A stretch of DNA of 64,000 bases from Marinomonas alcarazii (GTDB lineage Bacteria; Pseudomonadota; Gammaproteobacteria; Pseudomonadales; Marinomonadaceae): the NCBI RefSeq assembly GCF_003208215.1, contig NZ_QKLW01000001.1, positions 700,234-764,233 of the forward strand, written 5' to 3'. Positions 1-64,000 of the stretch are shown piece by piece. The translations under genes and the position numbers were made by a program. How positions within the stretch are numbered: the first letter of the stretch is position 1; every line of letters starts with the position of its first letter. The notes beneath the pieces are model-generated. The model ran no database searches. It was not told where the DNA came from and saw only the letters and a list, made by a program, of their open reading frames with translations.

Positions 1-191
1 TCTTCGTTAGACACATCTGCGCCTATCAGGAGTACCTTGCCATCGATTTCTGCAGAGACTTTTTCTAAGGCTTCTTTTGATAAGTCAACTAATGCGAGGT
101 GCGCTCCAGAGGCAGCGAACTTTTTTGCTGCTGCAATGCCAATGCCACCTGCGGCACCTGTTATGAGGACGACTTTATTTTCAAAACTCAT
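1..191 (-). CDS. SDR-family oxidoreductase, N-terminal part (runs off window)
   Basis: This is the first 63 codons of a leftward gene cut by the window edge. The translation begins MSFENKVVLITGAAGGIG, the Rossmann nucleotide-binding start of short-chain dehydrogenases/reductases, with the TGxxxGxG glycine motif at about residues 11-18. An acidic residue follows the second strand (LVDLS, about residues 34-38), which suggests NAD(H) preference, but that is inference. The start is supported by AGGAG about 6 bases upstream. The catalytic Ser-Tyr-Lys part lies outside the window, so substrate and pathway cannot be stated. Confidence 0.85.
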   Translation of the reverse strand, partial: MSFENKVVLITGAAGGIGIAAAKKFAASGAHLALVDLSKEALEKVSAEIDGKVLLIGADVSNE

Positions 192-845
192 AAACTTCTC
201 CTATTAAAACTAGAATGTATTTATGTGGAAATAGCTTTTTCTACATGTTTGTAGAAATTAACCATAACGAAATTGTTCTAAAGTTGTGTGGTTTAAATAA
301 GTAAAGAATCTGCAAAAAGCGCTTTTATTGACTTCTCTATAGCAAGTTTTATTGGGTGTCAGGAACAGGTGTTTGGTAATAGGATTTGGGTGGTGTTTTG
401 TGTCGTTATAGGGAAGTCGTGTTGATTTCTACAAGCCACTGTTTAGTAATGTGTAGGGTGAGAGATGTTCTTTTGGCATTTAGATGAAACCATTTTGTCG
501 TGTTGCTCAGTGTTGTCACATTAAGAAAATTGCTTACGACTCTAATTTTTTTGGTTTGCTGGGTCATCTATCTGCAAGATTGGCTCGATGCTTTTATTTA
601 TTCAAATATCGCTAAATAGTTCATTAATATAGCAATTTTAGGGTTCATTGAGTAGAAAAAGTGCAATTTTAATAGGTGGTTTGTTGGTGTGTTAGGGAGA
701 GCATAGATCGAGCTGTATTTTTGACATGTTAAACAAAATGTAAACATTTAGACTTGTAAGTAATAATTTTTGTCTTTATGCTAAATAAACGTTAAGTCGT
801 TCTTCAACAACGATTTACGATTGTGTTTAACAACAGAGAGCCATT
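192..845. other. Intergenic region between divergent SDR gene and proVWX
   Basis: This is 654 AT-rich bases with no convincing ORF on either strand. It must hold the promoters of both divergent genes. A possible sigma-70 promoter for proV is TTGTAA at 754-759 with TATGCT at 777-782 (17-base spacer); a TTGACA at 721-726 has no good partner. Osmotic control is expected from the family but no specific operator could be identified by eye. Confidence 0.4.
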
Positions 846-2042
846 ATGGTCACAAAACTCGAAGTTAAAAACCTATACAAAATTTTTGGAGAGCATCCCA
901 AGAAAGCATTGAAGATGCTTGATAAAGGCATAAACAAGGACGAAATTTTTAAAAAGACGGGTCAAACAGTTGGTGTAAAGAATGCCAGTTTGGCTATTAA
1001 TGAGGGTGAAATATTCGTTGTAATGGGACTTTCGGGTTCTGGTAAATCTACACTTGTTCGCTTATTAAATCGTCTTATTGAACCTACCCAAGGCCAAGTA
1101 TTAATTGATGGCCATGATATTACTAAAGTGGATGACAAAGAATTACGCGACATTCGCCGCAGTAAAATTAGTATGGTCTTCCAGTCCTTTGCATTAATGC
1201 CTCATATGAACGTGCTCGATAATACGGCTTTTGGTCTAGAGCTGTCTGGTATCGATGTGCAAGAGCGTCATGAAAAAGCCCGCAATGCGTTAGCTCAAGT
1301 TGGTTTGGAATCTCACGCCAACAGTTACCCAGATGAACTGTCTGGTGGTATGCAGCAGCGTGTTGGTCTTGCTAGGGCATTAACCAATAACCCTGACATT
1401 CTGCTTATGGACGAGGCGTTTTCAGCGCTTGATCCACTTATTCGAACTGAGATGCAGGATGAATTGGTGCGTTTGCAATCCGAACATCAGCGCACCGTGG
1501 TGTTCATTTCACATGACCTTGATGAAGCCATGCGTATTGGTGATCGAATTGCCATCATGCAAGGTGGTGAAGTTGTGCAGGTCGGTACGCCAGACGATAT
1601 TCTGCATAACCCAGCTAATGATTATGTTCGTTCGTTTTTCAAAGGCGTTGATGTTAGTAACGTTTTCCACGCCAAAGACATTGTTTCTAAGTCAAGATTG
1701 ACGCTCATTAAGAAAGACTCCAGTGAGGGTTTACGCAGTGGCTTACAACTATTAAATGAACATGACCGAGATTATGGTTATGTGATTGATAAAAGTAATC
1801 GCTTTTTAGGTGTGGTGTCTGCTAACTCACTGCACGATGTGATTAAGAATAAGCAAACTCTTGCTGAAGCCATCATTGATGATATTCAACCGATTGCTGC
1901 AGACACGTCTATCGGCGAGATTATTTCGATTGTGGCTCACTCTCCTTGTGCTGTGCCGGTTGTGGATGATCAGCAGAAGTATGTAGGTGTTATCAGTAAA
2001 GCGCGTTTACTAGAAACATTGGATAAGGAGGCTTCTGTATGA
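846..2042 (+). CDS. proV: Glycine betaine/L-proline ABC transporter ATP-binding protein
   Basis: ProV is the ATPase of the ProU osmoprotectant importer and acts on the cytoplasmic face with ProW. The 398-residue protein has Walker [10 protein letters not shown] (61-69), signature LSGGMQQR (165-172) and Walker [13 protein letters not shown] (185-196). A pair of CBS domains fills residues 280-398. In related OpuA/ProV proteins the CBS pair senses ionic strength. The length matches E. coli ProV (about 400). A weak GAGAG precedes the ATG. It is the first gene of a tight operon and overlaps proW by ATGA. The ATPase and CBS calls are direct; the exact substrate (betaine, proline or a related solute) is inferred from the family. 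Confidence 0.95.
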
Positions 2043-3103
2043 GTACTGAATCAAATCCTTGGGCAACCGGGTCAGACGACACGGGAGCAGCGGAATCGAC
2101 AGCCAGTAATCCATGGGGTGGGGCTGCCTCAACTCAAAATTCAGATGCGATGTCTATGTCTGCCAGCGGCACACCGGTAGAGCAGACGGATTTTAGTTTA
2201 CTTCATCCTTTCCAAGAAGTTTGGATTCCACTTGATAGTTGGATCGAAACGGGTGTGGATTGGGTCGTGACAAACTTTCGACCTTTCTTTACCGCCGTTA
2301 AAGCCCCTGTTGATGCGACCTTGACCGCCATCGATAGCACGTTTAATGCAGCGCCGCCGCTGTTGGTTATTGTGTTGTTTGGTTTGATTGCTTGGCAATT
2401 GTCTGGACGACGTTTGGCAATAGGTTCAGTCGTTGGCTTGATTACACTTGGTGCTATCGGTGCTTGGCAAGAATCAATGACAACGCTAGCGCTGGTGGTT
2501 ACTTCGGTGCTGTTTTGTATCGTGCTGGGGATTCCGACGGGCATTGCCATGGCGCGGAGTGATCGCGCAGCCAAAGTGATTCGACCGATTCTGGATATTA
2601 TGCAGACAACACCTGCCTTCGTGTATCTGGTTCCAATCGTTATGTTGTTCGGTATTGGTAATGTGCCTGGGGTTATTGTGACCATTATCTTTGCTGTCGC
2701 CCCTGTTATTCGTTTAACGAACCTTGGTATTCGACAAGTACCCAGCGATTTAATAGAAGCAGCAAACTCGTTTGGTGCAGATAACAAACAAATGTTGTTC
2801 AAAGTTCAGTTGCCACTTGCTATGCCAACTATCATGGCGGGCGTTAACCAAACCTTGATGCTTGGTTTGTCTATGGTGGTAATTGCATCGATGATTTCGG
2901 TCGGTGGTTTAGGTTTGATGGTATTACGAGGTATTGGCCGTTTAGATATTGGTCTTGCGACGATCGGTGGTATAGGCATTGTTATTCTTGCTGTTATTTT
3001 GGATCGCATGACTCAATCTCTTGGACAAGACGCTCGTCAGCGTGGCACACGTCATTGGTATGAAACCGGTCCAATTGGCTTATTGCTCGCTTTTAAAAAA
3101 TGA
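2039..3103 (+). CDS. proW: Glycine betaine/L-proline ABC transporter permease
   Basis: ProW is the membrane subunit of the ProU importer. It has 354 residues. The first 55 or so are hydrophilic and rich in Ser, Asn, Thr and Ala, like the long periplasmic tail of ProW, and several membrane helices follow (about 110-330). The binding-protein-dependent permease signature reads [22 protein letters not shown] at about residues 240-261, where the EAA loop meets ProV. The start overlaps the proV stop (ATGA), and AAGGAGG sits at ideal distance inside the proV end. It is translationally coupled to proV and overlaps the proX frame region downstream. Confidence 0.95.
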
Positions 3104-3147
3104 AAATCAAAACGGTTACACTAAACTCATTCAAAGGAGATGTTCCA

Positions 3148-4134
3148 ATGAAAAAGGTAGTTACACTCACTTCATTTGCCGCACTGTTTAGCGGTGCTGT
3201 TTTAGCCGACGGTCACTTGCCAGGCGAGGGCGTCACAGTCACAGCAGTACAAAGCCCAATCGCAGAAGAAACTTTTCAGACGATCGTTGTTAACAAAGCG
3301 TTAGAAAAATTGGGTTACGACGTACAGCCAATCAAAGAAGTAGATTACAGTGCAGGCTACACATCTGTTGCGAATGGTGATGCGCAGTTCCTAGCAGTAA
3401 ACTGGTATCCACTGCACAATGCTATGTACAAAAATGCGGGTGGTGATGACAAGTTTTATCGTGGCGGCAACTACATAGAAGGGGCTGCTCAAGGTTACCT
3501 AATTGATAAGAAAACCGCTGATAAATACAAGATCACCAATATCGCCGATTTCAAAAAGCCTGAAATTGCGGCTTTATTTGATACCAATGGCGATGGCAAA
3601 GCTGACTTGACTGGTTGTCAGGCTGGTTGGGGTTGTGAAGGTGTTATTGAGCACCAGCTAGATGCTTTCGACTTGCGTGATAAGATTACTCATAACCAAG
3701 GTCAATATGCAGCGATTATTTCCGATACGATCGCACGCTTCAATGAAGGTGAGTCGATCTTTTATTACACTTGGACGCCGTATTGGGTATCTGGCAAGCT
3801 GGTTCCTGGTCGCGATGTTGTCTGGTTAGAAGTGCCTTATTCTTCAAACCCAAACAACACAGACACAGCGTTGCCAAATGGCAAAAACTACGGTTTTGAT
3901 ATCAATAGCGAACGAATTGTTGCGAATAAAGCCTTCGCAGAGGCAAACCCAGCAGCGAAAAAATTATTCGATATCATGAAATTACCAATTAATGCGGTAA
4001 GTGCTCAGAATATGCTGATTGCCGATGGTGAGGATTCTCAACGTGAGATGGAGATCCATGCGGATAAATGGATCAGTGCTAACCAAGCAAAATTTGACGG
4101 TTGGATCGCAGAAGCCAAAAAAGCCGCGAAGTAA
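3148..4134 (+). CDS. proX: Glycine betaine/L-proline ABC transporter substrate-binding protein
   Basis: ProX is the periplasmic binding protein of ProU. I place the start at 3148, not at the upstream in-frame ATG at 3100, because AAAGGAGA sits just before 3148 and the protein then begins with a typical signal peptide ([19 protein letters not shown], cleavage near residue 21). The mature part has the OpuAC/ProX fold signature: an early [14 protein letters not shown] segment, conserved aromatic residues in the ligand pocket ([14 protein letters not shown]) and a Cys pair at GCQAGWGC. The 328-residue length fits ProX. It is the last gene of proVWX and is followed by a terminator. Confidence 0.94.
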
Positions 4135-4225
4135 CCTACTTTGCTAGTCAGGTTTTGATTTCTCTGGATTCTATTGGTGATATAAAATAGACGGCTAGAA
4201 GATCAATATCTTAATGATGTTAATA

Positions 4226-4262
4226 CTAAAGGATGCTGTATTTATACAGTGTCCTTTTTTTG
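4226..4262 (+). terminator. Intrinsic terminator of proVWX
   Basis: Arms AAAGGATGCTGTA and TACAGTGTCCTTT (two internal mismatches) surround a 4-base loop, and the T run TTTTTTT follows. It lies about 90 bases past the proX stop. Confidence 0.8.
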
Positions 4263-4304
4263 TGTCTACAGCTAGGTTTGATTTTAGCTATTGGTTGCTT
4301 AGAG

Positions 4305-4343
4305 TAAAAAAACGCCTTTCATTACTTGGCAATGAAAGGCGTG
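4305..4343 (-). terminator. Intrinsic terminator of the DUF1127 gene
   Basis: A perfect 12-bp stem, ACGCCTTTCATT (4312-4323) with AATGAAAGGCGT (4331-4342), has a 7-base loop. On the minus strand it is followed by a run of T (the AAAAAA at 4306-4311 on the plus strand). Confidence 0.8.
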
Positions 4344-4345
4344 TT

Positions 4346-4396
4346 TGGCCATCCGGCCTAGTGGTTTACCGTCACCTCAGAGCCCTCTGAGGTGAC
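4346..4396 (-). other. Two stable hairpins in the 3' untranslated region of the DUF1127 gene
   Basis: GTCACCTCAGAG (4371-4382) pairs perfectly with CTCTGAGGTGAC (4385-4396) around a 2-base loop, starting 7 bases after the DUF1127 stop codon. A small GGCC/GGCC hairpin sits at 4347-4358. With the terminator at 4305-4343 the short transcript would end in three stacked hairpins. This resembles, but does not prove, a 3'-UTR-derived small RNA. Confidence 0.55.
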
Positions 4397-4403
4397 GATC
4401 TGG

Positions 4404-4619
4404 TCACCCGTCGCTCGGTTGTTCTCCCGGTGGCATCTGGACTTTCTCGTTGCTTTGACTTTCTAGATCTTGGTTGCCTGCCAAAGGACGAATTTGTCCA
4501 TTGTCGCGGTAGAAACCAATGTCTTTTAGGTAATGGTCATCAAGCTGACGAAATAGCTGATTAGTACGACGAGCTTCGAAGTATTCTTTAGCGGCGTTGA
4601 ATAGGGCGATGATACTCAT
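4404..4619 (-). CDS. DUF1127 small protein
   Basis: A 71-residue protein with a DUF1127 core at about residues 16-45: basic RRTNQLFRQLDDHYLKDIGF, matching the family pattern of Arg-rich helix, Leu, and LxDIGhxR. In Alphaproteobacteria, DUF1127 proteins bind RNA and act in phosphate, carbon or stress responses, and the mRNA 3' end can be an sRNA source; a role here is inference only. The C-terminal 25 residues are hydrophilic and not part of the domain. The start is supported by GGAGAAAACTT before ATG. The gene stands alone between proVWX and yaeQ. Confidence 0.8.
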   Translation of the reverse strand: MSIIALFNAAKEYFEARRTNQLFRQLDDHYLKDIGFYRDNGQIRPLAGNQDLESQSNEKVQMPPGEQPSDG

Positions 4620-5065
4620 AAGTTTTCTCCAAAATATACGTTTAATAGTGTGTTTTGGCGGAACTTACGGGGTGGTTTCTTATAGAGGTGTGACCGCGTA
4701 AATTCCGCGGTCAATGGTGTATTACACAGGCATTGAACGCGTGGACAAAGTTTTACGTACTCGATTATTACAGCGAGCAGCCATGGAGGAAGTAGAATGA
4801 ATCAGCGTGAAAGTTGTCATTTTGCTTCTCCTTAACTTTGAGGTTTATTGATTGCGTAATGCATTGTGTAATTTGTGCTCTAATGAGCTTTTTAATTGAG
4901 CCTTTTTTTGTGACTTATGTCAATCACTTATATTGAAATAGCCTTTTTTTTATTTGACGAAAAAAACAATCACTCGGCAGCGGTATTGTGACGCTTTTTT
5001 GCTGTACAATCCGACGCGATTTTCCTGTCTTCTTTTTATAGTGAATAAATGTAGTAAGTGACCTC
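4620..5065. other. Divergent intergenic region DUF1127 / yaeQ
   Basis: There is no convincing gene in these 446 bases. A hairpin GACCGCG (4692-4698) / CGCGGTC (4706-4712) lies in the likely 5' leader of the DUF1127 transcript. A possible -10 element TACAAT at 5005-5010 could serve yaeQ. Several homopolymer runs (T and A) occupy 4930-4970. Confidence 0.4.
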
Positions 5066-5620
5066 ATGGCGACGAAAGCAACAGTTTATAAAGCATCCGT
5101 TCAAGTTTCTGACATGGATAGAAATCATTACCAAAGTTACGAGCTAACTTTGGCGTTACACCCTTCAGAAACAGAAGAGCGCATGATGGTGCGTTTGGCA
5201 GCATTCGCCTTGTTGGCGGATGAAAAAGAAGGCGGTGAGCAATTAAGCTTCACTAAAGGGATTAGCACCGAAGATGAGCCAGATTTATGGCAGAAAAACT
5301 ACTCAGATGAGATTTTGCTGTGGGTCGAACTAGGTCAACCAGACGAGAAACGTTTGCGTAAAGCCTGTGGTCGCGCTCAAAACGTGGTTGTTGTGAATTA
5401 CAACGACAAGTCTGATATTTGGTGGGAACAAAACAAAGGCAAGAACAGCCGTTTTGATAACATGCGAGTACTGCGCTTCCCTGAAGCTCAGGTTGAAGCC
5501 TTAGCGAAAATTTGCACTCGTTCTATGCAACTGAACGTCACGATTCAAGACGGTGAGATGTGGATTTCTGGTGAACTAGGCGAATGCGCTTTAACACCAG
5601 TGTGGCGAGGCGAGCAATAA
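5066..5620 (+). CDS. yaeQ: YaeQ family protein
   Basis: A 184-residue soluble protein whose sequence follows the YaeQ family from end to end: MATKATVYKASVQVSDMDRNHY at the start, the LALHPSETEERMMVRLAAFALLA helix, GEPD-like EDEPDLW, and ILLWVELGQPDEKRLRKAC in the middle. YaeQ has a compact PD-(D/E)XK-nuclease-like fold. The E. coli gene was once proposed to affect transcript elongation, but its molecular job is not settled. The start ATG at 5066 gives the usual family length. It is monocistronic and convergent with the dienelactone hydrolase gene 37 bases downstream. Confidence 0.9.
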   Translation: MATKATVYKASVQVSDMDRNHYQSYELTLALHPSETEERMMVRLAAFALLADEKEGGEQLSFTKGISTEDEPDLWQKNYSDEILLWVELGQPDEKRLRKACGRAQNVVVVNYNDKSDIWWEQNKGKNSRFDNMRVLRFPEAQVEALAKICTRSMQLNVTIQDGEMWISGELGECALTPVWRGEQ

Positions 5621-5657
5621 GCTCACCTCCAACCACTGTGTGCGCATAGTGATGTGG

Positions 5658-6401
5658 TTAGGCTTTATGCAAAGTGCGTTGGAACAGCGCAACGGCTTTG
5701 TTGTAACACTCTAAGGCGAGGGCAGGGTCATAACGGTCGCCTTCGTCGCGCATGAAAGCATGCTGACCATTGAATTCATGCCAAGTGAATAGACGGTCGG
5801 TATCGATCAATTGCTGGTAAATCTTCTGGCGTCCTTCTGTAGAAACATGCGGGTCTTGTTTGCCCCACACCATGGTGATTTCGCCTTGGATTTCTTTTGT
5901 GCGTGTGAAAGAGTCATTGCCTTCAGCACAAGGAATGGTATTGGAATGAATGTCTGTGGCGTACAAGCAAAAAGCCGCTTGGATGCGAGGGTTTAATGCC
6001 GCACGATACGCCAAATGGCCACCTAAACAAACGCCCATACTGCCAAATTGACCTGTGCAATAGTCTTGCTGTTCGAAGTATTCCAGCATGGCAACGGTAT
6101 CGCTGTCGTGCGCTTCTAGAGTTTTAGTGAATTTGTCCGCGTTGCCTTTGTCTTTGCCTTCATCGTCATATCCCAGTACGGTGCCGATAGGGTTAAGTTC
6201 ATGAAACACTTCAGGGACAATAACCACAAACCCATGGCCTGCCATGATCGCGGCCGAGCGAGCAATTGGCGCGGTTTGCTGGAAAATTTCAGAGTAGAAA
6301 AAGATACAAGGAAAGCGGCCAGCCGCTTGAGGGCGATACACAGTGCAGCGCATGGTGCCGGTTGGCGTGTTAATATCTTGATCGTGACGTTGAATGATCA
6401 T
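5658..6401 (-). CDS. Dienelactone hydrolase family protein
   Basis: An alpha/beta hydrolase of 247 residues with the dienelactone-hydrolase triad: nucleophile Cys125 in GVCLGGHL, Asp183 in WGKQDPH and His214 in GQHAFMRD. The Cys nucleophile separates it from Ser esterases. Real dienelactone hydrolases act on chloroaromatic breakdown products, but most chromosomal members have unknown substrates and no aromatic pathway is near. The reading starts at ATG 6401 with a weak GGATTAC upstream. It is monocistronic, and a second family member with the same triad lies at 48181-48891. Confidence 0.85.
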   Translation of the reverse strand: MIIQRHDQDINTPTGTMRCTVYRPQAAGRFPCIFFYSEIFQQTAPIARSAAIMAGHGFVVIVPEVFHELNPIGTVLGYDDEGKDKGNADKFTKTLEAHDSDTVAMLEYFEQQDYCTGQFGSMGVCLGGHLAYRAALNPRIQAAFCLYATDIHSNTIPCAEGNDSFTRTKEIQGEITMVWGKQDPHVSTEGRQKIYQQLIDTDRLFTWHEFNGQHAFMRDEGDRYDPALALECYNKAVALFQRTLHKA

Positions 6402-6522
6402 GGTAATCCTTAAAGCGGTTTGTCATTTTCCTACATGATATTCGACCCAACACGGATGAGCCAGCCGCAAAGGGCTCAAACAGACACAAAAGCCAAATTT
6501 AACCAATGAGTAGAAAGAAACC

Positions 6523-7647
6523 GTGCGAATTTTATTGATCAGCGCCTACGAAGCCAGCAGCCACAAAGCCTGGGCAAATACCTTAATGAATGGCTTGGCT
6601 CAGCATGAATGGCACTATTTGTCTTTGCCTGCTCGACATTTTGCATGGCGTATTCGCGGCAATGCCATGAGTTTTGCGTTTGATCCACAATTTAAACCTC
6701 AGATAGAGCAAGAGTACGATTTGGTCATTGCGACCTCGATGACAGACTGTGTTGGTTTAAAAGCCTTTTGCCCAAACTTACAGAACATTCCTTGGCTGCT
6801 GTATTTTCATGAGAACCAATTTGCCTATCCCGCTAGCGACAAGCAACAAGGTCTGATCGAAATGCAAATGGTCACCTTGTACAGTGCCTTGGCAGCGGAT
6901 CTGTGTGTGTTTAATAGTCAATTCAATAAAGATTCTTTCTTTGGCGGTGCTCGTGCCTTACTAAAAAAACTGCCTGATTATGTTTCGCCAGATTGGTTAA
7001 ATGACACAGAAACCAACGCCCAAGTGCTGGCGGTGCCTTTAGATATGACAGCGGCAGCGAGCAAACAGTTAGCAGTAGAAGAGGGCGAGAAAAAAGCATC
7101 AAAGCCAATGAAATTGGTATGGTCAGCGCGATGGGAATTCGACAAAGGGCCAGATCGATTGTTGGCAATTTTAGAAGAACTGGAGCGTCGTCAACTAGAC
7201 TACGAAATTGCCATTTTAGGTGAGCAGTTTCGTTCTATTCCAAAAGAATTTGATCAGATTCAAGCTAAGTTTGCACATCGCATCAGGCAGTTTGGCTTTG
7301 CGCCAAGCCGAGCGGAATATTTAGGCTTTCTTGCTTCGTCAGATATTGTGCTGTCTACGGCTTTGCATGAATTTCAAGGTCTTGCCGTATTAGAGGCGGT
7401 TGCCTTAGGTTGTGTGCCCGTGCTTCCAGATAGGCAAGTTTATCCAGAGCTATTTGGCAATCACCTGAACGAAAAGCTGTACCTTTATCAAAGTGATTTA
7501 AAAGACATTCAGAACGAAGCCGAGCGAGCAGTCGACTTGATTCAGCGTATTGTCACGGATGATGTAAAAACCCCGGATGTTAGTCAGTATCAAGTTCAGG
7601 TGTTGCTTGAACACTATGAAAAGCTAATAGATACATACCAACACTAG
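6523..7647 (+). CDS. tRNA-queuosine alpha-mannosyltransferase-like glycosyltransferase (DUF3524)
   Basis: A 374-residue GT-B glycosyltransferase. The first 170 residues match the DUF3524/GTDC1 N-terminal domain (ILLISAYEASSHKAW, LPARHFAWRIRGN, WLLYFHENQFAYP), and the second half is a GT4-type nucleotide-sugar domain with LVWSARWEFDKGPDRL and a family EFQGLAVLEAVALGCVPVLP motif. Animal GTDC1 is the enzyme that mannosylates queuosine in tRNA-Asp; bacterial homologues carry the same architecture, but their activity is mostly untested. The start codon is GTG at 6523; the frame shows no closer ATG that keeps the ILLISAY strand intact. Confidence 0.85.
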   Translation: MRILLISAYEASSHKAWANTLMNGLAQHEWHYLSLPARHFAWRIRGNAMSFAFDPQFKPQIEQEYDLVIATSMTDCVGLKAFCPNLQNIPWLLYFHENQFAYPASDKQQGLIEMQMVTLYSALAADLCVFNSQFNKDSFFGGARALLKKLPDYVSPDWLNDTETNAQVLAVPLDMTAAASKQLAVEEGEKKASKPMKLVWSARWEFDKGPDRLLAILEELERRQLDYEIAILGEQFRSIPKEFDQIQAKFAHRIRQFGFAPSRAEYLGFLASSDIVLSTALHEFQGLAVLEAVALGCVPVLPDRQVYPELFGNHLNEKLYLYQSDLKDIQNEAERAVDLIQRIVTDDVKTPDVSQYQVQVLLEHYEKLIDTYQH

Positions 7648-7732
7648 TCTCTATTATGTATAGACAAGTTGTTGTCTTTCTATTCGATTAACAACTTGCT
7701 GTGTCCTCAAATCTACAAATGTCGTTTGAATC

Positions 7733-7768
7733 AAAATAGCGCACAACTCTTTATGTTGCGCTTATTTT
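7733..7768 (+). terminator. Probable terminator after the glycosyltransferase gene
   Basis: AATAGCGCA (from 7735) pairs with TGCGCTTATT (one bulge), followed by TTTT. A second hairpin, CAAGTTGTT (7665-7673) with AACAACTTG (7690-7698), lies closer to the stop but lacks a T run. Confidence 0.5.
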
Positions 7769-7928
7769 GTGCGATATTCCTATGGTTAGTGTTTTCAAAA
7801 TAAAAATAAATTCACATTAATCTTAAGAAATAAGCGCCAATTTACGCCATGTTTAAATGTATATACATGTTGGTATGTTTGTTGCTTTTCTTCCTTTGAT
7901 TAATAACCTTCTAGTAGGAAGTCCATAT

Positions 7929-9248
7929 ATGAATACTACAGATCCCAAATCAGGAGCCGTGTCTCCACTGTCTCTTCTTAAGCTCATTGCTTATAGCTGC
8001 ATTGGTATTTTTGTCTTTTTTATTCCGATAAGTATTGGCGGAAAAGAAACCATTCCTTTGGATCACATTGTGTCTTGGCTGCGTAATGACTACGGTCAAA
8101 TGGCTGAGGTTTACGCTATCTTAGTCGTATTGGCTGGTGGTGCTTATCCGTTTATTTCTGGGAATTGGAAAGCCAGTAAAACTCAAACGGTTTTGTCGAT
8201 TTTTAAAGTCTTGGGTGTGGTTACAGCGGTAATGGCGTTTTTCTCCGTTGGGCCCGCTTTCTTGTTCGAAAAAGACATGCTGCCTTTCTTGTTTAGTAAA
8301 TTGGTGGTGCCGGTTGGTTTGATCGTGCCGATTGGGGCGGTGTTTCTGGCGTTTCTGATTGGCTATGGCTTGCTTGAGTTTGCAGGTGTGTTGTTGCAAC
8401 CGATTATGAAGCCTTTGTTTAAAACGCCGGGGAAATCGGCGATTGATGCGGTTGCCTCGTTTGTAGGCAGTTATTCTATTGGCTTGTTGATTACCAACCG
8501 CGTTTATAAGTCTGGTCAATATTCCGCGAAAGAAGCGGCGATTATTGCTACTGGCTTTTCCACTGTGTCTGCGACTTTCATGGTGATTGTGGCGAAAACA
8601 TTGGGTTTAATGGATGTTTGGAACGTATTTTTCTGGGCAACCTTGTTGATTACCTTTGTGGTAACGGCAATCACTGTACGAATTTTCCCACTTAGCAAAA
8701 TGGATGACACAGCAGAAAGTCGTGAAGTGGAAAAATTCCAGCATTCTCGTTTCAAACAGGCTGCCTTAGAAGGGCTTGAAGTTGCGAGCAATGCAAATCC
8801 ACTTGCTCGTAATATCCTGCAAAACATCAAAGAAGGCATGTTAATGGCAATGAGCATTTTGCCTTCTATTATGTCGGTTGGTTTGTGTGGCTTGTTATTG
8901 GCGAAGTACACGCCAGTATTTGAATGGATTGGTTACCTGTTTTACCCATTTGCTTGGATCGCCCAATTGCCAGATCCTATGATGGTGGCGACGGCGTCTG
9001 CGACAGGTTTGGCAGAAATGTTCTTGCCAGCGCTAATCGCAGCGAAAAGTGTATTCGTTGTGAAATTCGTGGTTGGTGTGGTGTCTATTTCATCCATACT
9101 TTTCTTCTCAGCGTCGATTCCTTGTATCTTGTCCACCGAGATTCCACTAAGCATTAAACAAATGTTGATTGTTTGGTATCAGCGTGTGGCCTTGACGATT
9201 CTAATCGCTGCCCCAGTCGCTTTTTGGGCAGAGCAGTTTGTTCAGTAA
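7929..9248 (+). CDS. YjiH family / nucleoside-recognition (Gate) domain membrane protein
   Basis: A 439-residue integral membrane protein with about ten hydrophobic helices. It has Gate-domain-like blocks such as VVPVGLIVPIGAVFLAFLIGYGLLEFAG and GFSTVSATFMVIVAKTLGLM, and resembles E. coli YjiH. The transported solute is unknown. I start at 7929 because AGGAAG lies just upstream; the earlier in-frame ATG at 7857 would add 24 residues with no ribosome binding site. The gene stands alone, and a strong terminator follows. Confidence 0.8.
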   Translation: MNTTDPKSGAVSPLSLLKLIAYSCIGIFVFFIPISIGGKETIPLDHIVSWLRNDYGQMAEVYAILVVLAGGAYPFISGNWKASKTQTVLSIFKVLGVVTAVMAFFSVGPAFLFEKDMLPFLFSKLVVPVGLIVPIGAVFLAFLIGYGLLEFAGVLLQPIMKPLFKTPGKSAIDAVASFVGSYSIGLLITNRVYKSGQYSAKEAAIIATGFSTVSATFMVIVAKTLGLMDVWNVFFWATLLITFVVTAITVRIFPLSKMDDTAESREVEKFQHSRFKQAALEGLEVASNANPLARNILQNIKEGMLMAMSILPSIMSVGLCGLLLAKYTPVFEWIGYLFYPFAWIAQLPDPMMVATASATGLAEMFLPALIAAKSVFVVKFVVGVVSISSILFFSASIPCILSTEIPLSIKQMLIVWYQRVALTILIAAPVAFWAEQFVQ

Positions 9249-9267
9249 ATAGTTCACCGCAATAGCG

Positions 9268-9313
9268 AAAAAACACACCGAATTGAGTCCCTACACGAAT
9301 TTGGTGTGTTTTA
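9268..9313 (+). terminator. Intrinsic terminator after the YjiH-family gene
   Basis: AAAACACACCGAATT pairs with AATTTGGTGTGTTTT (one mismatch) around a loop of about 13 bases. The A and T flanks would let it act in both directions. Confidence 0.75.
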
Positions 9314-9404
9314 TATTCCCTTTCCAAATGTCGAATTTCTTCAATTAATGCTGATCAGCTATCGTTAGGATTGAGCCTCAAGTTTATTCTTTGGAGAACT
9401 CACA

Positions 9405-9860
9405 ATGTTAAAACGCATCAATTATTTTGCCGCAGCACCACAAGTGTTCGAGCTTTTACTAAAGCAAGAAGAAATCTTAGGTAATCAATTTGCAGAAATC
9501 CCCAGCCTAGGTAAAACTATCTTGGAGATAGTGAAGCTTCGTGTCTCACAAATAAACCAATGTGCTTTTTGCTTGGATATGCATAGCTCGCAAGCATTTG
9601 AAATGGGTGAAACGCATGAGCGAATGATCGCTTTGAATGCGTGGCAAGATTCTCCGCTATTTTCTGAGCAAGAACGTCTTGCCTTAGCTTTTGCAGAACA
9701 TCTTGTTTCCGGATATTCCATTGATGACGCTTATTATGAAGAAATGTTAGCCAATTTCGGTGAATCTGGACTAACTTATTTAACCATTGCGATAAATGCT
9801 ATTTCTAGTTGGAACAGAATGGTAAAAGTCTTTAAGCCTGAGGTTGGTAGTTTTCGTTGA
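9405..9860 (+). CDS. Carboxymuconolactone decarboxylase / AhpD-like protein
   Basis: A 151-residue all-helical protein of the AhpD-like superfamily. The redox motif is visible as Glu41 ... Cys53-x-x-Cys56 ... His60 (QCAFCLDMH), the alkylhydroperoxidase AhpD core pattern. Such proteins reduce peroxides or act as small thiol redox proteins; decarboxylase activity is unlikely because the CxxC is intact. GGAG lies about 10 bases before the ATG. It is followed 27 bases later by an AraC-type regulator in the same direction, a common pairing that suggests co-transcription. Confidence 0.88.
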   Translation: MLKRINYFAAAPQVFELLLKQEEILGNQFAEIPSLGKTILEIVKLRVSQINQCAFCLDMHSSQAFEMGETHERMIALNAWQDSPLFSEQERLALAFAEHLVSGYSIDDAYYEEMLANFGESGLTYLTIAINAISSWNRMVKVFKPEVGSFR

Positions 9861-9887
9861 ATAACACCAGTACGTTAGAGGATTAAT

Positions 9888-10661
9888 ATGGTGTCGTCCT
9901 TGTTGTTTGATATTCGCTTTCCGCAAGGTCCGCTTTCTCTTTGGGTGCAGGCAATTTGGTCGGCACAAATCCCATTGAATCAACAAGGCGTGACTCGTCG
10001 CTTGGTTGCTGATGCTGGTAGTGGAATATTGTTTAATCTTGGAGAGCCAATATTGGTTGATCAAGAGGTTTGGAATGACCCAGTAATGTTTCAATCAACC
10101 AATCGGCAGGCGCATATGATTCATTTACCTGCTGGTGCCAATTTAGTTGGTGTCCGTTTTCAGCCTGGAATGGGGTGTTTGTTTCAGACAAAGTTGGCAA
10201 AACAAGAAGACGCGACAAGCACACTGCAAACGTCTGAATTTATTCAGTCTTTATTTGTTCGATTAAAAGACTGTTTGAATATTCAAGAGCGCATAGATTT
10301 ATTGGATAAGGCTTTTTACCAAAGGGTTTCTAGAATGACCGATACTTATGACCCAGTAGTAAAAGCCGTAGAGTTGCTACAGCAATCTTCTCGAGTGGAT
10401 TTGTCAAATACGCTTTCTCTTAGTCAGCGTCAAATAGAGCGTCAGTTTCAAGATCGTTTGAGTATGTCCCCAAAATACTTCCAGCGGTTGAGAAGGGTTA
10501 GAGCGGTTTTGTTGGCTTTAAAAATAGAAAAAAATCATGGCAAACTTGCTGAGCTTGCAATCGAATACGGTTTTTCTGATCAAGCTCACATGACACGTGA
10601 ATGTCAGTTAATAGCAGGGATTACGCCAAAACGTTTTATGAAGAGCAGGTTGCTAGACTAA
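9888..10661 (+). CDS. AraC family transcriptional regulator
   Basis: A 257-residue regulator with an N-terminal sensor part (about 1-150) and a C-terminal AraC/XylS double HTH (about 165-250). The second HTH reads LAELAIEYGFSDQAHMTRECQLIAGITPKRF, the typical signature. The first helix region is SLSQRQIERQFQDRLSMSPKYFQRLRRVR. The start has AGAGGATTAAT before ATG. It probably regulates itself and the upstream AhpD-like gene; the inducer is unknown. Confidence 0.9.
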   Translation: MVSSLLFDIRFPQGPLSLWVQAIWSAQIPLNQQGVTRRLVADAGSGILFNLGEPILVDQEVWNDPVMFQSTNRQAHMIHLPAGANLVGVRFQPGMGCLFQTKLAKQEDATSTLQTSEFIQSLFVRLKDCLNIQERIDLLDKAFYQRVSRMTDTYDPVVKAVELLQQSSRVDLSNTLSLSQRQIERQFQDRLSMSPKYFQRLRRVRAVLLALKIEKNHGKLAELAIEYGFSDQAHMTRECQLIAGITPKRFMKSRLLD

Positions 10662-10742
10662 TGGTTTTGTTTTCAATGGTGTCCATCAGGCTTGCTATGA
10701 TTCCAGCGTGAAATAACTTAGGTCAATCAGATTTTTATAGCC

Positions 10743-10778
10743 TAAAAAAAAGAGTCACGTGTTTAACGTGACTCTTTG
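10743..10778 (-). terminator. Intrinsic terminator of the glutathione peroxidase gene
   Basis: AAAGAGTCACGT (10749-10760) and ACGTGACTCTTT (10766-10777) form a perfect 12-bp stem with a 5-base loop. The A run at 10744-10750 is a T run on the minus strand. Confidence 0.8.
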
Positions 10779-10801
10779 TGTCTCAAATCGGGCTTGAACG
10801 T

Positions 10802-11335
10802 TTACAGATCTGCTTCGATAGCAGAGACAAGCTCTTCACTTTCAGGTGCCACATCAGGAGAGAAGCGAATCACTTTGCCTTCTTTGGTGATAAGGAATTT
10901 TTCAAAGTTCCAAACCACTTCAGGGGCTTTTGTTGCTTCAATTTTATGGCCTGCCAACATGTTAACCATAGCGTCGCGATTTGGCGTAACGGGTGCCGCT
11001 TCGATCAAACCTTTGTACAAAGGGTGTTTGTTTTCGCCAGTAACGGTGATTTTACTGAACATTGGGAAGGTCACGTCATAGGTTAGACTGCAGAACTGCT
11101 GAATTTCTTCATCAGTACCTGGCTCTTGCCCAGCAAAGTCGTTTGCAGGGAAGCCTAAAATTTCTAAACCTTGGCCATGGTATTTTTTGTACAAAGCTTC
11201 AAGGCCTTCGTACTGTGGCGTTAAACCACATTTAGACGCAACGTTCACAACCAAAACGGTTTTGCCTTGGAACGCAGACAGGTCAGTGCTGTTACCTTGG
11301 ATATTGTTAACAGATAAATCTAATACGTGACTCAT
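10802..11335 (-). CDS. Glutathione peroxidase (Cys type, BtuE-like)
   Basis: A 177-residue thioredoxin-fold peroxidase. The catalytic tetrad is visible as Cys36 (NVASKCGLTPQY), Gln70 (FAGQEPG), Trp142 and Asn143 (WNFEKF). Cys82 (IQQFCSLTY) corresponds to the resolving Cys of thioredoxin-dependent members, while the FPCN Cys of E. coli BtuE is Ala here (FPANDF). It reduces hydrogen peroxide and lipid hydroperoxides, probably with thioredoxin rather than glutathione. AGAGGTTTCT lies upstream of the ATG. Monocistronic, with its own terminator. Confidence 0.93.
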   Translation of the reverse strand: MSHVLDLSVNNIQGNSTDLSAFQGKTVLVVNVASKCGLTPQYEGLEALYKKYHGQGLEILGFPANDFAGQEPGTDEEIQQFCSLTYDVTFPMFSKITVTGENKHPLYKGLIEAAPVTPNRDAMVNMLAGHKIEATKAPEVVWNFEKFLITKEGKVIRFSPDVAPESEELVSAIEADL

Positions 11336-11432
11336 AGAAACCTCTCATAAATGATAAAAGCAATGTTAAAAATCCGTTCAAGCATAGCCTTTAATGCTTC
11401 GGTAAAATGCGAAGCAATTGCATAAATTTGTA

Positions 11433-12764
11433 TTATGGCTGCGCTGTATTTTGTAAAGGGCCGCCTTGATCCAATAGCAGTTCACGCAATTTACAGAACA
11501 CCTCTGAAGATTGACGCACGCCATCGTGTTCGTAGCTATTGGTAATCCACACCTGAGTATTAGCGACTTGCTTCGCCGTTTTCAGTGACAGCTCTCGAGG
11601 AACATACATGTCGTTGTGATAAACCGCAGCGACAACGGGCACTTTGTTGTTGGCGAGTTTGGCAAGATCATAAAGTGGCGCATAATCTTGATAATCCGCT
11701 AGAGCATTCGCCGCGCCAGAAAAAGGGCGCAACGATGCGATTTGCTCGAACATCCAAGGGTAAATCATTTCGCCTGTTAGCATCAAAGGCGAGTGTGACG
11801 CATCAAATTCACTAAACTGATCTCGCAACTGTTGGGCTTCCCAACTGGTGCTTTTGTTCGGTTGACCATAAATGCTTTCATGAATGACAGCAAAAAGCGG
11901 GCCTTCATGGTAGCTGGTGATGTTCATCACTTGTTCTAAAAAGGCATCGCTTAGGCGGCTCTTATCACTGCCAGCAAAGGCTTCATCAATTAACCAATGG
12001 ACTTGATCGATGCCCGGTCCCATGCCCAATAGAATGCCAATGCTTTGGAATCGTTCTAGAGTAAGGGGGTCACCATCGGGCAATAGCACTTTGTCGTTGC
12101 TTAAGCACTCGGCAATTCTTGCCATGGTTTTTGCGTCTTCTGGGTAGCGGGCATAATAGTCTTGGTTTTTCTCAATCACGCGCTGATAGGTAAGCTGATA
12201 AACCTCTTGTGCCGACTCTTCTAGTCCCGCTAAACCGCCTGTCACATAACACGCCGCCAAACCTTCTGGCGCTTGGGATAAATAAGTTAAAGTGATAAAG
12301 CCGCCATAGCTTTGTCCTAGTGTCTCAAATAAACGACCGCCATATATCGTCTTACGTAAGTGTTCGCAGTCCGCAACAATGCTGTCGGCACGGAATTTAA
12401 GCAGGTAGTCTCGGCCTTCCTCGGCAGACAATTTACGAATCAGGTCGGTATCAATTCGGCTGCTGCGGCCTGTGCCACGTTGATCTATCAGTATAATTCG
12501 ATGGGTTTTCAGCGCTTCCGCCATCCAAGATGGGGAACCAGGCATTGGACGAGGGGATTTGCCGCCAGGGCCGCCTTGTAAAAATAGCAATAAAGGCAAC
12601 TCTTCATCGGAGCGGTTTATATCAACCACTTCGCGAGCAAACAGCGTAATCGTTTGGTTGTTTTCAGGGCTTTTGCTAAAGCCAGCCCAATCTAAAGGTA
12701 CGTCCAACTCGTATTCGGTAATCAGCATGCCTTTCATCTTGTACTGTTTCTGTACTGGGTTCAT
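11433..12764 (-). CDS. Proline iminopeptidase-type alpha/beta hydrolase (peptidase family S33)
   Basis: A 443-residue hydrolase of the longer S33 prolyl aminopeptidase group. FLQGGPGGKSPRP (62-73) is the oxyanion-loop motif, DQRGTGRS (94-101) follows, and the nucleophile is Ser152 in GQSYGGF. The C-terminal His is in SYEHDGVRQ. These enzymes remove N-terminal proline or other residues from peptides. No signal peptide is seen, so it is probably cytoplasmic. The start MNPVQKQYKM has AACGAGGTAAGA just upstream. It is not linked to a pathway by its neighbours. Confidence 0.88.
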   Translation of the reverse strand: MNPVQKQYKMKGMLITEYELDVPLDWAGFSKSPENNQTITLFAREVVDINRSDEELPLLLFLQGGPGGKSPRPMPGSPSWMAEALKTHRIILIDQRGTGRSSRIDTDLIRKLSAEEGRDYLLKFRADSIVADCEHLRKTIYGGRLFETLGQSYGGFITLTYLSQAPEGLAACYVTGGLAGLEESAQEVYQLTYQRVIEKNQDYYARYPEDAKTMARIAECLSNDKVLLPDGDPLTLERFQSIGILLGMGPGIDQVHWLIDEAFAGSDKSRLSDAFLEQVMNITSYHEGPLFAVIHESIYGQPNKSTSWEAQQLRDQFSEFDASHSPLMLTGEMIYPWMFEQIASLRPFSGAANALADYQDYAPLYDLAKLANNKVPVVAAVYHNDMYVPRELSLKTAKQVANTQVWITNSYEHDGVRQSSEVFCKLRELLLDQGGPLQNTAQP

Positions 12765-12910
12765 TCTTACCTCGTTGTTCTGTATAACGATTTGACGGTT
12801 TGTATTGTTGGCTACTTTACACTTATGAGAGCGCTAGCTCGAATGTTTTCATTCGTTAGGTTGGTTGAATGCGTGCTTGGATTAGATGGTCGGGTTTATA
12901 GCGATTTCCC

Positions 12911-13714
12911 TTAGTAAATTTGGGTAATGAAATGCTCAGAAGCTTTTTTCGATAGGTTGCTGCTTGCCAGTAAAGAGGAAAGCCCTAGGTTAATAGAGTG
13001 AATTTGATCTGAGCTTAACTCGTCTTCAATCTGGAATTCCGTGCAAAGCCAATCTTTATCGTCATGGTCTTTTACGATACGGCGTGAAATCTTGTAATGC
13101 TCGATGCGTTGAGCAAGAAAATAATTGCTGACAAGTGTGAAATATTGTTCGGTTTCTTCTGGGCTAATGCCATGGCTGACAAGATATTCCTGTAATGCGG
13201 TTTCTTGAGGGCGGTGAGATTTTAAATACGTTTCCATCAGTTTCGCGTCTTTCGCAAACGCTCCCATGCCTTTATACAGATTGCTTAATAAAACAATCAC
13301 GCTCATGGCGGCCGGTGTGGATGCGAGGTAATCTTCGAGCACCTGAACCGCCATTTTTGGAAAGCCCAGACAGTTAAGGTGAGAGGCGTAGTTAGAGTAA
13401 ATGGTTGAATTATCTAAATAATTCAGTGTTTCGAAAAACGCCTTGCTGACTTCTTTTTGGTTGCCCAGGGCGACTTGTAAATACATCATTGCAACGTGAC
13501 TGTAGCCCTTGGACAGCTCGCTTAGGTGACTGATTTTTACTCGAATGTCTCGTTCAACGCTGGCTTTTTCGAACTCAGTTAACGCACTAAATGGCCCCAT
13601 TTGATAATAAAATTTCTCACATTGAGTCATTACATCGTTCATGAGGTTGTTTGTTGAAAGCTCGGGATGCGTCATCGTTTTCCTACGTTCTCTATCATTT
13701 AGCCAATTCACCAT
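12911..13714 (-). CDS. TPR-like hypothetical protein
   Basis: I do not recognise the family. The 267-residue protein is predicted to be all helical, with repeating pairs resembling tetratricopeptide repeats around residues 80-190 (YSHVAMMYLQVALGNQ, YSNYASHLNCLGFPKMAVQ, VIVLLSNLYKGMGAF). No signal peptide or membrane segment is present. Two starts are possible: ATG 13714 with AGGATCAAATC upstream, and ATG 13675 (MTHPELSTN) with GTAGGAAAACG upstream; both have usable ribosome binding sites. It is monocistronic. Confidence 0.6.
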   Translation of the reverse strand: MVNWLNDRERRKTMTHPELSTNNLMNDVMTQCEKFYYQMGPFSALTEFEKASVERDIRVKISHLSELSKGYSHVAMMYLQVALGNQKEVSKAFFETLNYLDNSTIYSNYASHLNCLGFPKMAVQVLEDYLASTPAAMSVIVLLSNLYKGMGAFAKDAKLMETYLKSHRPQETALQEYLVSHGISPEETEQYFTLVSNYFLAQRIEHYKISRRIVKDHDDKDWLCTEFQIEDELSSDQIHSINLGLSSLLASSNLSKKASEHFITQIY

Positions 13715-13962
13715 GATTTGATCCTAGCAAATATGATGAAAGAACGACTATAGCTAAGGATAAAAAGGCCTAGCTCAAGGGGATTTGGCGTCAGGAACCG
13801 ACAGAAATAGCACAAAATCGCCCGTAGACGCGTTCCTAAGGCTTGTAATTAATATTTTTAGCACCTATCTATTAGTTTATGCATAATGATTGAGATATGG
13901 TTATAGCAGACACCGTTTTTATATTAGATTAATTACAAGACAGAACTTCGGAGCGGCTTTAC

Positions 13963-14520
13963 ATGAAAAAACTTGATTTCTATCCAACGACCAACATCGA
14001 CGAATTGGCTTGGCCTGAAGAAAATTACGACCTTACTATCGACTCGCCTGCATTAGCTTTCTTTACGGATTTTCAAAACATCAAACCTTTGGTTATTGAG
14101 TCCACAGCATCTGTGTTGAGAGTGAAAGAGCTCATGCAAAAAGAGCACGTAAGATTGAAACTTGTGGTTGATGAGAAAAAACATTTTATTGGTGTTGTTA
14201 GCTCTGATGATTTGATCGAACGAAAGATTGTTCAGAAAGTATCGGAAGGTTTGGAGCGTAATGAAATTGTCGTCGCTGAACTCATGACAGCGAAAAAACA
14301 TTTAAAAGCATTGGATTGGAAGGATATTTCTAAGGCTAGCATTTCTGATGTGATTAACGCTCTTAAAGATAACGGTGAGCGTCACTGTCTTGTAATTGAT
14401 CATGAAAATCACAAGATTCGAGGCATTTTCTCAGCCAGTGATATTTCTCGAAGACTGCGTCTAAATATAGATATTCAAGAAAAAACCAGTTTCTCTAAAG
14501 TATTTGTTGCTACGCTTTAA
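13963..14520 (+). CDS. CBS-domain pair protein
   Basis: A 185-residue protein made mostly of two CBS domains: the first about residues 38-92 (VLRVKELMQKEHVRLKLVVDEKKHFIGVVSSDDL), the second about 100-170 (AELMTAKK..., HCLVIDHENHKIRGIFSASDISRRL). CBS pairs bind adenosine nucleotides and regulate partners; no catalytic domain is fused here, so it may act in trans. CGGAG lies upstream of the ATG. It is monocistronic and unrelated to its neighbours by function. Confidence 0.85.
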   Translation: MKKLDFYPTTNIDELAWPEENYDLTIDSPALAFFTDFQNIKPLVIESTASVLRVKELMQKEHVRLKLVVDEKKHFIGVVSSDDLIERKIVQKVSEGLERNEIVVAELMTAKKHLKALDWKDISKASISDVINALKDNGERHCLVIDHENHKIRGIFSASDISRRLRLNIDIQEKTSFSKVFVATL

Positions 14521-14629
14521 TCTTCAAACACGACTTGTTCGTGTGACTCTTCTATCGCTCCTTATTGCTTTTTTTTACAGTCAATAAGGGGCTATTTGCC
14601 TTCTTCCAGTAACCGAATGCTTCATGTGA

Positions 14630-15526
14630 TCACTCCGAGCAGATATCAATAATTTGGCTTCTAAGCCACTGATGCGCTTGGGAGTGATGAGTGAGTTTGT
14701 TCCAGTAAAGACTGAGTTCAAAACTACTTTCAAATGGGCAATTTTTGATAATCATCGGACCTCCAATAATACGGGCAAGCCGTTCAGGTAGGGTGACAAT
14801 TAGCTCCTTGCCAGCCATTCTTGAAATAAAATTGGAAACACTCGGAAGGCGCAGTGCTATGGTGAGATTCACGCCCTGTAGTTCCGACATGCTCAGATAA
14901 AGCGGTTTCCAACCGCCTTCATAACTTATTTCTATGTGCTTCGCCGCGATGTATTCACTTAGTGTCATGTCTTTATCTGCCAAATCGTGTTGCTGCGACA
15001 TTAAGCAAACATAACGGTCTTTGTATAAAGGACGTTTGTAGAGCGTCTCATAATCGTGGGTAACAGGAGACAGTAATATGTCGCACAATCCCTGCTGAAG
15101 TTGTTTATGACCATTCATATTTGACTGGATAAAGTTCAAGTGGATATTCGGTGCGAGCGTGCTTAACCGCTCCACTAAGGTAGGCATAAGCACTTGCAGT
15201 TCGTAAAGGTTACAGGAAATCGTAATACTTAAATCGGCCTCGCTCGGCACAAAATCAGTGGGCTGAAACAGTTCGGTCATGCCTTTAAGTAGATTTTCTA
15301 TGTTCGGCATAATTTGGTGACAGCGGCTGGTGGGAGCAACGCCTCTGCCGGAGCGAACAAAAAGCGGATCCCCAAATGCCAAACGCATCTGTTCGAGCGT
15401 GTAGCTTACAGTGGGTTGATTTTGCTGCAATGCCGTGGCCGCTGCGGTTATCGAGCCAAGCTCATATATCAGCTTTATTGTTTTTAGGTTTTTAAGGCTC
15501 AGGGAGCCGGAATCAAAATTTTCCAT
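14630..15526 (-). CDS. LysR family transcriptional regulator
   Basis: A 298-residue LysR-type regulator. The N-terminal winged HTH is at about residues 10-65 (LKTIKLIYELGSITAAATALQQNQPTVSYTLEQMRLAFGDPLFVRSGRG), with a periplasmic-binding-like effector domain behind it. It is divergent from the PhyH dioxygenase gene with only 82 bases between them, the usual arrangement for a LysR regulator and its target. It therefore probably controls the PhyH/TRAP pair and perhaps the convergent ectoine operon, but that is inference. Confidence 0.9.
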   Translation of the reverse strand: MENFDSGSLSLKNLKTIKLIYELGSITAAATALQQNQPTVSYTLEQMRLAFGDPLFVRSGRGVAPTSRCHQIMPNIENLLKGMTELFQPTDFVPSEADLSITISCNLYELQVLMPTLVERLSTLAPNIHLNFIQSNMNGHKQLQQGLCDILLSPVTHDYETLYKRPLYKDRYVCLMSQQHDLADKDMTLSEYIAAKHIEISYEGGWKPLYLSMSELQGVNLTIALRLPSVSNFISRMAGKELIVTLPERLARIIGGPMIIKNCPFESSFELSLYWNKLTHHSQAHQWLRSQIIDICSE

Positions 15527-15530
15527 AATG

Positions 15531-15563
15531 CATATCAGATTTATCAGGTTATTTGATGATATG
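15531..15563. promoter_or_regulatory. Candidate LysR operator between the LysR and PhyH genes
   Basis: CATATCA (15531-15537) and TGATATG (15557-15563) form a perfect inverted repeat with a 19-base spacer, inside the 82-base divergent region. Inner ATCA/TGAT half sites also occur. Below it TATATT at 15572-15577 could be the -10 of the PhyH gene, with no good -35, as expected for an activated promoter. Confidence 0.4.
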
Positions 15564-15608
15564 GCTTAGGCTATATTTTGGTCAACAATAAAAACAAAGG
15601 AAAATATT

Positions 15609-16445
15609 ATGAGCCATAGAAACCTTTCTAGTGCTGAAATTGCACAATATCAAAAAGACGGTGTGGTATGCGTACGCAATGCTGTAGATCCTAGTTGGAT
15701 TGAAAAGCTGGCGGCTTTTGGTCAATACCAAATAGACAATCCAAGCCAGCTGGCGAACGACGCTAACCCCGGTCAGAAAACTGGTCGTATGTTTACCGAC
15801 CGTTATCTATGGCGTTCGAATGACCTTGTGTATCGCTATGCCAAAGATTCCGGCTGTGCGCGTCTTGCTGCACAGGCAATGCAAAGCAAATCCAGTCGCT
15901 TTTATTTTGATCATCTTCTTATCAAAACCACACAATCAAACACCCCAACACCTTGGCACCAAGATGTGCCTTATTGGCCCTTTAGAGGTAAGCAAATTGC
16001 GTCTATTTGGTTGGCATTAACGCCAGTGACTCTTGAAGGCAGCGGCTTAGAGTTTGTCAGAGGTTCGAATAATGACAATGTGTTTTATCTGCCGGAGGCA
16101 TTCGGAACGTCTGACAAAAATGCCAATATCGGTTGGACAGGAAAAGGCGAGGGTGTTCCTTGTCCTGATATAGAAGCCGACCGCGACAGCTTCGACATCA
16201 TCAGTTACGAACTTCAGCCGGGCGATGCGTTGATTTTTTCGGCTTGGACGCTGCATGGTGCACCGGGTAACAAATCAGCCAGCCAAGACAGGTTGGCGTT
16301 TTCGACTCGCTGGTTAGGCGATGACGCCATTTGGGACCCAAGACCAGGTACAGACCCAAGCGTTAATGTCAGTGAGGTCCGAGTTCAACCGGGCCAGTAC
16401 CCAAATGATAATGCCATCTTTCCTGAGTTCTATTACGAAGAATAA
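15609..16445 (+). CDS. Phytanoyl-CoA dioxygenase (PhyH) family protein
   Basis: A 278-residue non-haem Fe(II)/2-oxoglutarate oxygenase. The facial triad is visible as His117-x-Asp119 (PWHQDVPYW) and His216 (LHGAPGN), with Arg228 as the likely 2-oxoglutarate ligand. It is not ectoine hydroxylase: the EctD signature around HxD is absent. Members of this family hydroxylate many small molecules, so the substrate is unknown. It lies next to a TRAP solute-binding protein 70 bases downstream and across from a LysR gene, which points to catabolism or modification of an imported solute. Confidence 0.85.
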   Translation: MSHRNLSSAEIAQYQKDGVVCVRNAVDPSWIEKLAAFGQYQIDNPSQLANDANPGQKTGRMFTDRYLWRSNDLVYRYAKDSGCARLAAQAMQSKSSRFYFDHLLIKTTQSNTPTPWHQDVPYWPFRGKQIASIWLALTPVTLEGSGLEFVRGSNNDNVFYLPEAFGTSDKNANIGWTGKGEGVPCPDIEADRDSFDIISYELQPGDALIFSAWTLHGAPGNKSASQDRLAFSTRWLGDDAIWDPRPGTDPSVNVSEVRVQPGQYPNDNAIFPEFYYEE

Positions 16446-16515
16446 GAGGTGAATAGACAAAAGACGTCTTGAATTTCGGAATGTAAAACAACAATAAAAA
16501 AATGAGGAAAATCGA

Positions 16516-17532
16516 ATGTCAAAAATTAAAACAACACTTTTGGGTTTGGCGCTAGGTTGTGTTGCGAGCAGTGCTGTTCTTGCTCAGAGCACAACAACAC
16601 TCCGAGTGGCGACTTGGGCACCAAACAGTAATCCACAAAATGCGGTGGTTTGGCCGACATGGGCGAAATGGGTAGAAGAGGCAACAGAAGGGCGAGTAGA
16701 TGTAGAAATCATCAACTACACCGGCCATCCCAAATCCATTTTTTCCGGTGTTGAAGATGGTATTTACGACGTGGGATTTAGTGTGAATGCCTATCTTTCA
16801 GGGCGCTTTTTACTGACCAGTATTGCCGAGATCCCTGGCGAAACGATTGATGCGGCTTCCGCTTCCAGTGCCCTTTGGCGCGTTCAACAAGAGTACTTTA
16901 AACCTGCCAATGAATACGATGGTTTAACATTGCTGGGGATGTTTGTTCATGCACCGGGTCAGATGCAAACCACTTTTCCGGTTAACCGTTTAGAGGATTT
17001 AAAGGGTAAGAAAATCCGGCTTGGTGGCGGCATGGTCAATGAGCTTGCAAAACGCTTAGATGTGACACCTGTTATCGCTCCAGCCAGTAAGTCATATGAA
17101 ATGCTGCAACAAGGCATTGTAGAAGGGACCTTTTTGCCAACGGGGGAGCAAAAATCGTATCGCTTAGCGGAAGTAACAAGTGATTTAACGCTGTTCCCGA
17201 ATGGTCTTTATACCACGGTGTTTAGTATTGTGATGAATCCATATACCTTTGATCAGCTCAGTGAACAGGATCAAAAAGCGATTATGAGTGTATCTGGAGA
17301 GAAGCTTTCGCGTATGGCGGGTAAAGCTTGGCAAGAAGATGCAACCAAGGGAATTGCCTATGCGCAAGAAAACGGCATAAACGTGGTTACTTTGGATAAA
17401 AATGATCCACGAGTCATTGAGATGGGCAAATTGACGAAAGGCATTGATCAAGTTTGGTTAGATTCCGTAGCGGATCGACAGGTCGATGCAAAAGGCGCTT
17501 TGGCGGCTTTTCGTAAATACATAAAAGAATAA
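16516..17532 (+). CDS. TRAP transporter substrate-binding protein (DctP family), orphan
   Basis: A 338-residue periplasmic binding protein with a signal peptide (MSKIKTTLLGLALGCVASSAVLAQ, cleavage about residue 23). The DctP fold is shown by the start LRVATWAPNSNP, the LEDLKGKKIRLGGGMVNELAKRL segment (the conserved solute-carboxylate Arg is expected here) and the C-terminal helices. TRAP systems need DctQ and DctM membrane subunits, and none follows: the next gene is on the other strand. The partner must be encoded elsewhere. The gene probably shares a transcript with the PhyH dioxygenase. Confidence 0.88.
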   Translation: MSKIKTTLLGLALGCVASSAVLAQSTTTLRVATWAPNSNPQNAVVWPTWAKWVEEATEGRVDVEIINYTGHPKSIFSGVEDGIYDVGFSVNAYLSGRFLLTSIAEIPGETIDAASASSALWRVQQEYFKPANEYDGLTLLGMFVHAPGQMQTTFPVNRLEDLKGKKIRLGGGMVNELAKRLDVTPVIAPASKSYEMLQQGIVEGTFLPTGEQKSYRLAEVTSDLTLFPNGLYTTVFSIVMNPYTFDQLSEQDQKAIMSVSGEKLSRMAGKAWQEDATKGIAYAQENGINVVTLDKNDPRVIEMGKLTKGIDQVWLDSVADRQVDAKGALAAFRKYIKE

Positions 17533-17540
17533 AGGTTTTG

Positions 17541-17586
17541 CATTTCGAGTTAGTCTCGTATGAGCTAACTCGAAATGTGTTTTTAT
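17541..17586 (+). terminator. Terminator between convergent TRAP and aldehyde dehydrogenase genes
   Basis: CATTTCGAGTTAG (17541-17553) and CTAACTCGAAATG (17565-17577) make a perfect 13-bp stem with an 11-base loop, followed by TGTTTTTA. Confidence 0.8.
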
Positions 17587-17609
17587 GTGTTAACGTGACA
17601 AAATCCCGC

Positions 17610-19001
17610 CTAAGCAATCCAAATCTGCTGTACGTTAACAAACTCCCGTATGCCTTGCGGGCCAAGTTCACGTCCATAACCGGATTTACCAATCCCGCCT
17701 GATGGCAATCTTGGGTCACTCTTCACGATGCCATTGACGGCAATTTGACCTGATTCCAGTGTCTCAATCGCTCGATCTATAGTCACTTGATTATTGGTCC
17801 AGATGCTGGCACCTAAGCCATATTCGGTATCGTTCGCCAGATCCAGCGCTTGATCAATCGTATCAATCGGCGTCACGCTAAGTACTGGCCCAAAGGTCTC
17901 TTCTTCAAACACGGTCATGCCAGGTTTTACATCGACCAATAATGTCGGCGGATAGAAGAAACCTGAGCGAGAAGGTAAATCGCCGCCTGTTAAACAGCGC
18001 GCACCGGCATCGATACTTGCCGATACTTGGCGGTGCAGTTGATCCCGTAAATCTTCTCTCGCCAATGGCCCTAGATTATTACTTTCGTCTCTTGGATCGC
18101 CACACTTGAGGTTGCTAAAGCGCTCTCTTAGGCCCTCGCAAACTTCGTTATAAATCGATTTTTCGACAAACAGGCGTTTCACGGCGATACAAGATTGCCC
18201 TGCATTAATCATGCGCGAGAGCGTGATAATATCGAGGGCTTTTTCCAACTCCGCATCGGCCATCAGAATGCAAGGATCAGAACCCCCCAGTTCTAATACG
18301 GCGGGCTTTAATCCCGCAGCGGCTTGCGATGCAATAAATTGTCCCGCCTTGCTAGAGCCTGTGAAAGAGACGGCTTTAACTCTTGGGTGATCGATCATTT
18401 TGCTCGCCACCGGATTTGTAACCGCTAAGTTAGCAACTACATTGTCAGGTACGCCCGCTTGATAAAAGCATTCAACCAATTTATTCGCCGTGGCAGGCAC
18501 ATTAGGGTCAGCCTTCAGAACGCAAGTATTCCCCGCCATTAAAGCCGGTGCGAGGAAGCGCAATGCCAACCAAACAGGGGCGTTCCAAGGCAAGATGCCC
18601 AAAACCGTACCAAGAGGAGGGTATTGCACATAACTGTGGCTCGCGTCCGATTCTAAGGTTTCCGGTGTCAGAAATGCTTCACCGTTATCCGCGTAATATT
18701 CCGCGCACCAAGCGCTTTTCTCGACTTCGGCAATGCCTTCTTTAACGGGTTTGCCCATCTCTAGCGCCATTAGATCGGCCAACTCTTGTTTGTTGTCTCT
18801 AAGTGACAGCGCAACGGCTTTTAGTATTGCCGCGCGTTTTTGAAAGCTTTGGGATTTCCAATGGGCAAAACCATTTGCCACTTTATCGATAGCCGCATTT
18901 GCCTCATTAAGACTCAAGGCGGAGCAAGAGGGTAGAGCTTGCCCAGTTGTGGGGTTAATGCTTTCAAGCGTTGCGGTTTCTAGTTTGGCTGCTGTTAACA
19001 T
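17610..19001 (-). CDS. doeC: NAD(P)-dependent aldehyde dehydrogenase, DoeC-like
   Basis: A 463-residue aldehyde dehydrogenase of the succinate-semialdehyde type. Visible motifs are FTGSSKAGQ (nucleotide fold), LELGGSDPCIL (general-base Glu) and NAGQSCIAVKR (catalytic Cys). In the doe operon the expected reaction is L-aspartate semialdehyde to L-aspartate, the last step of ectoine breakdown; succinate semialdehyde is the main alternative. I start at ATG 19001, two codons after a GTG, because AGGAGG lies 5 bases before it. It is the last gene of the operon, 13 bases after doeA. Confidence 0.85.
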   Translation of the reverse strand: MLTAAKLETATLESINPTTGQALPSCSALSLNEANAAIDKVANGFAHWKSQSFQKRAAILKAVALSLRDNKQELADLMALEMGKPVKEGIAEVEKSAWCAEYYADNGEAFLTPETLESDASHSYVQYPPLGTVLGILPWNAPVWLALRFLAPALMAGNTCVLKADPNVPATANKLVECFYQAGVPDNVVANLAVTNPVASKMIDHPRVKAVSFTGSSKAGQFIASQAAAGLKPAVLELGGSDPCILMADAELEKALDIITLSRMINAGQSCIAVKRLFVEKSIYNEVCEGLRERFSNLKCGDPRDESNNLGPLAREDLRDQLHRQVSASIDAGARCLTGGDLPSRSGFFYPPTLLVDVKPGMTVFEEETFGPVLSVTPIDTIDQALDLANDTEYGLGASIWTNNQVTIDRAIETLESGQIAVNGIVKSDPRLPSGGIGKSGYGRELGPQGIREFVNVQQIWIA

Positions 19002-19014
19002 AATCACCTCCTAA

Positions 19015-20298
19015 TTAGCTGGCCGCTTTCTCTGTTTGCTTGGTGTTCGATTTGGATTTTTTGACTTCTTCTTTTGCTGGCAAGGTGCTGGACAGGTCAA
19101 TCGCTTTCTTTTCCTGAGGCACTGCCACGCCGGAGTCGGGTTTTACCGTAAAGTCACGATCCAAATTAAAGAAAGAGCGACAGCCATCCTCGGTGATTTC
19201 AATCGTGTCCGAAATACCGCAGGTCTTATCGCCTTCAATCCCCCACATCCACGGAATCATATGGAAGGTCATGCCAGGTTTTAACACCGCCGAATTGCCT
19301 TGTTTCATACTGATAATGTAGCCTTCATCCCAACTTGGTGGAAAAGCGATGCCGATGGAGTAACCGGAGCGAGTAATCAAGCTAGCGCCAACTTGGTTGT
19401 CCATGATGATGTTTCGCACCATATTATCCACGTCAGACACTGTCATTCCCGGTTGTACCACGCGATGAATTTCATTGAGAGCACGTTTCATAATTTCTTG
19501 GGATTGATACATAGCATCGGACAGTTCGCCAAGAATCACAGTGCGCATCATGGCGGTGTGATAACGGCGATAACAACCGCCCACTTCTAGGAAGACATGT
19601 TCACCGGGTAGAATAGTGCGGCCTTCGAAGGTGGCGTGGCCTATCATGGTTCGTGGGCCAGATGTCACGTATGGCATGACTGCTGGCGTTTCACCACCCT
19701 CACGAAACATCGCTGCCGCAATTTCTGCACCTATTTCGTTTTCCGTGATGCCGGGACGACAAATTTCAATACCGGCTTTCATGCCAGCCTCTGTCGCCAG
19801 TGCCGCACGGCGCATTACCATGATTTCTTCTTGAGATTTGCAGATTCGGCCTTCTTCAACGATACCGAAGCAATCCATCAATTTGGCGTTTTTCAAGGTG
19901 GTATGAATACAGTCCTGCTGGTAAGCAGGAAAGAAGTAGCTGTTGCGTTCATAACCAATACGCTTATCCGCCAAACCAAATTCCCGCAACGCATCTACTA
20001 GCATTTGGATGGCATCGCCTGTATCTGGATAAGGGCGAGTTTTTTCTATCCAAGTACGAGCAAATACATTTGACTCTTCCAGTGCCCGAGTAATCATAAA
20101 AGGTTCTTGTTCAAGCGGAATGACTAACGCCTGAAAGAAGGAGTAACCAGTTGTTTGGTAATCCGTTAAATACGCAATGTTTTCTGGATCGGTGATCACT
20201 ATCGCATCCAAGCGGCGCTCGGCAATGCGATTACGCAGTTCTCCCAAGCGACGTTGGTATTCAGCAAAGGTAAAAGTCATATCATCACGTTCAATCAT
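19015..20298 (-). CDS. doeA: Ectoine hydrolase (M24 peptidase fold)
   Basis: A 427-residue protein with a creatinase-like N-terminal domain (about 1-160) and a pita-bread C-terminal domain of family M24. It matches DoeA/EutD: YLTDYQTTGYSFFQALVIPL near the start, MPYVTSGPRTMIGHATFEGR and FHMIPWMWGIEGDKTCGISDTI later. DoeA opens the ectoine ring to N-acetyl-2,4-diaminobutyrate, in the cytoplasm. Metal-ligand residues of true M24 peptidases are partly replaced, as is normal for this group. The last 30 residues are Lys-rich and probably disordered. It overlaps doeD by ATGA, and GGAGG precedes its start. Confidence 0.9.
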   Translation of the reverse strand: MIERDDMTFTFAEYQRRLGELRNRIAERRLDAIVITDPENIAYLTDYQTTGYSFFQALVIPLEQEPFMITRALEESNVFARTWIEKTRPYPDTGDAIQMLVDALREFGLADKRIGYERNSYFFPAYQQDCIHTTLKNAKLMDCFGIVEEGRICKSQEEIMVMRRAALATEAGMKAGIEICRPGITENEIGAEIAAAMFREGGETPAVMPYVTSGPRTMIGHATFEGRTILPGEHVFLEVGGCYRRYHTAMMRTVILGELSDAMYQSQEIMKRALNEIHRVVQPGMTVSDVDNMVRNIIMDNQVGASLITRSGYSIGIAFPPSWDEGYIISMKQGNSAVLKPGMTFHMIPWMWGIEGDKTCGISDTIEITEDGCRSFFNLDRDFTVKPDSGVAVPQEKKAIDLSSTLPAKEEVKKSKSNTKQTEKAAS

Positions 20299-21554
20299 GC
20301 GGCTTCCTCCATCACGAAACGTACAGCGTCTTTTAAAATATCCAAGCCTTCTATCAAATCTGCGTCAGGAATGGTCAAGGGTGGAATGATCTTCAATACT
20401 CGACCGCCGCTGCCGCAAGCGCCCAGCATCAAGCCGTGTTGGAAGCAGCGTTGTACGACTTTCGCCGCGACTTCGCCACTGCCCATGTCCAAGCCAAGAA
20501 TAAGGCCCTTGCCGCGCAGTTCTTTGGCGCTGTTTTCGCTAACCAATGGCTGTAATGCGTCGCGCACGGTTTTAACTTTTTCTACGACTTCCGACATCAG
20601 TTTATCGTCTTCAAAGTAAGTGAGAGCGACCTCACCCGCAACGAAGGATAGGTTCTGTCCACGGAAGGTGCCTGTGTGTTCACCCGGTGACCAATGCTTA
20701 TCCAAATCGGGATGTACTAAATTCATCGCCATTGGAGTGCCTGCACCGCCTATGCCTTTGGCTAGGGTGATGATGTCAGGGTTGATGCCCATATCATCAA
20801 AGCTAAAGTAAGATCCCGTACGACCGCAGCCTACTTGGATATCATCAACGATTAGCACGGAGCCAAATTCTTTGGCTAGTTTTTCCAGCTTCTGCATCCA
20901 TTCTTTGCTGGCAACGTTGACGCCGCCTTCTGCTTGGATGGTTTCTACCATGAAGGCCGCTGGTGGCTTGATACCGCTAGAAGGATCGCGATACTGATCG
21001 GCTAATGCATCTAATGCGGCAAGTGAAGCAGCTTGATCGTGCTCTTGATCAAACAATTCGTGACTGACATGCAGCAAAGGCACACCTGAAGCCTGACGGA
21101 AATATTCGTTTGCTGTCGCCGCTAACGCGCCCAGAGTCATACCATGAAAACCTTGGCTAAAGGCGACGATGTTATGGCGGCCAGTCGCGTTACGCGCCAG
21201 CTTCATTGCTGCTTCAACAGCGTTGGTGCCTGTCGGTCCCATAAACTGAAGGCGATGAGGCATATTTCTCGGTTTTAGAATCACATCGGTAAACTTCTGC
21301 ATAAATCGCGCTTTAGCTTGGGTTTGCATGTCCAAGCTGTGCAACACGCCATCTTTTTGCATGTAGTCAATCATGGCTTCTTTCATGTGTGGGTTGTTGT
21401 GACCAAAGTTAAGTACGCCTGCGCCTGCGAAGAAATCTATGTATTCCTTACCGTTCTCGTCTGTTTGGCGCGAGTTCTTTGCCGTAACAAAAACCGTTGG
21501 GTATGTGCGAGCATAGGCTCGAATATTGGATTCTCGTTGTTCGAAAATAGTCAT
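20295..21554 (-). CDS. doeD: Diaminobutyrate--2-oxoglutarate (or pyruvate) aminotransferase
   Basis: A 419-residue class III PLP aminotransferase, close to EctB and DoeD. The PLP Lys is in ITLAKGIGG, and the Asp of the ring-nitrogen site is in VLIVDDIQVGCGRTG. It should convert L-2,4-diaminobutyrate to aspartate semialdehyde. The same fold serves ectoine synthesis (EctB), but no ectA or ectC is near, and the neighbours doeA and aldehyde dehydrogenase point to degradation. AGGAGGCGTT precedes the ATG. It overlaps doeA by four bases. Confidence 0.88.
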   Translation of the reverse strand: MTIFEQRESNIRAYARTYPTVFVTAKNSRQTDENGKEYIDFFAGAGVLNFGHNNPHMKEAMIDYMQKDGVLHSLDMQTQAKARFMQKFTDVILKPRNMPHRLQFMGPTGTNAVEAAMKLARNATGRHNIVAFSQGFHGMTLGALAATANEYFRQASGVPLLHVSHELFDQEHDQAASLAALDALADQYRDPSSGIKPPAAFMVETIQAEGGVNVASKEWMQKLEKLAKEFGSVLIVDDIQVGCGRTGSYFSFDDMGINPDIITLAKGIGGAGTPMAMNLVHPDLDKHWSPGEHTGTFRGQNLSFVAGEVALTYFEDDKLMSEVVEKVKTVRDALQPLVSENSAKELRGKGLILGLDMGSGEVAAKVVQRCFQHGLMLGACGSGGRVLKIIPPLTIPDADLIEGLDILKDAVRFVMEEAA

Positions 21555-21612
21555 AACGCCTCCTAGAACTAGGTTTGGTTTTCTTCTGGTTTAATGATTT
21601 TTTCTTTGACTG

Positions 21613-22782
21613 CTATGTTGGTAGTGATTGATCGGTTAGGCCCGCAAGTTGGCAAAACCAACGGCAGACATCAGCAATCAATCGGTCATTGAAATCGTAA
21701 TGTGGACTATGGCAAGACACGTTGTAGCCTTCGCCATCGTCGCTGCCGATTAGGGCAAACGCACCGGGAATGGCTTGCAGGTAATAACTGAAATCTTCCG
21801 ATGCCATGATAGGCAAAGCTTGCCCATGATTAAGGGATTGTTCACCGTAAAGTGACTGCCAAAGCTCTCTCGCGTATGTCGCTTGGGCTTTATGATTAAT
21901 GGTTGCCTGATAGCGCATGTTATGTTCGATCGTGCTTTTCACTCCGTAAGCTGCCGCTGTGTAGGTGGCGACTTCGGAGATCTGCTGGTTGATCTTTTGT
22001 CGAGTCTCTTCATCGGGAACACGAATGCTACCGCTTAACGTTGCTGTTTCTGGAATCACCGTTGGCGCGGTTCCGCCGTGAATTTGCGTGACACTGATCA
22101 CCGCTGTGGCTTGCGGAGCAATACGTCGACTGACGATTTGTTGCAATGCCACGTTCACAGCGCTTGCTGCCAACAATGGATCTGCGCACAACTCTGGTTG
22201 GCTGGCGTGACCGCCACGGCCTTTGAATTCCATGCTAAACGTGCCATTGCCACACATCACAATATCGTCAGGGCAAGCGATTGTGCCGTAAGGCAGAGCA
22301 GGCCAGTTGTGCCAGCCGTAAATCTCACCAACATTATCCAATGCGCCGTCTTTAATCATTTCACGGGCACCGTGAAAGCCTTCTTCGGCTGGCTGAAAGA
22401 TGAGTACCACGGGTTGAGGTAACTCTTTTTCAAACTGTTTCAACCAACGAGCCGTTGCCAGCAAGGTGGCTGTGTGCCCGTCGTGACCACAAGCGTGCAT
22501 GCAGCCTTGGTTCACCGACTGCCATTCTTTGCCTGTTTGCTCGTTAATCGGTAAGGCATCCATATCGCCTCGCAAGGCAATCGCCGCGCCTTTGGCTTCT
22601 TTGTTGAGCCAAGCTACGGTTCCTGTGTCAGCACAAGCTCGCCATGGAATGTCTAATTCATCGAGTTGGCTGCGAACCAATGACGCAGTGTTTTTTTCTT
22701 GCCAACTAAGTTCTGGATGAGCGTGTAACTGCTTCCGCAATTTTTCAGCGAAGATGATATTGTCTTGCCATAATTTCTGCAT
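21613..22782 (-). CDS. M20-family amidohydrolase, probable N-acetyl-diaminobutyrate deacetylase (DoeB2-like)
   Basis: A 389-residue M20D metal-dependent amidohydrolase: HACGHDGHTA (metal-binding His), EEGFHGAREM (catalytic Glu pair), and a C-terminal His segment. Such enzymes cleave N-acyl amino acids. As first gene of a doe operon it most likely removes acetate from N-acetyl-2,4-diaminobutyrate, the step that the unrelated AstE-fold DoeB does in Halomonas elongata. Indole-acetyl or hippurate hydrolase are alternative family labels. GGGAGACGTTC precedes the ATG. The 58-base gap to doeD fits one operon. Confidence 0.8.
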   Translation of the reverse strand: MQKLWQDNIIFAEKLRKQLHAHPELSWQEKNTASLVRSQLDELDIPWRACADTGTVAWLNKEAKGAAIALRGDMDALPINEQTGKEWQSVNQGCMHACGHDGHTATLLATARWLKQFEKELPQPVVLIFQPAEEGFHGAREMIKDGALDNVGEIYGWHNWPALPYGTIACPDDIVMCGNGTFSMEFKGRGGHASQPELCADPLLAASAVNVALQQIVSRRIAPQATAVISVTQIHGGTAPTVIPETATLSGSIRVPDEETRQKINQQISEVATYTAAAYGVKSTIEHNMRYQATINHKAQATYARELWQSLYGEQSLNHGQALPIMASEDFSYYLQAIPGAFALIGSDDGEGYNVSCHSPHYDFNDRLIADVCRWFCQLAGLTDQSLPT

Positions 22783-23357
22783 GAACGTCTCCCTGAAAAG
22801 AACTCTTTTACTCTTAGATAATTTAAAAACTTCATACAGTAGTAATTAAATAACTTGTCACTTGCAAGGCTATAAAATAGAAAAACTGCCAAATAACAGT
22901 AGAGAAAGAAGTAAAATTGAGGGAAAACAACCAAAAAAAAATGCTCAAAACAAATAGATAGAAGAAAGTGTAAAAAATATTAAAAAAGTCATAAATTCAC
23001 ATTTCTATCAAGAAAATAAGCGTGTTTTTGTGCTCTAAAAATGCGCGCAAACGCCCTAAAAACAGGCGTTTAGAGAAGAAAATATAAATAGTAAATAGAT
23101 GTCATCTCTAAAGTTTAGATATGTAATGTTTTATCATTTTAAATATTACATATCTAACTATTAATGCTGTAGTGTTATTTCTTTATTGTTTTACTACGTT
23201 ATAAAAGAAAAAGGTGGTGTGAGTTAAATTGAAGGCGCGGTAAGTGATAGAAGTGATACTATAAAGGGGCTAAGGTGGAAGAGTTTTTAGATTAATCTCT
23301 TCGGGTGTAATCTAGAGTTCCTCGCTGCTTGTGGCGCTAATAATCATAGCCACGATT
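22783..23357. other. Long AT-rich intergenic region upstream of the doe operon
   Basis: There is no convincing ORF. The region must hold the leftward doe promoter. It contains a small hairpin AAACGCC/GGCGTTT at about 23049-23071 and the long inverted repeat listed separately. Its right end runs into a REP-like element. Confidence 0.4.
23115..23157. repeat. Perfect 13-bp inverted repeat in the doe upstream region
   Basis: TTAGATATGTAAT (23115-23127) and ATTACATATCTAA (23145-23157) are perfect inverted repeats with a 17-base AT spacer. It could be a regulator site or a weak terminator; there is no GC-rich stem or clear T run, which favours a binding site. The nearest downstream start is 333 bases away (doe operon). 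Confidence 0.5.
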
Positions 23358-23453
23358 GTCATTCCCGCGAAGGCGGGAAACCAGTGGGGTTGTCTAAATA
23401 GGACTATTTTCGATGACCATAAGTGATTGATTCCCGCCTTCGCGTGAATGACG
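23358..23453. repeat. REP-like palindromic element, copy 1
   Basis: GTCATTCCCGCGAAGGCGGG (23358-23377) faces its inverted copy CCCGCCTTCGCG.GAATGAC at 23434-23452. Each arm also folds on itself as CCCGC-GAAG-GCGGG. The arms and the inner motif GACCATAAG.GATTGA recur at 29079-29187. The bases just left of it, CGCTAATAATCATAGC (23335-23350), recur at 24887-24902. Confidence 0.8.
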
Positions 23454-23544
23454 TATGCACCTTAGTGTTAATCCAATGAAGCACCGATTCCTTGTCCCTT
23501 GGGGTGGGGGGATTCGTTCTCTGCATTTTGTATTTCGATTAGCT

Positions 23545-23895
23545 CTAGCGAACAGTCGACTCATTGGCATGCCAAGTACCATCTTTGCAGTGAATGTCAA
23601 TGGTAATTAGGGCTTCTCGTTTTTCGTAAATGCCTTTCCACACAAAGCGAAAGCAACCGTCATGATTGCCATTTCGATAGCCTTGTAAAGCACCAAAATA
23701 CTCGTAACCCACGTTTCGGCCATTTCTGGCTTGCATGTGTTTGATATCTTGTTCAAAGCGTTCCGGAGAGAAATCGACCAGATCTTGCTCTTCGTAATGT
23801 TTAACAAACAAATCATAGTTGCTTGTGTCATCGGCTTTCACCATTTCCTTGAGGAACTTTTCTGCGATGGACCTTTCCGCTTTGAGTTCTGGCAT
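23545..23895 (-). CDS. NTF2-like small protein
   Basis: A 116-residue protein whose layout (N-terminal helices AEKFLKEMVKADDTSNYDLFVKHY, then beta strands YEYFGALQGYR, CFRFVWKGIYE, ALITIDIHCKDGTWHANE) is that of an NTF2/SnoaL-like cone fold. No catalytic residues can be assigned. It is separated by 43 bases from a DUF2867 gene on the same strand and may share its transcript. The TCTTTAAAGGGAAATCACT leader gives a fair ribosome binding site. Confidence 0.6.
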   Translation of the reverse strand: MPELKAERSIAEKFLKEMVKADDTSNYDLFVKHYEEQDLVDFSPERFEQDIKHMQARNGRNVGYEYFGALQGYRNGNHDGCFRFVWKGIYEKREALITIDIHCKDGTWHANESTVR

Positions 23896-23938
23896 AGTGA
23901 TTTCCCTTTAAAGAGTGACTGATTTAAGTCGTTTGGTT

Positions 23939-24409
23939 TTAAGTATTTCGTGACAGGTTTAACGACTGAACGCGAGCCAATGCATTTCGAACAATTAACA
24001 CATGAAAAGGAAGAATAGTTTTAAGATAAATTTTTCCACCAAGATTATGGGGATGAACCCAAGTCGATAAAAATACTCGACCATCTTTAGACATGACAGA
24101 GATTCTAAAGTCTAAATGTTTATCATTAAACCCAGCGATCAATTCTTGATCGGTTTCAGACTCAATAGGGAAGAAGCCTGTTTTGTTAGGGCCTTCTGAT
24201 GTATCGCTTGATAAGCCAAATTTAGAAACAACAGAATTTCGTATACGTACTAATAAACGAGCCCAGCTGGGGAAGTCAGTAACAATCTCAGCTGCTTCGC
24301 GAGGAGAGAGATTGGATTGAACAGAGTAACAATCCACGAAGTCTGACTGCTGAATACGGTCAGTGAGGAGGCTAGTGTGAGGAAGTGTTGTTTCTATTAC
24401 TTTGCCCAT
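23939..24409 (-). CDS. DUF2867 family protein
   Basis: A 156-residue protein matching the DUF2867 pattern: DFVDCYSVQ near the start, LLVRIRNSVVSKFGL in the middle, and GRVFLSTWVHPHNLGGKIYLKTILPFHVLIVRNALARV at the end. The fold is probably a START/SRPBCC-like helix-grip. Function is unknown. GGATGATTCACT lies before the ATG. A neighbour with an NTF2-like fold follows on the same strand. Confidence 0.75.
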   Translation of the reverse strand: MGKVIETTLPHTSLLTDRIQQSDFVDCYSVQSNLSPREAAEIVTDFPSWARLLVRIRNSVVSKFGLSSDTSEGPNKTGFFPIESETDQELIAGFNDKHLDFRISVMSKDGRVFLSTWVHPHNLGGKIYLKTILPFHVLIVRNALARVQSLNLSRNT

Positions 24410-24441
24410 AGTGAATCATCCTGTTGATTTTAGGTATTGGC

Positions 24442-24888
24442 TCATAGTCTATCCGGTTTTTGTATGCGCTCAGAGAGGATATTTCTCCATTCTGGTGCTA
24501 ACTCGTCAATCATAAGTGCTTTGGAAAATATAGCATGTGTGTCTTGATAATCCTTATCAAAAAGGGCTCTAAACAAGGTTTTAACGCTCACTGAATTAGG
24601 GTGTTTACTGATTTTTTTGACCTCATCACCCGTTTGAATTACACCTTCTTTTATGACTCTGAAGTAAACACCAGTGCAATAGCTTTTAGTAAACAGTTTA
24701 GGTGCTTTGCTGTTGTTTAAGGCAATACCGAGTTTATAACAGGGCATTCTTGGCTGGCTGACTTCTAAAATGCATTCCCCAATACTAAACTTATCGCCAA
24801 TCTTTATATCGGACTCGTCTAAAGACGATATTGTAAGGTTCTCACCAAAAGCTCCGAAGGTTAGGCTGTGGTCGTTAAATGCTCCACG
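24442..24888 (-). pseudogene. 5'-truncated YiiM-type MOSC-domain gene
   Basis: The reading frame encodes the C-terminal part of a YiiM-like MOSC protein: FGAFGENLT, VSQPRMPCYKLG and the C-terminal helical extension ending APEWRNILSERI. Comparison with the known E. coli YiiM sequence indicates about 80-90 N-terminal residues are missing, including the HGGxxRA segment. An in-frame TAG at 24889-24891 closes the frame right at the break. YiiM reduces N-hydroxylated compounds with a molybdenum cofactor; this remnant cannot. An internal ATG (24747) begins only the last 101 codons. Confidence 0.8.
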
Positions 24889-24909
24889 CTAATAATCATA
24901 GCGATCATG

Positions 24910-25158
24910 GGCAAAGGTATACACGGCTTTGTGAAGACCTCATCAAGGCTGTGCGCGAAAGAATTTAACCAATCGTTCGCCATGTGGCGACAAAATATCA
25001 GATTGGTTTTATCGCTACAGTTACTTGAAAAGAACCTATCTATTCAGAACATCGCCTTGGAGTTAGGTTATCAATCTGACTCCGCCTACATCCATGCCTT
25101 TAAAGGGTTGTTTGCCCAAACTCCCAGCCAATATCGTAAAAAGTTTTTGTTGGTTTAG
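24910..25158 (+). pseudogene. 5'-truncated AraC-family regulator
   Basis: Only the C-terminal AraC double HTH remains: EFNQSFAMWRQNIRL (end of first HTH) and LSIQNIALELGYQSDSAYIHAFKGLF..TPSQYR (second HTH). The sensor domain and the first recognition helix are gone; homology begins about 24930. The left edge abuts the broken MOSC gene on the other strand, so one event probably removed both 5' ends. Its stop interlocks with the stop of the membrane-protein gene at 25155. Confidence 0.78.
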
Positions 25159-25658
25159 GTTTTGTCTTCAGTAGTGCTACAGTCCTTCTCGTTTTCTACT
25201 TTCGTTAAGAAATGAGAAAGCAGCATAAATATTATATTAAATATTTCTAATATAATTGCGAGGGATATTATAATAGATGCAATTTCAAGTGTTGTATAAA
25301 ATATGTCTCTGTTTGGAATCAGCTCATGTTTAGGGTAGTTTAATAGAGGCACTCCTCTTACTCTTAGATAAGGAAGCAATAAAGAGGCCATCAAGCACAT
25401 CAATAAAACAAATATATCAGTTTTAAGCTCTCTTAAAAATCCATTTAATGAATTAAAAAATACTCTCTTATTCGTTGAGGACGAAATAGTTATTATTACA
25501 CTGAAAATTATAGAAATACCACCAATTATTCCACCTAATATAGCTCCTAATATACCGGGTGCGTTACTTTCTAGTATGCGGAATGCTTTTTCATCACCAG
25601 AAGAAAAAGCTAGGCTTAGCAAAAAAATAAGACTAAAGAAAAATGCTTTTTTATACAT
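25155..25658 (-). CDS. Four-helix hypothetical membrane protein
   Basis: I do not recognise the family. The 167-residue protein has hydrophobic segments at about 4-19 (may be a signal anchor), 33-58 (Gly/Ile-rich), 82-98 and 122-150. Its start overlaps the stop of the preceding gene (TAATG), so the two are translationally coupled. The pair is AT-rich compared with flanking core genes, which suggests horizontal transfer. The C-terminal tail (VENEKDCSTTEDKT) is charged and likely cytoplasmic. A membrane effector for the partner protein is one reading, not shown. Confidence 0.6.
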   Translation of the reverse strand: MYKKAFFFSLIFLLSLAFSSGDEKAFRILESNAPGILGAILGGIIGGISIIFSVIITISSSTNKRVFFNSLNGFLRELKTDIFVLLMCLMASLLLPYLRVRGVPLLNYPKHELIPNRDIFYTTLEIASIIISLAIILEIFNIIFMLLSHFLTKVENEKDCSTTEDKT

Positions 25659-26545
25659 TACTTTTCTTCTTTTGATATATGGTAATCATATTCAGACCTA
25701 TGGATTTCAAGAATTTGTAATATTTCTTCTGGGCCATAATTTTCCAATTGAAGTTCTGTTATGTTTCCTTCCATGAAAATCATTTTTGCCGTCTTTTCAC
25801 TTTTTACGTTTGACAATTGCTTGTTATGTCCAGAGAGTCTGCCTCTTAGTCTCCAGTTACCACCACCTTTTCGGCACCAGCTGACTAAGTTTTTCAACCA
25901 GCCATCACTTTTTAGGTTCAACTTTGAGTCTTTGTTTTCAAAAATAGTTGTAATTTTATTAGCATTTGTAAGTTCGGATGTTTCATTTAAAGCTTCCTTC
26001 ATTTCTTTTTCTGTGTTGCCGAATAAGTTTGGTGGAATTAATTCAAAAGTAACAGATTCTACATAATCAAACTTGTCATATTCTTCCCAAAAATTAGAAT
26101 CAGACTCATTTAAAACTGGTTCAATATCTACTCTTAATCCCATTTCGGCCAACTCAATATTGTTTGATATCGATATGAACGCTTTACATGCAGAATTTGG
26201 GGTAGGAAATACATTAGTCTTTTTCTCAACTAAAATGACTTGCTGTTCTCTATCCCAGAACCAAATTAGTGGCGGGTAATCATCTACACTATATTCCTTA
26301 AATTCTATATCATGGCCATTAAAATTTTTAGCTTTTGCAACCATGCCTGACATTACGCCAATACTGCGATCTTCGACTATTACTTTTATTGAGTATAATT
26401 TTTCTTTTTGCTCATTTTCTGGAGGCCTTTCTTCTGCATGATGAATTGCATCTTCAAATGTATAAATATCTTTTGACATGTTTTGGTTGTCGAAAAGTTG
26501 TGGCTCCGAAGCAACTAAAGAAACTCGTAAGGCATAGAAATTCAT
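25658..26545 (-). CDS. Hypothetical soluble protein of accessory operon
   Basis: No family recognised. The protein (295 residues from ATG 26545) has no membrane segment. It starts NFYALRVSLVASEPQ, has a hydrophobic-aromatic middle (YPPLIWFWDREQQVILVEKKTNVFPT) and a basic segment KNLVSWCRKGGGNWRLRGRLSG that could touch nucleic acid. I choose 26545 over 26626 because AAGGAAG lies 5 bases upstream. It is the first gene of a coupled pair with the membrane protein. The AT-rich composition and position beside gene wreckage suggest an accessory, possibly defensive, cassette. Confidence 0.6.
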   Translation of the reverse strand: MNFYALRVSLVASEPQLFDNQNMSKDIYTFEDAIHHAEERPPENEQKEKLYSIKVIVEDRSIGVMSGMVAKAKNFNGHDIEFKEYSVDDYPPLIWFWDREQQVILVEKKTNVFPTPNSACKAFISISNNIELAEMGLRVDIEPVLNESDSNFWEEYDKFDYVESVTFELIPPNLFGNTEKEMKEALNETSELTNANKITTIFENKDSKLNLKSDGWLKNLVSWCRKGGGNWRLRGRLSGHNKQLSNVKSEKTAKMIFMEGNITELQLENYGPEEILQILEIHRSEYDYHISKEEK

Positions 26546-26654
26546 TTTGACTTCCTTGGTCTTTATTAAAATAATTTTGATGGAATAACTAATATTATAG
26601 ATGTTGCTAGTTAGATAATTAATCACAAATAATAAAGCGATTTCTTCTTTCGTA

Positions 26655-27302
26655 CTAGTATAAAGTGCTAATCAATATCCCCAATTCCAAACAGTCTCCT
26701 TCCATGGCTTTGGCGTCCTCTGGGTCATGTGTAACGAGCAGTGCGGGTATGTTGGCGTGGCGTATTTCGTTTAGTACAAAAGCGCGTACGTCGCGACGCA
26801 GGGCTGGGTCGAGTTTGCTGAAGGGTTCGTCGAGCAGTAAGTAGTCGGGTTGAGAAAGTAGGGTGCGGAGCAGGGCAACACGAGCTTGTTGTCCACCGGA
26901 GAGTTCTTTCGGTAGTGCGTTGGCTTTGTCGGGAATGCCGAGTTTTTCTAAAGCGTCTTGCGCCATGTCGATTCGTGCAGATTTTTTGATGTCGGCAGGG
27001 ATGGCAAAGAGTAGGTTTTCTATGATGCTCATGTGAGGGAACAACAAGGGCATTTGTTGTAATAAGCCGACTTTTCGTTCTTGGGTAGACTTTGTGTGCA
27101 AGGCTTGGTTGTTTAAAAAGGCTTCGCCAGTGGTGATTAAGTTAGGCGATAAAGAGCCGCTTAAAAAATGCAGAAGGCTGGATTTGCCAATACCGCTTGG
27201 CCCCATGATAGACAAGACTTGTCCGCTGGCGATCTCGAAGCTTAAATCTTTAATGAGTGCCTTGCCGTCCAATGACAAAGAAAACGCATTTACACTGAGC
27301 AC
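26655..27302 (-). CDS. ynjD: ABC transporter ATP-binding protein YnjD-like
   Basis: A 215-residue ATPase: Walker A GPSGIGKSS (about 34-42), signature LSGGQQARVALLR (about 133-145), Walker B LLLDEPFSKLD. It resembles E. coli YnjD and thiamine ThiQ. It drives import with the fused permease YnjC. The start overlaps the ynjC end by 13 bases, so translation is coupled. The solute of Ynj systems is not established; the similarity to thiamine and iron/sulfate-like importers is only familial. Short length is normal for this family. Confidence 0.85.
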   Translation of the reverse strand: MLSVNAFSLSLDGKALIKDLSFEIASGQVLSIMGPSGIGKSSLLHFLSGSLSPNLITTGEAFLNNQALHTKSTQERKVGLLQQMPLLFPHMSIIENLLFAIPADIKKSARIDMAQDALEKLGIPDKANALPKELSGGQQARVALLRTLLSQPDYLLLDEPFSKLDPALRRDVRAFVLNEIRHANIPALLVTHDPEDAKAMEGDCLELGILISTLY

Positions 27303-29032
27303 TTGTTATTCCTTCTATTTTTTTTGCTAAATAAAGCGTCTAACGCCAAGCGCCATTTGGTCCAACGTGGTGGAATGAATTGCGCGAGCCAAAACACCAT
27401 GATGGGAAAGAAAGCTTGTAGCATTGCCATGCTGCCAACTTGCTTTCTGTCGCCTGATGACGCTTGTGCAACGGCTTCTGTGGTTAATGTGCTGTAGCGG
27501 CCTTCACCAGCAATCAGTGTCGGTAAATACTGGGCGATACTGACGGAAAAACCAATCGCAAAGGCGGTGAATATAGCGGGTTTTAGCATGGCGATTTTCA
27601 CTAAGACATAATTGCGCCAAGGACGATGATTGAGTCGATTGGCTTGCAGCAAGTATTCTTCTTCGTAGGCCAAGTAGGGGCCTTTTAGTGTTAAGTAAAC
27701 ATAGGGCAAAACGTACATCAAATGCAGAGCAATAATGGCGCACAAGTCGCCATTTAGGTTCAGATAAATCAGCAGCACGTGCAAACCAAACAGAAAGCCA
27801 ATCTGTGGCAAAAGAATGGGCACGTAAATCAACCAATCGAACACATGCGGTTTGCTTAAGCTTGAACCTTTACTGCTGTGGCGCTTTGTTTCTAACATGA
27901 TAAGGCTTATGACGCACGCCATGAGCGTGGCAATCAAAGCAATGGTCAGGGTGTTTACGGTAAGGTCCATTAGTAGCGGTGTCGCTCGTTCGATGTTGTC
28001 CCACGTCCATTGACTTGGCAGAGCATCGGGAAAGCGCCAGCGTCGAGTAAGCGACCAAATCGGCAGCAAAGCCAGAGCCACAAAAGCATTCAGTAAGCAT
28101 AGCAAGCCCAAAGCAACCCCAACTCGAAGTAAGTTGTCCGTTAGGCCAGAGCGTTTACCATTACTTCGTTCAGCTCGGCTTAGTTTGCTGAACGACAAAT
28201 GCGCCAGTTCCCAACCAGCCAAAACAACCACAATGACAAGCATGAGTGCTATCGCGCCAGCGCTGGCCATTAAACGCATGGATAAATCGGGATCATTGAA
28301 CCAGCGTAGCAAGGTCACTGCCAACGTAGACGGTGTGTTGGGGCCAATTACCAAAGCCAAATCGACCACGGTCAAACTAAAGGCAATCACAATGAAAATG
28401 GGCAAACGGATAATCGGATACAGCTGAGGAATTAACACCTTGCGCCACAAAGTAAAACGGCTGTAACCAAGGGCTTGGCCAACTTGTAAGCTTTCTCGTG
28501 CTTTGATGCTTTTCATGGTGGCGAGCATGACAAACAAGAGATAAGGCATTTCTTTTATCACAAGGGCGAGAATCAGTGAAACGCCATAGGGATCTTGTAC
28601 GGTAATCCAATTGGGCGGGCGATCAAATCCCGTTAGCCAAGGGCTAAATAATCGCACCAACCAACCGGACGGACTCAATAAGAACAACAAGCCAATGGCA
28701 ATCGCCGCATGAGGAATGGCGAGAATAGGCGAGAGCAGAGCTTCGACTTTACGGAAAAACGGACGTTGATAACCCCAAGCCAATAGCGACAGAGCGAACC
28801 AAAGGGCGAGTAACGGCGCGGCGATACCGGTAATTAGCGTGAGTTTTACACTGGCGTAAAACTCACCTTGGGAAAATAGACTACGCCAAGGCGCTAAAGA
28901 AAAATTGTACTCCCCAAGGGGGGGGAAATACGCAAACGCAGGAAGCAAAGTGCCGATCAAACCAATGAAAATCGGAAAGATCAGCAATAAGGTGATAATC
29001 CCAGTGATCCATTTAGCGTTTTTTGACGGCAT
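27290..29032 (-). CDS. ynjC: ABC transporter permease YnjC-like (fused two-domain)
   Basis: A 580-residue membrane protein with two permease halves of about 6 helices each, as in ThiP and YnjC. EAA-loop-like segments are seen at ARESLQVGQALGYSRFTLWRKVLIPQL (first half) and YLLQANRLNHRPWRNYVLVKIAMLKP (second half). It forms the channel of the importer with YnjD and the binding protein YnjB. It starts at ATG 29032, about 230 bases after ynjB; the gap carries a REP-like element. Solute unknown. Confidence 0.86.
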   Translation of the reverse strand: MPSKNAKWITGIITLLLIFPIFIGLIGTLLPAFAYFPPLGEYNFSLAPWRSLFSQGEFYASVKLTLITGIAAPLLALWFALSLLAWGYQRPFFRKVEALLSPILAIPHAAIAIGLLFLLSPSGWLVRLFSPWLTGFDRPPNWITVQDPYGVSLILALVIKEMPYLLFVMLATMKSIKARESLQVGQALGYSRFTLWRKVLIPQLYPIIRLPIFIVIAFSLTVVDLALVIGPNTPSTLAVTLLRWFNDPDLSMRLMASAGAIALMLVIVVVLAGWELAHLSFSKLSRAERSNGKRSGLTDNLLRVGVALGLLCLLNAFVALALLPIWSLTRRWRFPDALPSQWTWDNIERATPLLMDLTVNTLTIALIATLMACVISLIMLETKRHSSKGSSLSKPHVFDWLIYVPILLPQIGFLFGLHVLLIYLNLNGDLCAIIALHLMYVLPYVYLTLKGPYLAYEEEYLLQANRLNHRPWRNYVLVKIAMLKPAIFTAFAIGFSVSIAQYLPTLIAGEGRYSTLTTEAVAQASSGDRKQVGSMAMLQAFFPIMVFWLAQFIPPRWTKWRLALDALFSKKNRRNNKCSV

Positions 29033-29078
29033 CTTGCTTCTTAATATATTTTGGGGCTAATCCTAGCCACTAAAGTTT

Positions 29079-29187
29079 GTCATTCCCGCGAAGGCGGGAA
29101 CCCAATGTTTTCGTCTACACAAGGTTATGTTCAACGACCTTTTTTCAACGACCATAAGAGATTGATTCCCGCCTTCGCGGGAACGAC
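29079..29187. repeat. REP-like palindromic element, copy 2 (between ynjB and ynjC)
   Basis: It begins GTCATTCCCGCGAAGGCGGG (29079-29098) and ends with the inverted arm CCCGCCTTCGCGGGAACGAC (about 29168-29187). It shares the arms and the CGACCATAAG.GATTGATT inner motif with copy 1 at 23358. A degenerate third arm (ATTCCATCGCGGGAATGAC) is at 29230-29248. Confidence 0.85.
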
Positions 29188-29264
29188 GATTAATATGATC
29201 GTTTGAACGTCATTTTAGATGACGGATTCATTCCATCGCGGGAATGACACCGTATCTTTAAACC

Positions 29265-30479
29265 TTATTGCGCGTAACGCTTACGCCACTCTTTTTCCAA
29301 CGCTTCTACCCAGCTACTGTGTGGCTCTGGTAACGTTTGACCCAGCTCTTCAATGCTCAAGGTCGCGATACCACGTGGTAAGGCGTCAAATTTAGCTTGT
29401 TCTGACGCTGGTAGTTTTGCGTAAGACAATACGCTCAAATCGCCCCAAATAGTTGGCGTTTGTTTTTTAATTTGCGCTTCTGGTGACAACATAAAGTTTG
29501 CCACGACCTGAGCGCCTGCTTTTGCACCGCTGTTATATGGGATCGCTAAAAAGTGCGTATTACCAATGGTGCCGTTTGTGAAAACGTAAGAGCGTACCGT
29601 GTCTGGCAAGTTGCCTTTGTCGATCTGAACTGATGCCGCGGAAATATCGAAACTTAATGCTACATCGATTTCTTGGTCATCGAGCAAGCGCATCATTTCT
29701 TGTGAGCTTGATGGAAAGGTTTGACCATTACGCCATGCAACCTTATGAAGCTGATCAAGATATGCCCACAACGGTGCGGTGATCTTGTCGAAATCCACAC
29801 TGTCTGCTGGTTGAGATAGGGCTTTGCGGTAAGGGGTTAATTCATATAAGGCTTGTTTCAAAAAGGTTGAACCAAGGAATTGCGGTGGTTCTGGGTAGGT
29901 GATTCTTCCCGGATTGGCTTTGGCGTAGGTGAGTAAATCGACAATGGACTTGGGCGGGTTACTCAAGGTTGCTGTGTCATGCATAAAGATGACTTGCGCC
30001 ATCCCCCAAGGAGACTCCATCCCCTCGACCGGCGTGCCGAAGTCTTGGGTTAAACTTTGGCGTGCGTTTTCGTCTACATAATTGATGTAGTTTGGTAAAG
30101 ATTGGCTAAATGGACCAAATAACAGGTTGTTGTCTTTCATGGCGCGGAAATTTTCGCCATTGATCCAGATAAGGTCGATGGAACCATCGGTGTCTTTGCC
30201 AGCGGCTTTTTCCGCCAAGACGCGGTTTACGGCATCGGACGTGTCGGTCAGTTTTACCTGTTTTAACGTGACATCGTATTCTTCTTTTATACGATCCGCT
30301 GCCCATTGAATGTAATCGTTAATGTTGTCGGCACCACCCCAAGCATTGAAGTATACAGTTTGGCCTTTGGCTTGTTGGAGTGTGTCTTGCCAGCTTTGTG
30401 GTGTGGAATTGGCAACGGCTGAAAAACTTGATAAGGCGAGGGCGGCTGCGATGGATGCCGAGACAAACGATTTTTTCAT
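29265..30479 (-). CDS. ynjB: ABC transporter substrate-binding protein YnjB-like
   Basis: A 404-residue periplasmic binding protein with signal peptide MKKSFVSASIAAALALSSFSAVA (cleavage about residue 23). The mature start GQTVYFNAWGGADNINDYIQWAADRIKEEY is the hallmark of the YnjB group, and WINGENFRAMKDNNLLFGPF is the second conserved block. It delivers an unknown solute to YnjC/YnjD. GGAGAAAGGA precedes the ATG. It is the first gene of the operon. Confidence 0.88.
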   Translation of the reverse strand: MKKSFVSASIAAALALSSFSAVANSTPQSWQDTLQQAKGQTVYFNAWGGADNINDYIQWAADRIKEEYDVTLKQVKLTDTSDAVNRVLAEKAAGKDTDGSIDLIWINGENFRAMKDNNLLFGPFSQSLPNYINYVDENARQSLTQDFGTPVEGMESPWGMAQVIFMHDTATLSNPPKSIVDLLTYAKANPGRITYPEPPQFLGSTFLKQALYELTPYRKALSQPADSVDFDKITAPLWAYLDQLHKVAWRNGQTFPSSSQEMMRLLDDQEIDVALSFDISAASVQIDKGNLPDTVRSYVFTNGTIGNTHFLAIPYNSGAKAGAQVVANFMLSPEAQIKKQTPTIWGDLSVLSYAKLPASEQAKFDALPRGIATLSIEELGQTLPEPHSSWVEALEKEWRKRYAQ

Positions 30480-30521
30480 TCCTTTCTCCTGATGTTTTTG
30501 TTTTCAATTTACTCCCTCCCA

Positions 30522-30641
30522 GCCTCCCCCTTGCCTGGGGGAGGAGCTACGTACAATTTAGCCTCTTCCCTTATTTAGCTTGGGAGGAGTTAGTACATTT
30601 TGCCTCCTCTTATGTCTTTGAAGGAGAGGGGCTGGGTGGGG
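30522..30641. repeat. Three tandem degenerate hairpin units upstream of ynjB
   Basis: Three units of about 40 bases begin GCCTC at 30522, 30561 and 30602. Units one and two end GAGGAG(C/T)TA..GTACA-TTT, and each unit folds as CCTCC...GGAGG; the first is a strong stem CTCCCCC-TTGCCT-GGGGGAG. The block fills most of the 302-base divergent gap between ynjB and the deacylase gene. No further ORF is seen in the gap. Confidence 0.65.
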
Positions 30642-30781
30642 TTGTCGGTATTAGACGCACTTAATACGTAATTTCTTACACTTTTTATATTTAAGGAATT
30701 GTTTTTTATTAAGAATCGGATTTAGCGTACCATGTTGTTGGTTCAAATTGGATGAATGTTTTACAGCTTTTTCGAGGTGTT

Positions 30782-31924
30782 ATGTCTTACCAAATTTACT
30801 CTCATGTTCTGCCAAGCGCGACGCCTGGTACTCAGCGTGTTTTAAAAGCTCACCATTTTGGTGAAGCCGGTGCGCGCCCTAAAGTCTATTTTCAGGCGGG
30901 ATTGCATGCGGATGAATGGCCGGGTTTTTTGGTGCTTAACACCTTGCTGAGAAAACTGAAAAAAGCCGATGATGCGGGCTTGATTCAAGGGGAAATAGTC
31001 GTTGTGCCTGTTGCTAACCCGATTGGTTTGGCGCAGAACTTCCATGGTTATATTCCTGGTCGCTTTGCGTTTTCAGACGGTGGCGGCAATTTTAATCGTA
31101 ACTGGCCGCAGTTAGGCGCGAAAGTAGAAAAACGCATCAAAGGTGATGTGACCGGCGACATTGAAAGCAATATAGATCTGGTTCGCCAAGCGATCCATGA
31201 CGAATTAGCCTTGCTACCGGAAACTACGGAACTGCAAGGCATGAAGAAAACCTTGTTGGCTTTGTCTATGGACGCAGACGAAGTGCTCGATCTGCATTGT
31301 TCTGGTGAAGCCAGTATGCACGCTTATGTGGCGCAAGAATTTGAAAGTCACTTTAAGCCGTTGCTGGCGTTATTGGGTGCCAAAGTGGGCTTGTCCGAGT
31401 TGGAAACAGGTGCTGCCTCGTTTGATGAAACAAATGTCAGCGTGTGGCGGGATTTAAAAGCCCATTATGCTCATTTGATTCCTTGGGGAAGTCGCTCTTT
31501 AACGGTAGAATTGCGCGGCGAAAATGACATATCCAATGAGTTTGCCGAGCAAGATGCACAAGCCTTGTTTGATTACTTGGTGCTGCGAGAGGTGATCGCA
31601 GGAAAGGCGCCAGTGATCGACGACAGCGACGTGGAATATTATCCGCTGGATGCCATGGATTTAGTCAAAGCACCGTGTGCTGGCATTGTTTGCTATCACA
31701 AAGCCATTGGTGAAGAAGTGGAGTCTGGCGAGGTGATTGGCGAAGTGGTGAACTTGATGGACGACGATGTAGACACGTCTCGTTATCCTCTGATAGCACG
31801 CACCAATGGCGTCTTTTTTGCGCGAGTACAACGACGTTTGGTGGTGTGCGGTGAATCTATTGCCAAGATCGCCGGAAGAGAACACCTTGCGTTTCGTGAA
31901 ATTGGCCACCTATTTGAAGACTAG
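30782..31924 (+). CDS. Succinylglutamate desuccinylase/aspartoacylase (AstE/AspA) family protein
   Basis: A 380-residue zinc hydrolase of the M14-like AstE/AspA family. The zinc ligands are His42 and Glu45 (LHADEWPG) and His172 (DLHCSG). The C-terminal 80 residues look like a small beta-barrel (VKAPCAGIVCYHKAIGEEVESGEVIGEV), common in this family. Such enzymes remove acyl groups from N-acyl amino acids. It is not in the doe operon, so a DoeB role is not supported by context. I start at 30782 (GAGGTGTT upstream), 10 codons after the first in-frame ATG. Confidence 0.82.
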   Translation: MSYQIYSHVLPSATPGTQRVLKAHHFGEAGARPKVYFQAGLHADEWPGFLVLNTLLRKLKKADDAGLIQGEIVVVPVANPIGLAQNFHGYIPGRFAFSDGGGNFNRNWPQLGAKVEKRIKGDVTGDIESNIDLVRQAIHDELALLPETTELQGMKKTLLALSMDADEVLDLHCSGEASMHAYVAQEFESHFKPLLALLGAKVGLSELETGAASFDETNVSVWRDLKAHYAHLIPWGSRSLTVELRGENDISNEFAEQDAQALFDYLVLREVIAGKAPVIDDSDVEYYPLDAMDLVKAPCAGIVCYHKAIGEEVESGEVIGEVVNLMDDDVDTSRYPLIARTNGVFFARVQRRLVVCGESIAKIAGREHLAFREIGHLFED

Positions 31925-31954
31925 CGTTTCGAAGATTAACAAGGCAATACTATT

Positions 31955-34261
31955 TTGACACAAGTTCAGCCCAATACTGAGGTGACTACCTCGTTAACCG
32001 ATGAGCAAACGCTTGTTGTAAATCATGATCTCGTCACCCCTGCGAAAGTCATCGCTGTGGCGGGGGCAGGGAAAACCACCACCTTAATTTCTCGTATTGA
32101 GCATTTGTTAGCGCAGGGTGTGGATCCTTCTCACATCGGCGTGTTTATGTTTAATAAAAGCGCACAGGAGGAATTCTCCGAGCGTTTGAGTAAGCGCCTT
32201 ATGGCAGCAGGGCATTTACGCTCTCCCAGCGTGATGACCTTTCATGCGTTTGGTATGAAGTTTTGTCGTCGCCTAGAACAGCAAGGTTGGTTGACGAGCG
32301 CCAAGTTAATTACTGACGATTTTAGTTTGGTAAAAATGTTGCGCGAGGCGTTACAACGTCTGGTTCGCAATGGCGAGAAAATTGCTATGCTAGACGAGAA
32401 AGACTGGCTTGAAGACGTGCTGTTGTTTGTCGATCAAGTGAAAGCGTCTGATCAACCTGCGCAGATTGTTTTTGAAGCCTTGGGTTGGTCGAGCGAACGC
32501 AAATTTTTCCCTGCGTTATACGATGAGTTAGAAAAGCTACGCAAACGCAACAACATCCGTTTTTTTGCGGATTTACTCAGTGATCCTTATGAATTAATCA
32601 GTCAGTTAGACGAAGCGGAACGCGTTAGAGTGCGTGGCTTGGTGCCAGATTTCCGTTACCTATTAATTGACGAGTTCCAAGATATTAATCCTTGCCAATA
32701 CGAGCTGCTAAAGCAGCTTTATCCTGCGCCTTGTCAGTGGATGATTGTCGGTGACGTGCAGCAATGCATTTATGAATGGCGCGGCGCCAGCCCAGAGATT
32801 ATGGCAAGCCAGTTTGACCAAGACTTTGCCAATGTGGCGACGTATCCATTAAGTACGAGCTTTCGTTTTGGCCATGCCGTCGGTTTAATGGCATCGAGTG
32901 TGATCAGTGAAAATGACCCTGACGCCTTGGTCATTGGCGCTGGCGAACGCACGCGAGTGTCTTTTGCTCGCGCTCCGAAAACGGGTAAGGCGTTGTTGGG
33001 AGAGCTGAAATCTTGGGTTGATGAAGGCCGCGCATTGAGCGATAGCGCGGTGCTGGTGCGCTTGTACAGCGACATGGTGCCTGTGCAATTAGCCCTGATG
33101 CACAAAGGCGTGCCGTATCAATTGCACGGTGATTCGCCGTTATTGGAAAACCGCCAGATTCGTATGTTGATGGCGTATCTCGCCGTTATTGCTGGTGGTT
33201 TGGAAAGCCCAAGTACCTTTTTTCATCCTGATGACATTGAATATTTGCTTACGACGCCCAGCTTGGGAGGTTCGTTAGCGCAACGCAAAACCTTGATCCA
33301 GCAAGCGAAACAGTCGCCACATTTATTGCCGCAAATTATCGAGTCTGTGGCTGATGCGACGGATGGTTGGCGAGCCAAGAAACTCTATGAGCGTGCCGAT
33401 TGGTTGCGCAGCTTAGGCATTTATCGCACCGATCCGGGGCAAGGCTTAGCGCATACCTTGGAGAAGTTGGGCATTTATCGCTACTTCGAAAGCACCAGCA
33501 GTAAAGATATTCAGACCCAAGAAAAGATAGCCACTTGCGATGCTTTCATGGCCTATGTGCGCGGTGTGGGCGGCGATGCTAAATCGATCCTAGAGCAACT
33601 TGCTACTTTGAATGAAAAGCAAACGGACGATGTGCATGGCGTGCATTTGATGACGATCCATAAATCGAAAGGCTTGGAGTTCGATCAGGTGTTACTGTCT
33701 GGCTTACAGGAAGGGCGTTTCCCGTATTATGACGAAGATTTAAGCGCCATAGACAAACAAGCCGCCAGTGATATGGCGTCGGAGCGACGCCTGTTTTATG
33801 TGGCTATTACGCGGGCGAAACAGAAATTAGTTTTGCTTGAGTGCCCAAGTGCCGACGAGCATAAGCGGATGAAGCAGGGCGATATTCCTCGTGTAGCATT
33901 GAAGAGCTTGTCCCTGTCGCGCTTTGTGTTCGAAGCGCAGCCTTATGCGGTGAGCCATATTTGCGATGCTTGGTACAGTGAAAACACTGGCACGCCAATT
34001 GATACAGAAAAAGGTTCTGTGTTTCAGCGCTATTTGAATGCGGTTGATCCTTCTCCCTCTTTAACTTTCCGTCATCGTGTAGAAGGTAAGGGGCTTTTGC
34101 AGCCTGGCGACAAAGTCCGCCATGATCAGTTCGGTCAAGGTGTTGTTGTCCGTCAGGAGCAAGACGCCAAGCAAATGATTTTCGTAGATTTTGGTGAAAT
34201 GGGTCTGAAACGCTTTAATCCCAAGCACACACAACTGATAAAATTGTCTTCCAGAGCTTAA
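31955..34261 (+). CDS. UvrD/Rep-like superfamily 1 DNA helicase
   Basis: A 768-residue SF1A helicase. Motifs in order: Walker A AVAGAGKTTTL (about 36-46), Ia FMFNKSAQEEFSERL, II LLIDEFQDINP, III VGDVQQCIYEWRGA, V VHLMTIHKSKGLEFDQVLLSG, VI LFYVAITRAKQKL. The C-terminal KVRHDQFGQGVVVRQEQ..FVDFGEMG is the Tudor-like tail of UvrD/PcrA, which binds RNA polymerase in the model proteins. The start is TTG 31955; the next ATG would remove Walker A. It is about 30 bases after the deacylase gene and 10 before a 2OG oxygenase gene, so the three may be co-transcribed. Confidence 0.9.
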   Translation: MTQVQPNTEVTTSLTDEQTLVVNHDLVTPAKVIAVAGAGKTTTLISRIEHLLAQGVDPSHIGVFMFNKSAQEEFSERLSKRLMAAGHLRSPSVMTFHAFGMKFCRRLEQQGWLTSAKLITDDFSLVKMLREALQRLVRNGEKIAMLDEKDWLEDVLLFVDQVKASDQPAQIVFEALGWSSERKFFPALYDELEKLRKRNNIRFFADLLSDPYELISQLDEAERVRVRGLVPDFRYLLIDEFQDINPCQYELLKQLYPAPCQWMIVGDVQQCIYEWRGASPEIMASQFDQDFANVATYPLSTSFRFGHAVGLMASSVISENDPDALVIGAGERTRVSFARAPKTGKALLGELKSWVDEGRALSDSAVLVRLYSDMVPVQLALMHKGVPYQLHGDSPLLENRQIRMLMAYLAVIAGGLESPSTFFHPDDIEYLLTTPSLGGSLAQRKTLIQQAKQSPHLLPQIIESVADATDGWRAKKLYERADWLRSLGIYRTDPGQGLAHTLEKLGIYRYFESTSSKDIQTQEKIATCDAFMAYVRGVGGDAKSILEQLATLNEKQTDDVHGVHLMTIHKSKGLEFDQVLLSGLQEGRFPYYDEDLSAIDKQAASDMASERRLFYVAITRAKQKLVLLECPSADEHKRMKQGDIPRVALKSLSLSRFVFEAQPYAVSHICDAWYSENTGTPIDTEKGSVFQRYLNAVDPSPSLTFRHRVEGKGLLQPGDKVRHDQFGQGVVVRQEQDAKQMIFVDFGEMGLKRFNPKHTQLIKLSSRA

Positions 34262-34271
34262 GGAATATGTA

Positions 34272-35228
34272 ATGTCTATACCGTTGATTGATCTGTCGAA
34301 ATTGATTCATGAAAGCGAGTCGGTTCGTCAGAGCGAAATTAAAGCCTTAGATAAGGCATGCCGCGAAATTGGCTTCTTCTACTTGACTAATACAGGTATT
34401 CCGAAAGAGCTGATGGCCGCACTTATGCGCGAGGCCAAGCGTTTTTTTAACCAACCACAAGAAGTCAAAAACGCCATAGATATTAAAAATAGTATTAATC
34501 ACCGTGGTTACGGCAATATTGGTGAAGAGCAGCTTGATGAAGTGGGTCATTCGGACTGGAAAGAAACCTTTGATATGGCGTTGGATTTTCCTACAGATCA
34601 TCCTTTGGCGGTTAAATATCCGACCGCCTATGGCCCAAATCAAAACCCAAGCGATCCTGCTACACTAGAAGTTCTGCAAGAATACTATGTAGAGGCGTTC
34701 CAAGTGGCGCAGAAGTTGTTGACCGCGATGGCGCAGGCCTTGTCTTTGGATGACGATTTTTTCACCCAAGGCTTCAAAAATCACGTGACCGTTTTGCGTA
34801 TGATTCATTATCCGCCACGCCCTGCTAATGATCATGACAATGGTGCGGGTGCTCACACAGACTACGGTTGTGTCACCTTACTATTGCAAGATCAAATAGG
34901 TGGCTTACAAGTGAAAAACCGCAAAGGCGAGTGGGTCGATGCCACACCGATCGACAACGCTTTGGTGGTGAATATTGGCGATCTGATGCAACGCTGGACC
35001 AATGATGAATACGTTTCAACAGCGCACCGAGTGCGCGCTTCTTTACCAGATGTGCATCGCTATTCGTTCCCATTCTTTGTGGAGCCAGACTACGAAACCA
35101 ACGTTGAATGCGTACCGAGCTGTGCGACTGCGGATAAACCTGCGAAATACGATTCGATTTTAAGTGGCGATTGGATTCAATCTCGTTTTGATGCGACGTA
35201 CGCGTATCGTGAAAAAGAGCAAGCTTAA
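34272..35228 (+). CDS. Isopenicillin N synthase-family 2-oxoglutarate/Fe(II) oxygenase
   Basis: A 318-residue oxygenase with an N-terminal DIOX_N part (IPLIDLSKL) and a C-terminal jelly-roll. The iron triad is His195-x-Asp197 (GAHTDYGCVTLL) and His252 (STAHRV), with Arg263 and Ser265 (HRYSFPFF) binding 2-oxoglutarate. Substrate unknown; bacterial members include ethylene-forming, gibberellin-type and many uncharacterised enzymes. AAGGAATATGTA before ATG is a fair ribosome binding site. A strong terminator follows. Confidence 0.88.
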   Translation: MSIPLIDLSKLIHESESVRQSEIKALDKACREIGFFYLTNTGIPKELMAALMREAKRFFNQPQEVKNAIDIKNSINHRGYGNIGEEQLDEVGHSDWKETFDMALDFPTDHPLAVKYPTAYGPNQNPSDPATLEVLQEYYVEAFQVAQKLLTAMAQALSLDDDFFTQGFKNHVTVLRMIHYPPRPANDHDNGAGAHTDYGCVTLLLQDQIGGLQVKNRKGEWVDATPIDNALVVNIGDLMQRWTNDEYVSTAHRVRASLPDVHRYSFPFFVEPDYETNVECVPSCATADKPAKYDSILSGDWIQSRFDATYAYREKEQA

Positions 35229-35272
35229 TCTGGACGACAAGCCGCGAGAGCCTATTCTGAAAGATAAATATG

Positions 35273-35309
35273 TTATTAAAAATGACCGCTAAGCGGTCAT
35301 TTTTAATAA
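35273..35309. terminator. Bidirectional terminator between convergent genes
   Basis: A 17-bp perfect palindromic stem (TTATTAAAAATGACCGC ... its complement) with a 3-base loop. It includes the last codons and stop of the class II amidotransferase gene, and has A and T flanks for both directions. Confidence 0.85.
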
Positions 35310-36074
35310 GCCTGACAAGGGTTGGATTTTGTAAACCTGATCTTGTATTTTGGCAATGTGTCCAGCGGGAACTTGCGTCCAGCTGTCGCCAGAATGGTCG
35401 AGCGGTTCTGAACCAATAACAATGTGTGTGCCAAATTGTTTGTAGTACAAGCTCGGAGCTTGTTCATCACTGGAAAAACGAATGGCAGTGATTTCTACCC
35501 CATCTGAAAACACCGCGGTAAAGCGCAGCGGATCCTGTATGTTTTTTGCTTTCATCATGTCGAGAATTTGCGCCAAGGTTGTCTCAATCGCATGTTCTGG
35601 ATTTGTTTCTAAGCCATTGGCGATCATTAACAAGAAGATAACCTCTGAATCGGTTGCCCCATGGCGATGATTATAAAGGTGTTCTGGAATCAAGCGATCT
35701 AACTGCCAGCGCAACGATTCGTAGCCGCCAATTTGTCCGTTGTGCATGAATAGCCAGTTTTTGTAACTAAACGGATGGCAGTTAGAACGGTTGGTTTCTG
35801 TGCCAGTGGACGAGCGGACGTGCGCGAAGAAGAGCCCGCTTTTTATGTGTCGTGCTAAGCTTTTTAAATTGCTGTCACTCCAAGCTGGTAATACTTCATG
35901 ATAAAGGCCAGGTTCCTCGCGTTCATCGTACCAGCCAAGACCAAAACCGTCTGCATTCACTGTCACTTCCGATTTTCTGGCGCTTAAGCTTTGATGAATT
36001 AAAGAATGCTCTTGTTTGAAAAGTAATGACTCAAGGTAAACCGCGTCACCTTGATACGCCATCCAACGACACAT
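35289..36074 (-). CDS. Class II glutamine amidotransferase (YafJ-like)
   Basis: A 261-residue Ntn hydrolase. The N-terminal nucleophile Cys2 follows the initiator Met (MCRWMAYQGD), and FFAHVRSSTGTETNRSNCHPFSYKNWLFMHNGQIGGY carries the conserved glutaminase residues. YafJ/YafV-like and EgtC-like proteins share this fold; no ergothioneine genes are nearby. The product is a putative gamma-glutamyl amide hydrolase of unknown substrate. AGGAGAAAACC precedes the ATG. The gene's 3' end forms part of the terminator stem. Confidence 0.87.
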   Translation of the reverse strand: MCRWMAYQGDAVYLESLLFKQEHSLIHQSLSARKSEVTVNADGFGLGWYDEREEPGLYHEVLPAWSDSNLKSLARHIKSGLFFAHVRSSTGTETNRSNCHPFSYKNWLFMHNGQIGGYESLRWQLDRLIPEHLYNHRHGATDSEVIFLLMIANGLETNPEHAIETTLAQILDMMKAKNIQDPLRFTAVFSDGVEITAIRFSSDEQAPSLYYKQFGTHIVIGSEPLDHSGDSWTQVPAGHIAKIQDQVYKIQPLSGLLKMTA

Positions 36075-36152
36075 GGTTTTCTCCTAGGAATGAAAAGGGG
36101 AAGTGATTAACTTCCCCTGAAATCTTAATCTAAAAAGTATACTCCTGTAACA

Positions 36153-37820
36153 CTATACTTTGAAATAACTGATCTTAGCGGAAAGCTGTGTTGCTAATGA
36201 GGCCAGCTGTTCTGCAGAGTTGCTTATCGAATGAATCGACTTGGTTGTACGTGACGCAATTTCGGTAATGTTCTCGACGTTGCGGCTGACTTCTGCGGTT
36301 ACCGATGCTTGCTCTTCTGCGGTTGCTGAAATTCGATCGTTCATATCACGAATCTTAGACACGGATTGGTTGATATGACGTAGGGAATCTTCCTCGTGTT
36401 TTACTTGATTAACCGCATCCGTAGAGCGCTGATGGCTCGATGTCATGGCTTTCACAGCAGAGCTGGTGCCACTTTGCAGTAGCGCGATCATTTTCTCGAT
36501 TTCTTGCGTGGCGTTTTGAGTGTTTTGGGCAAGATGGCGTACTTCATCGGCTACCACAGCAAAACCTCGGCCTTGCTCGCCCGCTCGCGCTGCTTCAATT
36601 GCCGCGTTCAAGGCAAGTAGGTTGGTTTGTTCGGCAATGCCTAGGATAGTATTCAGAATGGTGCTGATTTCTTGAGTATTAGACTGTAGATCATTAATCG
36701 TATCGGCAGAACTGGCAATTTCGCTCGCCAGCTCCTGAATGCTGGCAATGGTTTTCGTGACTATCGCTGTGCCTTCATTGGCAGCGGTTTCAGCATTGTG
36801 GGCGGCTTGGCTTGCGTCTGTGGTGGATTCGGATACGTGAACCGCCGTGGATTGTATTTCTTGTATTGCCTGAGAAATGAAGTTGGTTTCTTCTTGCTGG
36901 CGATCCACCATTTCTGAAGATTCATCGGTGATTCGATTCAGATCATTAGCGGCATTTGTCAGCATAGAACTGGATTCCGCTACATCGTGCAGAATACTAC
37001 TAAGCTGTATCACAAGCTTATCCATTGCTGTTTCTAACAGGCCAATTTCATCCTTACGAGTTCTGGTCACTTGTGATTTGGCTAGATTCCCTGCTGCAAT
37101 GTCTTCAGCCCGGCGAACGGCGCGAATAAGAGGGCGACAGATACCGTTAACGATAATAATGCTGACGACAATACCAACAGCAATAAGGATAGCGGCAAGT
37201 GCGCCACTGGTATAAATGGTTTGATCAAGTTTACTGCTTTGGGCTTGCGCAACGTTATCGCTGTAATTGTTAATCGCGGTAATGATTTCTTCCATTTGCG
37301 CATTAACGGTAATCAGACTTTCTTCGGCTTCTTTACGGAATTTATTGGCTTTTAGGGTGTTAAGTTTTTCCCACCAGTTGTAGGTTTCTGTACTAGAGGC
37401 TAGGAAAACTTCTTGTTGTTCTTCGAGAGCTTTGATTTGTTCAAATAATCCCTCTAGCCCATCGTGCACAGGCAGAGTGGCAAGGATGCTTTTTACGTTT
37501 TCAATACTGATGAGCAACTCGCCAGTATAGGTCTTAAATTTATTTGCGGATTCGGTAACTTGTTCTACGCCATAACCGCCAATCGATTTGGCGATAGATA
37601 CCTGGAAAAAGCCTCGTTCGAACTCAACCGATTGCTGCAATAAAAGCTGACGGCTTTTTTCTAAGTTTTTAACGAGTTGGAGGCTTTGAGAGGAAAGGCT
37701 TTGTAATTCAGAAGAGACAGATTTACTGGTTAAAGCCGAGCTGATACTAATTCCTACAATAACCAGTGAAAACAACGCAATAAGCGATAATATCTTGGTG
37801 CGTACAGACAGTTTTAACAT
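36153..37820 (-). CDS. Methyl-accepting chemotaxis protein
   Basis: A 555-residue receptor. I start at 37820 ([14 protein letters not shown]) since the 12 extra codons upstream have no ribosome binding site. There is a membrane helix at 8-28, a periplasmic helical sensor of about 160 residues, a second membrane helix (about 200-225), a HAMP domain ([21 protein letters not shown]) and a cytoplasmic coiled coil with the conserved tip [35 protein letters not shown]. The ligand is unknown. The gene is alone, with no che genes near. Confidence 0.92.
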
Positions 37821-38146
37821 AGCGTATCCAATATTAAGAGTGGAAGAGAATGACATTTAGTCAGCAATAGTTGTGCCAATAAAATTACATTAACTTACAG
37901 AAATAACGTCTGCTTATAGCTTTCTATGTATTGGTACTTATTTTTCAGTTTTAAGTACTATTTTTGAAAGTGGAGCATCGTGGTGCAGATAGGGTTATTT
38001 CTGTGTCATGTCTTAGCCCGTTTTTCTTGTCTGAAATGTGCAAGAAAAGCGGTCTACTCTTAAGATAGCGTGAAAGGGGAGTAAAGGTACAGAGAAAATT
38101 GCAATTTATGCACCGCTTCAGTGCATAAATTGCCATGGAGGTTGGT
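37821..38146. other. Intergenic region MCP / hisI
   Basis: No ORF supported. It holds the MCP promoter and the hisI terminator hairpin. Confidence 0.4.
38101..38133 (-). terminator. Hairpin at the end of the queD-like/hisI transcript
   Basis: GCAATTTATGCAC (38101-38113) and GTGCATAAATTGC (38121-38133) form a perfect 13-bp stem with a 7-base loop; on the minus strand AATTTTCT follows. The T run is short. Confidence 0.6.
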
Positions 38147-38551
38147 CTATTGTGGAGCGGACTTTATAACCACTTCATTCCCTTCGACAGAAAAGAAGAA
38201 GCAGTCGCGACGATTTGTGTGGCAGGCTGGGCCTTTCTGATCTACTTGAATAAGTATCGCATCGCCATCGCAATCAAATGACATAGACACTAATGTTTGG
38301 CGGTGCCCCGAGCTTTCGCCTTTGCGCCAGTAAGTTTGGCGTGAACGAGACCAGTAACACACTTGCCCCGTTTCTAATGTTTCACGAATGGATTTCTCAT
38401 TCATGTAGGCAAGCATTAATACTTCGCCAGTATCGTGCTGCTGCGCAATGGCTGCGATCAAACCATGTTCGTCTGTTTTTAAATTGGTTAATACCGTGTC
38501 TAGCGATAACTTTTCGCCTTGAGCGAGGTTCTCGTACTCTTTTAAGCTCAT
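38147..38551 (-). CDS. hisI: Phosphoribosyl-AMP cyclohydrolase
   Basis: A 134-residue HisI that opens the ring of phosphoribosyl-AMP in histidine synthesis. The metal-binding segment is SFDCDGDAILIQVDQKGPACHTNRRDCFFF with Asp93, Cys94, Asp95 and Asp97, then Cys110 and Cys117. WRKGESSGH is the substrate loop. It is a stand-alone HisI, not fused to HisE. It overlaps the QueD-like gene by four bases (ATGA), so the two are coupled, an unusual partnership. Confidence 0.95.
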   Translation of the reverse strand: MSLKEYENLAQGEKLSLDTVLTNLKTDEHGLIAAIAQQHDTGEVLMLAYMNEKSIRETLETGQVCYWSRSRQTYWRKGESSGHRQTLVSMSFDCDGDAILIQVDQKGPACHTNRRDCFFFSVEGNEVVIKSAPQ

Positions 38552-39429
38552 ACTCTTGCCTTTACTTTTTCTGAAATCGCGCCCTTGCCAATACCTTCAA
38601 AGCCGTGGGCTTCAATGTGTGTGCCTGGGTTTTCTTCTGCCAAGACATCAGCAATGTGTGCGGAAAGTGACTCAACCGTGGTATCGCAATCCAACATGTA
38701 AACCTGATTACTGTCTATTTTTAGCTCAAACAAACCTTGCTGGCTGGTATAACTGAAACAGTGATAGCTCACGTCGTTTTCGGTGACTTGGTTTATCAAG
38801 TCTTCTTGTGTGCCTAAATAGATGTCTTCCCAACGTGTTGCCCAATCGTGTTCCATTGCCGCATTACGTTCGCCATTGGCGTAAATTTCAACCGTAGAGC
38901 GATGACCGTGAGCAATACGTTGGCAGTTACCAGCGTGTTTTTTCAAGCCATGGCTGTATTGATATTGCGCGCCAGAAATGTGTTCTGGTGAAAAACGCAC
39001 GCTTACCGCTTCTAACTCAGCAGGAAGTAGGTTCAATATTTGTGCTTCAACCCACTTGGCAACGGCGTCTGGTGTGACTTCTGTCATGGGTAAAACGCAA
39101 ATGGCCTGAGCTGGCGCATCGCATTGAAATACGCGTTTGTCGCCAGCGGCTTCTTTACTGTGATCAAAATGAAAAGAAACACGATCACCAGCCAATGGCG
39201 TAAGAGTAGATCCGTTGTGCTCGGCAGGAATCGCCAGCATGTGATCTATATTGTCATCCAGCCATTTCTTGATTTGTTTTTTCACGATACTGAAATCACA
39301 AATCATGCTTTCATCGTTTAACTTGCCGGTCAGTACAATGTCGGTTTGCCAGCTTTCACCCAACAAGCCACGCTTGGCGTCAAAGTAGGAAAAATCCACG
39401 TGGGTTAGGTTTTTTACAAATAGCTTCAA
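38548..39429 (-). CDS. Tandem 6-carboxytetrahydropterin synthase (QueD/PTPS)-like protein
   Basis: A 293-residue protein that looks like two PTPS/QueD domains in a row. The first (about 1-115) has the LFVKNLTHVDFSYFD start and a DFSIVKKQIKKWLDDNIDHMLAIP helix with the Asp-His pair, but the zinc HGH is replaced by GES. The second (about 140-293) keeps a Cys-x5-HGH segment (NCQRIAHGHRSTVEIY). QueD proteins make pterin-like precursors of queuosine. The start is TTG 39429 because AGGAG is 7 bases upstream and QueD-type sequence begins there. Coupled to hisI. Function uncertain. Confidence 0.72.
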   Translation of the reverse strand: MKLFVKNLTHVDFSYFDAKRGLLGESWQTDIVLTGKLNDESMICDFSIVKKQIKKWLDDNIDHMLAIPAEHNGSTLTPLAGDRVSFHFDHSKEAAGDKRVFQCDAPAQAICVLPMTEVTPDAVAKWVEAQILNLLPAELEAVSVRFSPEHISGAQYQYSHGLKKHAGNCQRIAHGHRSTVEIYANGERNAAMEHDWATRWEDIYLGTQEDLINQVTENDVSYHCFSYTSQQGLFELKIDSNQVYMLDCDTTVESLSAHIADVLAEENPGTHIEAHGFEGIGKGAISEKVKARV

Positions 39430-39585
39430 CTCGCTACTCCTATGATTCTTAATGGCGCGTATCTTACCGTAAATGTAACCCGCGTTATAGGCTGAGACTA
39501 AAAAGCGCAAGCACGGGACAAGAGATGGAAAGGGCGCTTGATAAGCAAAAAGATTTAAGTATTTGAAAATACATAAGAAAGGCGG

Positions 39586-39613
39586 TTGATATTTCGTATT
39601 GGCTGCGTATAAT
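39586..39613 (+). promoter_or_regulatory. Sigma-70 promoter of ffs
   Basis: TTGATA (39586-39591) and a consensus TATAAT (39608-39613) have a 16-base spacer. Transcription would start near 39620, giving a leader of about 24 bases before the mature RNA, like the RNase P-removed leader of E. coli 4.5S RNA. Confidence 0.75.
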
Positions 39614-39643
39614 TGCGCCCCAAGGTCAACAGGCCTCCTTTAT

Positions 39644-39756
39644 GGTGTCTCTGCTGGTCCCCTCGCAACGATAAACCGTTAATCTGGTCAGGTCCGGAAG
39701 GAAGCAGCCACAGCGGTGGACTTGTGTGCCGAGGTGCGGCTGGTAGAGATGCCACC
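39644..39756 (+). ncRNA. ffs: 4.5S RNA of the signal recognition particle (bacterial small SRP RNA)
   Basis: The universally conserved SRP core GGTCAGGTCCGGAAGGAAGC (39688-39707) lies in the apical loop region, and the mirrored GTGTGCCGAGG is on the 3' side. The ends GGTGTCTCT and AGAGATGCCACC pair to close a rod of about 113 bases. It binds Ffh and guides inner-membrane proteins to FtsY. Exact ends are set by the pairing and are good to a few bases. Confidence 0.96.
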
Positions 39757-39903
39757 TTAATCTCTCCAACGTTCTACATTTTCCTTTTTTACTTCAATAC
39801 TTATTTCATTCCTTACCGTTTCTACAAAACTTTTTTGATGCATTATTACGCCTTTTGTTGCTGTCACACCGACTTGAAGCTACCTTACTCCTCACTGCTG
39901 AAC

Positions 39904-40177
39904 CTAAACAATATCACTTGTAGGGCACGATAAGCGAAGCGCAATCTGCCGCACAAACCATTTTTCGTCTGACCCTGATAGATTGAACGCACCATAGAGC
40001 GTTGGTGCCAAAACCTCTGCGATGACGTTGTCATCAAGTTCACCAGCCACGATATACGTAAACTCGCCCGCGGCAGCTAGCAAGACAAGAAGAGCAGGGA
40101 TCGACTGGACAAACGCTACATGCACACCCATTCCAGAGAATAGATGCGCAAAGCGTTGGGGGAGTGGGGAAGAATGG
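39904..40177 (-). pseudogene. Unidentified coding remnant
   Basis: A minus-strand frame (from about 40167) reads PQRFAHLFSGMGVHVAFVQSI then LLVLLAAAGEFTYIVAGELDDNVIAEVLAP. It has normal codon use and higher GC than its AT-rich neighbour. The frame runs on into the 2TM gene without a plausible start, and its last residues (RQIALRLSC) are the translation of a REP-like hairpin. I read it as the remains of an older gene cut by the island. Family not recognised. Confidence 0.4.
39923..39950. repeat. REP-like hairpin
   Basis: The stretch starting GGGCACGATAAGCG and ending CGCAATCTGCC folds as an imperfect hairpin (GGCA/TGCC, GAT/ATC, GCG/CGC). It is of the class of extragenic palindromes common in gammaproteobacteria. 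Only this copy is in the window. Confidence 0.45.
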
Positions 40178-40912
40178 TTAACTAATGATTTTATAAGCTT
40201 CTTTATCTTGTTTTCCCCATACATCTTTAAATCTATCTATTAAATTGTCAAATGATATTGAAACAAAATAGCTCTTATCTTCAACTATACCATTATTTGA
40301 TACAGTGTATGTTATCTCAATTTCTTTATTGTTATTGTTTTTTATGAAATTTGCATTATCAACAGGACTTTTGAATTCACTATTTAGTAATGATTTTATT
40401 GTTAGTGATTTAGAAGTATTTGAATTAAGTGTGAAATCTTTGCTTTCAATGTTTGTTTCGCTGTCAGTAATTGATAATGGGTTCACGAGTTTTACATTTT
40501 TATTATCTGAAAATGCGTTTATTTTAAAATTTAAAAACGCTGCGCTATTGTTGGTGCGGTTATCGATGTGTAACTTTATTGTTATGTTGGCATTTCTGAA
40601 AATCAATCCTGTTCCTGATGAGAAGGTTATAGCAGAATGAATCGTATGTATTCTTATTTCTTTACTATCTTCTATGCTTTTTAAATCTTTATTTTTAATT
40701 GTCAAATCTTCGATTTTTTGGTTTTGTTCTTTCCATCTTTGATGAGCAGCATAATAAAAAGATATCAAAATGCAGGTTGTAGCAATAATTGATAATACTT
40801 TTCCGTTTGCAGGTGGAATGAAGTTGGATAGTATGATCAATAAGAAACTTATTAGTCCAAATATTGCGTTTGATTTTTCGTATATGTCTTTTATAAAGTT
40901 AATGTGTTGCAT
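40178..40912 (-). CDS. 2TM membrane protein with beta-rich cytoplasmic or periplasmic domain
   Basis: I do not recognise the family. The 244-residue protein has two membrane helices close to its N-terminus (about 17-33 and 38-57), then a charged coiled-coil (about 58-82), then a domain of about 160 residues rich in alternating beta strands and Asn/Ser/Thr (ITIKLHIDNRTNNSAAFLNFKINAF). This resembles an Ig-like or sensor sandwich. It is the last gene of an AT-rich operon, 32 bases after a RelA/SpoT-fold gene. By layout it could be a membrane effector triggered by a nucleotide, but no family match supports this. Confidence 0.65.
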   Translation of the reverse strand: MQHINFIKDIYEKSNAIFGLISFLLIILSNFIPPANGKVLSIIATTCILISFYYAAHQRWKEQNQKIEDLTIKNKDLKSIEDSKEIRIHTIHSAITFSSGTGLIFRNANITIKLHIDNRTNNSAAFLNFKINAFSDNKNVKLVNPLSITDSETNIESKDFTLNSNTSKSLTIKSLLNSEFKSPVDNANFIKNNNNKEIEITYTVSNNGIVEDKSYFVSISFDNLIDRFKDVWGKQDKEAYKIIS

Positions 40913-40944
40913 TTTGTTTTTTCTCTTGATTTTTTAAAATAGAG

Positions 40945-41925
40945 TTATTCATTTATTAGGCTTGCTCCTAGATCAGCTGCTATCTCATCAAGATCTTTTC
41001 TAGAAATTGGCCATTCCCGATCTGCATCATTTGGTTTTTTTAAAATAAGGTAAATTATAAATAAGATTGTACTTTGTCTATAGAGCGAATTTTTAGGTAG
41101 TAGGCTGGTTATGAGTTGGGCTAGGCTCTGTTTTCTTTGGAAAAGCTTTTCTATTCTTCTCATAAGCTCATCATCAATAAGGTATTCATAAGCATCCCAT
41201 ATTATAGCGGATGACTTTTCAAATGTTGGGTGTATACCTATTAGTAAAAAATATAGCGAGTCCAGTTTTTCTTTTATGTTAAACTCTTTGAACTTAGAGT
41301 TGTTCAGCTCTATTGATACCGATCTGAAGAAGTCATCAGTTGTCTCAATAAGCGCCATGCTTTTAGCTACAGTTCTGTAGACAGAAGGCTTTACTTTCTT
41401 TGTTGCTTTGTAAATTTGATCGTGCGTTAACTCAGCATGAGCATGTTGTAAAAGTGTTCTAACTTGCACTTCACATGGCGTATTGGTTGTAATAGTCACG
41501 TCTTCTAGTTGAATGTCTACCTTTGGTCTAAGTATGTAATGAACAGACTGATATCCAAAAGCAAGAGGACTCTCTTCTTTCTCTTGCTCAAAGTGTTTGC
41601 ATTCATCATAGCTCCATTGATTAGAGCTTTTGATGATATTGCAAATGTCATTAATATCCTCAAGCAGTAAGACGATAAAACGAATACCAACTTTATCTTC
41701 AATATCATGATAAGGGTCGCTATAACCCTTGTTACGATGGAACGCTTTATCAATAATTGATTTATCATCTTTTAAACGATATTTAACTGGAACCTTCAAA
41801 AAAGAATTTAGGTCCTTTCCAATATCAAAAAGCTGTGTTTGAACTTCATTCTGAATAAAGTTACCCCAAGCTTCATATATAGGCTTGTCATTTATCCATT
41901 TTTTTAAAAACTCATCTTCATTCAT
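40945..41925 (-). CDS. RelA/SpoT-domain nucleotide pyrophosphokinase
   Basis: The protein (326 residues from ATG 41925, which overlaps the upstream stop as ATGA; ATG 41967 is an alternative) has a RelA/SpoT synthetase core: the VKYRLKDDKSIIDK G-loop region (about 46-60), DIEDKVGIRFIV with the metal Asp at residue 77, FGYQSVHYILRPK, and PCEVQVRTLLQHAHAELTHD with the catalytic Glu at residue 152. No HD hydrolase, TGS or ACT domain is present, so it is a small alarmone synthetase type. The C-terminal 130 residues are helical and unfamiliar. Related proteins make (p)ppGpp, (p)ppApp or pyrophosphorylate tRNA as toxins. It sits between the NA37 and 2TM genes. Confidence 0.8.
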   Translation of the reverse strand: MNEDEFLKKWINDKPIYEAWGNFIQNEVQTQLFDIGKDLNSFLKVPVKYRLKDDKSIIDKAFHRNKGYSDPYHDIEDKVGIRFIVLLLEDINDICNIIKSSNQWSYDECKHFEQEKEESPLAFGYQSVHYILRPKVDIQLEDVTITTNTPCEVQVRTLLQHAHAELTHDQIYKATKKVKPSVYRTVAKSMALIETTDDFFRSVSIELNNSKFKEFNIKEKLDSLYFLLIGIHPTFEKSSAIIWDAYEYLIDDELMRRIEKLFQRKQSLAQLITSLLPKNSLYRQSTILFIIYLILKKPNDADREWPISRKDLDEIAADLGASLINE

Positions 41926-43019
41926 TCTTGGTTTGTTATTTTTTCTTTCACTATTATTTGAGTCCATTCTGGTATATTACCTCTTTCATCAGGTGTACCT
42001 TTAATGCTTTCAAACGATATTTTTTCTTTAAATACTTCAGGCGAAGCTGTTAGTTTTATGTTGCTATTAAAGGACAGTTTTCTTAGTTTAAGGCTTTTCT
42101 TTATGTGCTCTACATCTTTTGTGAAATTCTCTCTTGGCAACCCATTGTCTTCTAGGCTTTCAATGAGGTCTTCTCTAATGTCTTCATTTAAATAGTCATT
42201 AGAGAAGTCTACAGGACTAATTATAGGTGACGTATTGACTTTAATGTAGCTGATTAAAGCGTTTATATAATCATTTTTTTCTTCTTCATCTATTTCTAAT
42301 TCACTTATAAACTTCTTTGTTAGCTCAAAGAAAAGCTTTGTTCTTCTCGCACTTGTATCTGGGTAGGTAAATCCTAAAAATCCGTTGTAAAAATAGTAAG
42401 CAGCCGCTTTGCCTTCGGCTTGGCTTATTTGATAATCAGATACCCATACTTCCCAGCTTCTGTTTAAATCTTCGTTATCAGGCTGAAAATTTCTTTTTTG
42501 TAGAAATGCGGCTGTTTTATAAAGTCGAGCGCTGGGAGTAAGCAATACATCCTCAATGTAGTTTAATGATATTTTATTGGTATCAGGATCAACTAGTTTT
42601 TGATAAGCATTGTGTGTTTCTGCTTTTATGATTCCAAGGAACGGTGTGTCTGGAAAATTACAAGTGCCTGTAAATACAACGACGATACCGCCAGGATAAG
42701 ATGCTTTTTTTTGTGCCTTATCAAGTAGTTTTGCAATCTCAAATGAGGAATTTATAAACGCCTCATTATCTTCGTTTATTGCTCTATCGACCAACCTACT
42801 TAAGCTTGTTGCATCTTGCCTTTCTATGATCATTTCAACTGCTTTGGTGTTTTCCCCAAGTGCGTCACTAACTCGGCTCCTGAAATTTGACATGGCACTA
42901 TCGTCAAATTCGGTATATGCAGTACTTTTCGACGGAGCTTGTTGGATTTGGAGCTCTTTATTTTTTTTAAAAATTTGGTGGATGATAATCTGGTTAATCT
43001 TGGCGTTAAGAAACTGCAT
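41922..43019 (-). CDS. NA37 / NdpA (YejK)-like nucleoid-associated protein
   Basis: A 365-residue protein with the NA37 layout: N-terminal INQIIIHQIFKK, middle GGIVVVFTGTCNFPDTPFLGIIKAE, WVSDYQISQAEGKAAAYYFYNGFLGFTYPDTSARRTKLFFELT, and C-terminal KLSFNSNIKLTASPEVFKEKISFESI. E. coli YejK binds DNA in the nucleoid; here NA37 is the first gene of an operon with a RelA/SpoT enzyme and a 2TM protein. I start at 43019 because AGAGAAGATTT precedes that ATG and the family starts there. The AT-rich composition suggests transfer. The family call rests on pattern similarity. Confidence 0.68.
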   Translation of the reverse strand: MQFLNAKINQIIIHQIFKKNKELQIQQAPSKSTAYTEFDDSAMSNFRSRVSDALGENTKAVEMIIERQDATSLSRLVDRAINEDNEAFINSSFEIAKLLDKAQKKASYPGGIVVVFTGTCNFPDTPFLGIIKAETHNAYQKLVDPDTNKISLNYIEDVLLTPSARLYKTAAFLQKRNFQPDNEDLNRSWEVWVSDYQISQAEGKAAAYYFYNGFLGFTYPDTSARRTKLFFELTKKFISELEIDEEEKNDYINALISYIKVNTSPIISPVDFSNDYLNEDIREDLIESLEDNGLPRENFTKDVEHIKKSLKLRKLSFNSNIKLTASPEVFKEKISFESIKGTPDERGNIPEWTQIIVKEKITNQE

Positions 43020-43546
43020 AAATCTTCTCTGTGAGTACGCTGACAAGCTAAGAGAAGGGGAGGATTTAGTATTGCTTCACCTTCCTTGGTTGTCGCGAAA
43101 TTGTCATTGATTAAGTTGTTAATTCGATACTATGTGACCTGTCACGCTTTGTCAGCCCTTTTCTTGACGTTTTCCTTACTTTTCATGTGGTAAGTTTTGG
43201 GATCAGAAAAATTGATTGTAAACGACGCAGCTAAACCCTTTTTTATAGCGGAAAGCATCGCTGTCGTACCCGCCACCGACATCATAGCCATGATCCAAAC
43301 CATCTGAACTACCAATAACTCGCCAGAATCCAAACCAATCCCGCATGGATCGATCAAATCATCGAATGCGTTAAAAGCGCTATGCCCGTCTTTGTTGTTT
43401 TTTCGAATGTATAAAGTCTAGATCAAAAACACTTAAGTGAAATAACTGAAAAAAATGGATGTTTTCAGATATTTCATTTATGTTTGGGGTTACTGAGGCT
43501 AGCTTTTAGTTTGCCTTGATAGTGTTAAGGGTGAGAGGTTACTCGA
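43020..43546. other. Intergenic region with degraded repeat copy A
   Basis: The leftward island operon promoter must lie at the left end. The middle holds direct repeat copy A. The right end carries the leader of the HTH/PIN pair. No intact gene is supported: an antisense ORF over copy A is a shadow. Confidence 0.5.
43194..43380 (+). repeat. Direct repeat copy A (degraded), left of the HTH/PIN pair
   Basis: It matches 44629-44820 over about 180 bases, with identical blocks such as AAAAATTGATTGTAAACG and CGTACCCGCCACCGACATCA. Small deletions and a TGA break the frame that is open in copy B, so A is the decayed copy. Confidence 0.85.
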
Positions 43547-44011
43547 ATGATGAAAACCAATTTAAATGTTGAGCCGGATACCAGTGCAATAATCAAAGCG
43601 CAGCAGTACCTGAAGCTGCATCAAGCGGATCTTGATAAGTTAAAAATTGATGTGTTACTTAAAAATGGTCAAAAAGCTGAATTTGAATTGCCCAAATTGA
43701 CGCTTGATGCACTTGTTCAAGTGTTAGGTCAATTGGCTAAGGATGGTGATGATCAGTTGTTTGAACAGCAGGTTGACTTGGAGAAAATGGTTAGTCCTGC
43801 TGTGGCTGCTAAATTTCTTGGAATGTCACGACCAAAAGTAACAGGTTATATTTTGGCTGGGCAAATTCCATCTATGAAGGTAGGCACTCATCATCGTGTA
43901 AAAATGGCAGATGTCTTGTTATTTAAGGAGAAGCTTTCTAGTGCTAAGGGGTCAAGAGAAGAGACTCTTAGTTTAATTGCCAACTTTGAGCAAGAGTCAG
44001 ATTCTATGTAA
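43547..44011 (+). CDS. HTH (excisionase/MerR-type) antitoxin of a PIN toxin pair
   Basis: A 154-residue protein with an N-terminal part of unknown fold and a helix-turn-helix at about 85-140 (VSPAVAAKFLGMSRPKVTGYILAGQIPSMKVGTHHRVKMADVLLFKEKL), which is the excisionase/SinI-like DNA-binding module found in HTH antitoxins of the Bro/Xre-PIN type. It probably neutralises the PIN protein and represses its own promoter. The stop is 9 bases before the PIN start. AGAGG precedes the first two ATG codons. Confidence 0.8.
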   Translation: MMKTNLNVEPDTSAIIKAQQYLKLHQADLDKLKIDVLLKNGQKAEFELPKLTLDALVQVLGQLAKDGDDQLFEQQVDLEKMVSPAVAAKFLGMSRPKVTGYILAGQIPSMKVGTHHRVKMADVLLFKEKLSSAKGSREETLSLIANFEQESDSM

Positions 44012-44020
44012 GGGGTTGTT

Positions 44021-44575
44021 ATGGATGATAAAATTTTGCTGGATGCAAATACCCTATATTCACAACCATTGAGGATGATGCTGCTTAATTTGATGCAGTT
44101 AGATGGGTGTACTACTCAGTTTTTTTGGACTGATAAGATAGATGCAGAATGGTCTAATGCTTTAATTCGTAGGCATCCCGAAAGCAAAGACGTCATTATT
44201 AAGCAGGTAAATTCGATTAAGGCATCCTTTTTCGATCGCTATGTTTTAGGTTACGAGCCATTAATAAATCAGCTTGACCTTCCTGATCCAGATGATCGTC
44301 ATGTTCTTGCTGCTGCAGTAAAAACGGGTTGTAATATTATTGCGACAGATAACATTAAAGACTTTCCGGCAAAATTATTGGCTGAGTATGGTATCAGAGC
44401 GATGACAAGAGACGAGTTGATGTGTTTCTTGTTCACTAATGAAAAAGATAGTGTCATGAAAGCTTTAGATAATTTTGCACGTGTACATAAAGACCCGGAG
44501 CTTACAGTCGAAGACTTGCTAATAAAGCTTGATCGTTCAGTGCCAAGTTTTACACACTTAGTAAGAGAGTCCTGA
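44021..44575 (+). CDS. PIN-domain ribonuclease toxin
   Basis: A 184-residue protein whose PIN acidic residues are visible: Asp8 (ILLDANTLY), Glu43 (DAEWSNAL), Asp91/92 (PDPDDRHVLAAAV), Asp110 and Asp114 (ATDNIKDFP). PIN toxins cut tRNA or mRNA. The C-terminal extension (about 145-184) is specific to the longer HTH-linked PIN group. It is the second gene of the pair and is followed by a strong terminator. AGGGGTTGTT lies before ATG. Confidence 0.87.
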   Translation: MDDKILLDANTLYSQPLRMMLLNLMQLDGCTTQFFWTDKIDAEWSNALIRRHPESKDVIIKQVNSIKASFFDRYVLGYEPLINQLDLPDPDDRHVLAAAVKTGCNIIATDNIKDFPAKLLAEYGIRAMTRDELMCFLFTNEKDSVMKALDNFARVHKDPELTVEDLLIKLDRSVPSFTHLVRES

Positions 44576-44599
44576 CTTCACAATCCTGTATAGCTTTAA

Positions 44600-44626
44600 A
44601 AATACCACCTTCGGGTGGTTTTTTTG
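44600..44626 (+). terminator. Terminator of the HTH/PIN operon
   Basis: ACCACC-TTCG-GGTGGT (44604-44619) with the very stable TTCG tetraloop, followed by seven T. Confidence 0.9.
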
Positions 44627-44628
44627 AA

Positions 44629-44851
44629 TTTGGGGGCAGATGAAAAATTGATTGTAAACGACGCAGCTAAACCCTTTTTTATAGCGGAAAGCATCGCTGT
44701 CGTACCCGCCACCGACATCACGGCCATGAGCCAAACTATCCGAAACTACCAGCAACAAGTCGCCAGAATCCAAACCAACTCCGCATGGGTCGACCAAACC
44801 ATCGAACGCGTCAAAAACGCCACAGGCCGACACTTCGGAGAGGGTGGTTGA
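44629..44851 (+). repeat. Direct repeat copy B, with an open coding frame
   Basis: This copy keeps one open frame (ADEKLIVNDAAKPFFIAESIAVVPAT ... QQQVARIQTNSAWVDQTIERVKNATGRHF) ending at a TGA at 44849-44851. It looks like the C-terminal end of a real protein (balanced codon use, GC near 50 percent), but no start or upstream part exists: the PIN terminator lies 3 bases upstream. Family not recognised. Confidence 0.7.
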
Positions 44852-44929
44852 TAAATCAAGTTTACATGTATAAACTACAGATATTGACAGAGATGTCATA
44901 TGGATGCAGCAGAGTGAGTCACATCACAC

Positions 44930-45043
44930 ATCCGGCTACCGTAAAAGGTCGAGGGCAACCCGGTAAAGGCTTTCTGAATATCGAGCATAGGCTCAAAGTT
45001 TGAATCAATGCTCGACGGAACCCGCTTTTAGGCGGGTTTTGTT
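44930..45043 (+). ncRNA. Candidate structured RNA with intrinsic terminator
   Basis: Between copy B and a leftward gene there are three stacked hairpins: TACCG/CGGTA enclosing GGG-CAA-CCC (44938-44965), TCGAGCAT/ATGCTCGA (44981-44988 with 45008-45015, perfect), and an intrinsic terminator AACCCGC/GCGGGTT with TTTTG (45019-45040). No protein gene precedes the terminator closely. It may be a small RNA or the end of a lost gene. Confidence 0.35.
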
Positions 45044-45605
45044 ATTTATGGGGTTTGGGAAGCGGCTTTCCTAATTTAAGATTCTTCGCAATGTTGAAAA
45101 AATTCACCTTATCCAGCTTGGGCATCACGTCTTCAGGGTAAGCACTGGTAATATGTATCCTCATTAACTTTTTCTCTCGGTACATCTTAAAGGGCACGAA
45201 ATAGATGATTTGCCCTTTTTCCTCTGTGTTGATGGTGACAGAGGCGTAGCTTCCATAACCTGCGTGTCCTATGCGGGTTTTCTTGTCTCCAAATGCATCA
45301 ACAATTTGTCTCAAATACTTTTTTGATAATTCATATCGAACAAAGCAAAACGGCCTGCTTTCTTTTAGGGTGTGGTACATCAGATCTGCTTTTTCCGCTT
45401 CTGTTTGATGAGGATAGTCTTTTGCGAAGCAGTGGAACGAGTAGGAAACCATAAAAGTGTAGGTTTCTTTTTTCCCGTTTATGATATCGGAGTAAGTCGC
45501 TTCATGGGCATCAAGGTGACTAAGATCGTATGTTTGACCGTTTGAATCGATAAATGGCCTCCACTTATCTACCTCGTCAATTTTTCTCCGCATTCCTCGT
45601 CCCAA
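45042..45605 (-). CDS. Hypothetical protein
   Basis: No family recognised. The 187-residue soluble protein has a YTFMVSYSFHCFAKDYP segment, a basic-aromatic FCFVRYELSKKYLRQIV helix and strands GYGSYASVTIN and GQIIYFVPFKMY, so it is probably alpha/beta. The start is doubtful: TTG 45605 and ATG 45593 lack good ribosome binding sites, and the frame stays open upstream to 45643 (KGILLGFTLEKLGRGMRR), which looks coding. A frameshift or lost start is possible. Its stop overlaps the terminator T run at 45040. Confidence 0.5.
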   Translation of the reverse strand: MGRGMRRKIDEVDKWRPFIDSNGQTYDLSHLDAHEATYSDIINGKKETYTFMVSYSFHCFAKDYPHQTEAEKADLMYHTLKESRPFCFVRYELSKKYLRQIVDAFGDKKTRIGHAGYGSYASVTINTEEKGQIIYFVPFKMYREKKLMRIHITSAYPEDVMPKLDKVNFFNIAKNLKLGKPLPKPHK

Positions 45606-45765
45606 TTTTTCAAGAGTAAAGCCGAGTAATATACCTTTGAACAGTTATGAATTCCATGTTGACGAAACAGAGCTGTATTAGATCCCCGCCTCATTTCTGG
45701 TCGCAAAAGCCGGAAATCCAGCCTCTTACAAAATTTCACTTGGCGATTGATGCTACTTAAAACTA

Positions 45766-45785
45766 TACTGTATATCCATACAGTA
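45766..45785 (+). promoter_or_regulatory. LexA SOS box upstream of umuDC
   Basis: CTGT (45768-45771), 8 bases, ACAG (45780-45783), with TA flanks on both sides: a near-perfect gammaproteobacterial LexA site (CTGT-N8-ACAG). It lies 15 bases before the umuD start. Confidence 0.95.
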
Positions 45786-45800
45786 TTTTGGTGTTTTATT

Positions 45801-46247
45801 ATGCGTGTGACTTATCTTGGTGTGTCTGAGTCGGCGGCGTTTATCGCGGCCAATAGCGTGCGGATTCCTTTGTATGTGGACTCTGTGTCGGCGGGGTTTC
45901 CTTCGCCTGCTCAGGATTTTGTTGAAAAATCGTTGGATTTAAATGAGTTGTGCGTGAGCCATCCGCATGCGACGTTTTTTGTTCGTGCCCAGGGGGATTC
46001 GATGATAGAGGCGGGGATTCATTCTGGCGATGTCTTGGTGGTGGATCGTTCGTTGACGGCGCGTCATGGGGATATTGTGATTGCCTGTATTCATGGGGAG
46101 ATGACGGTGAAGGCGTTGGAGCTTAAGCCCAATGTGTTACTTCGCCCGAAGAATAAAGCCTATAAAGCCATTCATATCACAGAGGAATCTGAATTAGAGA
46201 TTTTTGGTGTGGTCACGGGCGTGGTTCGTAAGTACGAGCGCCATTAA
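45801..46247 (+). CDS. umuD: UmuD, SOS mutagenesis auto-cleaving subunit
   Basis: A 148-residue LexA-like S24 peptidase. The self-cleavage site is Ala31-Gly32 (SAGFPSP), the nucleophile Ser67 (GDSM) and the general base Lys104 (MTVKAL). RecA-stimulated cleavage makes UmuD', which joins UmuC as DNA polymerase V. I start at 45801, after the SOS box; the ATG at 45747 precedes the operator and cannot be used. It is directly followed by umuC with no gap. Confidence 0.95.
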   Translation: MRVTYLGVSESAAFIAANSVRIPLYVDSVSAGFPSPAQDFVEKSLDLNELCVSHPHATFFVRAQGDSMIEAGIHSGDVLVVDRSLTARHGDIVIACIHGEMTVKALELKPNVLLRPKNKAYKAIHITEESELEIFGVVTGVVRKYERH

Positions 46248-47519
46248 ATGCGAACTGTCTTTGCCTTGGTTGATTGCAACAACTTTTACGCCAGCTGTGA
46301 AAAGTTGTTTCGTCCTGATTTAAAGCATGCGCCTGTTGCGGTGTTGTCGAATAACGATGGCTGTATTGTCGCGCGTTCCAAAGAGGTAAAGGCGCTGGGT
46401 ATCAAGATGGGCGTGCCGATGTTTCAGGTGCAGGATGAGATAAGAAAACACGGCATTGTGTGCTTTTCATCCAACTATGCTTTGTATGCGGATATGTCGA
46501 ATCGGGTGATGACGATCTTGGAGGAAGAGGCACCACGCCTGGAAGTGTATTCTATCGATGAAGCTTTCATGGATTTAACAGGTGTTGATCACGTTACGGA
46601 TTTGCTGGCATTTGGCAAGCATGTAAAAGCCAAGGTCGATCAATGGACGGGCATCACTGTTGGTATTGGTATCGCGCCAACTAAGACGTTAGCGAAGTTG
46701 GCAAACCATGCTGCGAAGAAATACCCAGCAACGGGTTCGGTAGTGGATTTGATGGACGCCAACAGACAAAAGCGTTTGTTGGCGTTGTTGGATGTGGGTG
46801 ACGTTTGGGGTGTTGGTCGTCGCACCACGGCGAAGCTAAAGGCGAGAGGCATTCATACTGCGTTGGATCTTGCTAATGCTGATCTGAAATCCATTCGTAG
46901 CGAATTTTCAGTGGTGTTGGAGCGAACGATTCGTGAGTTAAATGGTGTGTCGTGTTTGGATTTAGAACTGGTTAGGCCAACCAAACAACAAATCATTTGC
47001 AGTCGCTCTTTTGGTCATAAGGTGACGGATAAGCAAGAGCTTCGGGAAGCCATATCCAAGTACACAACGCGCGCTGCCGAGAAGTTGCGTGGGGAAAAAC
47101 GCCTTTGTCGTTTAGTCAGTGTGTTCATTCGCACCAGTCCGTTTATTCCAAACGAACCTCAGTATTCGAAAACGCTTTCTGCTGAACTTCCTAATCCAAC
47201 CGATGACACGCGGGATTTATTAGAAGTCGCTGGCGTGCTGTTTGCGCGACTCTGGCGTGATGGTTTTCGCTATATGAAAGCAGGCGTAATGCTTACCGAC
47301 TTTTACGAGCACGATGCTTTTCAGCAAGATTTATTCCGAGCGGACAGCACGAAAAGCAACTCAAAAGCACTCATGAGTGTGGTGGATAAAATTAACCATA
47401 GTGGCCTCGGCAACGTATTTTTCGCCTCGCAAGGTGTGTTGCCTCAGTGGGCGATGAAACGAGAACATCTGTCGCCAAGGTATACGACTAAATGGGATGA
47501 ACTGCCCAAGGTTTGGTGA
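46248..47519 (+). CDS. umuC: UmuC, Y-family translesion DNA polymerase V catalytic subunit
   Basis: A 423-residue Y-family polymerase. The N-terminal DCNNFYASCEKLFRPDL carries the first metal Asp, and YSIDEAFMDL the other catalytic residues. WGVGRRTTAKLKARGIHTALDLA is the HhH thumb, and the little finger and UmuC-specific C-terminal region follow. It replicates past lesions with low fidelity under SOS. The start follows the umuD stop at once. Terminator at 47540. Confidence 0.96.
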   Translation: MRTVFALVDCNNFYASCEKLFRPDLKHAPVAVLSNNDGCIVARSKEVKALGIKMGVPMFQVQDEIRKHGIVCFSSNYALYADMSNRVMTILEEEAPRLEVYSIDEAFMDLTGVDHVTDLLAFGKHVKAKVDQWTGITVGIGIAPTKTLAKLANHAAKKYPATGSVVDLMDANRQKRLLALLDVGDVWGVGRRTTAKLKARGIHTALDLANADLKSIRSEFSVVLERTIRELNGVSCLDLELVRPTKQQIICSRSFGHKVTDKQELREAISKYTTRAAEKLRGEKRLCRLVSVFIRTSPFIPNEPQYSKTLSAELPNPTDDTRDLLEVAGVLFARLWRDGFRYMKAGVMLTDFYEHDAFQQDLFRADSTKSNSKALMSVVDKINHSGLGNVFFASQGVLPQWAMKREHLSPRYTTKWDELPKVW

Positions 47520-47538
47520 GTAGTGAAGATATAAACAG

Positions 47539-47566
47539 TAAAACCGCCAAGGGGGCGGTTTTATTG
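47539..47566 (+). terminator. Terminator of umuDC
   Basis: AAACCGCC (47541-47548) and GGCGGTTT (47554-47561) with a 5-base loop, then TATT. It is also usable by msrB on the other strand because of the A flank. Confidence 0.7.
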
Positions 47567-47588
47567 CTTTAGAGCTTAAACTGGTTAA

Positions 47589-47957
47589 TTAGTCTTTGCT
47601 GACAAACTTCATGGAGATGGAGTTGACGCAGTGGCGAATGTTTTTTTCGGTGAGTCTTTCGCCTTCAAATACATGGCCTAGGTGTCCGTCGCAATTGGCG
47701 CAGACGATTTCGATACGACGGCCGTCGGCATCGGGTACGCGTTTTACGGCGTTTGGTATTTCATCGTCAAAGCTCGGCCAGCCGCAGTGCGATAGGAACT
47801 TATGTTCTGACGTGTATAGAGGCGCGTCGCATTGGCGGCAGACATATAATCCGTTTGTCATTGTGTCGGTGTATTCGCCAGTAAACGGGCGTTCTGTGCC
47901 TTTATCAAGGATGACACTGGCTTCTACAGGCGTAAGCTTGTTGTATGGTTTACTCAT
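47589..47957 (-). CDS. msrB: Peptide-methionine (R)-S-oxide reductase
   Basis: A 122-residue MsrB. Two zinc CxxC motifs are visible, [11 protein letters not shown] and [14 protein letters not shown], and the catalytic Cys is in [20 protein letters not shown] is the substrate block. It repairs methionine-R-sulfoxide in proteins. The frame stays open upstream, but ATG 47957 ([10 protein letters not shown]) has AGGAGAACAAGTCTT before it and gives the family length. Confidence 0.94.
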
Positions 47958-48180
47958 AAGACTTGTTCTCCTGTCGCTATGGGCGTTGTTAGCATAAATT
48001 ATGTCATGCCTTATCGTTTTAGAGTAAGACAATAAATTGCACATCAAGTTCGTGAGTGTAAAAGGATTGTTGTTCTGTCGATTCAATGTTGGCGAGATAT
48101 CGAGTAATTGCATTGATTTCATTGGGTTTGGCTGGTTACACTGGATAAACATCATTTATAGATTTTTAAAGGGGTTGCTT

Positions 48181-48891
48181 ATGAGCCAGACATTTGAGTC
48201 GATATTTAAAGACAATGTTAAGCGTATGCATTACCAAGTCGATGGGCTGAGTTCAGATAAAAGTCACATTCAGGTAATTATTTGGCCTACATTTTCTGGT
48301 TTGACGGACTTTGAAAAAGGTGTGGCAGACCGTATTGCGTCAATGGGGTTTTCTGCAACCGCATTGGATTTGTACGGCATGGGGCAGAATCCAGTCGAAA
48401 TGGATGAGAAAAAGGCGAAAATGGGGGCCTTGTTGGCTGAAGCAGACCCTTTGCATGGTTTGCAAAAGGAGCTAACTGAATCCGCTTGTGATGCTATTCA
48501 CGGCAAAACTATTGTGCATGTTGGTTTTTGTTTGGGTGGTCGTTTGGCGTTAGAGGCCGGTTTGCATCTGGCGGACAGTGCTGGCGCGGCGAGTTTTCAT
48601 GGCTTGATGAGTTTTTTCCGTGCTCAATCGGAAGAAAAGGCCAACACCAAAACGAAAATCATGGTGCTGAATGGTTATGAAGATCCTCTAGTTAATGAAT
48701 CTGAAGCTCAAGAAGCGAAACGTTACTGGGCAGGTTTGGGGATGGATTTTCAGTACATAGATTTTGCTAGCACTATGCATTCGTTCATGTTGCCAAGTGC
48801 GGACAGTCCAGAGCATGGCAGCCAGTATAATCCATTGACCGCGCAGCGCGGTTATCAATATTTGGAACACTTTTTAGAAGAATTTGTTTAA
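48181..48891 (+). CDS. Dienelactone hydrolase family protein (second copy)
   Basis: A 236-residue alpha/beta hydrolase with Cys117 (GFCLGGRL), Asp168 (YEDPLV) and His200 (STMHSFML). It is only distantly like the family member at 5658-6401. Substrate unknown. The start is ATG 48181 with AAAGGGG upstream; the frame extends further up but lacks a start with ribosome binding site. It is divergent from msrB. Confidence 0.86.
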   Translation: MSQTFESIFKDNVKRMHYQVDGLSSDKSHIQVIIWPTFSGLTDFEKGVADRIASMGFSATALDLYGMGQNPVEMDEKKAKMGALLAEADPLHGLQKELTESACDAIHGKTIVHVGFCLGGRLALEAGLHLADSAGAASFHGLMSFFRAQSEEKANTKTKIMVLNGYEDPLVNESEAQEAKRYWAGLGMDFQYIDFASTMHSFMLPSADSPEHGSQYNPLTAQRGYQYLEHFLEEFV

Positions 48892-49259
48892 GTAATACCA
48901 ATTCAAGCAGACAGGGAGAACCCAGTCTGTGTCTGCTTGAGTCGTCTCTTATCTCTTGTTATTCCTCTCGATCATGCTTTTCCTGTCTGGTTTGTGCTCT
49001 CGCTGTCAAAACGTATAAAAAATAATGATAAAACATTTTGAGAAAACAGCGCGTTTTTGCTTTTTGCAACGACTTTTCGCTCTCAAAATGTCGATCTTTT
49101 CATAAGTTCTTGGTAAAAAATAAGGAAAAATAACTTTGATATTATTGTCTTAATTATAGGACGATGAGTCCCATTTTTTGATATTGCCCTCTTTATTTTA
49201 TCGCCTTATCCTTGCCCGATTCAGATCCCTTCAGGTTATTTCGAGAGTATAAAAGAGCA
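48892..49259. other. Intergenic region with hairpin, upstream of emrA-like gene
   Basis: TCAAGCAGACA (48903-48913) pairs perfectly with TGTCTGCTTGA (48930-48940): a probable terminator of the hydrolase gene, though with a poor T run. The AT-rich right half (48990-49200) should hold the promoter of the efflux operon. No gene seen. Confidence 0.5.
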
Positions 49260-50402
49260 ATGACAGAGATAGATAAGCATTCATTAAAAAAGAAAAACAC
49301 GATTGTCTTACTGGCGATTAGTGTCGTGGTAGTTTGTGTTGGTATCTATATTTGGTGGTTAAAAATAGGACGGTTTTACGAAACAACAGAAGATGCTTAT
49401 GTGTCCGGCAATATTGTAAATGTTATGTCTCAAGTGTCTGGCACCGTCACGGACATCATGGCTGATAATACTAGCTTGGTGAGCGAGTCTGATCAGTTAG
49501 TAAGAATAAATCCGGTCGATGCTCAGTTGGCCTTGCAGCAGGCCGAAGCGAGTCTTGCGAGTACCATACGGTCTGTGCGCAATAGTTTTGCTTCTTTGGA
49601 AGAGCAGGAGGCCAATGTCCGATTGGCTAAAATTTCATTGGATAAGGCGCAACAAGATTATCAGCGTCGCGTGAATTTAAAGAAGAATAACTTAATTTCT
49701 AATGAAGATTTAAGCCATTATGAAAGCGCTTTAACGAGTGCGAAAGCGTCTTATAATCTTGCTTTAAAATCATACGATACGAATAAAACGAAGGTCGATA
49801 ATACAACGGTGCTGACGCATCCCGATGTGTTAAAAGCCGAATCTGTTTTAAAAGCGGCTTGGTTAACGCTGAATCGCACTTCGGTGCTTGCCCCTGCCAG
49901 CGGTTATGTTGCTCAACGTAGCGTGCAAGTGGGTCAGCATGTGGCACCAGGCACCACCTTGATGTCTGTTATTCCATTAAAAAATGTCTGGGTAACCGCG
50001 AATTTCAAAGAAACACAGCTTGGCCATATTCGCGCTGGGCAGCCTGTTACCTTAACGTCTGATATTTATGGTTCTAGTGTGACTTACCACGGCAAAGTAA
50101 AAGGGATAGAACCTGGAACAGGCAGTGCGTTCTCTTTGCTGCCCGCGTCTAACGCGACAGGCAACTGGATTAAGACGGTGCAAAGGGTGCCAGTTCGTAT
50201 AGTGATAAACCCAGATGAGCTGCAGGAGCATCCGCTTCGCCCTGGTTTGTCTATGAGCGTAAACGTGGATACTCATAACGCAGGTGCACCAGTATTAACG
50301 TCGCTCGCTGACGTTCAGACTCCTTGGCGCACTCGTGTGTTTGATCACAATGATGAAGGCGTCAATGTGATTATTCAAAAGATCATTAAAGAAAGTTTGT
50401 AA
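49260..50402 (+). CDS. HlyD/EmrA family membrane fusion protein
   Basis: A 380-residue periplasmic adaptor: one N-terminal membrane helix (TIVLLAISVVVVCVGIYIWWL), a biotinyl-lipoyl half (ETTEDAYVSGNIVNVMSQVSGTV), a long coiled-coil hairpin (about 90-200), the second lipoyl half (SVLAPASGYVAQRSVQVGQ) and a beta-barrel. It pairs with the next gene, an EmrB-like transporter. I start at 49260 (ATG, AAGAG upstream); the TTG at 49212 would add 16 residues. The export substrate is unknown. An outer-membrane TolC partner must come from elsewhere. Confidence 0.85.
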   Translation: MTEIDKHSLKKKNTIVLLAISVVVVCVGIYIWWLKIGRFYETTEDAYVSGNIVNVMSQVSGTVTDIMADNTSLVSESDQLVRINPVDAQLALQQAEASLASTIRSVRNSFASLEEQEANVRLAKISLDKAQQDYQRRVNLKKNNLISNEDLSHYESALTSAKASYNLALKSYDTNKTKVDNTTVLTHPDVLKAESVLKAAWLTLNRTSVLAPASGYVAQRSVQVGQHVAPGTTLMSVIPLKNVWVTANFKETQLGHIRAGQPVTLTSDIYGSSVTYHGKVKGIEPGTGSAFSLLPASNATGNWIKTVQRVPVRIVINPDELQEHPLRPGLSMSVNVDTHNAGAPVLTSLADVQTPWRTRVFDHNDEGVNVIIQKIIKESL

Positions 50403-50405
50403 GTG

Positions 50406-51971
50406 ATGATCAGTAAAATTAGTCGTCACAAATATGTGCCAGCGCCATCCCATGAATGGCTAATGCTGGCGACCATATTCTTGCTCATGCTGCTGAACTT
50501 TTTGCAGACGGGGATGATTGTGTTTGCCGCTGCGCCTTTGATGGGGGAGTTGGGTGTTTCTCCACAAGAATACAGTTTGGCAACTGCGTCGTATGCTTGT
50601 GTCGCTGTGGTCACCATTTCGAAGCAGCGTTGGTTAGTTGAGCGAGTGGGGTGGAAGTACTACATATTAGGTTCTTTGTTGGTCTTCTTTATAGGTTGTG
50701 TGGTTGGGTTTTACTGCCGAAGCTTTGATGGCTTTTTGATTGGCTATGTGATTATGGGCTTTGGTGGTGCGGCTTTCATGACAGGGGCTAGGGTCATTAT
50801 TAATTTATTTCCCCCTAGTTTGATTCGCTTAACGGGGATTAAGGCGTACGCTTATGGATTGACCATAGGCTCTGCTCTTGCGCCTTTTTTGGCGGCGCAT
50901 TTATTTATGTCCAGTTCTTGGCATTATTTATTTGTCATTTTGATGGTGGTGAGTTTGCTGAGTGCGGTTACCGCGTCTTTTTGTTTGCCTGGCATACCTG
51001 CGAAAGAAGATATTCGTAGCCAAAGCCACCCCTATATCTTAATGGCCTTAGCCGCGGGCTCTTTTTTCATGTTGTATGGCTTTCAACACGGTAATTACGC
51101 TTTTTTTAGCAACAGTGTGCTGGTGGGCGTCTTTCTATTGTTGGGTTTGAGTAGCCTGTATTATTTTTTACGCAGTATGGTTCGTCACCATGAAAATCGA
51201 CCGTTACTGTCGATGAAGTCGCTGTTTGATAGCAAGCTGTACCGGAATGGCGTGACTGTGTTTTTTGTCTGTTATTTGATAATGGGATCAAACAGTTACT
51301 TGATACCACAGATTATGCAGAAAGGGCTTGGGTATGGTTGGAGTACGATTGGCAATTGGTATGCTCTTGGGCAGGTAGCGGGTGTGATTGGTTTGTACGT
51401 TAGTATGCTGATTATGCCGAAGCGGCCACACGGCAAAAAATTCTATGTGACGGGCTTTTTGTGTTTGATGGCGTATGGCTTTTTTATGATGAGGTTAACG
51501 CCAACAACCAACTTACAGACTTATGTCGCGCCTGCGTTATTTCTTTTTGTGTTTTTTACGGTGTGTGTGCAAGGTACCGTGGCAGCGAAAGCGTTTACCG
51601 AGCTTCAGCATGATGAAACAGTCTTTTCTCACGCCCAACAAGTAAAAAACATGGTGTCACAATTGAGTGTGGCGTTAGGGATCACTTTAGGAAGTATTGG
51701 TCTGCAATGGCGTACAACAGTTCATTATGATGTTTTAAACCAGCATGTTGCGTCAAACGATCCTGTCTTTATAAGAGTACTGAGCCAGATTAGTAGTGTG
51801 TACAGCACTCACATGAGTGGCGATTTAGCCAGTAAGGCCGGCTTTGCATGGATTGCCAATGAAGTACAAAAAAACGCTGTGGTATTAGCGGGGATTGATT
51901 ATTTCTCTTTGTTATTTGTTGTAGGTATTGTTGGTGTGATTGTTATGGGGTGTCAAAAACGCCTAAACTAG
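50406..51971 (+). CDS. DHA2-family (EmrB-like) MFS efflux transporter
   Basis: A 521-residue major-facilitator protein with about 14 hydrophobic helices. It has the DHA2-like GARVIINLFPPSLIRLTG loop in place of the classical motif C. It forms a tripartite pump with the upstream HlyD protein; the genes are 3 bases apart. Drug or metabolite specificity cannot be read. The usual charged residues of motif A are weak, so this is a distant EmrB. Start at ATG 50406, just after a GTG. Confidence 0.82.
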   Translation: MISKISRHKYVPAPSHEWLMLATIFLLMLLNFLQTGMIVFAAAPLMGELGVSPQEYSLATASYACVAVVTISKQRWLVERVGWKYYILGSLLVFFIGCVVGFYCRSFDGFLIGYVIMGFGGAAFMTGARVIINLFPPSLIRLTGIKAYAYGLTIGSALAPFLAAHLFMSSSWHYLFVILMVVSLLSAVTASFCLPGIPAKEDIRSQSHPYILMALAAGSFFMLYGFQHGNYAFFSNSVLVGVFLLLGLSSLYYFLRSMVRHHENRPLLSMKSLFDSKLYRNGVTVFFVCYLIMGSNSYLIPQIMQKGLGYGWSTIGNWYALGQVAGVIGLYVSMLIMPKRPHGKKFYVTGFLCLMAYGFFMMRLTPTTNLQTYVAPALFLFVFFTVCVQGTVAAKAFTELQHDETVFSHAQQVKNMVSQLSVALGITLGSIGLQWRTTVHYDVLNQHVASNDPVFIRVLSQISSVYSTHMSGDLASKAGFAWIANEVQKNAVVLAGIDYFSLLFVVGIVGVIVMGCQKRLN

Positions 51972-52020
51972 AGCGATGTAACGCTTACTTATTGGCTCTC
52001 TAAGGGTAATTAGTCGATTT

Positions 52021-52941
52021 ATGGATTTTAACGATATTTATTATTTTTACCTGACTGCTGAACATGGCGGTTACACTGCTGCTGAGCGAGTGTCAGGTAT
52101 TACAAAATCGCTTTTAAGTCGCCGAGTTGCGCAGCTAGAAGACAAGCTGGGTATCCAATTGATTCAGCGAAATAGTCGGCGTTTTTCTCTCACAGACGCT
52201 GGCCGACAATTATATGAAGGCGCCATTAATATGGTGGCAGAGGGGCAGTCTGCTTACGAATCTGTGGCGTTATTGCAGTCGGTTCCTTCGGGTGTGGTGC
52301 GGGTGAGCTGTCCGGTTTTATTGGCCCAGCACCATTTTTCGGTGTTTTTACCTGAGTTTATGAAGCAGTATCCCAAGGTTTCAGTGTATTTGGATGTAAC
52401 GGATAGAGACGTTCAGGTATTGGAAGAACGCATTGATATCGCGCTACGAACAAGGGGAGCCATCGTAAATGGGGCGGGTATGGTGGCGAAGAAATTGGGC
52501 ACCAGTAGAATGATTTTGGTAGCCAGTCCGCAGTTCATCGAAGAATTTGGTATGCCGACTCATCCAGATCAGCTTGCTAAAATGCCCACCTTGACAGAAG
52601 TCTTTGGTAAACAAGAGTCTGTCCATCAGTGGGAATTGCTCGGACCGAACAGCAGTATTTGTTTAGTGCAGCATCATCCAAGGTTGGTGTGTCTGAATCG
52701 TGGGTTGTTGCTTAGTTCGGCTGTGCAGGGTGTTGGTGTCGGACTGATGCCGGAAATTGTGGCGAGTGAAGACTTGGCAGCGGGAAATCTAGTGCGCGTA
52801 TTGCCTGATTGGACAACCAAGGTCAGTATCGTACAGGCGGTCTATTCTAATAGGAAAACCATGACGCCAGCATTAAGGGTGTTTTTAGAAAGTCTTATGC
52901 AATATTTTGCGGAAGTGGTGAGCCCTAATCCGTTTGATTAG
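52021..52941 (+). CDS. LysR family transcriptional regulator
   Basis: A 306-residue LysR protein: HTH at about 1-60 (YYFYLTAEHGGYTAAERVSGITKSLLSRRVAQLEDKLGIQLIQRNSRRFSLTDAG), effector domain behind. It lies 49 bases after the MFS gene in the same direction and may be in the efflux operon and regulate it. The ligand is unknown. The leader TAATTAGTCGATTT lacks a strong ribosome binding site. Confidence 0.9.
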   Translation: MDFNDIYYFYLTAEHGGYTAAERVSGITKSLLSRRVAQLEDKLGIQLIQRNSRRFSLTDAGRQLYEGAINMVAEGQSAYESVALLQSVPSGVVRVSCPVLLAQHHFSVFLPEFMKQYPKVSVYLDVTDRDVQVLEERIDIALRTRGAIVNGAGMVAKKLGTSRMILVASPQFIEEFGMPTHPDQLAKMPTLTEVFGKQESVHQWELLGPNSSICLVQHHPRLVCLNRGLLLSSAVQGVGVGLMPEIVASEDLAAGNLVRVLPDWTTKVSIVQAVYSNRKTMTPALRVFLESLMQYFAEVVSPNPFD

Positions 52942-52950
52942 CTTACATTC

Positions 52951-52974
52951 TCTCTTTCTCTTTCTCTTTCTCTT
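52951..52974 (+). repeat. Short tandem hexamer repeat (TCTCTT)4
   Basis: Four exact TCTCTT units sit just after the LysR stop and before the shared terminator. They are non-coding. Confidence 0.8.
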
Positions 52975-52981
52975 GCAGATG

Positions 52982-53013
52982 AAAAAAATAGCCCTTACAA
53001 GGGCTATTTTTTT
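52982..53013. terminator. Bidirectional terminator between LysR and ABC ATPase genes
   Basis: AAATAGCCCTT (52986-52996) and AAGGGCTATTT (52999-53009) with a 2-base loop, flanked by A and T runs. Confidence 0.88.
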
Positions 53014-53037
53014 ACTCTTTGTTCTTATCGTTTTTTC

Positions 53038-54141
53038 TTATCGTTCTGGCACAGGGCGGTTAACCAAGGCTTCACCGCGACTGTTAAATAAGTAGCAGTC
53101 TTCTTTTTTGATGCCGACGGTGACGCTTTCGCCGTTGCGAGTTAAGTTGGCGCCACTCACTTCTATGGTTAATTTATTGCCTTCAAATTGGCCGTAAAGA
53201 TAGGTTAGGCCACCGAGGTGTTCCGCTACGTCGATATCAAGGCTAAGTGTTAGGTCAGCGTCTTGGGTGTTTTCTTTAACATGCTCTGGGCGGATGCCAA
53301 ACTTAACCTTTTCATTGACCGAAACTTTTGTGCAATCGACTTCTAGTTCAACGGTTTGATTGGCGATTTCAATAACGGCAATGTCTTTGTTGTCTATGCT
53401 GACGACTTTGCCTTCTAAGAAGTTCATTTTAGGTGAGCCAATAAACCCAGCAACAAATTCGTTAGCAGGGTTGTGGTAAAGCTCAAGAGGGGATCCCACT
53501 TGTTCTACATTACCAGCGCGCAACACGACGATTTTATCTGCCAATGTCATGGCTTCGACTTGGTCGTGAGTCACATAAATCATGGTGGCTTTGAGTTTGT
53601 TATGTAGCTGCGCGATTTGGATACGCATGTCGACACGAAGTTCGGCGTCTAGATTAGAAAGCGGTTCGTCAAACAGGAAGACTTCTGGTTGACGAACGAT
53701 TGCGCGGCCAATGGCAACACGTTGGCGCTGTCCGCCTGATAGTTGTTTGGGTTTGCGATCGAGTAATTCATTCAGTTGAAGAATGTTGGCTGCATCGCTT
53801 ACTTGGGCTTTGATTTTTTCTGGGGCTACGCCATTCATGCGTAAACCAAAGCTCATATTTTCTTCCACTGTCATGTGTGGGTAGAGCGCATAGGATTGAA
53901 ATACCATGGCGACACCTCGATCTGCAGGTGCCACGCTGTTCATGTTGATGCCATTGATTTCTAACTTGCCATCGGTAATGTCTTCTAACCCTGCTATTAA
54001 ACGCAAAAGAGTTGATTTACCGCAGCCAGATGGACCCACGAAGACCACAAATTCACCGTCTTGAAGGTCTAAATTGACGCCATGAATTGTTTCAATGTCA
54101 TGAAACCGTTTGATGACGTTTGTTAGTTTTATCGTCGCCAT
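53038..54141 (-). CDS. Sugar ABC transporter ATP-binding protein (UgpC/MsmK type)
   Basis: A 367-residue CUT1-family ATPase. Walker A GPSGCGKST (about 37-45), signature LSGGQRQRVAIGRAIV, Walker B FLFDEPLSNLDAELR, and the C-terminal MalK-like regulatory OB domain (from about 235; FGIRPEHV). It powers import of an oligosaccharide with the two permeases at 55283-57009. AGGAAAGCCCTATTATGGCG leads to ATG 54141. It is transcribed after the IclR gene with an 18-base gap. Confidence 0.92.
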   Translation of the reverse strand: MATIKLTNVIKRFHDIETIHGVNLDLQDGEFVVFVGPSGCGKSTLLRLIAGLEDITDGKLEINGINMNSVAPADRGVAMVFQSYALYPHMTVEENMSFGLRMNGVAPEKIKAQVSDAANILQLNELLDRKPKQLSGGQRQRVAIGRAIVRQPEVFLFDEPLSNLDAELRVDMRIQIAQLHNKLKATMIYVTHDQVEAMTLADKIVVLRAGNVEQVGSPLELYHNPANEFVAGFIGSPKMNFLEGKVVSIDNKDIAVIEIANQTVELEVDCTKVSVNEKVKFGIRPEHVKENTQDADLTLSLDIDVAEHLGGLTYLYGQFEGNKLTIEVSGANLTRNGESVTVGIKKEDCYLFNSRGEALVNRPVPER

Positions 54142-54159
54142 AATAGGGCTTTCCTATGC

Positions 54160-54942
54160 TTAATTAGAGGCCATGGCCCCCATTCGGGTGGATACTTTCA
54201 TACAGGCTTCTTTCACCAGTGTTTGAAAGTGTTGAAAACGCGCGTCGTCTACTCGAAATTTTGGAGCGGTAATACTTAGCGCGGCGATGGGTTCGTTTCT
54301 GTGATTCAAAATAACAGAGGCGGCGCATTGAATGCCTTCCTCATGTTCTTCCAAATCTAGGGAGACTTTGCTTTCACGAATCTTAATAAGATCGTCTCTT
54401 AGCATTTGTTCGTTAATTAAGGTGGTGTCTGTGTGTTTGGTAAAGCTTTGCTCTTTAATAGCAGCGACCAATTGGTCTTCGCTAAGAAACGCCAGCATGG
54501 CTTTGCCAACACCGGTGCAATAAGCAGGGCCTTTTTTGCCCACGGCGGAGAATAGACGCAAGCTTTTCTGGCTTTCCAGTTTATCGATGTAGATCACATC
54601 CCCTCGATCAAGTACGGCAAGGTGAATGGTTTCGCCTGTTTCATCCCATAAATACTTAATTTGGTCTGCGGCAATGTCACGTATATCGATTTTTGCCCAC
54701 GCTTGATGGGCAAGCTCTAGTAGTCCATAGCCAGGGTGATAAAGCTGGGTGAATTCGTCAAAACGAACCAAGCCCTTTTCTGTTAGGGACATTAAAATTC
54801 GGTGAGCGGTGGCTTTTGGCAGGTCTGTTTTTTCAACCAAATCTGCAAAGCGTAATGGCACTTCTGCAACACATACTTCCTGTAGCAGGTTGAGTGCTTT
54901 GTCTAAAGATGAGCCTCCGCTCTTTGATTCTTGTTCTGCCAT
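54160..54942 (-). CDS. IclR family transcriptional regulator
   Basis: A 260-residue regulator with an N-terminal winged HTH (about 10-70; SLDKALNLLQEV, LPKATAHRILMSLTEKGLV) and a GAF-like effector domain (KKGPAYCTGVGKAMLAFLS). It is divergent from the sugar operon, with a TGGAA-N5-TTCCA site between them. The ligand is probably a sugar acid or keto-deoxy acid of the galactose pathway, by analogy with KdgR and DgoR-like systems. AAGGAAACCCAAT precedes ATG. Confidence 0.92.
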   Translation of the reverse strand: MAEQESKSGGSSLDKALNLLQEVCVAEVPLRFADLVEKTDLPKATAHRILMSLTEKGLVRFDEFTQLYHPGYGLLELAHQAWAKIDIRDIAADQIKYLWDETGETIHLAVLDRGDVIYIDKLESQKSLRLFSAVGKKGPAYCTGVGKAMLAFLSEDQLVAAIKEQSFTKHTDTTLINEQMLRDDLIKIRESKVSLDLEEHEEGIQCAASVILNHRNEPIAALSITAPKFRVDDARFQHFQTLVKEACMKVSTRMGAMASN

Positions 54943-55282
54943 ATTGGGTTTCCTTAATCTTTTTGAGGTATTTATACGACTAGGTTTTGCACTATTTTAT
55001 TAAAAAATAGACTGAAAATATCCATTTATAACCAATGAGTCGTGCCTTCAATCTGTTTGGTGCTCGTTCTAGCGGCGCTAATTTAATCGTATAAATCACT
55101 CTTGTTCTTATTCTTGTAAGGTAAATTTCACTTCAAAAAACCAAGTCTCAAAAATGTTCTAAATTGAGTATTGCAAAAAATGGAACTTTATTCCATTATT
55201 TTATTCATCGAGTTGTTTGAAGTAAAATTCAAGTAGCAAGTAGGCGATTTATAAATTAATAAAAATAAGAGGTGTGTGCGCC
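54943..55282. promoter_or_regulatory. Divergent promoter region with candidate IclR operator
   Basis: The 340-base gap has no gene. AATGGAA (55179-55185), 5 bases, TTCCATT (55191-55197) is a perfect palindrome of the IclR-family type (TGGAA-N5-TTCCA). It lies between a possible -35 TTGCAA (55171-55176) and -10 CATTAT (55194-55199), spacer 17, so bound IclR would block the rightward operon. Confidence 0.6.
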
Positions 55283-56158
55283 ATGCAGAAATTGCATAGC
55301 AGGCAGCAGCAATGGATGCCGGTTTTGTTCTTAGCGCCAGCAGTCATTTTGTTTGTGGTCTACGTGATCTTTCCGATTCTTCAGAGTATTTGGCTGAGCT
55401 TCTATGAATGGGACGGGATTGGAGAAAAAACGTTCGTAGGCTTTAGTAACTACTTGGAGCTGTTTGATGATTATCAGTTTTGGGTAGCATTAAAAAACAA
55501 TATCTACTGGATGGTTTTCTTCATGTTAGCGCCGCCTATTGGCTTGGGTATTGCGTTATTTCTAAATCAAAAAATCATGGGCATACGTTTAGTTAAGTCT
55601 ATGTTTTTCTTTCCTTTTGTCATCTCTCAAGTTGTTGTTGGCTTGGTTTTCTCTTGGTTCTATGATCCATCATTTGGTCTTTTTAATAAGGCGATTGGGC
55701 TGTTCGGAATGGAACCTGTGGCGGTGTTATCCGATGAGAATTGGGTGACATTTGGCATCATAGTCGCGGGTCTTTGGCCGCAAATCGCTTATTGCATGAT
55801 CTTGTATCTCACAGGCTTAAATAACCTTAATCCGGATCAAATCGAAGCTGCACGTTTAGACGGTGCCCATGGTTGGAAAATGCTGCGTCATGTCATTTTG
55901 CCTCAATTACGACCTGCTACTTTTATTGCGGTGGTGGTGACGGTAATTGGTGCCTTACGAAGCTTCGACCTTGTGGCGACAATGACAAGTGGTGGTCCAT
56001 TTGGTACATCCAGTGTGCTTGCATACTTCATGTATGAGCAGTCCATCTTTAACTATCGTGCCGGTTATGGTGCAGCGATTGCGACAGTGCTGTTCTTGAT
56101 TATGGATATTTATATCGCCTACTTCTTGTGGCGCATGCTGAAGAGTGAGAAAGCCTAA
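55283..56158 (+). CDS. Sugar ABC transporter permease (MalF/UgpA type)
   Basis: A 291-residue CUT1 permease with six helices. The EAA loop reads EAARLDGAHGWKMLRHVILPQLRPA (about 190-214). It forms the channel with the next permease. I start at ATG 55283, 10 bases after GAGG, rather than the GTG three codons earlier. It overlaps the next gene by TAATG. No solute-binding protein gene precedes it, as is usual in CUT1 operons. Confidence 0.92.
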   Translation: MQKLHSRQQQWMPVLFLAPAVILFVVYVIFPILQSIWLSFYEWDGIGEKTFVGFSNYLELFDDYQFWVALKNNIYWMVFFMLAPPIGLGIALFLNQKIMGIRLVKSMFFFPFVISQVVVGLVFSWFYDPSFGLFNKAIGLFGMEPVAVLSDENWVTFGIIVAGLWPQIAYCMILYLTGLNNLNPDQIEAARLDGAHGWKMLRHVILPQLRPATFIAVVVTVIGALRSFDLVATMTSGGPFGTSSVLAYFMYEQSIFNYRAGYGAAIATVLFLIMDIYIAYFLWRMLKSEKA

Positions 56159-57009
56159 TGTTTCCAACTCCTATAGAAAAAAGATCATTACCTTTTAATT
56201 TAAGCTATCGAGCAGCGGTATGGATTGCTTTGGCACTTTGGCTATTGCCCCTTGTGGCTGTGTTGTTAACTTCAGCGCGTTCAACTGCCGATATTAATGC
56301 CGGCAATTACTGGGGAATTCCTTCCGAATGGATGTTGTTCGAAAACTACATGACGGTGTTTTCTGAAACGCCCATGTTGCGTTATTTGTTGAACTCTATC
56401 TTTATTACTTTGCCTGCTGTTTTTGGGGCGGTTGCTTTGTCTACCTTGGCGGGTTATGCGTTAGCCAAGTTTAAGTTTCGCGGTAATGTTGCTCTTTTTG
56501 CGGCGTTTATCGCGGGTAACTTTGTTCCTTTTCAAATTCTTATGATTCCAGTGCGCGATCTAACGATCAGCATGGGACTGTATGACACAGCGTCAGGTTT
56601 GATTCTCTTTCATATTGCTTTTCAAACCGGCTTTTGTACCTTGTTTATGCGTAACTTCATTGTTGGCTTGCCGGATGAACTGATTGAAGCGGCGCGCGTG
56701 GAAGGGGTGAGTGAGTGGCAGATCTTCTGGCATATTGTGTTGCCTTTGGTTCGTCCTGCTTTAGCAGCGTTGTCTGTTCTGATTTTTACCTTTATTTGGA
56801 ATGACTATTTCTGGGCTTTGGTACTGGTACAAAGTGATGAAGTGCGCCCAATTACGGCGGGTATTAGCGCATTAAAAGGACAGTGGATGGCGTCTTGGCA
56901 GCTGATTGCTGCGGGATCTATTGTGGCGGCATTGCCACCCGTTATTTTGTTCTTTGCTATGCAGCGTCATTTTATTGCGGGCTTAACATTAGGTGCTACG
57001 AAAGGATAA
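56158..57009 (+). CDS. Sugar ABC transporter permease (MalG/UgpE type)
   Basis: A 283-residue partner permease with six helices and EAA loop EAARVEGVSEWQIFWHIVLPLVRPA (about 178-202). The LLPLVAVLLTSARS start and the C-terminal FIAGLTLGATKG are typical of MalG-like CUT1 proteins. Coupled to the upstream permease by TAATG; the alpha-galactosidase gene starts 6 bases after its stop, so the transport and hydrolysis genes are one operon. Confidence 0.92.
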   Translation: MFPTPIEKRSLPFNLSYRAAVWIALALWLLPLVAVLLTSARSTADINAGNYWGIPSEWMLFENYMTVFSETPMLRYLLNSIFITLPAVFGAVALSTLAGYALAKFKFRGNVALFAAFIAGNFVPFQILMIPVRDLTISMGLYDTASGLILFHIAFQTGFCTLFMRNFIVGLPDELIEAARVEGVSEWQIFWHIVLPLVRPALAALSVLIFTFIWNDYFWALVLVQSDEVRPITAGISALKGQWMASWQLIAAGSIVAALPPVILFFAMQRHFIAGLTLGATKG

Positions 57010-57015
57010 TCACTC

Positions 57016-59160
57016 ATGTCTGATGTGAAGAACGTGACTTTTTATCGCCAAGACCAGCAACAGAAAACCTTGGTGATAGCGTGTCCGGTACAGGGTTCTC
57101 CTGAACTGCTGTATTTTGGCGACGTTTTACCTGCAGCGACTGATTTGGGCTATGTGTATTTGTCGCAACAAGCGGCCATACCGCAAGGCATGATGGACAA
57201 GCCAACGCCAATGTCGCTGATTCCTGAAGCGGGGCGAGGCTGGTTGCAAACACCAGCGGTAGAAGCCAGCGCGCAAGACCGTCCAACGTGGGCGGCATGC
57301 TGGACTTTGCTGGATGTGACAGAGCAGCAAGATGGCTTTGTCATTCGCTTAGAAGACAAGGTTGCACAATTATCTGTTGCGTTAGAAATTGGTTTGTTGC
57401 CGTCTGGGGTATTACGCCAGCAGTTAACATTGACCAATCAAGGTGAATCGAATGTGACCGTACAGCGTTTGGCGTGTACCTTGCCCGTTGTTACTCAGTT
57501 TACAGAGCGTATGGGCTTTTATGGCCGTTGGTGCCAAGAATTTCAGCAAGAGCGTAGCGATTGGCAGTCCACTTGGTTACAAGAGAATCGTAACGGGCGC
57601 AATTCTCAGGCGAACTTTCCTGCGGTGATTGTTGGCGAGCAGGGCTTTGGTGAGCAGCAAGGCGAGCTGGTCGGTGCGCATTTGGCGTGGAGCGGTAATC
57701 ACAGATTAAAAGCCGATTACACCGCGGAAGGTCACCGTTATTTACAAGCTGAAGTCTTGTATTTGCCAGGTGAAATTGTACTTGCTGGCAACGACTCTAT
57801 TTCGACACCAGAATTGTTAGCGGCACACAGCGCTTCAGGCCTGAACGCCATGAGCCAGCAATTTCATCAGGAAGCGCGAGATCGCCTGAAGTTAACCAAG
57901 CCTCGTCCTGTCCATCTCAATACTTGGGAAGCCTTTTATTTTGATCACGATATGACCAAGCTGAAAGCGCTGGCGAAAGCAGCCGCTGATGTTGGTGTTG
58001 AACGTTACATTCTTGATGATGGTTGGTTCCGTGGTCGTGATAATGATAAGGCCGCTTTGGGCGATTGGTTCGTTGATGACATAAAGTACCCAGATGGCTT
58101 GATGCCATTGATTCGTTATGTGAAAGACGATCTAGGCATGGAGTTTGGTTTGTGGTTTGAGCCTGAAATGGTCAATCCAGATTCCGATTTATTTCGTGCT
58201 CACCCTGATTGGGCGTTGCAATTGCCGCAGTACGAGCCAGCGCTTGCGCGTAATCAATTAGTGTTGAACCTAGCCAAACCAGAAGCTTATCAATACATTC
58301 GTGAGCGCTTGTTTGCTTTGTTTACGGAATATCCGATTGACTATGTGAAATGGGACATGAACCGAGACTACACGCAGCCAAGTGGTGACATTGCGCCACA
58401 GGCCCGTGTGCAAGTAGAGGCTTTGTACCGTTTACTGAGCGAGCTTAATCAGTCGTTTCCAGCGATGGAAATTGAGAGTTGCTCGTCTGGTGGTGCGCGA
58501 GTGGACTTCGGTATTTTGAATTTTACCAAGCGTTTCTGGGCGTCCGATTGTAACGATGCTTTGGAGCGTCAAACGATCCAGCGCGGCTTCAGTTATTTTT
58601 TACCTCCAGAAGTCATGGGTTCTCATATCGGCCCAGATAAGAGCCATACGACAAGCCGAATCCATGATGTGGCGTTTCGAGCTGGAACAGCGATGTTAGG
58701 GCATTTAGGTATTGAATGGAATTTGCTGGATGCAAACGCTGAGCAAAAAGCCACTATTGCCAAATGGTTATCTCATTACAAACAGTATCGAAGTGTCTTG
58801 CACGAAGGTAATAACTGGCGTTTGCCAAGCGCCGATGGTCGAGCGCAAACCCAATGGGCATTGAGCCAAGACAGAATGCAAGGTTTGGCCGTTTATAGTC
58901 AGTTAAGCATGCCAAAGCAAGCGCAAACCTTGCCGATTTGTTTACCCAATTTACTGCCAGAGCAGCTCTATCGAGTCTCGGTTCTGGAGCACAGTCCATT
59001 GCCAGGTCATCTGATGAAAGCTTTGCCTGCGTGGTGGCAACAAGATCTTATTTTGAATGGTGCGAGTTTGAGTCAAGTTGGGCTGAGATTGCCTATTTTT
59101 GATCCAGAATCTCTAGTATTGATAGCGATTCAAGCCGTACCTGCAGCGGAGAAGCACTGA
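57016..59160 (+). CDS. Alpha-galactosidase, glycoside hydrolase family 36
   Basis: A 714-residue GH36 enzyme: N-terminal beta-sandwich (1-300), TIM-barrel (about 300-620) and C-terminal beta domain. The nucleophile is Asp447 (YVKWDMNRDY) and the likely acid/base Asp511 (FWASDCNDALER); ESCSSGGARVDFG and GSHIGPDKSHTTSR are family blocks. It has no signal peptide, so it cleaves imported alpha-galactosides (melibiose, raffinose or galactosylglycerol types) inside the cell. It follows the permeases within 6 bases. Galactose feeds the oxidative pathway encoded downstream. Confidence 0.94.
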   Translation: MSDVKNVTFYRQDQQQKTLVIACPVQGSPELLYFGDVLPAATDLGYVYLSQQAAIPQGMMDKPTPMSLIPEAGRGWLQTPAVEASAQDRPTWAACWTLLDVTEQQDGFVIRLEDKVAQLSVALEIGLLPSGVLRQQLTLTNQGESNVTVQRLACTLPVVTQFTERMGFYGRWCQEFQQERSDWQSTWLQENRNGRNSQANFPAVIVGEQGFGEQQGELVGAHLAWSGNHRLKADYTAEGHRYLQAEVLYLPGEIVLAGNDSISTPELLAAHSASGLNAMSQQFHQEARDRLKLTKPRPVHLNTWEAFYFDHDMTKLKALAKAAADVGVERYILDDGWFRGRDNDKAALGDWFVDDIKYPDGLMPLIRYVKDDLGMEFGLWFEPEMVNPDSDLFRAHPDWALQLPQYEPALARNQLVLNLAKPEAYQYIRERLFALFTEYPIDYVKWDMNRDYTQPSGDIAPQARVQVEALYRLLSELNQSFPAMEIESCSSGGARVDFGILNFTKRFWASDCNDALERQTIQRGFSYFLPPEVMGSHIGPDKSHTTSRIHDVAFRAGTAMLGHLGIEWNLLDANAEQKATIAKWLSHYKQYRSVLHEGNNWRLPSADGRAQTQWALSQDRMQGLAVYSQLSMPKQAQTLPICLPNLLPEQLYRVSVLEHSPLPGHLMKALPAWWQQDLILNGASLSQVGLRLPIFDPESLVLIAIQAVPAAEKH

Positions 59161-60897
59161 ATGAGCGATACAAATAACAAAGATAAAAAACCATTACGCA
59201 GTCAGCAATGGTACGGTAAGTTAGATAAAGATGGATTTATTCATCGCAGCTGGATGAAGAACCAAGGTTTACCTGATCACAGTTTTGATGGTCGTCCAAT
59301 TATTGGAATCTGCAACTCATGGAGTGAATTGACGCCATGTAACGCACATCTTCGTGAATTGGCTGAATACGTAAAACGTGGCGTATGGGAAGCGGGCGGT
59401 GTGCCGCTTGAGTTTCCTGTGATGTCGTTAGGCGAAACCCAAATGAAGCCGACTGCGATGCTGTTTCGCAACCTGATGAGTATGGACGTTGAAGAATCCA
59501 TGCGCGCGTACGGAATGGACGGTGTTGTGTTATTGGGTGGTTGTGACAAAACCACGCCAGCGCAATTAATGGGCGCTTGTTCGGTGGATTTGCCGACGAT
59601 TGTAGTGTCCTCCGGCCCTATGTTGAATGGTAAATATCGCGGTAAAGATATTGGCTCTGGTACGGACGTATGGAAATTCAGTGAAGCGGTTCGCGGTGGC
59701 AAAATGAGCCTAGACGCTTTCATGCGAGCGGAGTCTGGCATGTCTCGTTCTCGTGGTACTTGTATGACCATGGGCACAGCATCGACTATGTCTTGTTTGG
59801 TGGAAGCCTTGGGCATGTCTCTTCCTGAAAACGGCACTTTGCCAGCGGTCGATGCTCGTCGTCAGGCGTTGGCTCACATGACCGGTGCTCGCATTGTTGA
59901 GATGGTCAAAGAAGATCTAAAACCTTCTGATATTTTGACTAAGACAGCGTTTGAAAATGCCATTCGCGCCAATGCGGCGATTGGTGGTTCTACGAACGCA
60001 GTAGTGCATCTATTGGCGATTGCAGGTCGTGTGGGTGTGGATTTGACGCTAGAAGATTGGGATCGTATTGGTGCGGAAATTCCATGTCTTGTTGATTTGA
60101 TGCCATCCGGTCGATTCTTGATGGAAGACTTCCATTACGCCGGCGGTTTCCCTGCGCTAATTCAGCGTTTAAGCCATTTGTTTGATATGAACGCTAACAC
60201 CGTTTGTGGCGCTACTTTGGGTGAGATTACCGAAGGGGCTGAATGTTTCAACGAAGAAGTGATTCGTCCAATTGATCAGCCTTTGCGAGCGAATGCGGGG
60301 ATTGCGGTGTTGCGTGGTAACTTGTCGCCACTTGGGGCGATTATTAAACCGAGCGCTGCCACACCGGCTTTGTTGCAACACACGGGTAAAGCCGTGGTGT
60401 TTGAAAACATCGAAGACTACAAAGCTCGTATCGATACGCCAGAACTAGAAGTCGACAAAGATTCAATTCTGGTGCTGAAAGGCTGTGGTCCAAAAGGGTA
60501 TCCGGGTATGCCTGAAGTGGGCAATATGGCGTTGCCAAGTAAATTATTAGAACAAGGCATTACTGACATGGTTCGTATTAGTGATGCACGCATGAGCGGA
60601 ACGGCATTCGGTACTGTGGTGTTGCATGTGGCTCCTGAATCGACCGTCGGTGGACCGTTGGCCTTGGTGCAAAACGGTGATGAAATCACCCTTGATGTTG
60701 AAGGACGTGGTTTGCATTTGCATATTTCCGATGAAGAAATGGCAGCTCGTCAAGCCGCATGGCAGCCAGAAGAAAGTGATTACAATCGTGGATATGCTAA
60801 GTTGTACATTGATCATGTTATGCAGGCTGATCAAGGTGCGGATTTAGACTTCTTGGTTGGCAAGAGTGGATCGAAAGTCAGTAGGGAGTCTCATTAA
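59161..60897 (+). CDS. IlvD/Edd-family sugar-acid dehydratase (probable galactonate or arabinonate dehydratase)
   Basis: A 578-residue Fe-S dehydratase. Cluster ligands expected at Cys51 (GICNSW), Cys128 (LLGGCDKTTPAQ) and Cys201 (GTCMTMG); CDK carries the carbamylated-Lys region. It is closest by pattern to the L-arabinonate/D-galactonate dehydratases of the IlvD/Edd family, not to isoleucine-valine IlvD. In context it should turn D-galactonate into 2-keto-3-deoxygalactonate, replacing the enolase-fold DgoD of E. coli. The start follows the GH36 stop directly. Confidence 0.87.
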   Translation: MSDTNNKDKKPLRSQQWYGKLDKDGFIHRSWMKNQGLPDHSFDGRPIIGICNSWSELTPCNAHLRELAEYVKRGVWEAGGVPLEFPVMSLGETQMKPTAMLFRNLMSMDVEESMRAYGMDGVVLLGGCDKTTPAQLMGACSVDLPTIVVSSGPMLNGKYRGKDIGSGTDVWKFSEAVRGGKMSLDAFMRAESGMSRSRGTCMTMGTASTMSCLVEALGMSLPENGTLPAVDARRQALAHMTGARIVEMVKEDLKPSDILTKTAFENAIRANAAIGGSTNAVVHLLAIAGRVGVDLTLEDWDRIGAEIPCLVDLMPSGRFLMEDFHYAGGFPALIQRLSHLFDMNANTVCGATLGEITEGAECFNEEVIRPIDQPLRANAGIAVLRGNLSPLGAIIKPSAATPALLQHTGKAVVFENIEDYKARIDTPELEVDKDSILVLKGCGPKGYPGMPEVGNMALPSKLLEQGITDMVRISDARMSGTAFGTVVLHVAPESTVGGPLALVQNGDEITLDVEGRGLHLHISDEEMAARQAAWQPEESDYNRGYAKLYIDHVMQADQGADLDFLVGKSGSKVSRESH

Positions 60898-61670
60898 TGA
60901 CCAATAATAAAAATAAAACGGTTTATCCTAGTTTAAAAGGGCGTCACGCGTTAGTAAGTGGTGGCGCATCCGGCATAGGTGAAGCCTTGGTGCGAGCCTT
61001 GGCTCAGCAAGGTTGCTTGGTCAGCTTTTTCGATATCGATCAAACAGCCGGTGATAGTCTTGCCAAAGAGCTAAACGATCAGGGATTAAGCGCGAACTTT
61101 AATCTGGTTGATTTAACAGAAATAGATACGCTTCAAAAAGTGATTACTGAGCGCATGGCTGAATGGGGTGCGATCCGTATTCTCGTTAATAATGCGGCCA
61201 ACGATCATCGTCATACTTTACAAGACTTGACCTCTGATGCGTTTGATCAATGCATGTCGGTCAATTTAAAGCATCATTTCTTTGCGGCTCAAGCGGTTGC
61301 GCCTGCCATGGCTGAAGCGGGTGGCGGTAGCATTATTAACATGAGCTCCAACTCTTGGATGCTAGGGCTGGCAGGTTATCCTGGTTACGTAACAGCTAAA
61401 GCGGGTATTTCAGGCTTAACCAAAGGCTTGGCTCGTGAGCTTGGTGGGCAGAAAATTCGTGTAAATACGGTGCTACCCGGTTGGGTCATGACAGAAAAGC
61501 AAAAGCGTTTATGGCTAACGCCAGAGGCGGAAGCAGAACTCATGACGCAGCAAGCGCTGAAAGAAAAAATTGAACCTGAAGATGTGGCGGATTTGGTGTT
61601 GTTTTTGGGCGCTGATGACAGCCGAATGATCTCTGGGCAAAGTTTGGTTGTGGACGGAGGGCGCTTGTAA
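60897..61670 (+). CDS. SDR-family dehydrogenase, probable D-galactose 1-dehydrogenase
   Basis: A 257-residue classical SDR: GGASGIG (22-28) cofactor loop, NNAA (98-101), Ser150-Ser153 region, Tyr164-x3-Lys168 (YVTAK), and GQSLVVDGG at the end. Asp46-containing FDID suggests NAD. In this operon it should oxidise galactose to galactono-lactone, but related operons use such SDRs on other sugars or sugar acids, so the step is inferred. Overlaps neighbours on both sides by TAATG. Confidence 0.86.
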   Translation: MTNNKNKTVYPSLKGRHALVSGGASGIGEALVRALAQQGCLVSFFDIDQTAGDSLAKELNDQGLSANFNLVDLTEIDTLQKVITERMAEWGAIRILVNNAANDHRHTLQDLTSDAFDQCMSVNLKHHFFAAQAVAPAMAEAGGGSIINMSSNSWMLGLAGYPGYVTAKAGISGLTKGLARELGGQKIRVNTVLPGWVMTEKQKRLWLTPEAEAELMTQQALKEKIEPEDVADLVLFLGADDSRMISGQSLVVDGGRL

Positions 61671-62671
61671 TGACTCAATTTAATCCTGTTTCACAACCCG
61701 TTGGTGGCAAAGCGAGCTTTATTGCTATTGATTGGGGAACCACCAATTTACGCGCCTTTTTGATGAATCAGGATGGTCATATCCAAGCCCAGCGAGACAG
61801 TGACCAAGGTATGTTGAAGCTTGGTTCGGCTGAATTTGAACGTGTCTTATCGGATTTGCTAGACGATTGGCTAACACCTGATTTGCCGATTTATATGGCA
61901 GGCATGGTGGGGAGTCGAGGAGGTTGGCAAGAAGTGCCTTACCAGCATTGTCCGATTAAATTAGACGATTTAGCTGAGCATCTTTTTTGGTTATCGACCT
62001 CGTTACCTAATAAGGTGGCGATTGTGCCAGGATTGCAAGGTACAGGCATTTCCGGTTTGCTTGATGTGATGCGCGGCGAAGAAACGCAATTGCTAGGAGC
62101 ACTTGATTGGCTAGAAGAAAAAGGTCGCGGTGATGAATCTCCGATCTTTTGTTTGCCTGGTACCCATTGTAAATGGGCGCAAATTACTGAGGGTAAGGTA
62201 ACGCAGTTTTCTACTTCTATCACTGGAGAGTTGTTTGCGCGCTTGAACGATGAATCGAGTTTGGTAAAAGGCTTGCCTAAATCAGATCAGCTTAACGAAG
62301 CCGCCTTTAAAAAAGGGGTGTTAGCGAGCCAGCAAACGGGCGGTATTTTGCATCATTTGTTCAGTGCTCGCAGTCGTTTTGTGTGTGGCGAATTGGCCGC
62401 AGACGAAGTGCGAGATTATTTGTCTGGTGTGGTGATTGGCCATGATGTGAATGACATCTTGGTGGCGTTAGAGGCCGCATCGCTAGAAACGAAAACTTGT
62501 CCAGTAGTGATTGTTGGCAGTCAGGCGTTGAGCGCAAGATATGCCTTAGCCTTGTCTTCGCGTGATCTTACTTCTGAATTTCTGGCCGCCAACGAAGCGA
62601 GTATTCGTGGTTTAAAGCGCTTGGCGAATCGTCAGGCTAAGTCGGAAGATAATCCGGCAAAGGGAGCATAA
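61670..62671 (+). CDS. dgoK: 2-dehydro-3-deoxygalactonokinase
   Basis: A 333-residue sugar kinase of the DgoK family: FIAIDWGTTNLRAFLM (actin-fold phosphate loop), YMAGMVGSRGGWQEVPY, FCLPGTHCKWAQ, and VVIVGSQALSARYALAL near the end. It phosphorylates 2-keto-3-deoxygalactonate to the 6-phosphate. Overlaps the SDR stop (TAATG); the aldolase gene starts 4 bases after its stop. Confidence 0.94.
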   Translation: MTQFNPVSQPVGGKASFIAIDWGTTNLRAFLMNQDGHIQAQRDSDQGMLKLGSAEFERVLSDLLDDWLTPDLPIYMAGMVGSRGGWQEVPYQHCPIKLDDLAEHLFWLSTSLPNKVAIVPGLQGTGISGLLDVMRGEETQLLGALDWLEEKGRGDESPIFCLPGTHCKWAQITEGKVTQFSTSITGELFARLNDESSLVKGLPKSDQLNEAAFKKGVLASQQTGGILHHLFSARSRFVCGELAADEVRDYLSGVVIGHDVNDILVALEAASLETKTCPVVIVGSQALSARYALALSSRDLTSEFLAANEASIRGLKRLANRQAKSEDNPAKGA

Positions 62672-62675
62672 TGAT

Positions 62676-63311
62676 ATGAAACATTCTTTTGATGCATTGA
62701 TGCAAGAGTTTCCAATGGTTGCCATTTTGCGTGGGATAACACCAGCTGAAGTGGTTGAGCATGCTCAAGTTTTGATTGATGCCGGTTTTCGCCTAATTGA
62801 AGTGCCACTCAATTCGCCTGATGCGTTTACCAGTATTCGTTCTCTTCAGGAAAAGTTTGGTGATCAAGTGTTAATTGGTGCCGGTACGGTTTTGACCATG
62901 GCGCAGTTAACCGAGCTGGTTGATACTGGGGCGAAATTAATGGTGTGTCCACACACCGATGTTGAATTGATTAAGGCTGCAAAAGTAGCGGGCTTGTATG
63001 CTATGCCGGGCTTTTTTACGGCGAGTGAAGCCTTTGCGGCATTGCACGCAGGCGCAGATGCGGTGAAGCTGTTTCCTGCCGAAGCCTTGCCAACCATTAA
63101 TGTAGTGAAAGCCTTGGGTGCGGTGATTCCCGCCGAGACTTGGTTGTGTCCAGTGGGCGGTGTCACGCCTGCCAATGTCGAGGACTATTTAAATGTCGGT
63201 GCTCGTGGGTTTGGTTTAGGTTCGGCTTTGTATAAAAAGGGTCAATCGGTCGCAGTCACTAAAACGAATGCAGATGCTTTTGTGGCGGCTTGGAAGGCTT
63301 ATCAAAAATAG
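62676..63311 (+). CDS. dgoA: 2-dehydro-3-deoxy-6-phosphogalactonate aldolase
   Basis: A 211-residue class I aldolase of the KDPG/KDPGal family. The Schiff-base Lys131 (DAVKLFPAE) and Glu42 (IEVPLNSPD) are visible. The VPLNSP motif is typical of DgoA rather than Eda (VTLRTP). It splits KDPGal into pyruvate and glyceraldehyde 3-phosphate. AAAGGGAG precedes it. The lactonase gene follows after 40 bases. Confidence 0.93.
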   Translation: MKHSFDALMQEFPMVAILRGITPAEVVEHAQVLIDAGFRLIEVPLNSPDAFTSIRSLQEKFGDQVLIGAGTVLTMAQLTELVDTGAKLMVCPHTDVELIKAAKVAGLYAMPGFFTASEAFAALHAGADAVKLFPAEALPTINVVKALGAVIPAETWLCPVGGVTPANVEDYLNVGARGFGLGSALYKKGQSVAVTKTNADAFVAAWKAYQK

Positions 63312-63351
63312 CTCTCTTTAACTATAAAGTAGAGATAGGAGAATAAAAATA

Positions 63352-64000
63352 ATGAAGCAAATTAGTACTCAGCGACATCAATTAGCGGAAGGGCCTTTTT
63401 GGAGTCAGTCAGAACAAGCTTTGTATTGGGTTGATATTCCAGCCTGCCAAGTATGGCGTTGGCATCAAGAGTCAAATGAATACCAACATTGGACTTTGCC
63501 GAAAAAAGTGTCAGCAGTATTTACCACGCAAAGTGATCGTCTGTTGGTGGCTTTGGCGGATTCTGTCGCGTATTTAGATAAATCTACAGGGGAGTTAGAG
63601 CACCTGTGCGATCTAGATACCGATATTCCTGGGAACCGCAGTAACGATGCCAAATGTGATCCAAATGGTGTGTTATGGCTTGGCACAATGGACGATGCAG
63701 AGGAACAAGCATCGGGGCGTCTATGGAAAATCACGCCAGAAGGTAAAAGAACATTGCTGCTTGAAGGGGTTGGTATTTCAAACACCTTGGCATGGGATGA
63801 AGCGCGCGGTCGTTTTTATTTTGGTGATTCAATGACACGCAAAGTGCATGCTTTTCCATACCCAGAATTTTATGACGTGCGCAGCCAAAAACCATTTTTC
63901 GAAGTGAAAGAGGGCATCGGTGCGGATGGTTCTTGTATCGATGCCGAAGCCTGTATTTGGAATGCGAATTGGGATGGTTCTCGTATTGTACGCTACAGCC
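63352..64000 (+). CDS. SMP-30/gluconolactonase family lactonase (cut by window end)
   Basis: The first 216 codons of an SMP-30 beta-propeller. AEGPFWSQSEQALYWVDIPA is the N-terminal signature with the metal Glu, and PGNRSNDAKCDPNGVLWLGTMD carries the metal Asn and substrate residues; NTLAWDE follows. It should open galactono-lactone made by the SDR to galactonate. AGGAGAATAAAAATA precedes ATG 63352. The frame is open to the window end, so the 3' part is missing. Confidence 0.9.
   Translation, partial: MKQISTQRHQLAEGPFWSQSEQALYWVDIPACQVWRWHQESNEYQHWTLPKKVSAVFTTQSDRLLVALADSVAYLDKSTGELEHLCDLDTDIPGNRSNDAKCDPNGVLWLGTMDDAEEQASGRLWKITPEGKRTLLLEGVGISNTLAWDEARGRFYFGDSMTRKVHAFPYPEFYDVRSQKPFFEVKEGIGADGSCIDAEACIWNANWDGSRIVRYS

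Follow-up and report, generated by a model that had tools for sequence, protein, structure and literature searches.

Alarmone synthetases are both stress regulators and toxins, and the locus described here raises the question of what such an enzyme is doing in one operon with a nucleoid-protein homologue and a membrane protein. The window, a stretch of 64,000 nucleotides from Marinomonas alcarazii, carries on its minus strand three intact ORFs, for an NA37-like protein (P0001), a small RelA/SpoT-type synthetase (P0002, referred to below as SAS) and a protein with two transmembrane segments (2TM; P0003), in that order (Table 1). The first-pass annotation took the three to be a unit in which NA37 senses DNA, SAS makes a nucleotide signal and the 2TM protein is the membrane effector. 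We ask here which of the three genes belong together and what the association could be for.

Table 1. Features of the operon and its surroundings, in window coordinates
Feature	Position	Strand	Remarks
ffs, 4.5S RNA, host gene next to the slot	39652-39748	+	Rfam RF00169, 74.2 bits
Element A, remnant resembling a tyrosine-integrase gene at its 3' end	39987-40178	+	left slot edge
2TM, coiled-coil and beta-rich protein (P0003, 244 aa)	40178-40912	-	third gene; no family above cut-off
SAS (P0002), small RelA/SpoT-type synthetase	40945-41925 (326 aa, likelier) or 40945-41967 (340 aa)	-	second gene; RelA_SpoT
NA37-like gene (P0001, 365 aa)	41922-43019	-	first gene; Pfam NA37
Conserved upstream region of the operon	43020-43179	-	89% and 92% identical to two same-genus copies
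Element B, remnant resembling a KilA-N gene at its 3' end	43206-43380	+	right slot edge; direct repeats
HTH_17 and PIN genes	43547-44575		opposite flank from ffs
Second copy of element B	44642-44820

The operon, the NA37 protein and the synthetase

The leftward three-gene operon is present as first annotated, with 32 bases between the SAS stop and the 2TM gene and with ffs and the HTH_17/PIN genes on its two flanks. The reported ATGA overlap also stands as the likely junction (41922-41925, with the 326-aa SAS start), since residue M15 of the 340-aa form is conserved in all 24 sequences of an alignment, many of which begin with it. With regard to the description of the locus as an AT-rich island, the operon is indeed low in GC (27-39% in 600-base windows, against 44-48% on the ffs side). 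However the neighbouring HTH_17/PIN genes are also at 38-39%, and values of 42-48% are found farther out, so that the low GC has a sharp edge on the ffs side only.

The 160-180 bases upstream of the NA37 gene are 89-92% identical to the same-genus copies, whereas identity over the coding part and leader is 65-68%. The conserved region includes a promoter-like CTGACA-17-TAGTAT at 43155-43127, with a palindrome, GTGAC-AG-GTCAC (43134-43145), in the spacer; the number of promoter-like sites is not above chance. A structured RNA upstream of the operon was considered and rejected (z 0.12).

P0001 matches Pfam NA37 (PF04245) at 52 bits, the cut-off being 24.6, with residues 12-326 aligned to positions 1-296 of the 325 in the profile, and phrog_1974 at 136 bits; a PDB sequence search with it gave no match. 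Being above the Pfam cut-off along most of the profile, it is like the nucleoid-associated NA37 proteins YejK of E. coli and StaR of pneumococcus. It is unlike them in being an accessory paralogue tied to SAS, and there is a distinct and better-scoring NA37 gene elsewhere in the genome (230.7 bits). StaR and, as cited in passages of the same paper, YejK are associated with the nucleoid and affect the activity of topoisomerases (PMC10053502), and NA37 is for that reason a candidate reader of the state of the DNA.

In the case of P0002, RelA_SpoT is matched at 61.9 bits (cut-off 27) and the profile scan gave no HD, TGS or ACT family at E<=1, in agreement with the first-pass annotation. That annotation also had the metal Asp and catalytic Glu as retained, and this extends to ten motif residues (R64, K66, K74, D91, R96, S141, H143, E166, Q168 and R170), which we take to be catalytic or binding residues and which are the same in all 121 sequences compared; Glu152 of the earlier numbering is Glu166 in the 340-aa form. 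With RelA_SpoT above cut-off, the active-site motifs and no hydrolase domain, the protein fits the description of a small alarmone synthetase. Its predicted fold is nearest that of RelP and RelQ (PDB 6ewz, 5dec, 6fgk), from which it differs in having an extra all-helical C-terminal domain, at about residues 225-340 and outside the structural matches, as well as in its tie to NA37. The alignment of CapRel to SAS spans model residues 13-213 only and barely covers residues 225-340; since it ends at residue 213, it does not extend to the sensor domain of CapRel. Among PADLOC models SAS matched only the candidate PDC-S33, at 42 bits over residues 36-178 in the middle part of the protein.

Conservation of the NA37-SAS pair

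NA37 and SAS together make up a genuine module, one that is both widespread and mobile. A protein database search gave 1262 relatives of SAS at E<=0.001, the best 120 of which are 49-57% identical to it, leaving aside the window itself and three close relatives, one of them, P0005, at 91%. We fetched 138 loci chosen by SAS, comprising the best 80 of 153 confirmed genome relatives and 58 relatives on viral contigs, with genes called as longest ORFs. In 133 of the 138, SAS has a homologue of P0001 encoded before it, a figure that is valid for the nearer relatives as the loci were the best 80 of 153 and selected by SAS, and the two genes are within 100 bases of each other in 131. After near-copies were merged at 95% there were 119 distinct loci, and 114 of these have NA37 before SAS. 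Most often the two genes overlap, by 4 bases in 71 loci and by 1 base in 23.

The five loci without NA37 are L059, L083 and L141, whose contigs begin at that point, and L142 and L143, which have distant SAS genes. Within the 133, the SAS ORF is fragmented and the gap larger in L044 and L140, and some loci have an NA37 ORF that is truncated at a contig end or shorter than usual.

A further check was made in 369 genomes sampled evenly across the class. A profile of this NA37 subfamily had three matches, including that of the window, and all three lie beside SAS; the SAS profile exceeded 400 bits in the same three genomes (the other two being L194 and L195), each time adjoining NA37. A further seven, weaker SAS matches, below 120 bits, have no adjoining NA37. 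The module is patchily distributed even near home, with any SAS match in only 5 of 143 related genomes, three of the five being in the same genus, that of the window included.

Pairwise distances of the NA37 and SAS proteins are correlated with r 0.926 over the 108 loci with both proteins of usable length, the permuted maximum being 0.121. Shared descent can inflate such a correlation.

No description of an NA37-SAS pair was found in the titles and abstract openings of the literature searched. The order, with NA37 first and SAS translationally coupled to it, is shared with many pairs of the antitoxin-toxin or sensor-effector kind. We think it somewhat probable that the locus is a mobile module for growth arrest or defence, controlled by NA37 and with an optional membrane part. 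The core would be the two coupled genes, NA37 holding SAS back and probably also triggering it. Once freed, SAS would pyrophosphorylate a nucleotide, most likely GDP/GTP or ATP and less likely the CCA end of tRNA, and growth would be halted either by the alarmone or by consumption of ATP or GTP, in which case an invading phage or other element could fail.

It is possible, if rather unlikely, that the locus is instead a toxSAS-type toxin-antitoxin system, in which SAS would modify the tRNA CCA end, NA37 would be the direct antitoxin and the 2TM gene would be an unrelated passenger. NA37 is larger than the usual antitoxins, and both the structure and the profile of SAS are nearer the GTP-using RelP and RelQ than CapRel or FaRel, which argues against such a system. 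CapRel and FaRel2 are SAS toxins, and CapRel is a prophage-borne sensor of phage, according to passages of PMC9712102 and PMC11559606; the locus differs from both in that the partner of SAS is an NA37 protein, and the word nucleoid was not found in the toxSAS papers PMC11782079, PMC12691689 and PMC8189683.

The 2TM neighbours

The window's own 2TM gene is close to being an orphan. P0003 has no Pfam family above cut-off and only one other homologue in the protein database, P0123, which is 86% identical; a second database search with a profile of these two sequences gave nothing new. P0123 and P0005 come from records whose longest contig has the same length, 6149 bases, from which we infer a single contig bearing the same trio. 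There was no relative of P0003 at E<=10 among the ORFs of the 138 loci, and a search of the 143 related genomes gave P0003 itself and one marginal match of 44 residues, so that only close relatives have the trio in this exact form. The first-pass annotation had named just this, lack of recurrence outside close relatives, as what would refute its trio. The claim that the genes form a unit thus survives for NA37 and SAS, given the recurrence of the pair, and fails for the 2TM family of the window.

A PDB sequence search with P0003 gave two chance-level matches. Its structure model, based on two sequences, is poor (pLDDT 44.7), with a secondary structure of helix, helix and strands, and given a model of this quality it is the profile search that bears on a Cap15-type 2TM-beta effector, a membrane-anchored beta-barrel, with no such profile matched at E<=1. 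P0003 was also considered as a distant SLATT protein and rejected, there being no SLATT/DUF4231 profile at E<=1 and a BLASTP match to the same-genus SLATT protein with E 0.12 over 28 residues only.

Other 2TM genes do recur beside the pair. A SLATT (DUF4231) 2TM gene adjoins it in 17 of the 119 distinct loci, being upstream in 16 and downstream in one (L113, where it runs to the contig end); in L082 the upstream SLATT-like gene is split into two short ORFs. These genes are unrelated to P0003, which has a beta-rich part and is not detectably SLATT. SLATT/DUF4231 genes are also directly upstream of NA37 in E. coli regions and on a Klebsiella plasmid (L151-L153), and the pair on an Ochrobactrum plasmid is without an annotated SLATT/DUF4231 neighbour. 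In a second genome of the window's genus (locus L174) the SLATT gene is convergent to SAS, 15 bases away, and its product is 52% identical to the Klebsiella SLATT protein over 132 residues. Only two of the seven genes scanned, those of L093 (28.1 bits) and L152 (27.4 bits), are above the SLATT/DUF4231 cut-off of 24.7, the matches for L036, L084, L135, L151 and L174 being below the cut-offs; the remaining SLATT rows rest on profiles built from these 2TM genes themselves, and transmembrane segments were called by hydropathy scripts. L099 has an unclassified 2TM protein of 191 aa downstream of the pair, and L099 and L142 may be cases of chance neighbours.

A SAS tree was built from 121 rows, namely the 119 distinct loci less three outside 300-400 aa, plus the window and L151-L154, the same set being used for the residue counts above. 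The loci with SLATT upstream are split between two groups, one of 16 rows and one of 3, with L113 apart from them and the window and L099 placed elsewhere, giving six changes of 2TM state overall. It is a quick tree, with 43 of its 118 inner branches weak, and a 2TM partner may have been gained just once, early on, with losses afterwards. On the reading that we favour, the 2TM gene would be an optional module, recruited several times and adding a membrane output or anchor.

The trio of the window is therefore a local version of a looser pattern, that of the NA37-SAS pair with an exchangeable 2TM gene. The expectation that the 2TM gene keeps company with a nucleotide-synthesising partner is not borne out for the P0003 family but is for SLATT, which recurs with this synthetase. 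For comparison, the DUF4231 profile was matched 19 times across 339 genomes of the class, which is an undercount for such SLATT genes because several of them score below the DUF4231 cut-off. Set against that background, the 17 of 119 is a further point against a toxin-antitoxin system with the 2TM gene as a passenger.

The model of the first-pass annotation is essentially that of a second-messenger system, in which a diffusible SAS alarmone would open a 2TM pore as the nucleotides of CBASS open their membrane effectors. In PMC7159879 SLATT is predicted to form a nucleotide-responsive pore, which favours such a system, as does its presence upstream, downstream or convergent to the pair. However a pore of this kind can be the output in every case only if its gene may also be elsewhere, since no SLATT was recognised next to the pair in 102 of the 119 distinct loci, and with P0003 no SLATT profile and no PADLOC model was matched at E<=1. 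With SLATT in so few loci the pair is usually without a recognisable 2TM gene; in L006, the nearest of the fetched relatives, SAS is followed by an integron-cassette protein, and in the same-genus genome G046 the next gene is likewise of this kind and not a 2TM gene. We consider this model, too, rather unlikely.

Doubtful to a slightly greater degree is an alarmone immunity that parallels CBASS, in which NA37 would read the state of DNA or topoisomerase during infection and license SAS, whose alarmone would arrest growth and, where one is present, gate an exchangeable 2TM effector, be it SLATT or P0003. In the CBASS classification itself the locus has no place, as it has no cGAS/DncV-like (SMODS) nucleotidyltransferase. 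If such immunity is real, DNA surveillance, alarmones and membrane effectors would be linked in one system.

Mobility and possible role

The pair is carried by elements of quite different kinds. There are the 58 SAS relatives in the viral contig collection (predicted prophages), the two plasmid copies, from Klebsiella and Ochrobactrum, and E. coli copies with an integrase and tRNA-Thr as neighbours. Among 50,697 phage records there were four SAS matches, none covering more than 80% of SAS. In E. coli a DNA search with the window's operon gave 3 of 5426 genomes, none over more than 80% of the operon, and the two E. coli versions of the pair are in 2 and 1 of the 5426 respectively.

In the window the operon is in a slot beside ffs, bounded by elements A and B. 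Locus L173 has copies of both, that of A within the 3' part of a Phage_integrase ORF and that of B at the 3' end of a KilA-N-domain ORF. A same-genus genome (G011) in which the ffs region runs into near-B sequence, with about 11 bases between, provides an empty site for window positions 39952-43174. The pair is also present in diverged form, again with A and B as edges, in two other genomes of the genus, G009 (that of L174) and G046, the G009 copy being about 34 kb from ffs. Slots with A and B edges also hold other cargo. In L179 it is a protein matching Septu PtuA and PtuB and in L177 a HEPN-like protein, neither slot being beside ffs; L178, which is next to ffs, has proteins of no known family. 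In L183 a type I-F CRISPR-associated transposon begins directly after ffs.

With unlike elements carrying the pair, and with slot edges that are remnants, integrase-like and KilA-N-like, the window pair looks like cargo and not like an element's own control region, which makes it improbable that we are dealing with a regulator of a mobile element, in which NA37 would act on host silencing or topology and SAS would tune growth for maintenance or transfer, even though copies are found on viral-collection contigs, plasmids and islands and the NdpA-type nucleoid protein NdpA2 enhances TprA-driven transfer of the ICE PAPI-1, as given in passages of PMC8565334.

Returning to the proposed module under NA37 control, its setting points to defence as the most likely purpose, and the NA37-SAS set is possibly an anti-virus switch. 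There is a parallel in a system with a YejK nucleoid-associated domain that protects E. coli from phage (DefensePredictor, 2026; PMC13092281); it is alike in having a YejK-type domain, and its partner is not named in the passages compared. For the NA37 family, few members of which have been studied, SAS would be a natural partner.

PADLOC defence models were matched both in 133 direct neighbours of the pair and in 112 genes more than 4.5 kb away, and no enrichment close to the pair was apparent among the matches listed, which comprise 25 of 179 families for the near set and 25 of 187 for the far one. Of ten slot-cargo proteins of the genus that were scanned, six either matched none of the defence models or had a match that was weak or to a transposase.

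Edges, cargo and the site beside ffs

The cargo lying between edges A and B differs among genomes of the same genus, and among the slots with these edges some adjoin ffs, the 4.5S RNA gene, and others are situated away from it. In one same-genus genome TnsB-, TniQ- and Cas8f/Cas5f-like genes are found immediately after ffs (L183:3420-12361), and this is a type I-F CRISPR-associated transposon. The short repeat near ffs is present in many genomes of the genus, with 13 places in genome G044 that match part of it.

The HTH_17 and PIN genes are likely to be a toxin-antitoxin pair. The top NCBIfam match of the PIN protein is to the RSP_2648 family, under that family's cut-off. At same-genus locus L178 the slot is followed by two ORFs with first residues near-identical to those of the pair.

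Features in and around the slot (window positions)
Feature	Position	Remark
Short repeat	39885-39952	
Slot edge A, integrase-like remnant	39987-40178	resembles 3' end of integrase gene
Operon leader	43020-43179	
Slot edge B, KilA-N-like remnant, two copies	43206-43380, 44642-44820	resembles 3' end of KilA-N gene
HTH_17 protein and PIN protein genes	43547-44575	between both B copies
PRK09717 (YjaZ)-matching protein	45042-45605	181 bits, under model cut-off of 324

The operon leader and the synthetase

Three same-genus copies of the operon leader are 89-92% identical, while their coding parts have diverged far more, and within the leader a palindrome lies inside the spacer of a promoter-like site. 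Residues 225-340 of the small alarmone synthetase (SAS), P0002, form a helical C-terminal part that is confidently modelled in the predicted structure.

Neighbours of related SAS genes

At L088, a locus with an NA37-SAS pair, a 353-aa protein with an Mrr restriction domain and two hydrophobic stretches (L088:250-1311) is encoded 15 bases upstream of the pair. The loci of two distant SAS genes, L142 and L143, have no NA37 gene; at L142 a 2TM gene without family classification is 84 bases upstream of the SAS gene.
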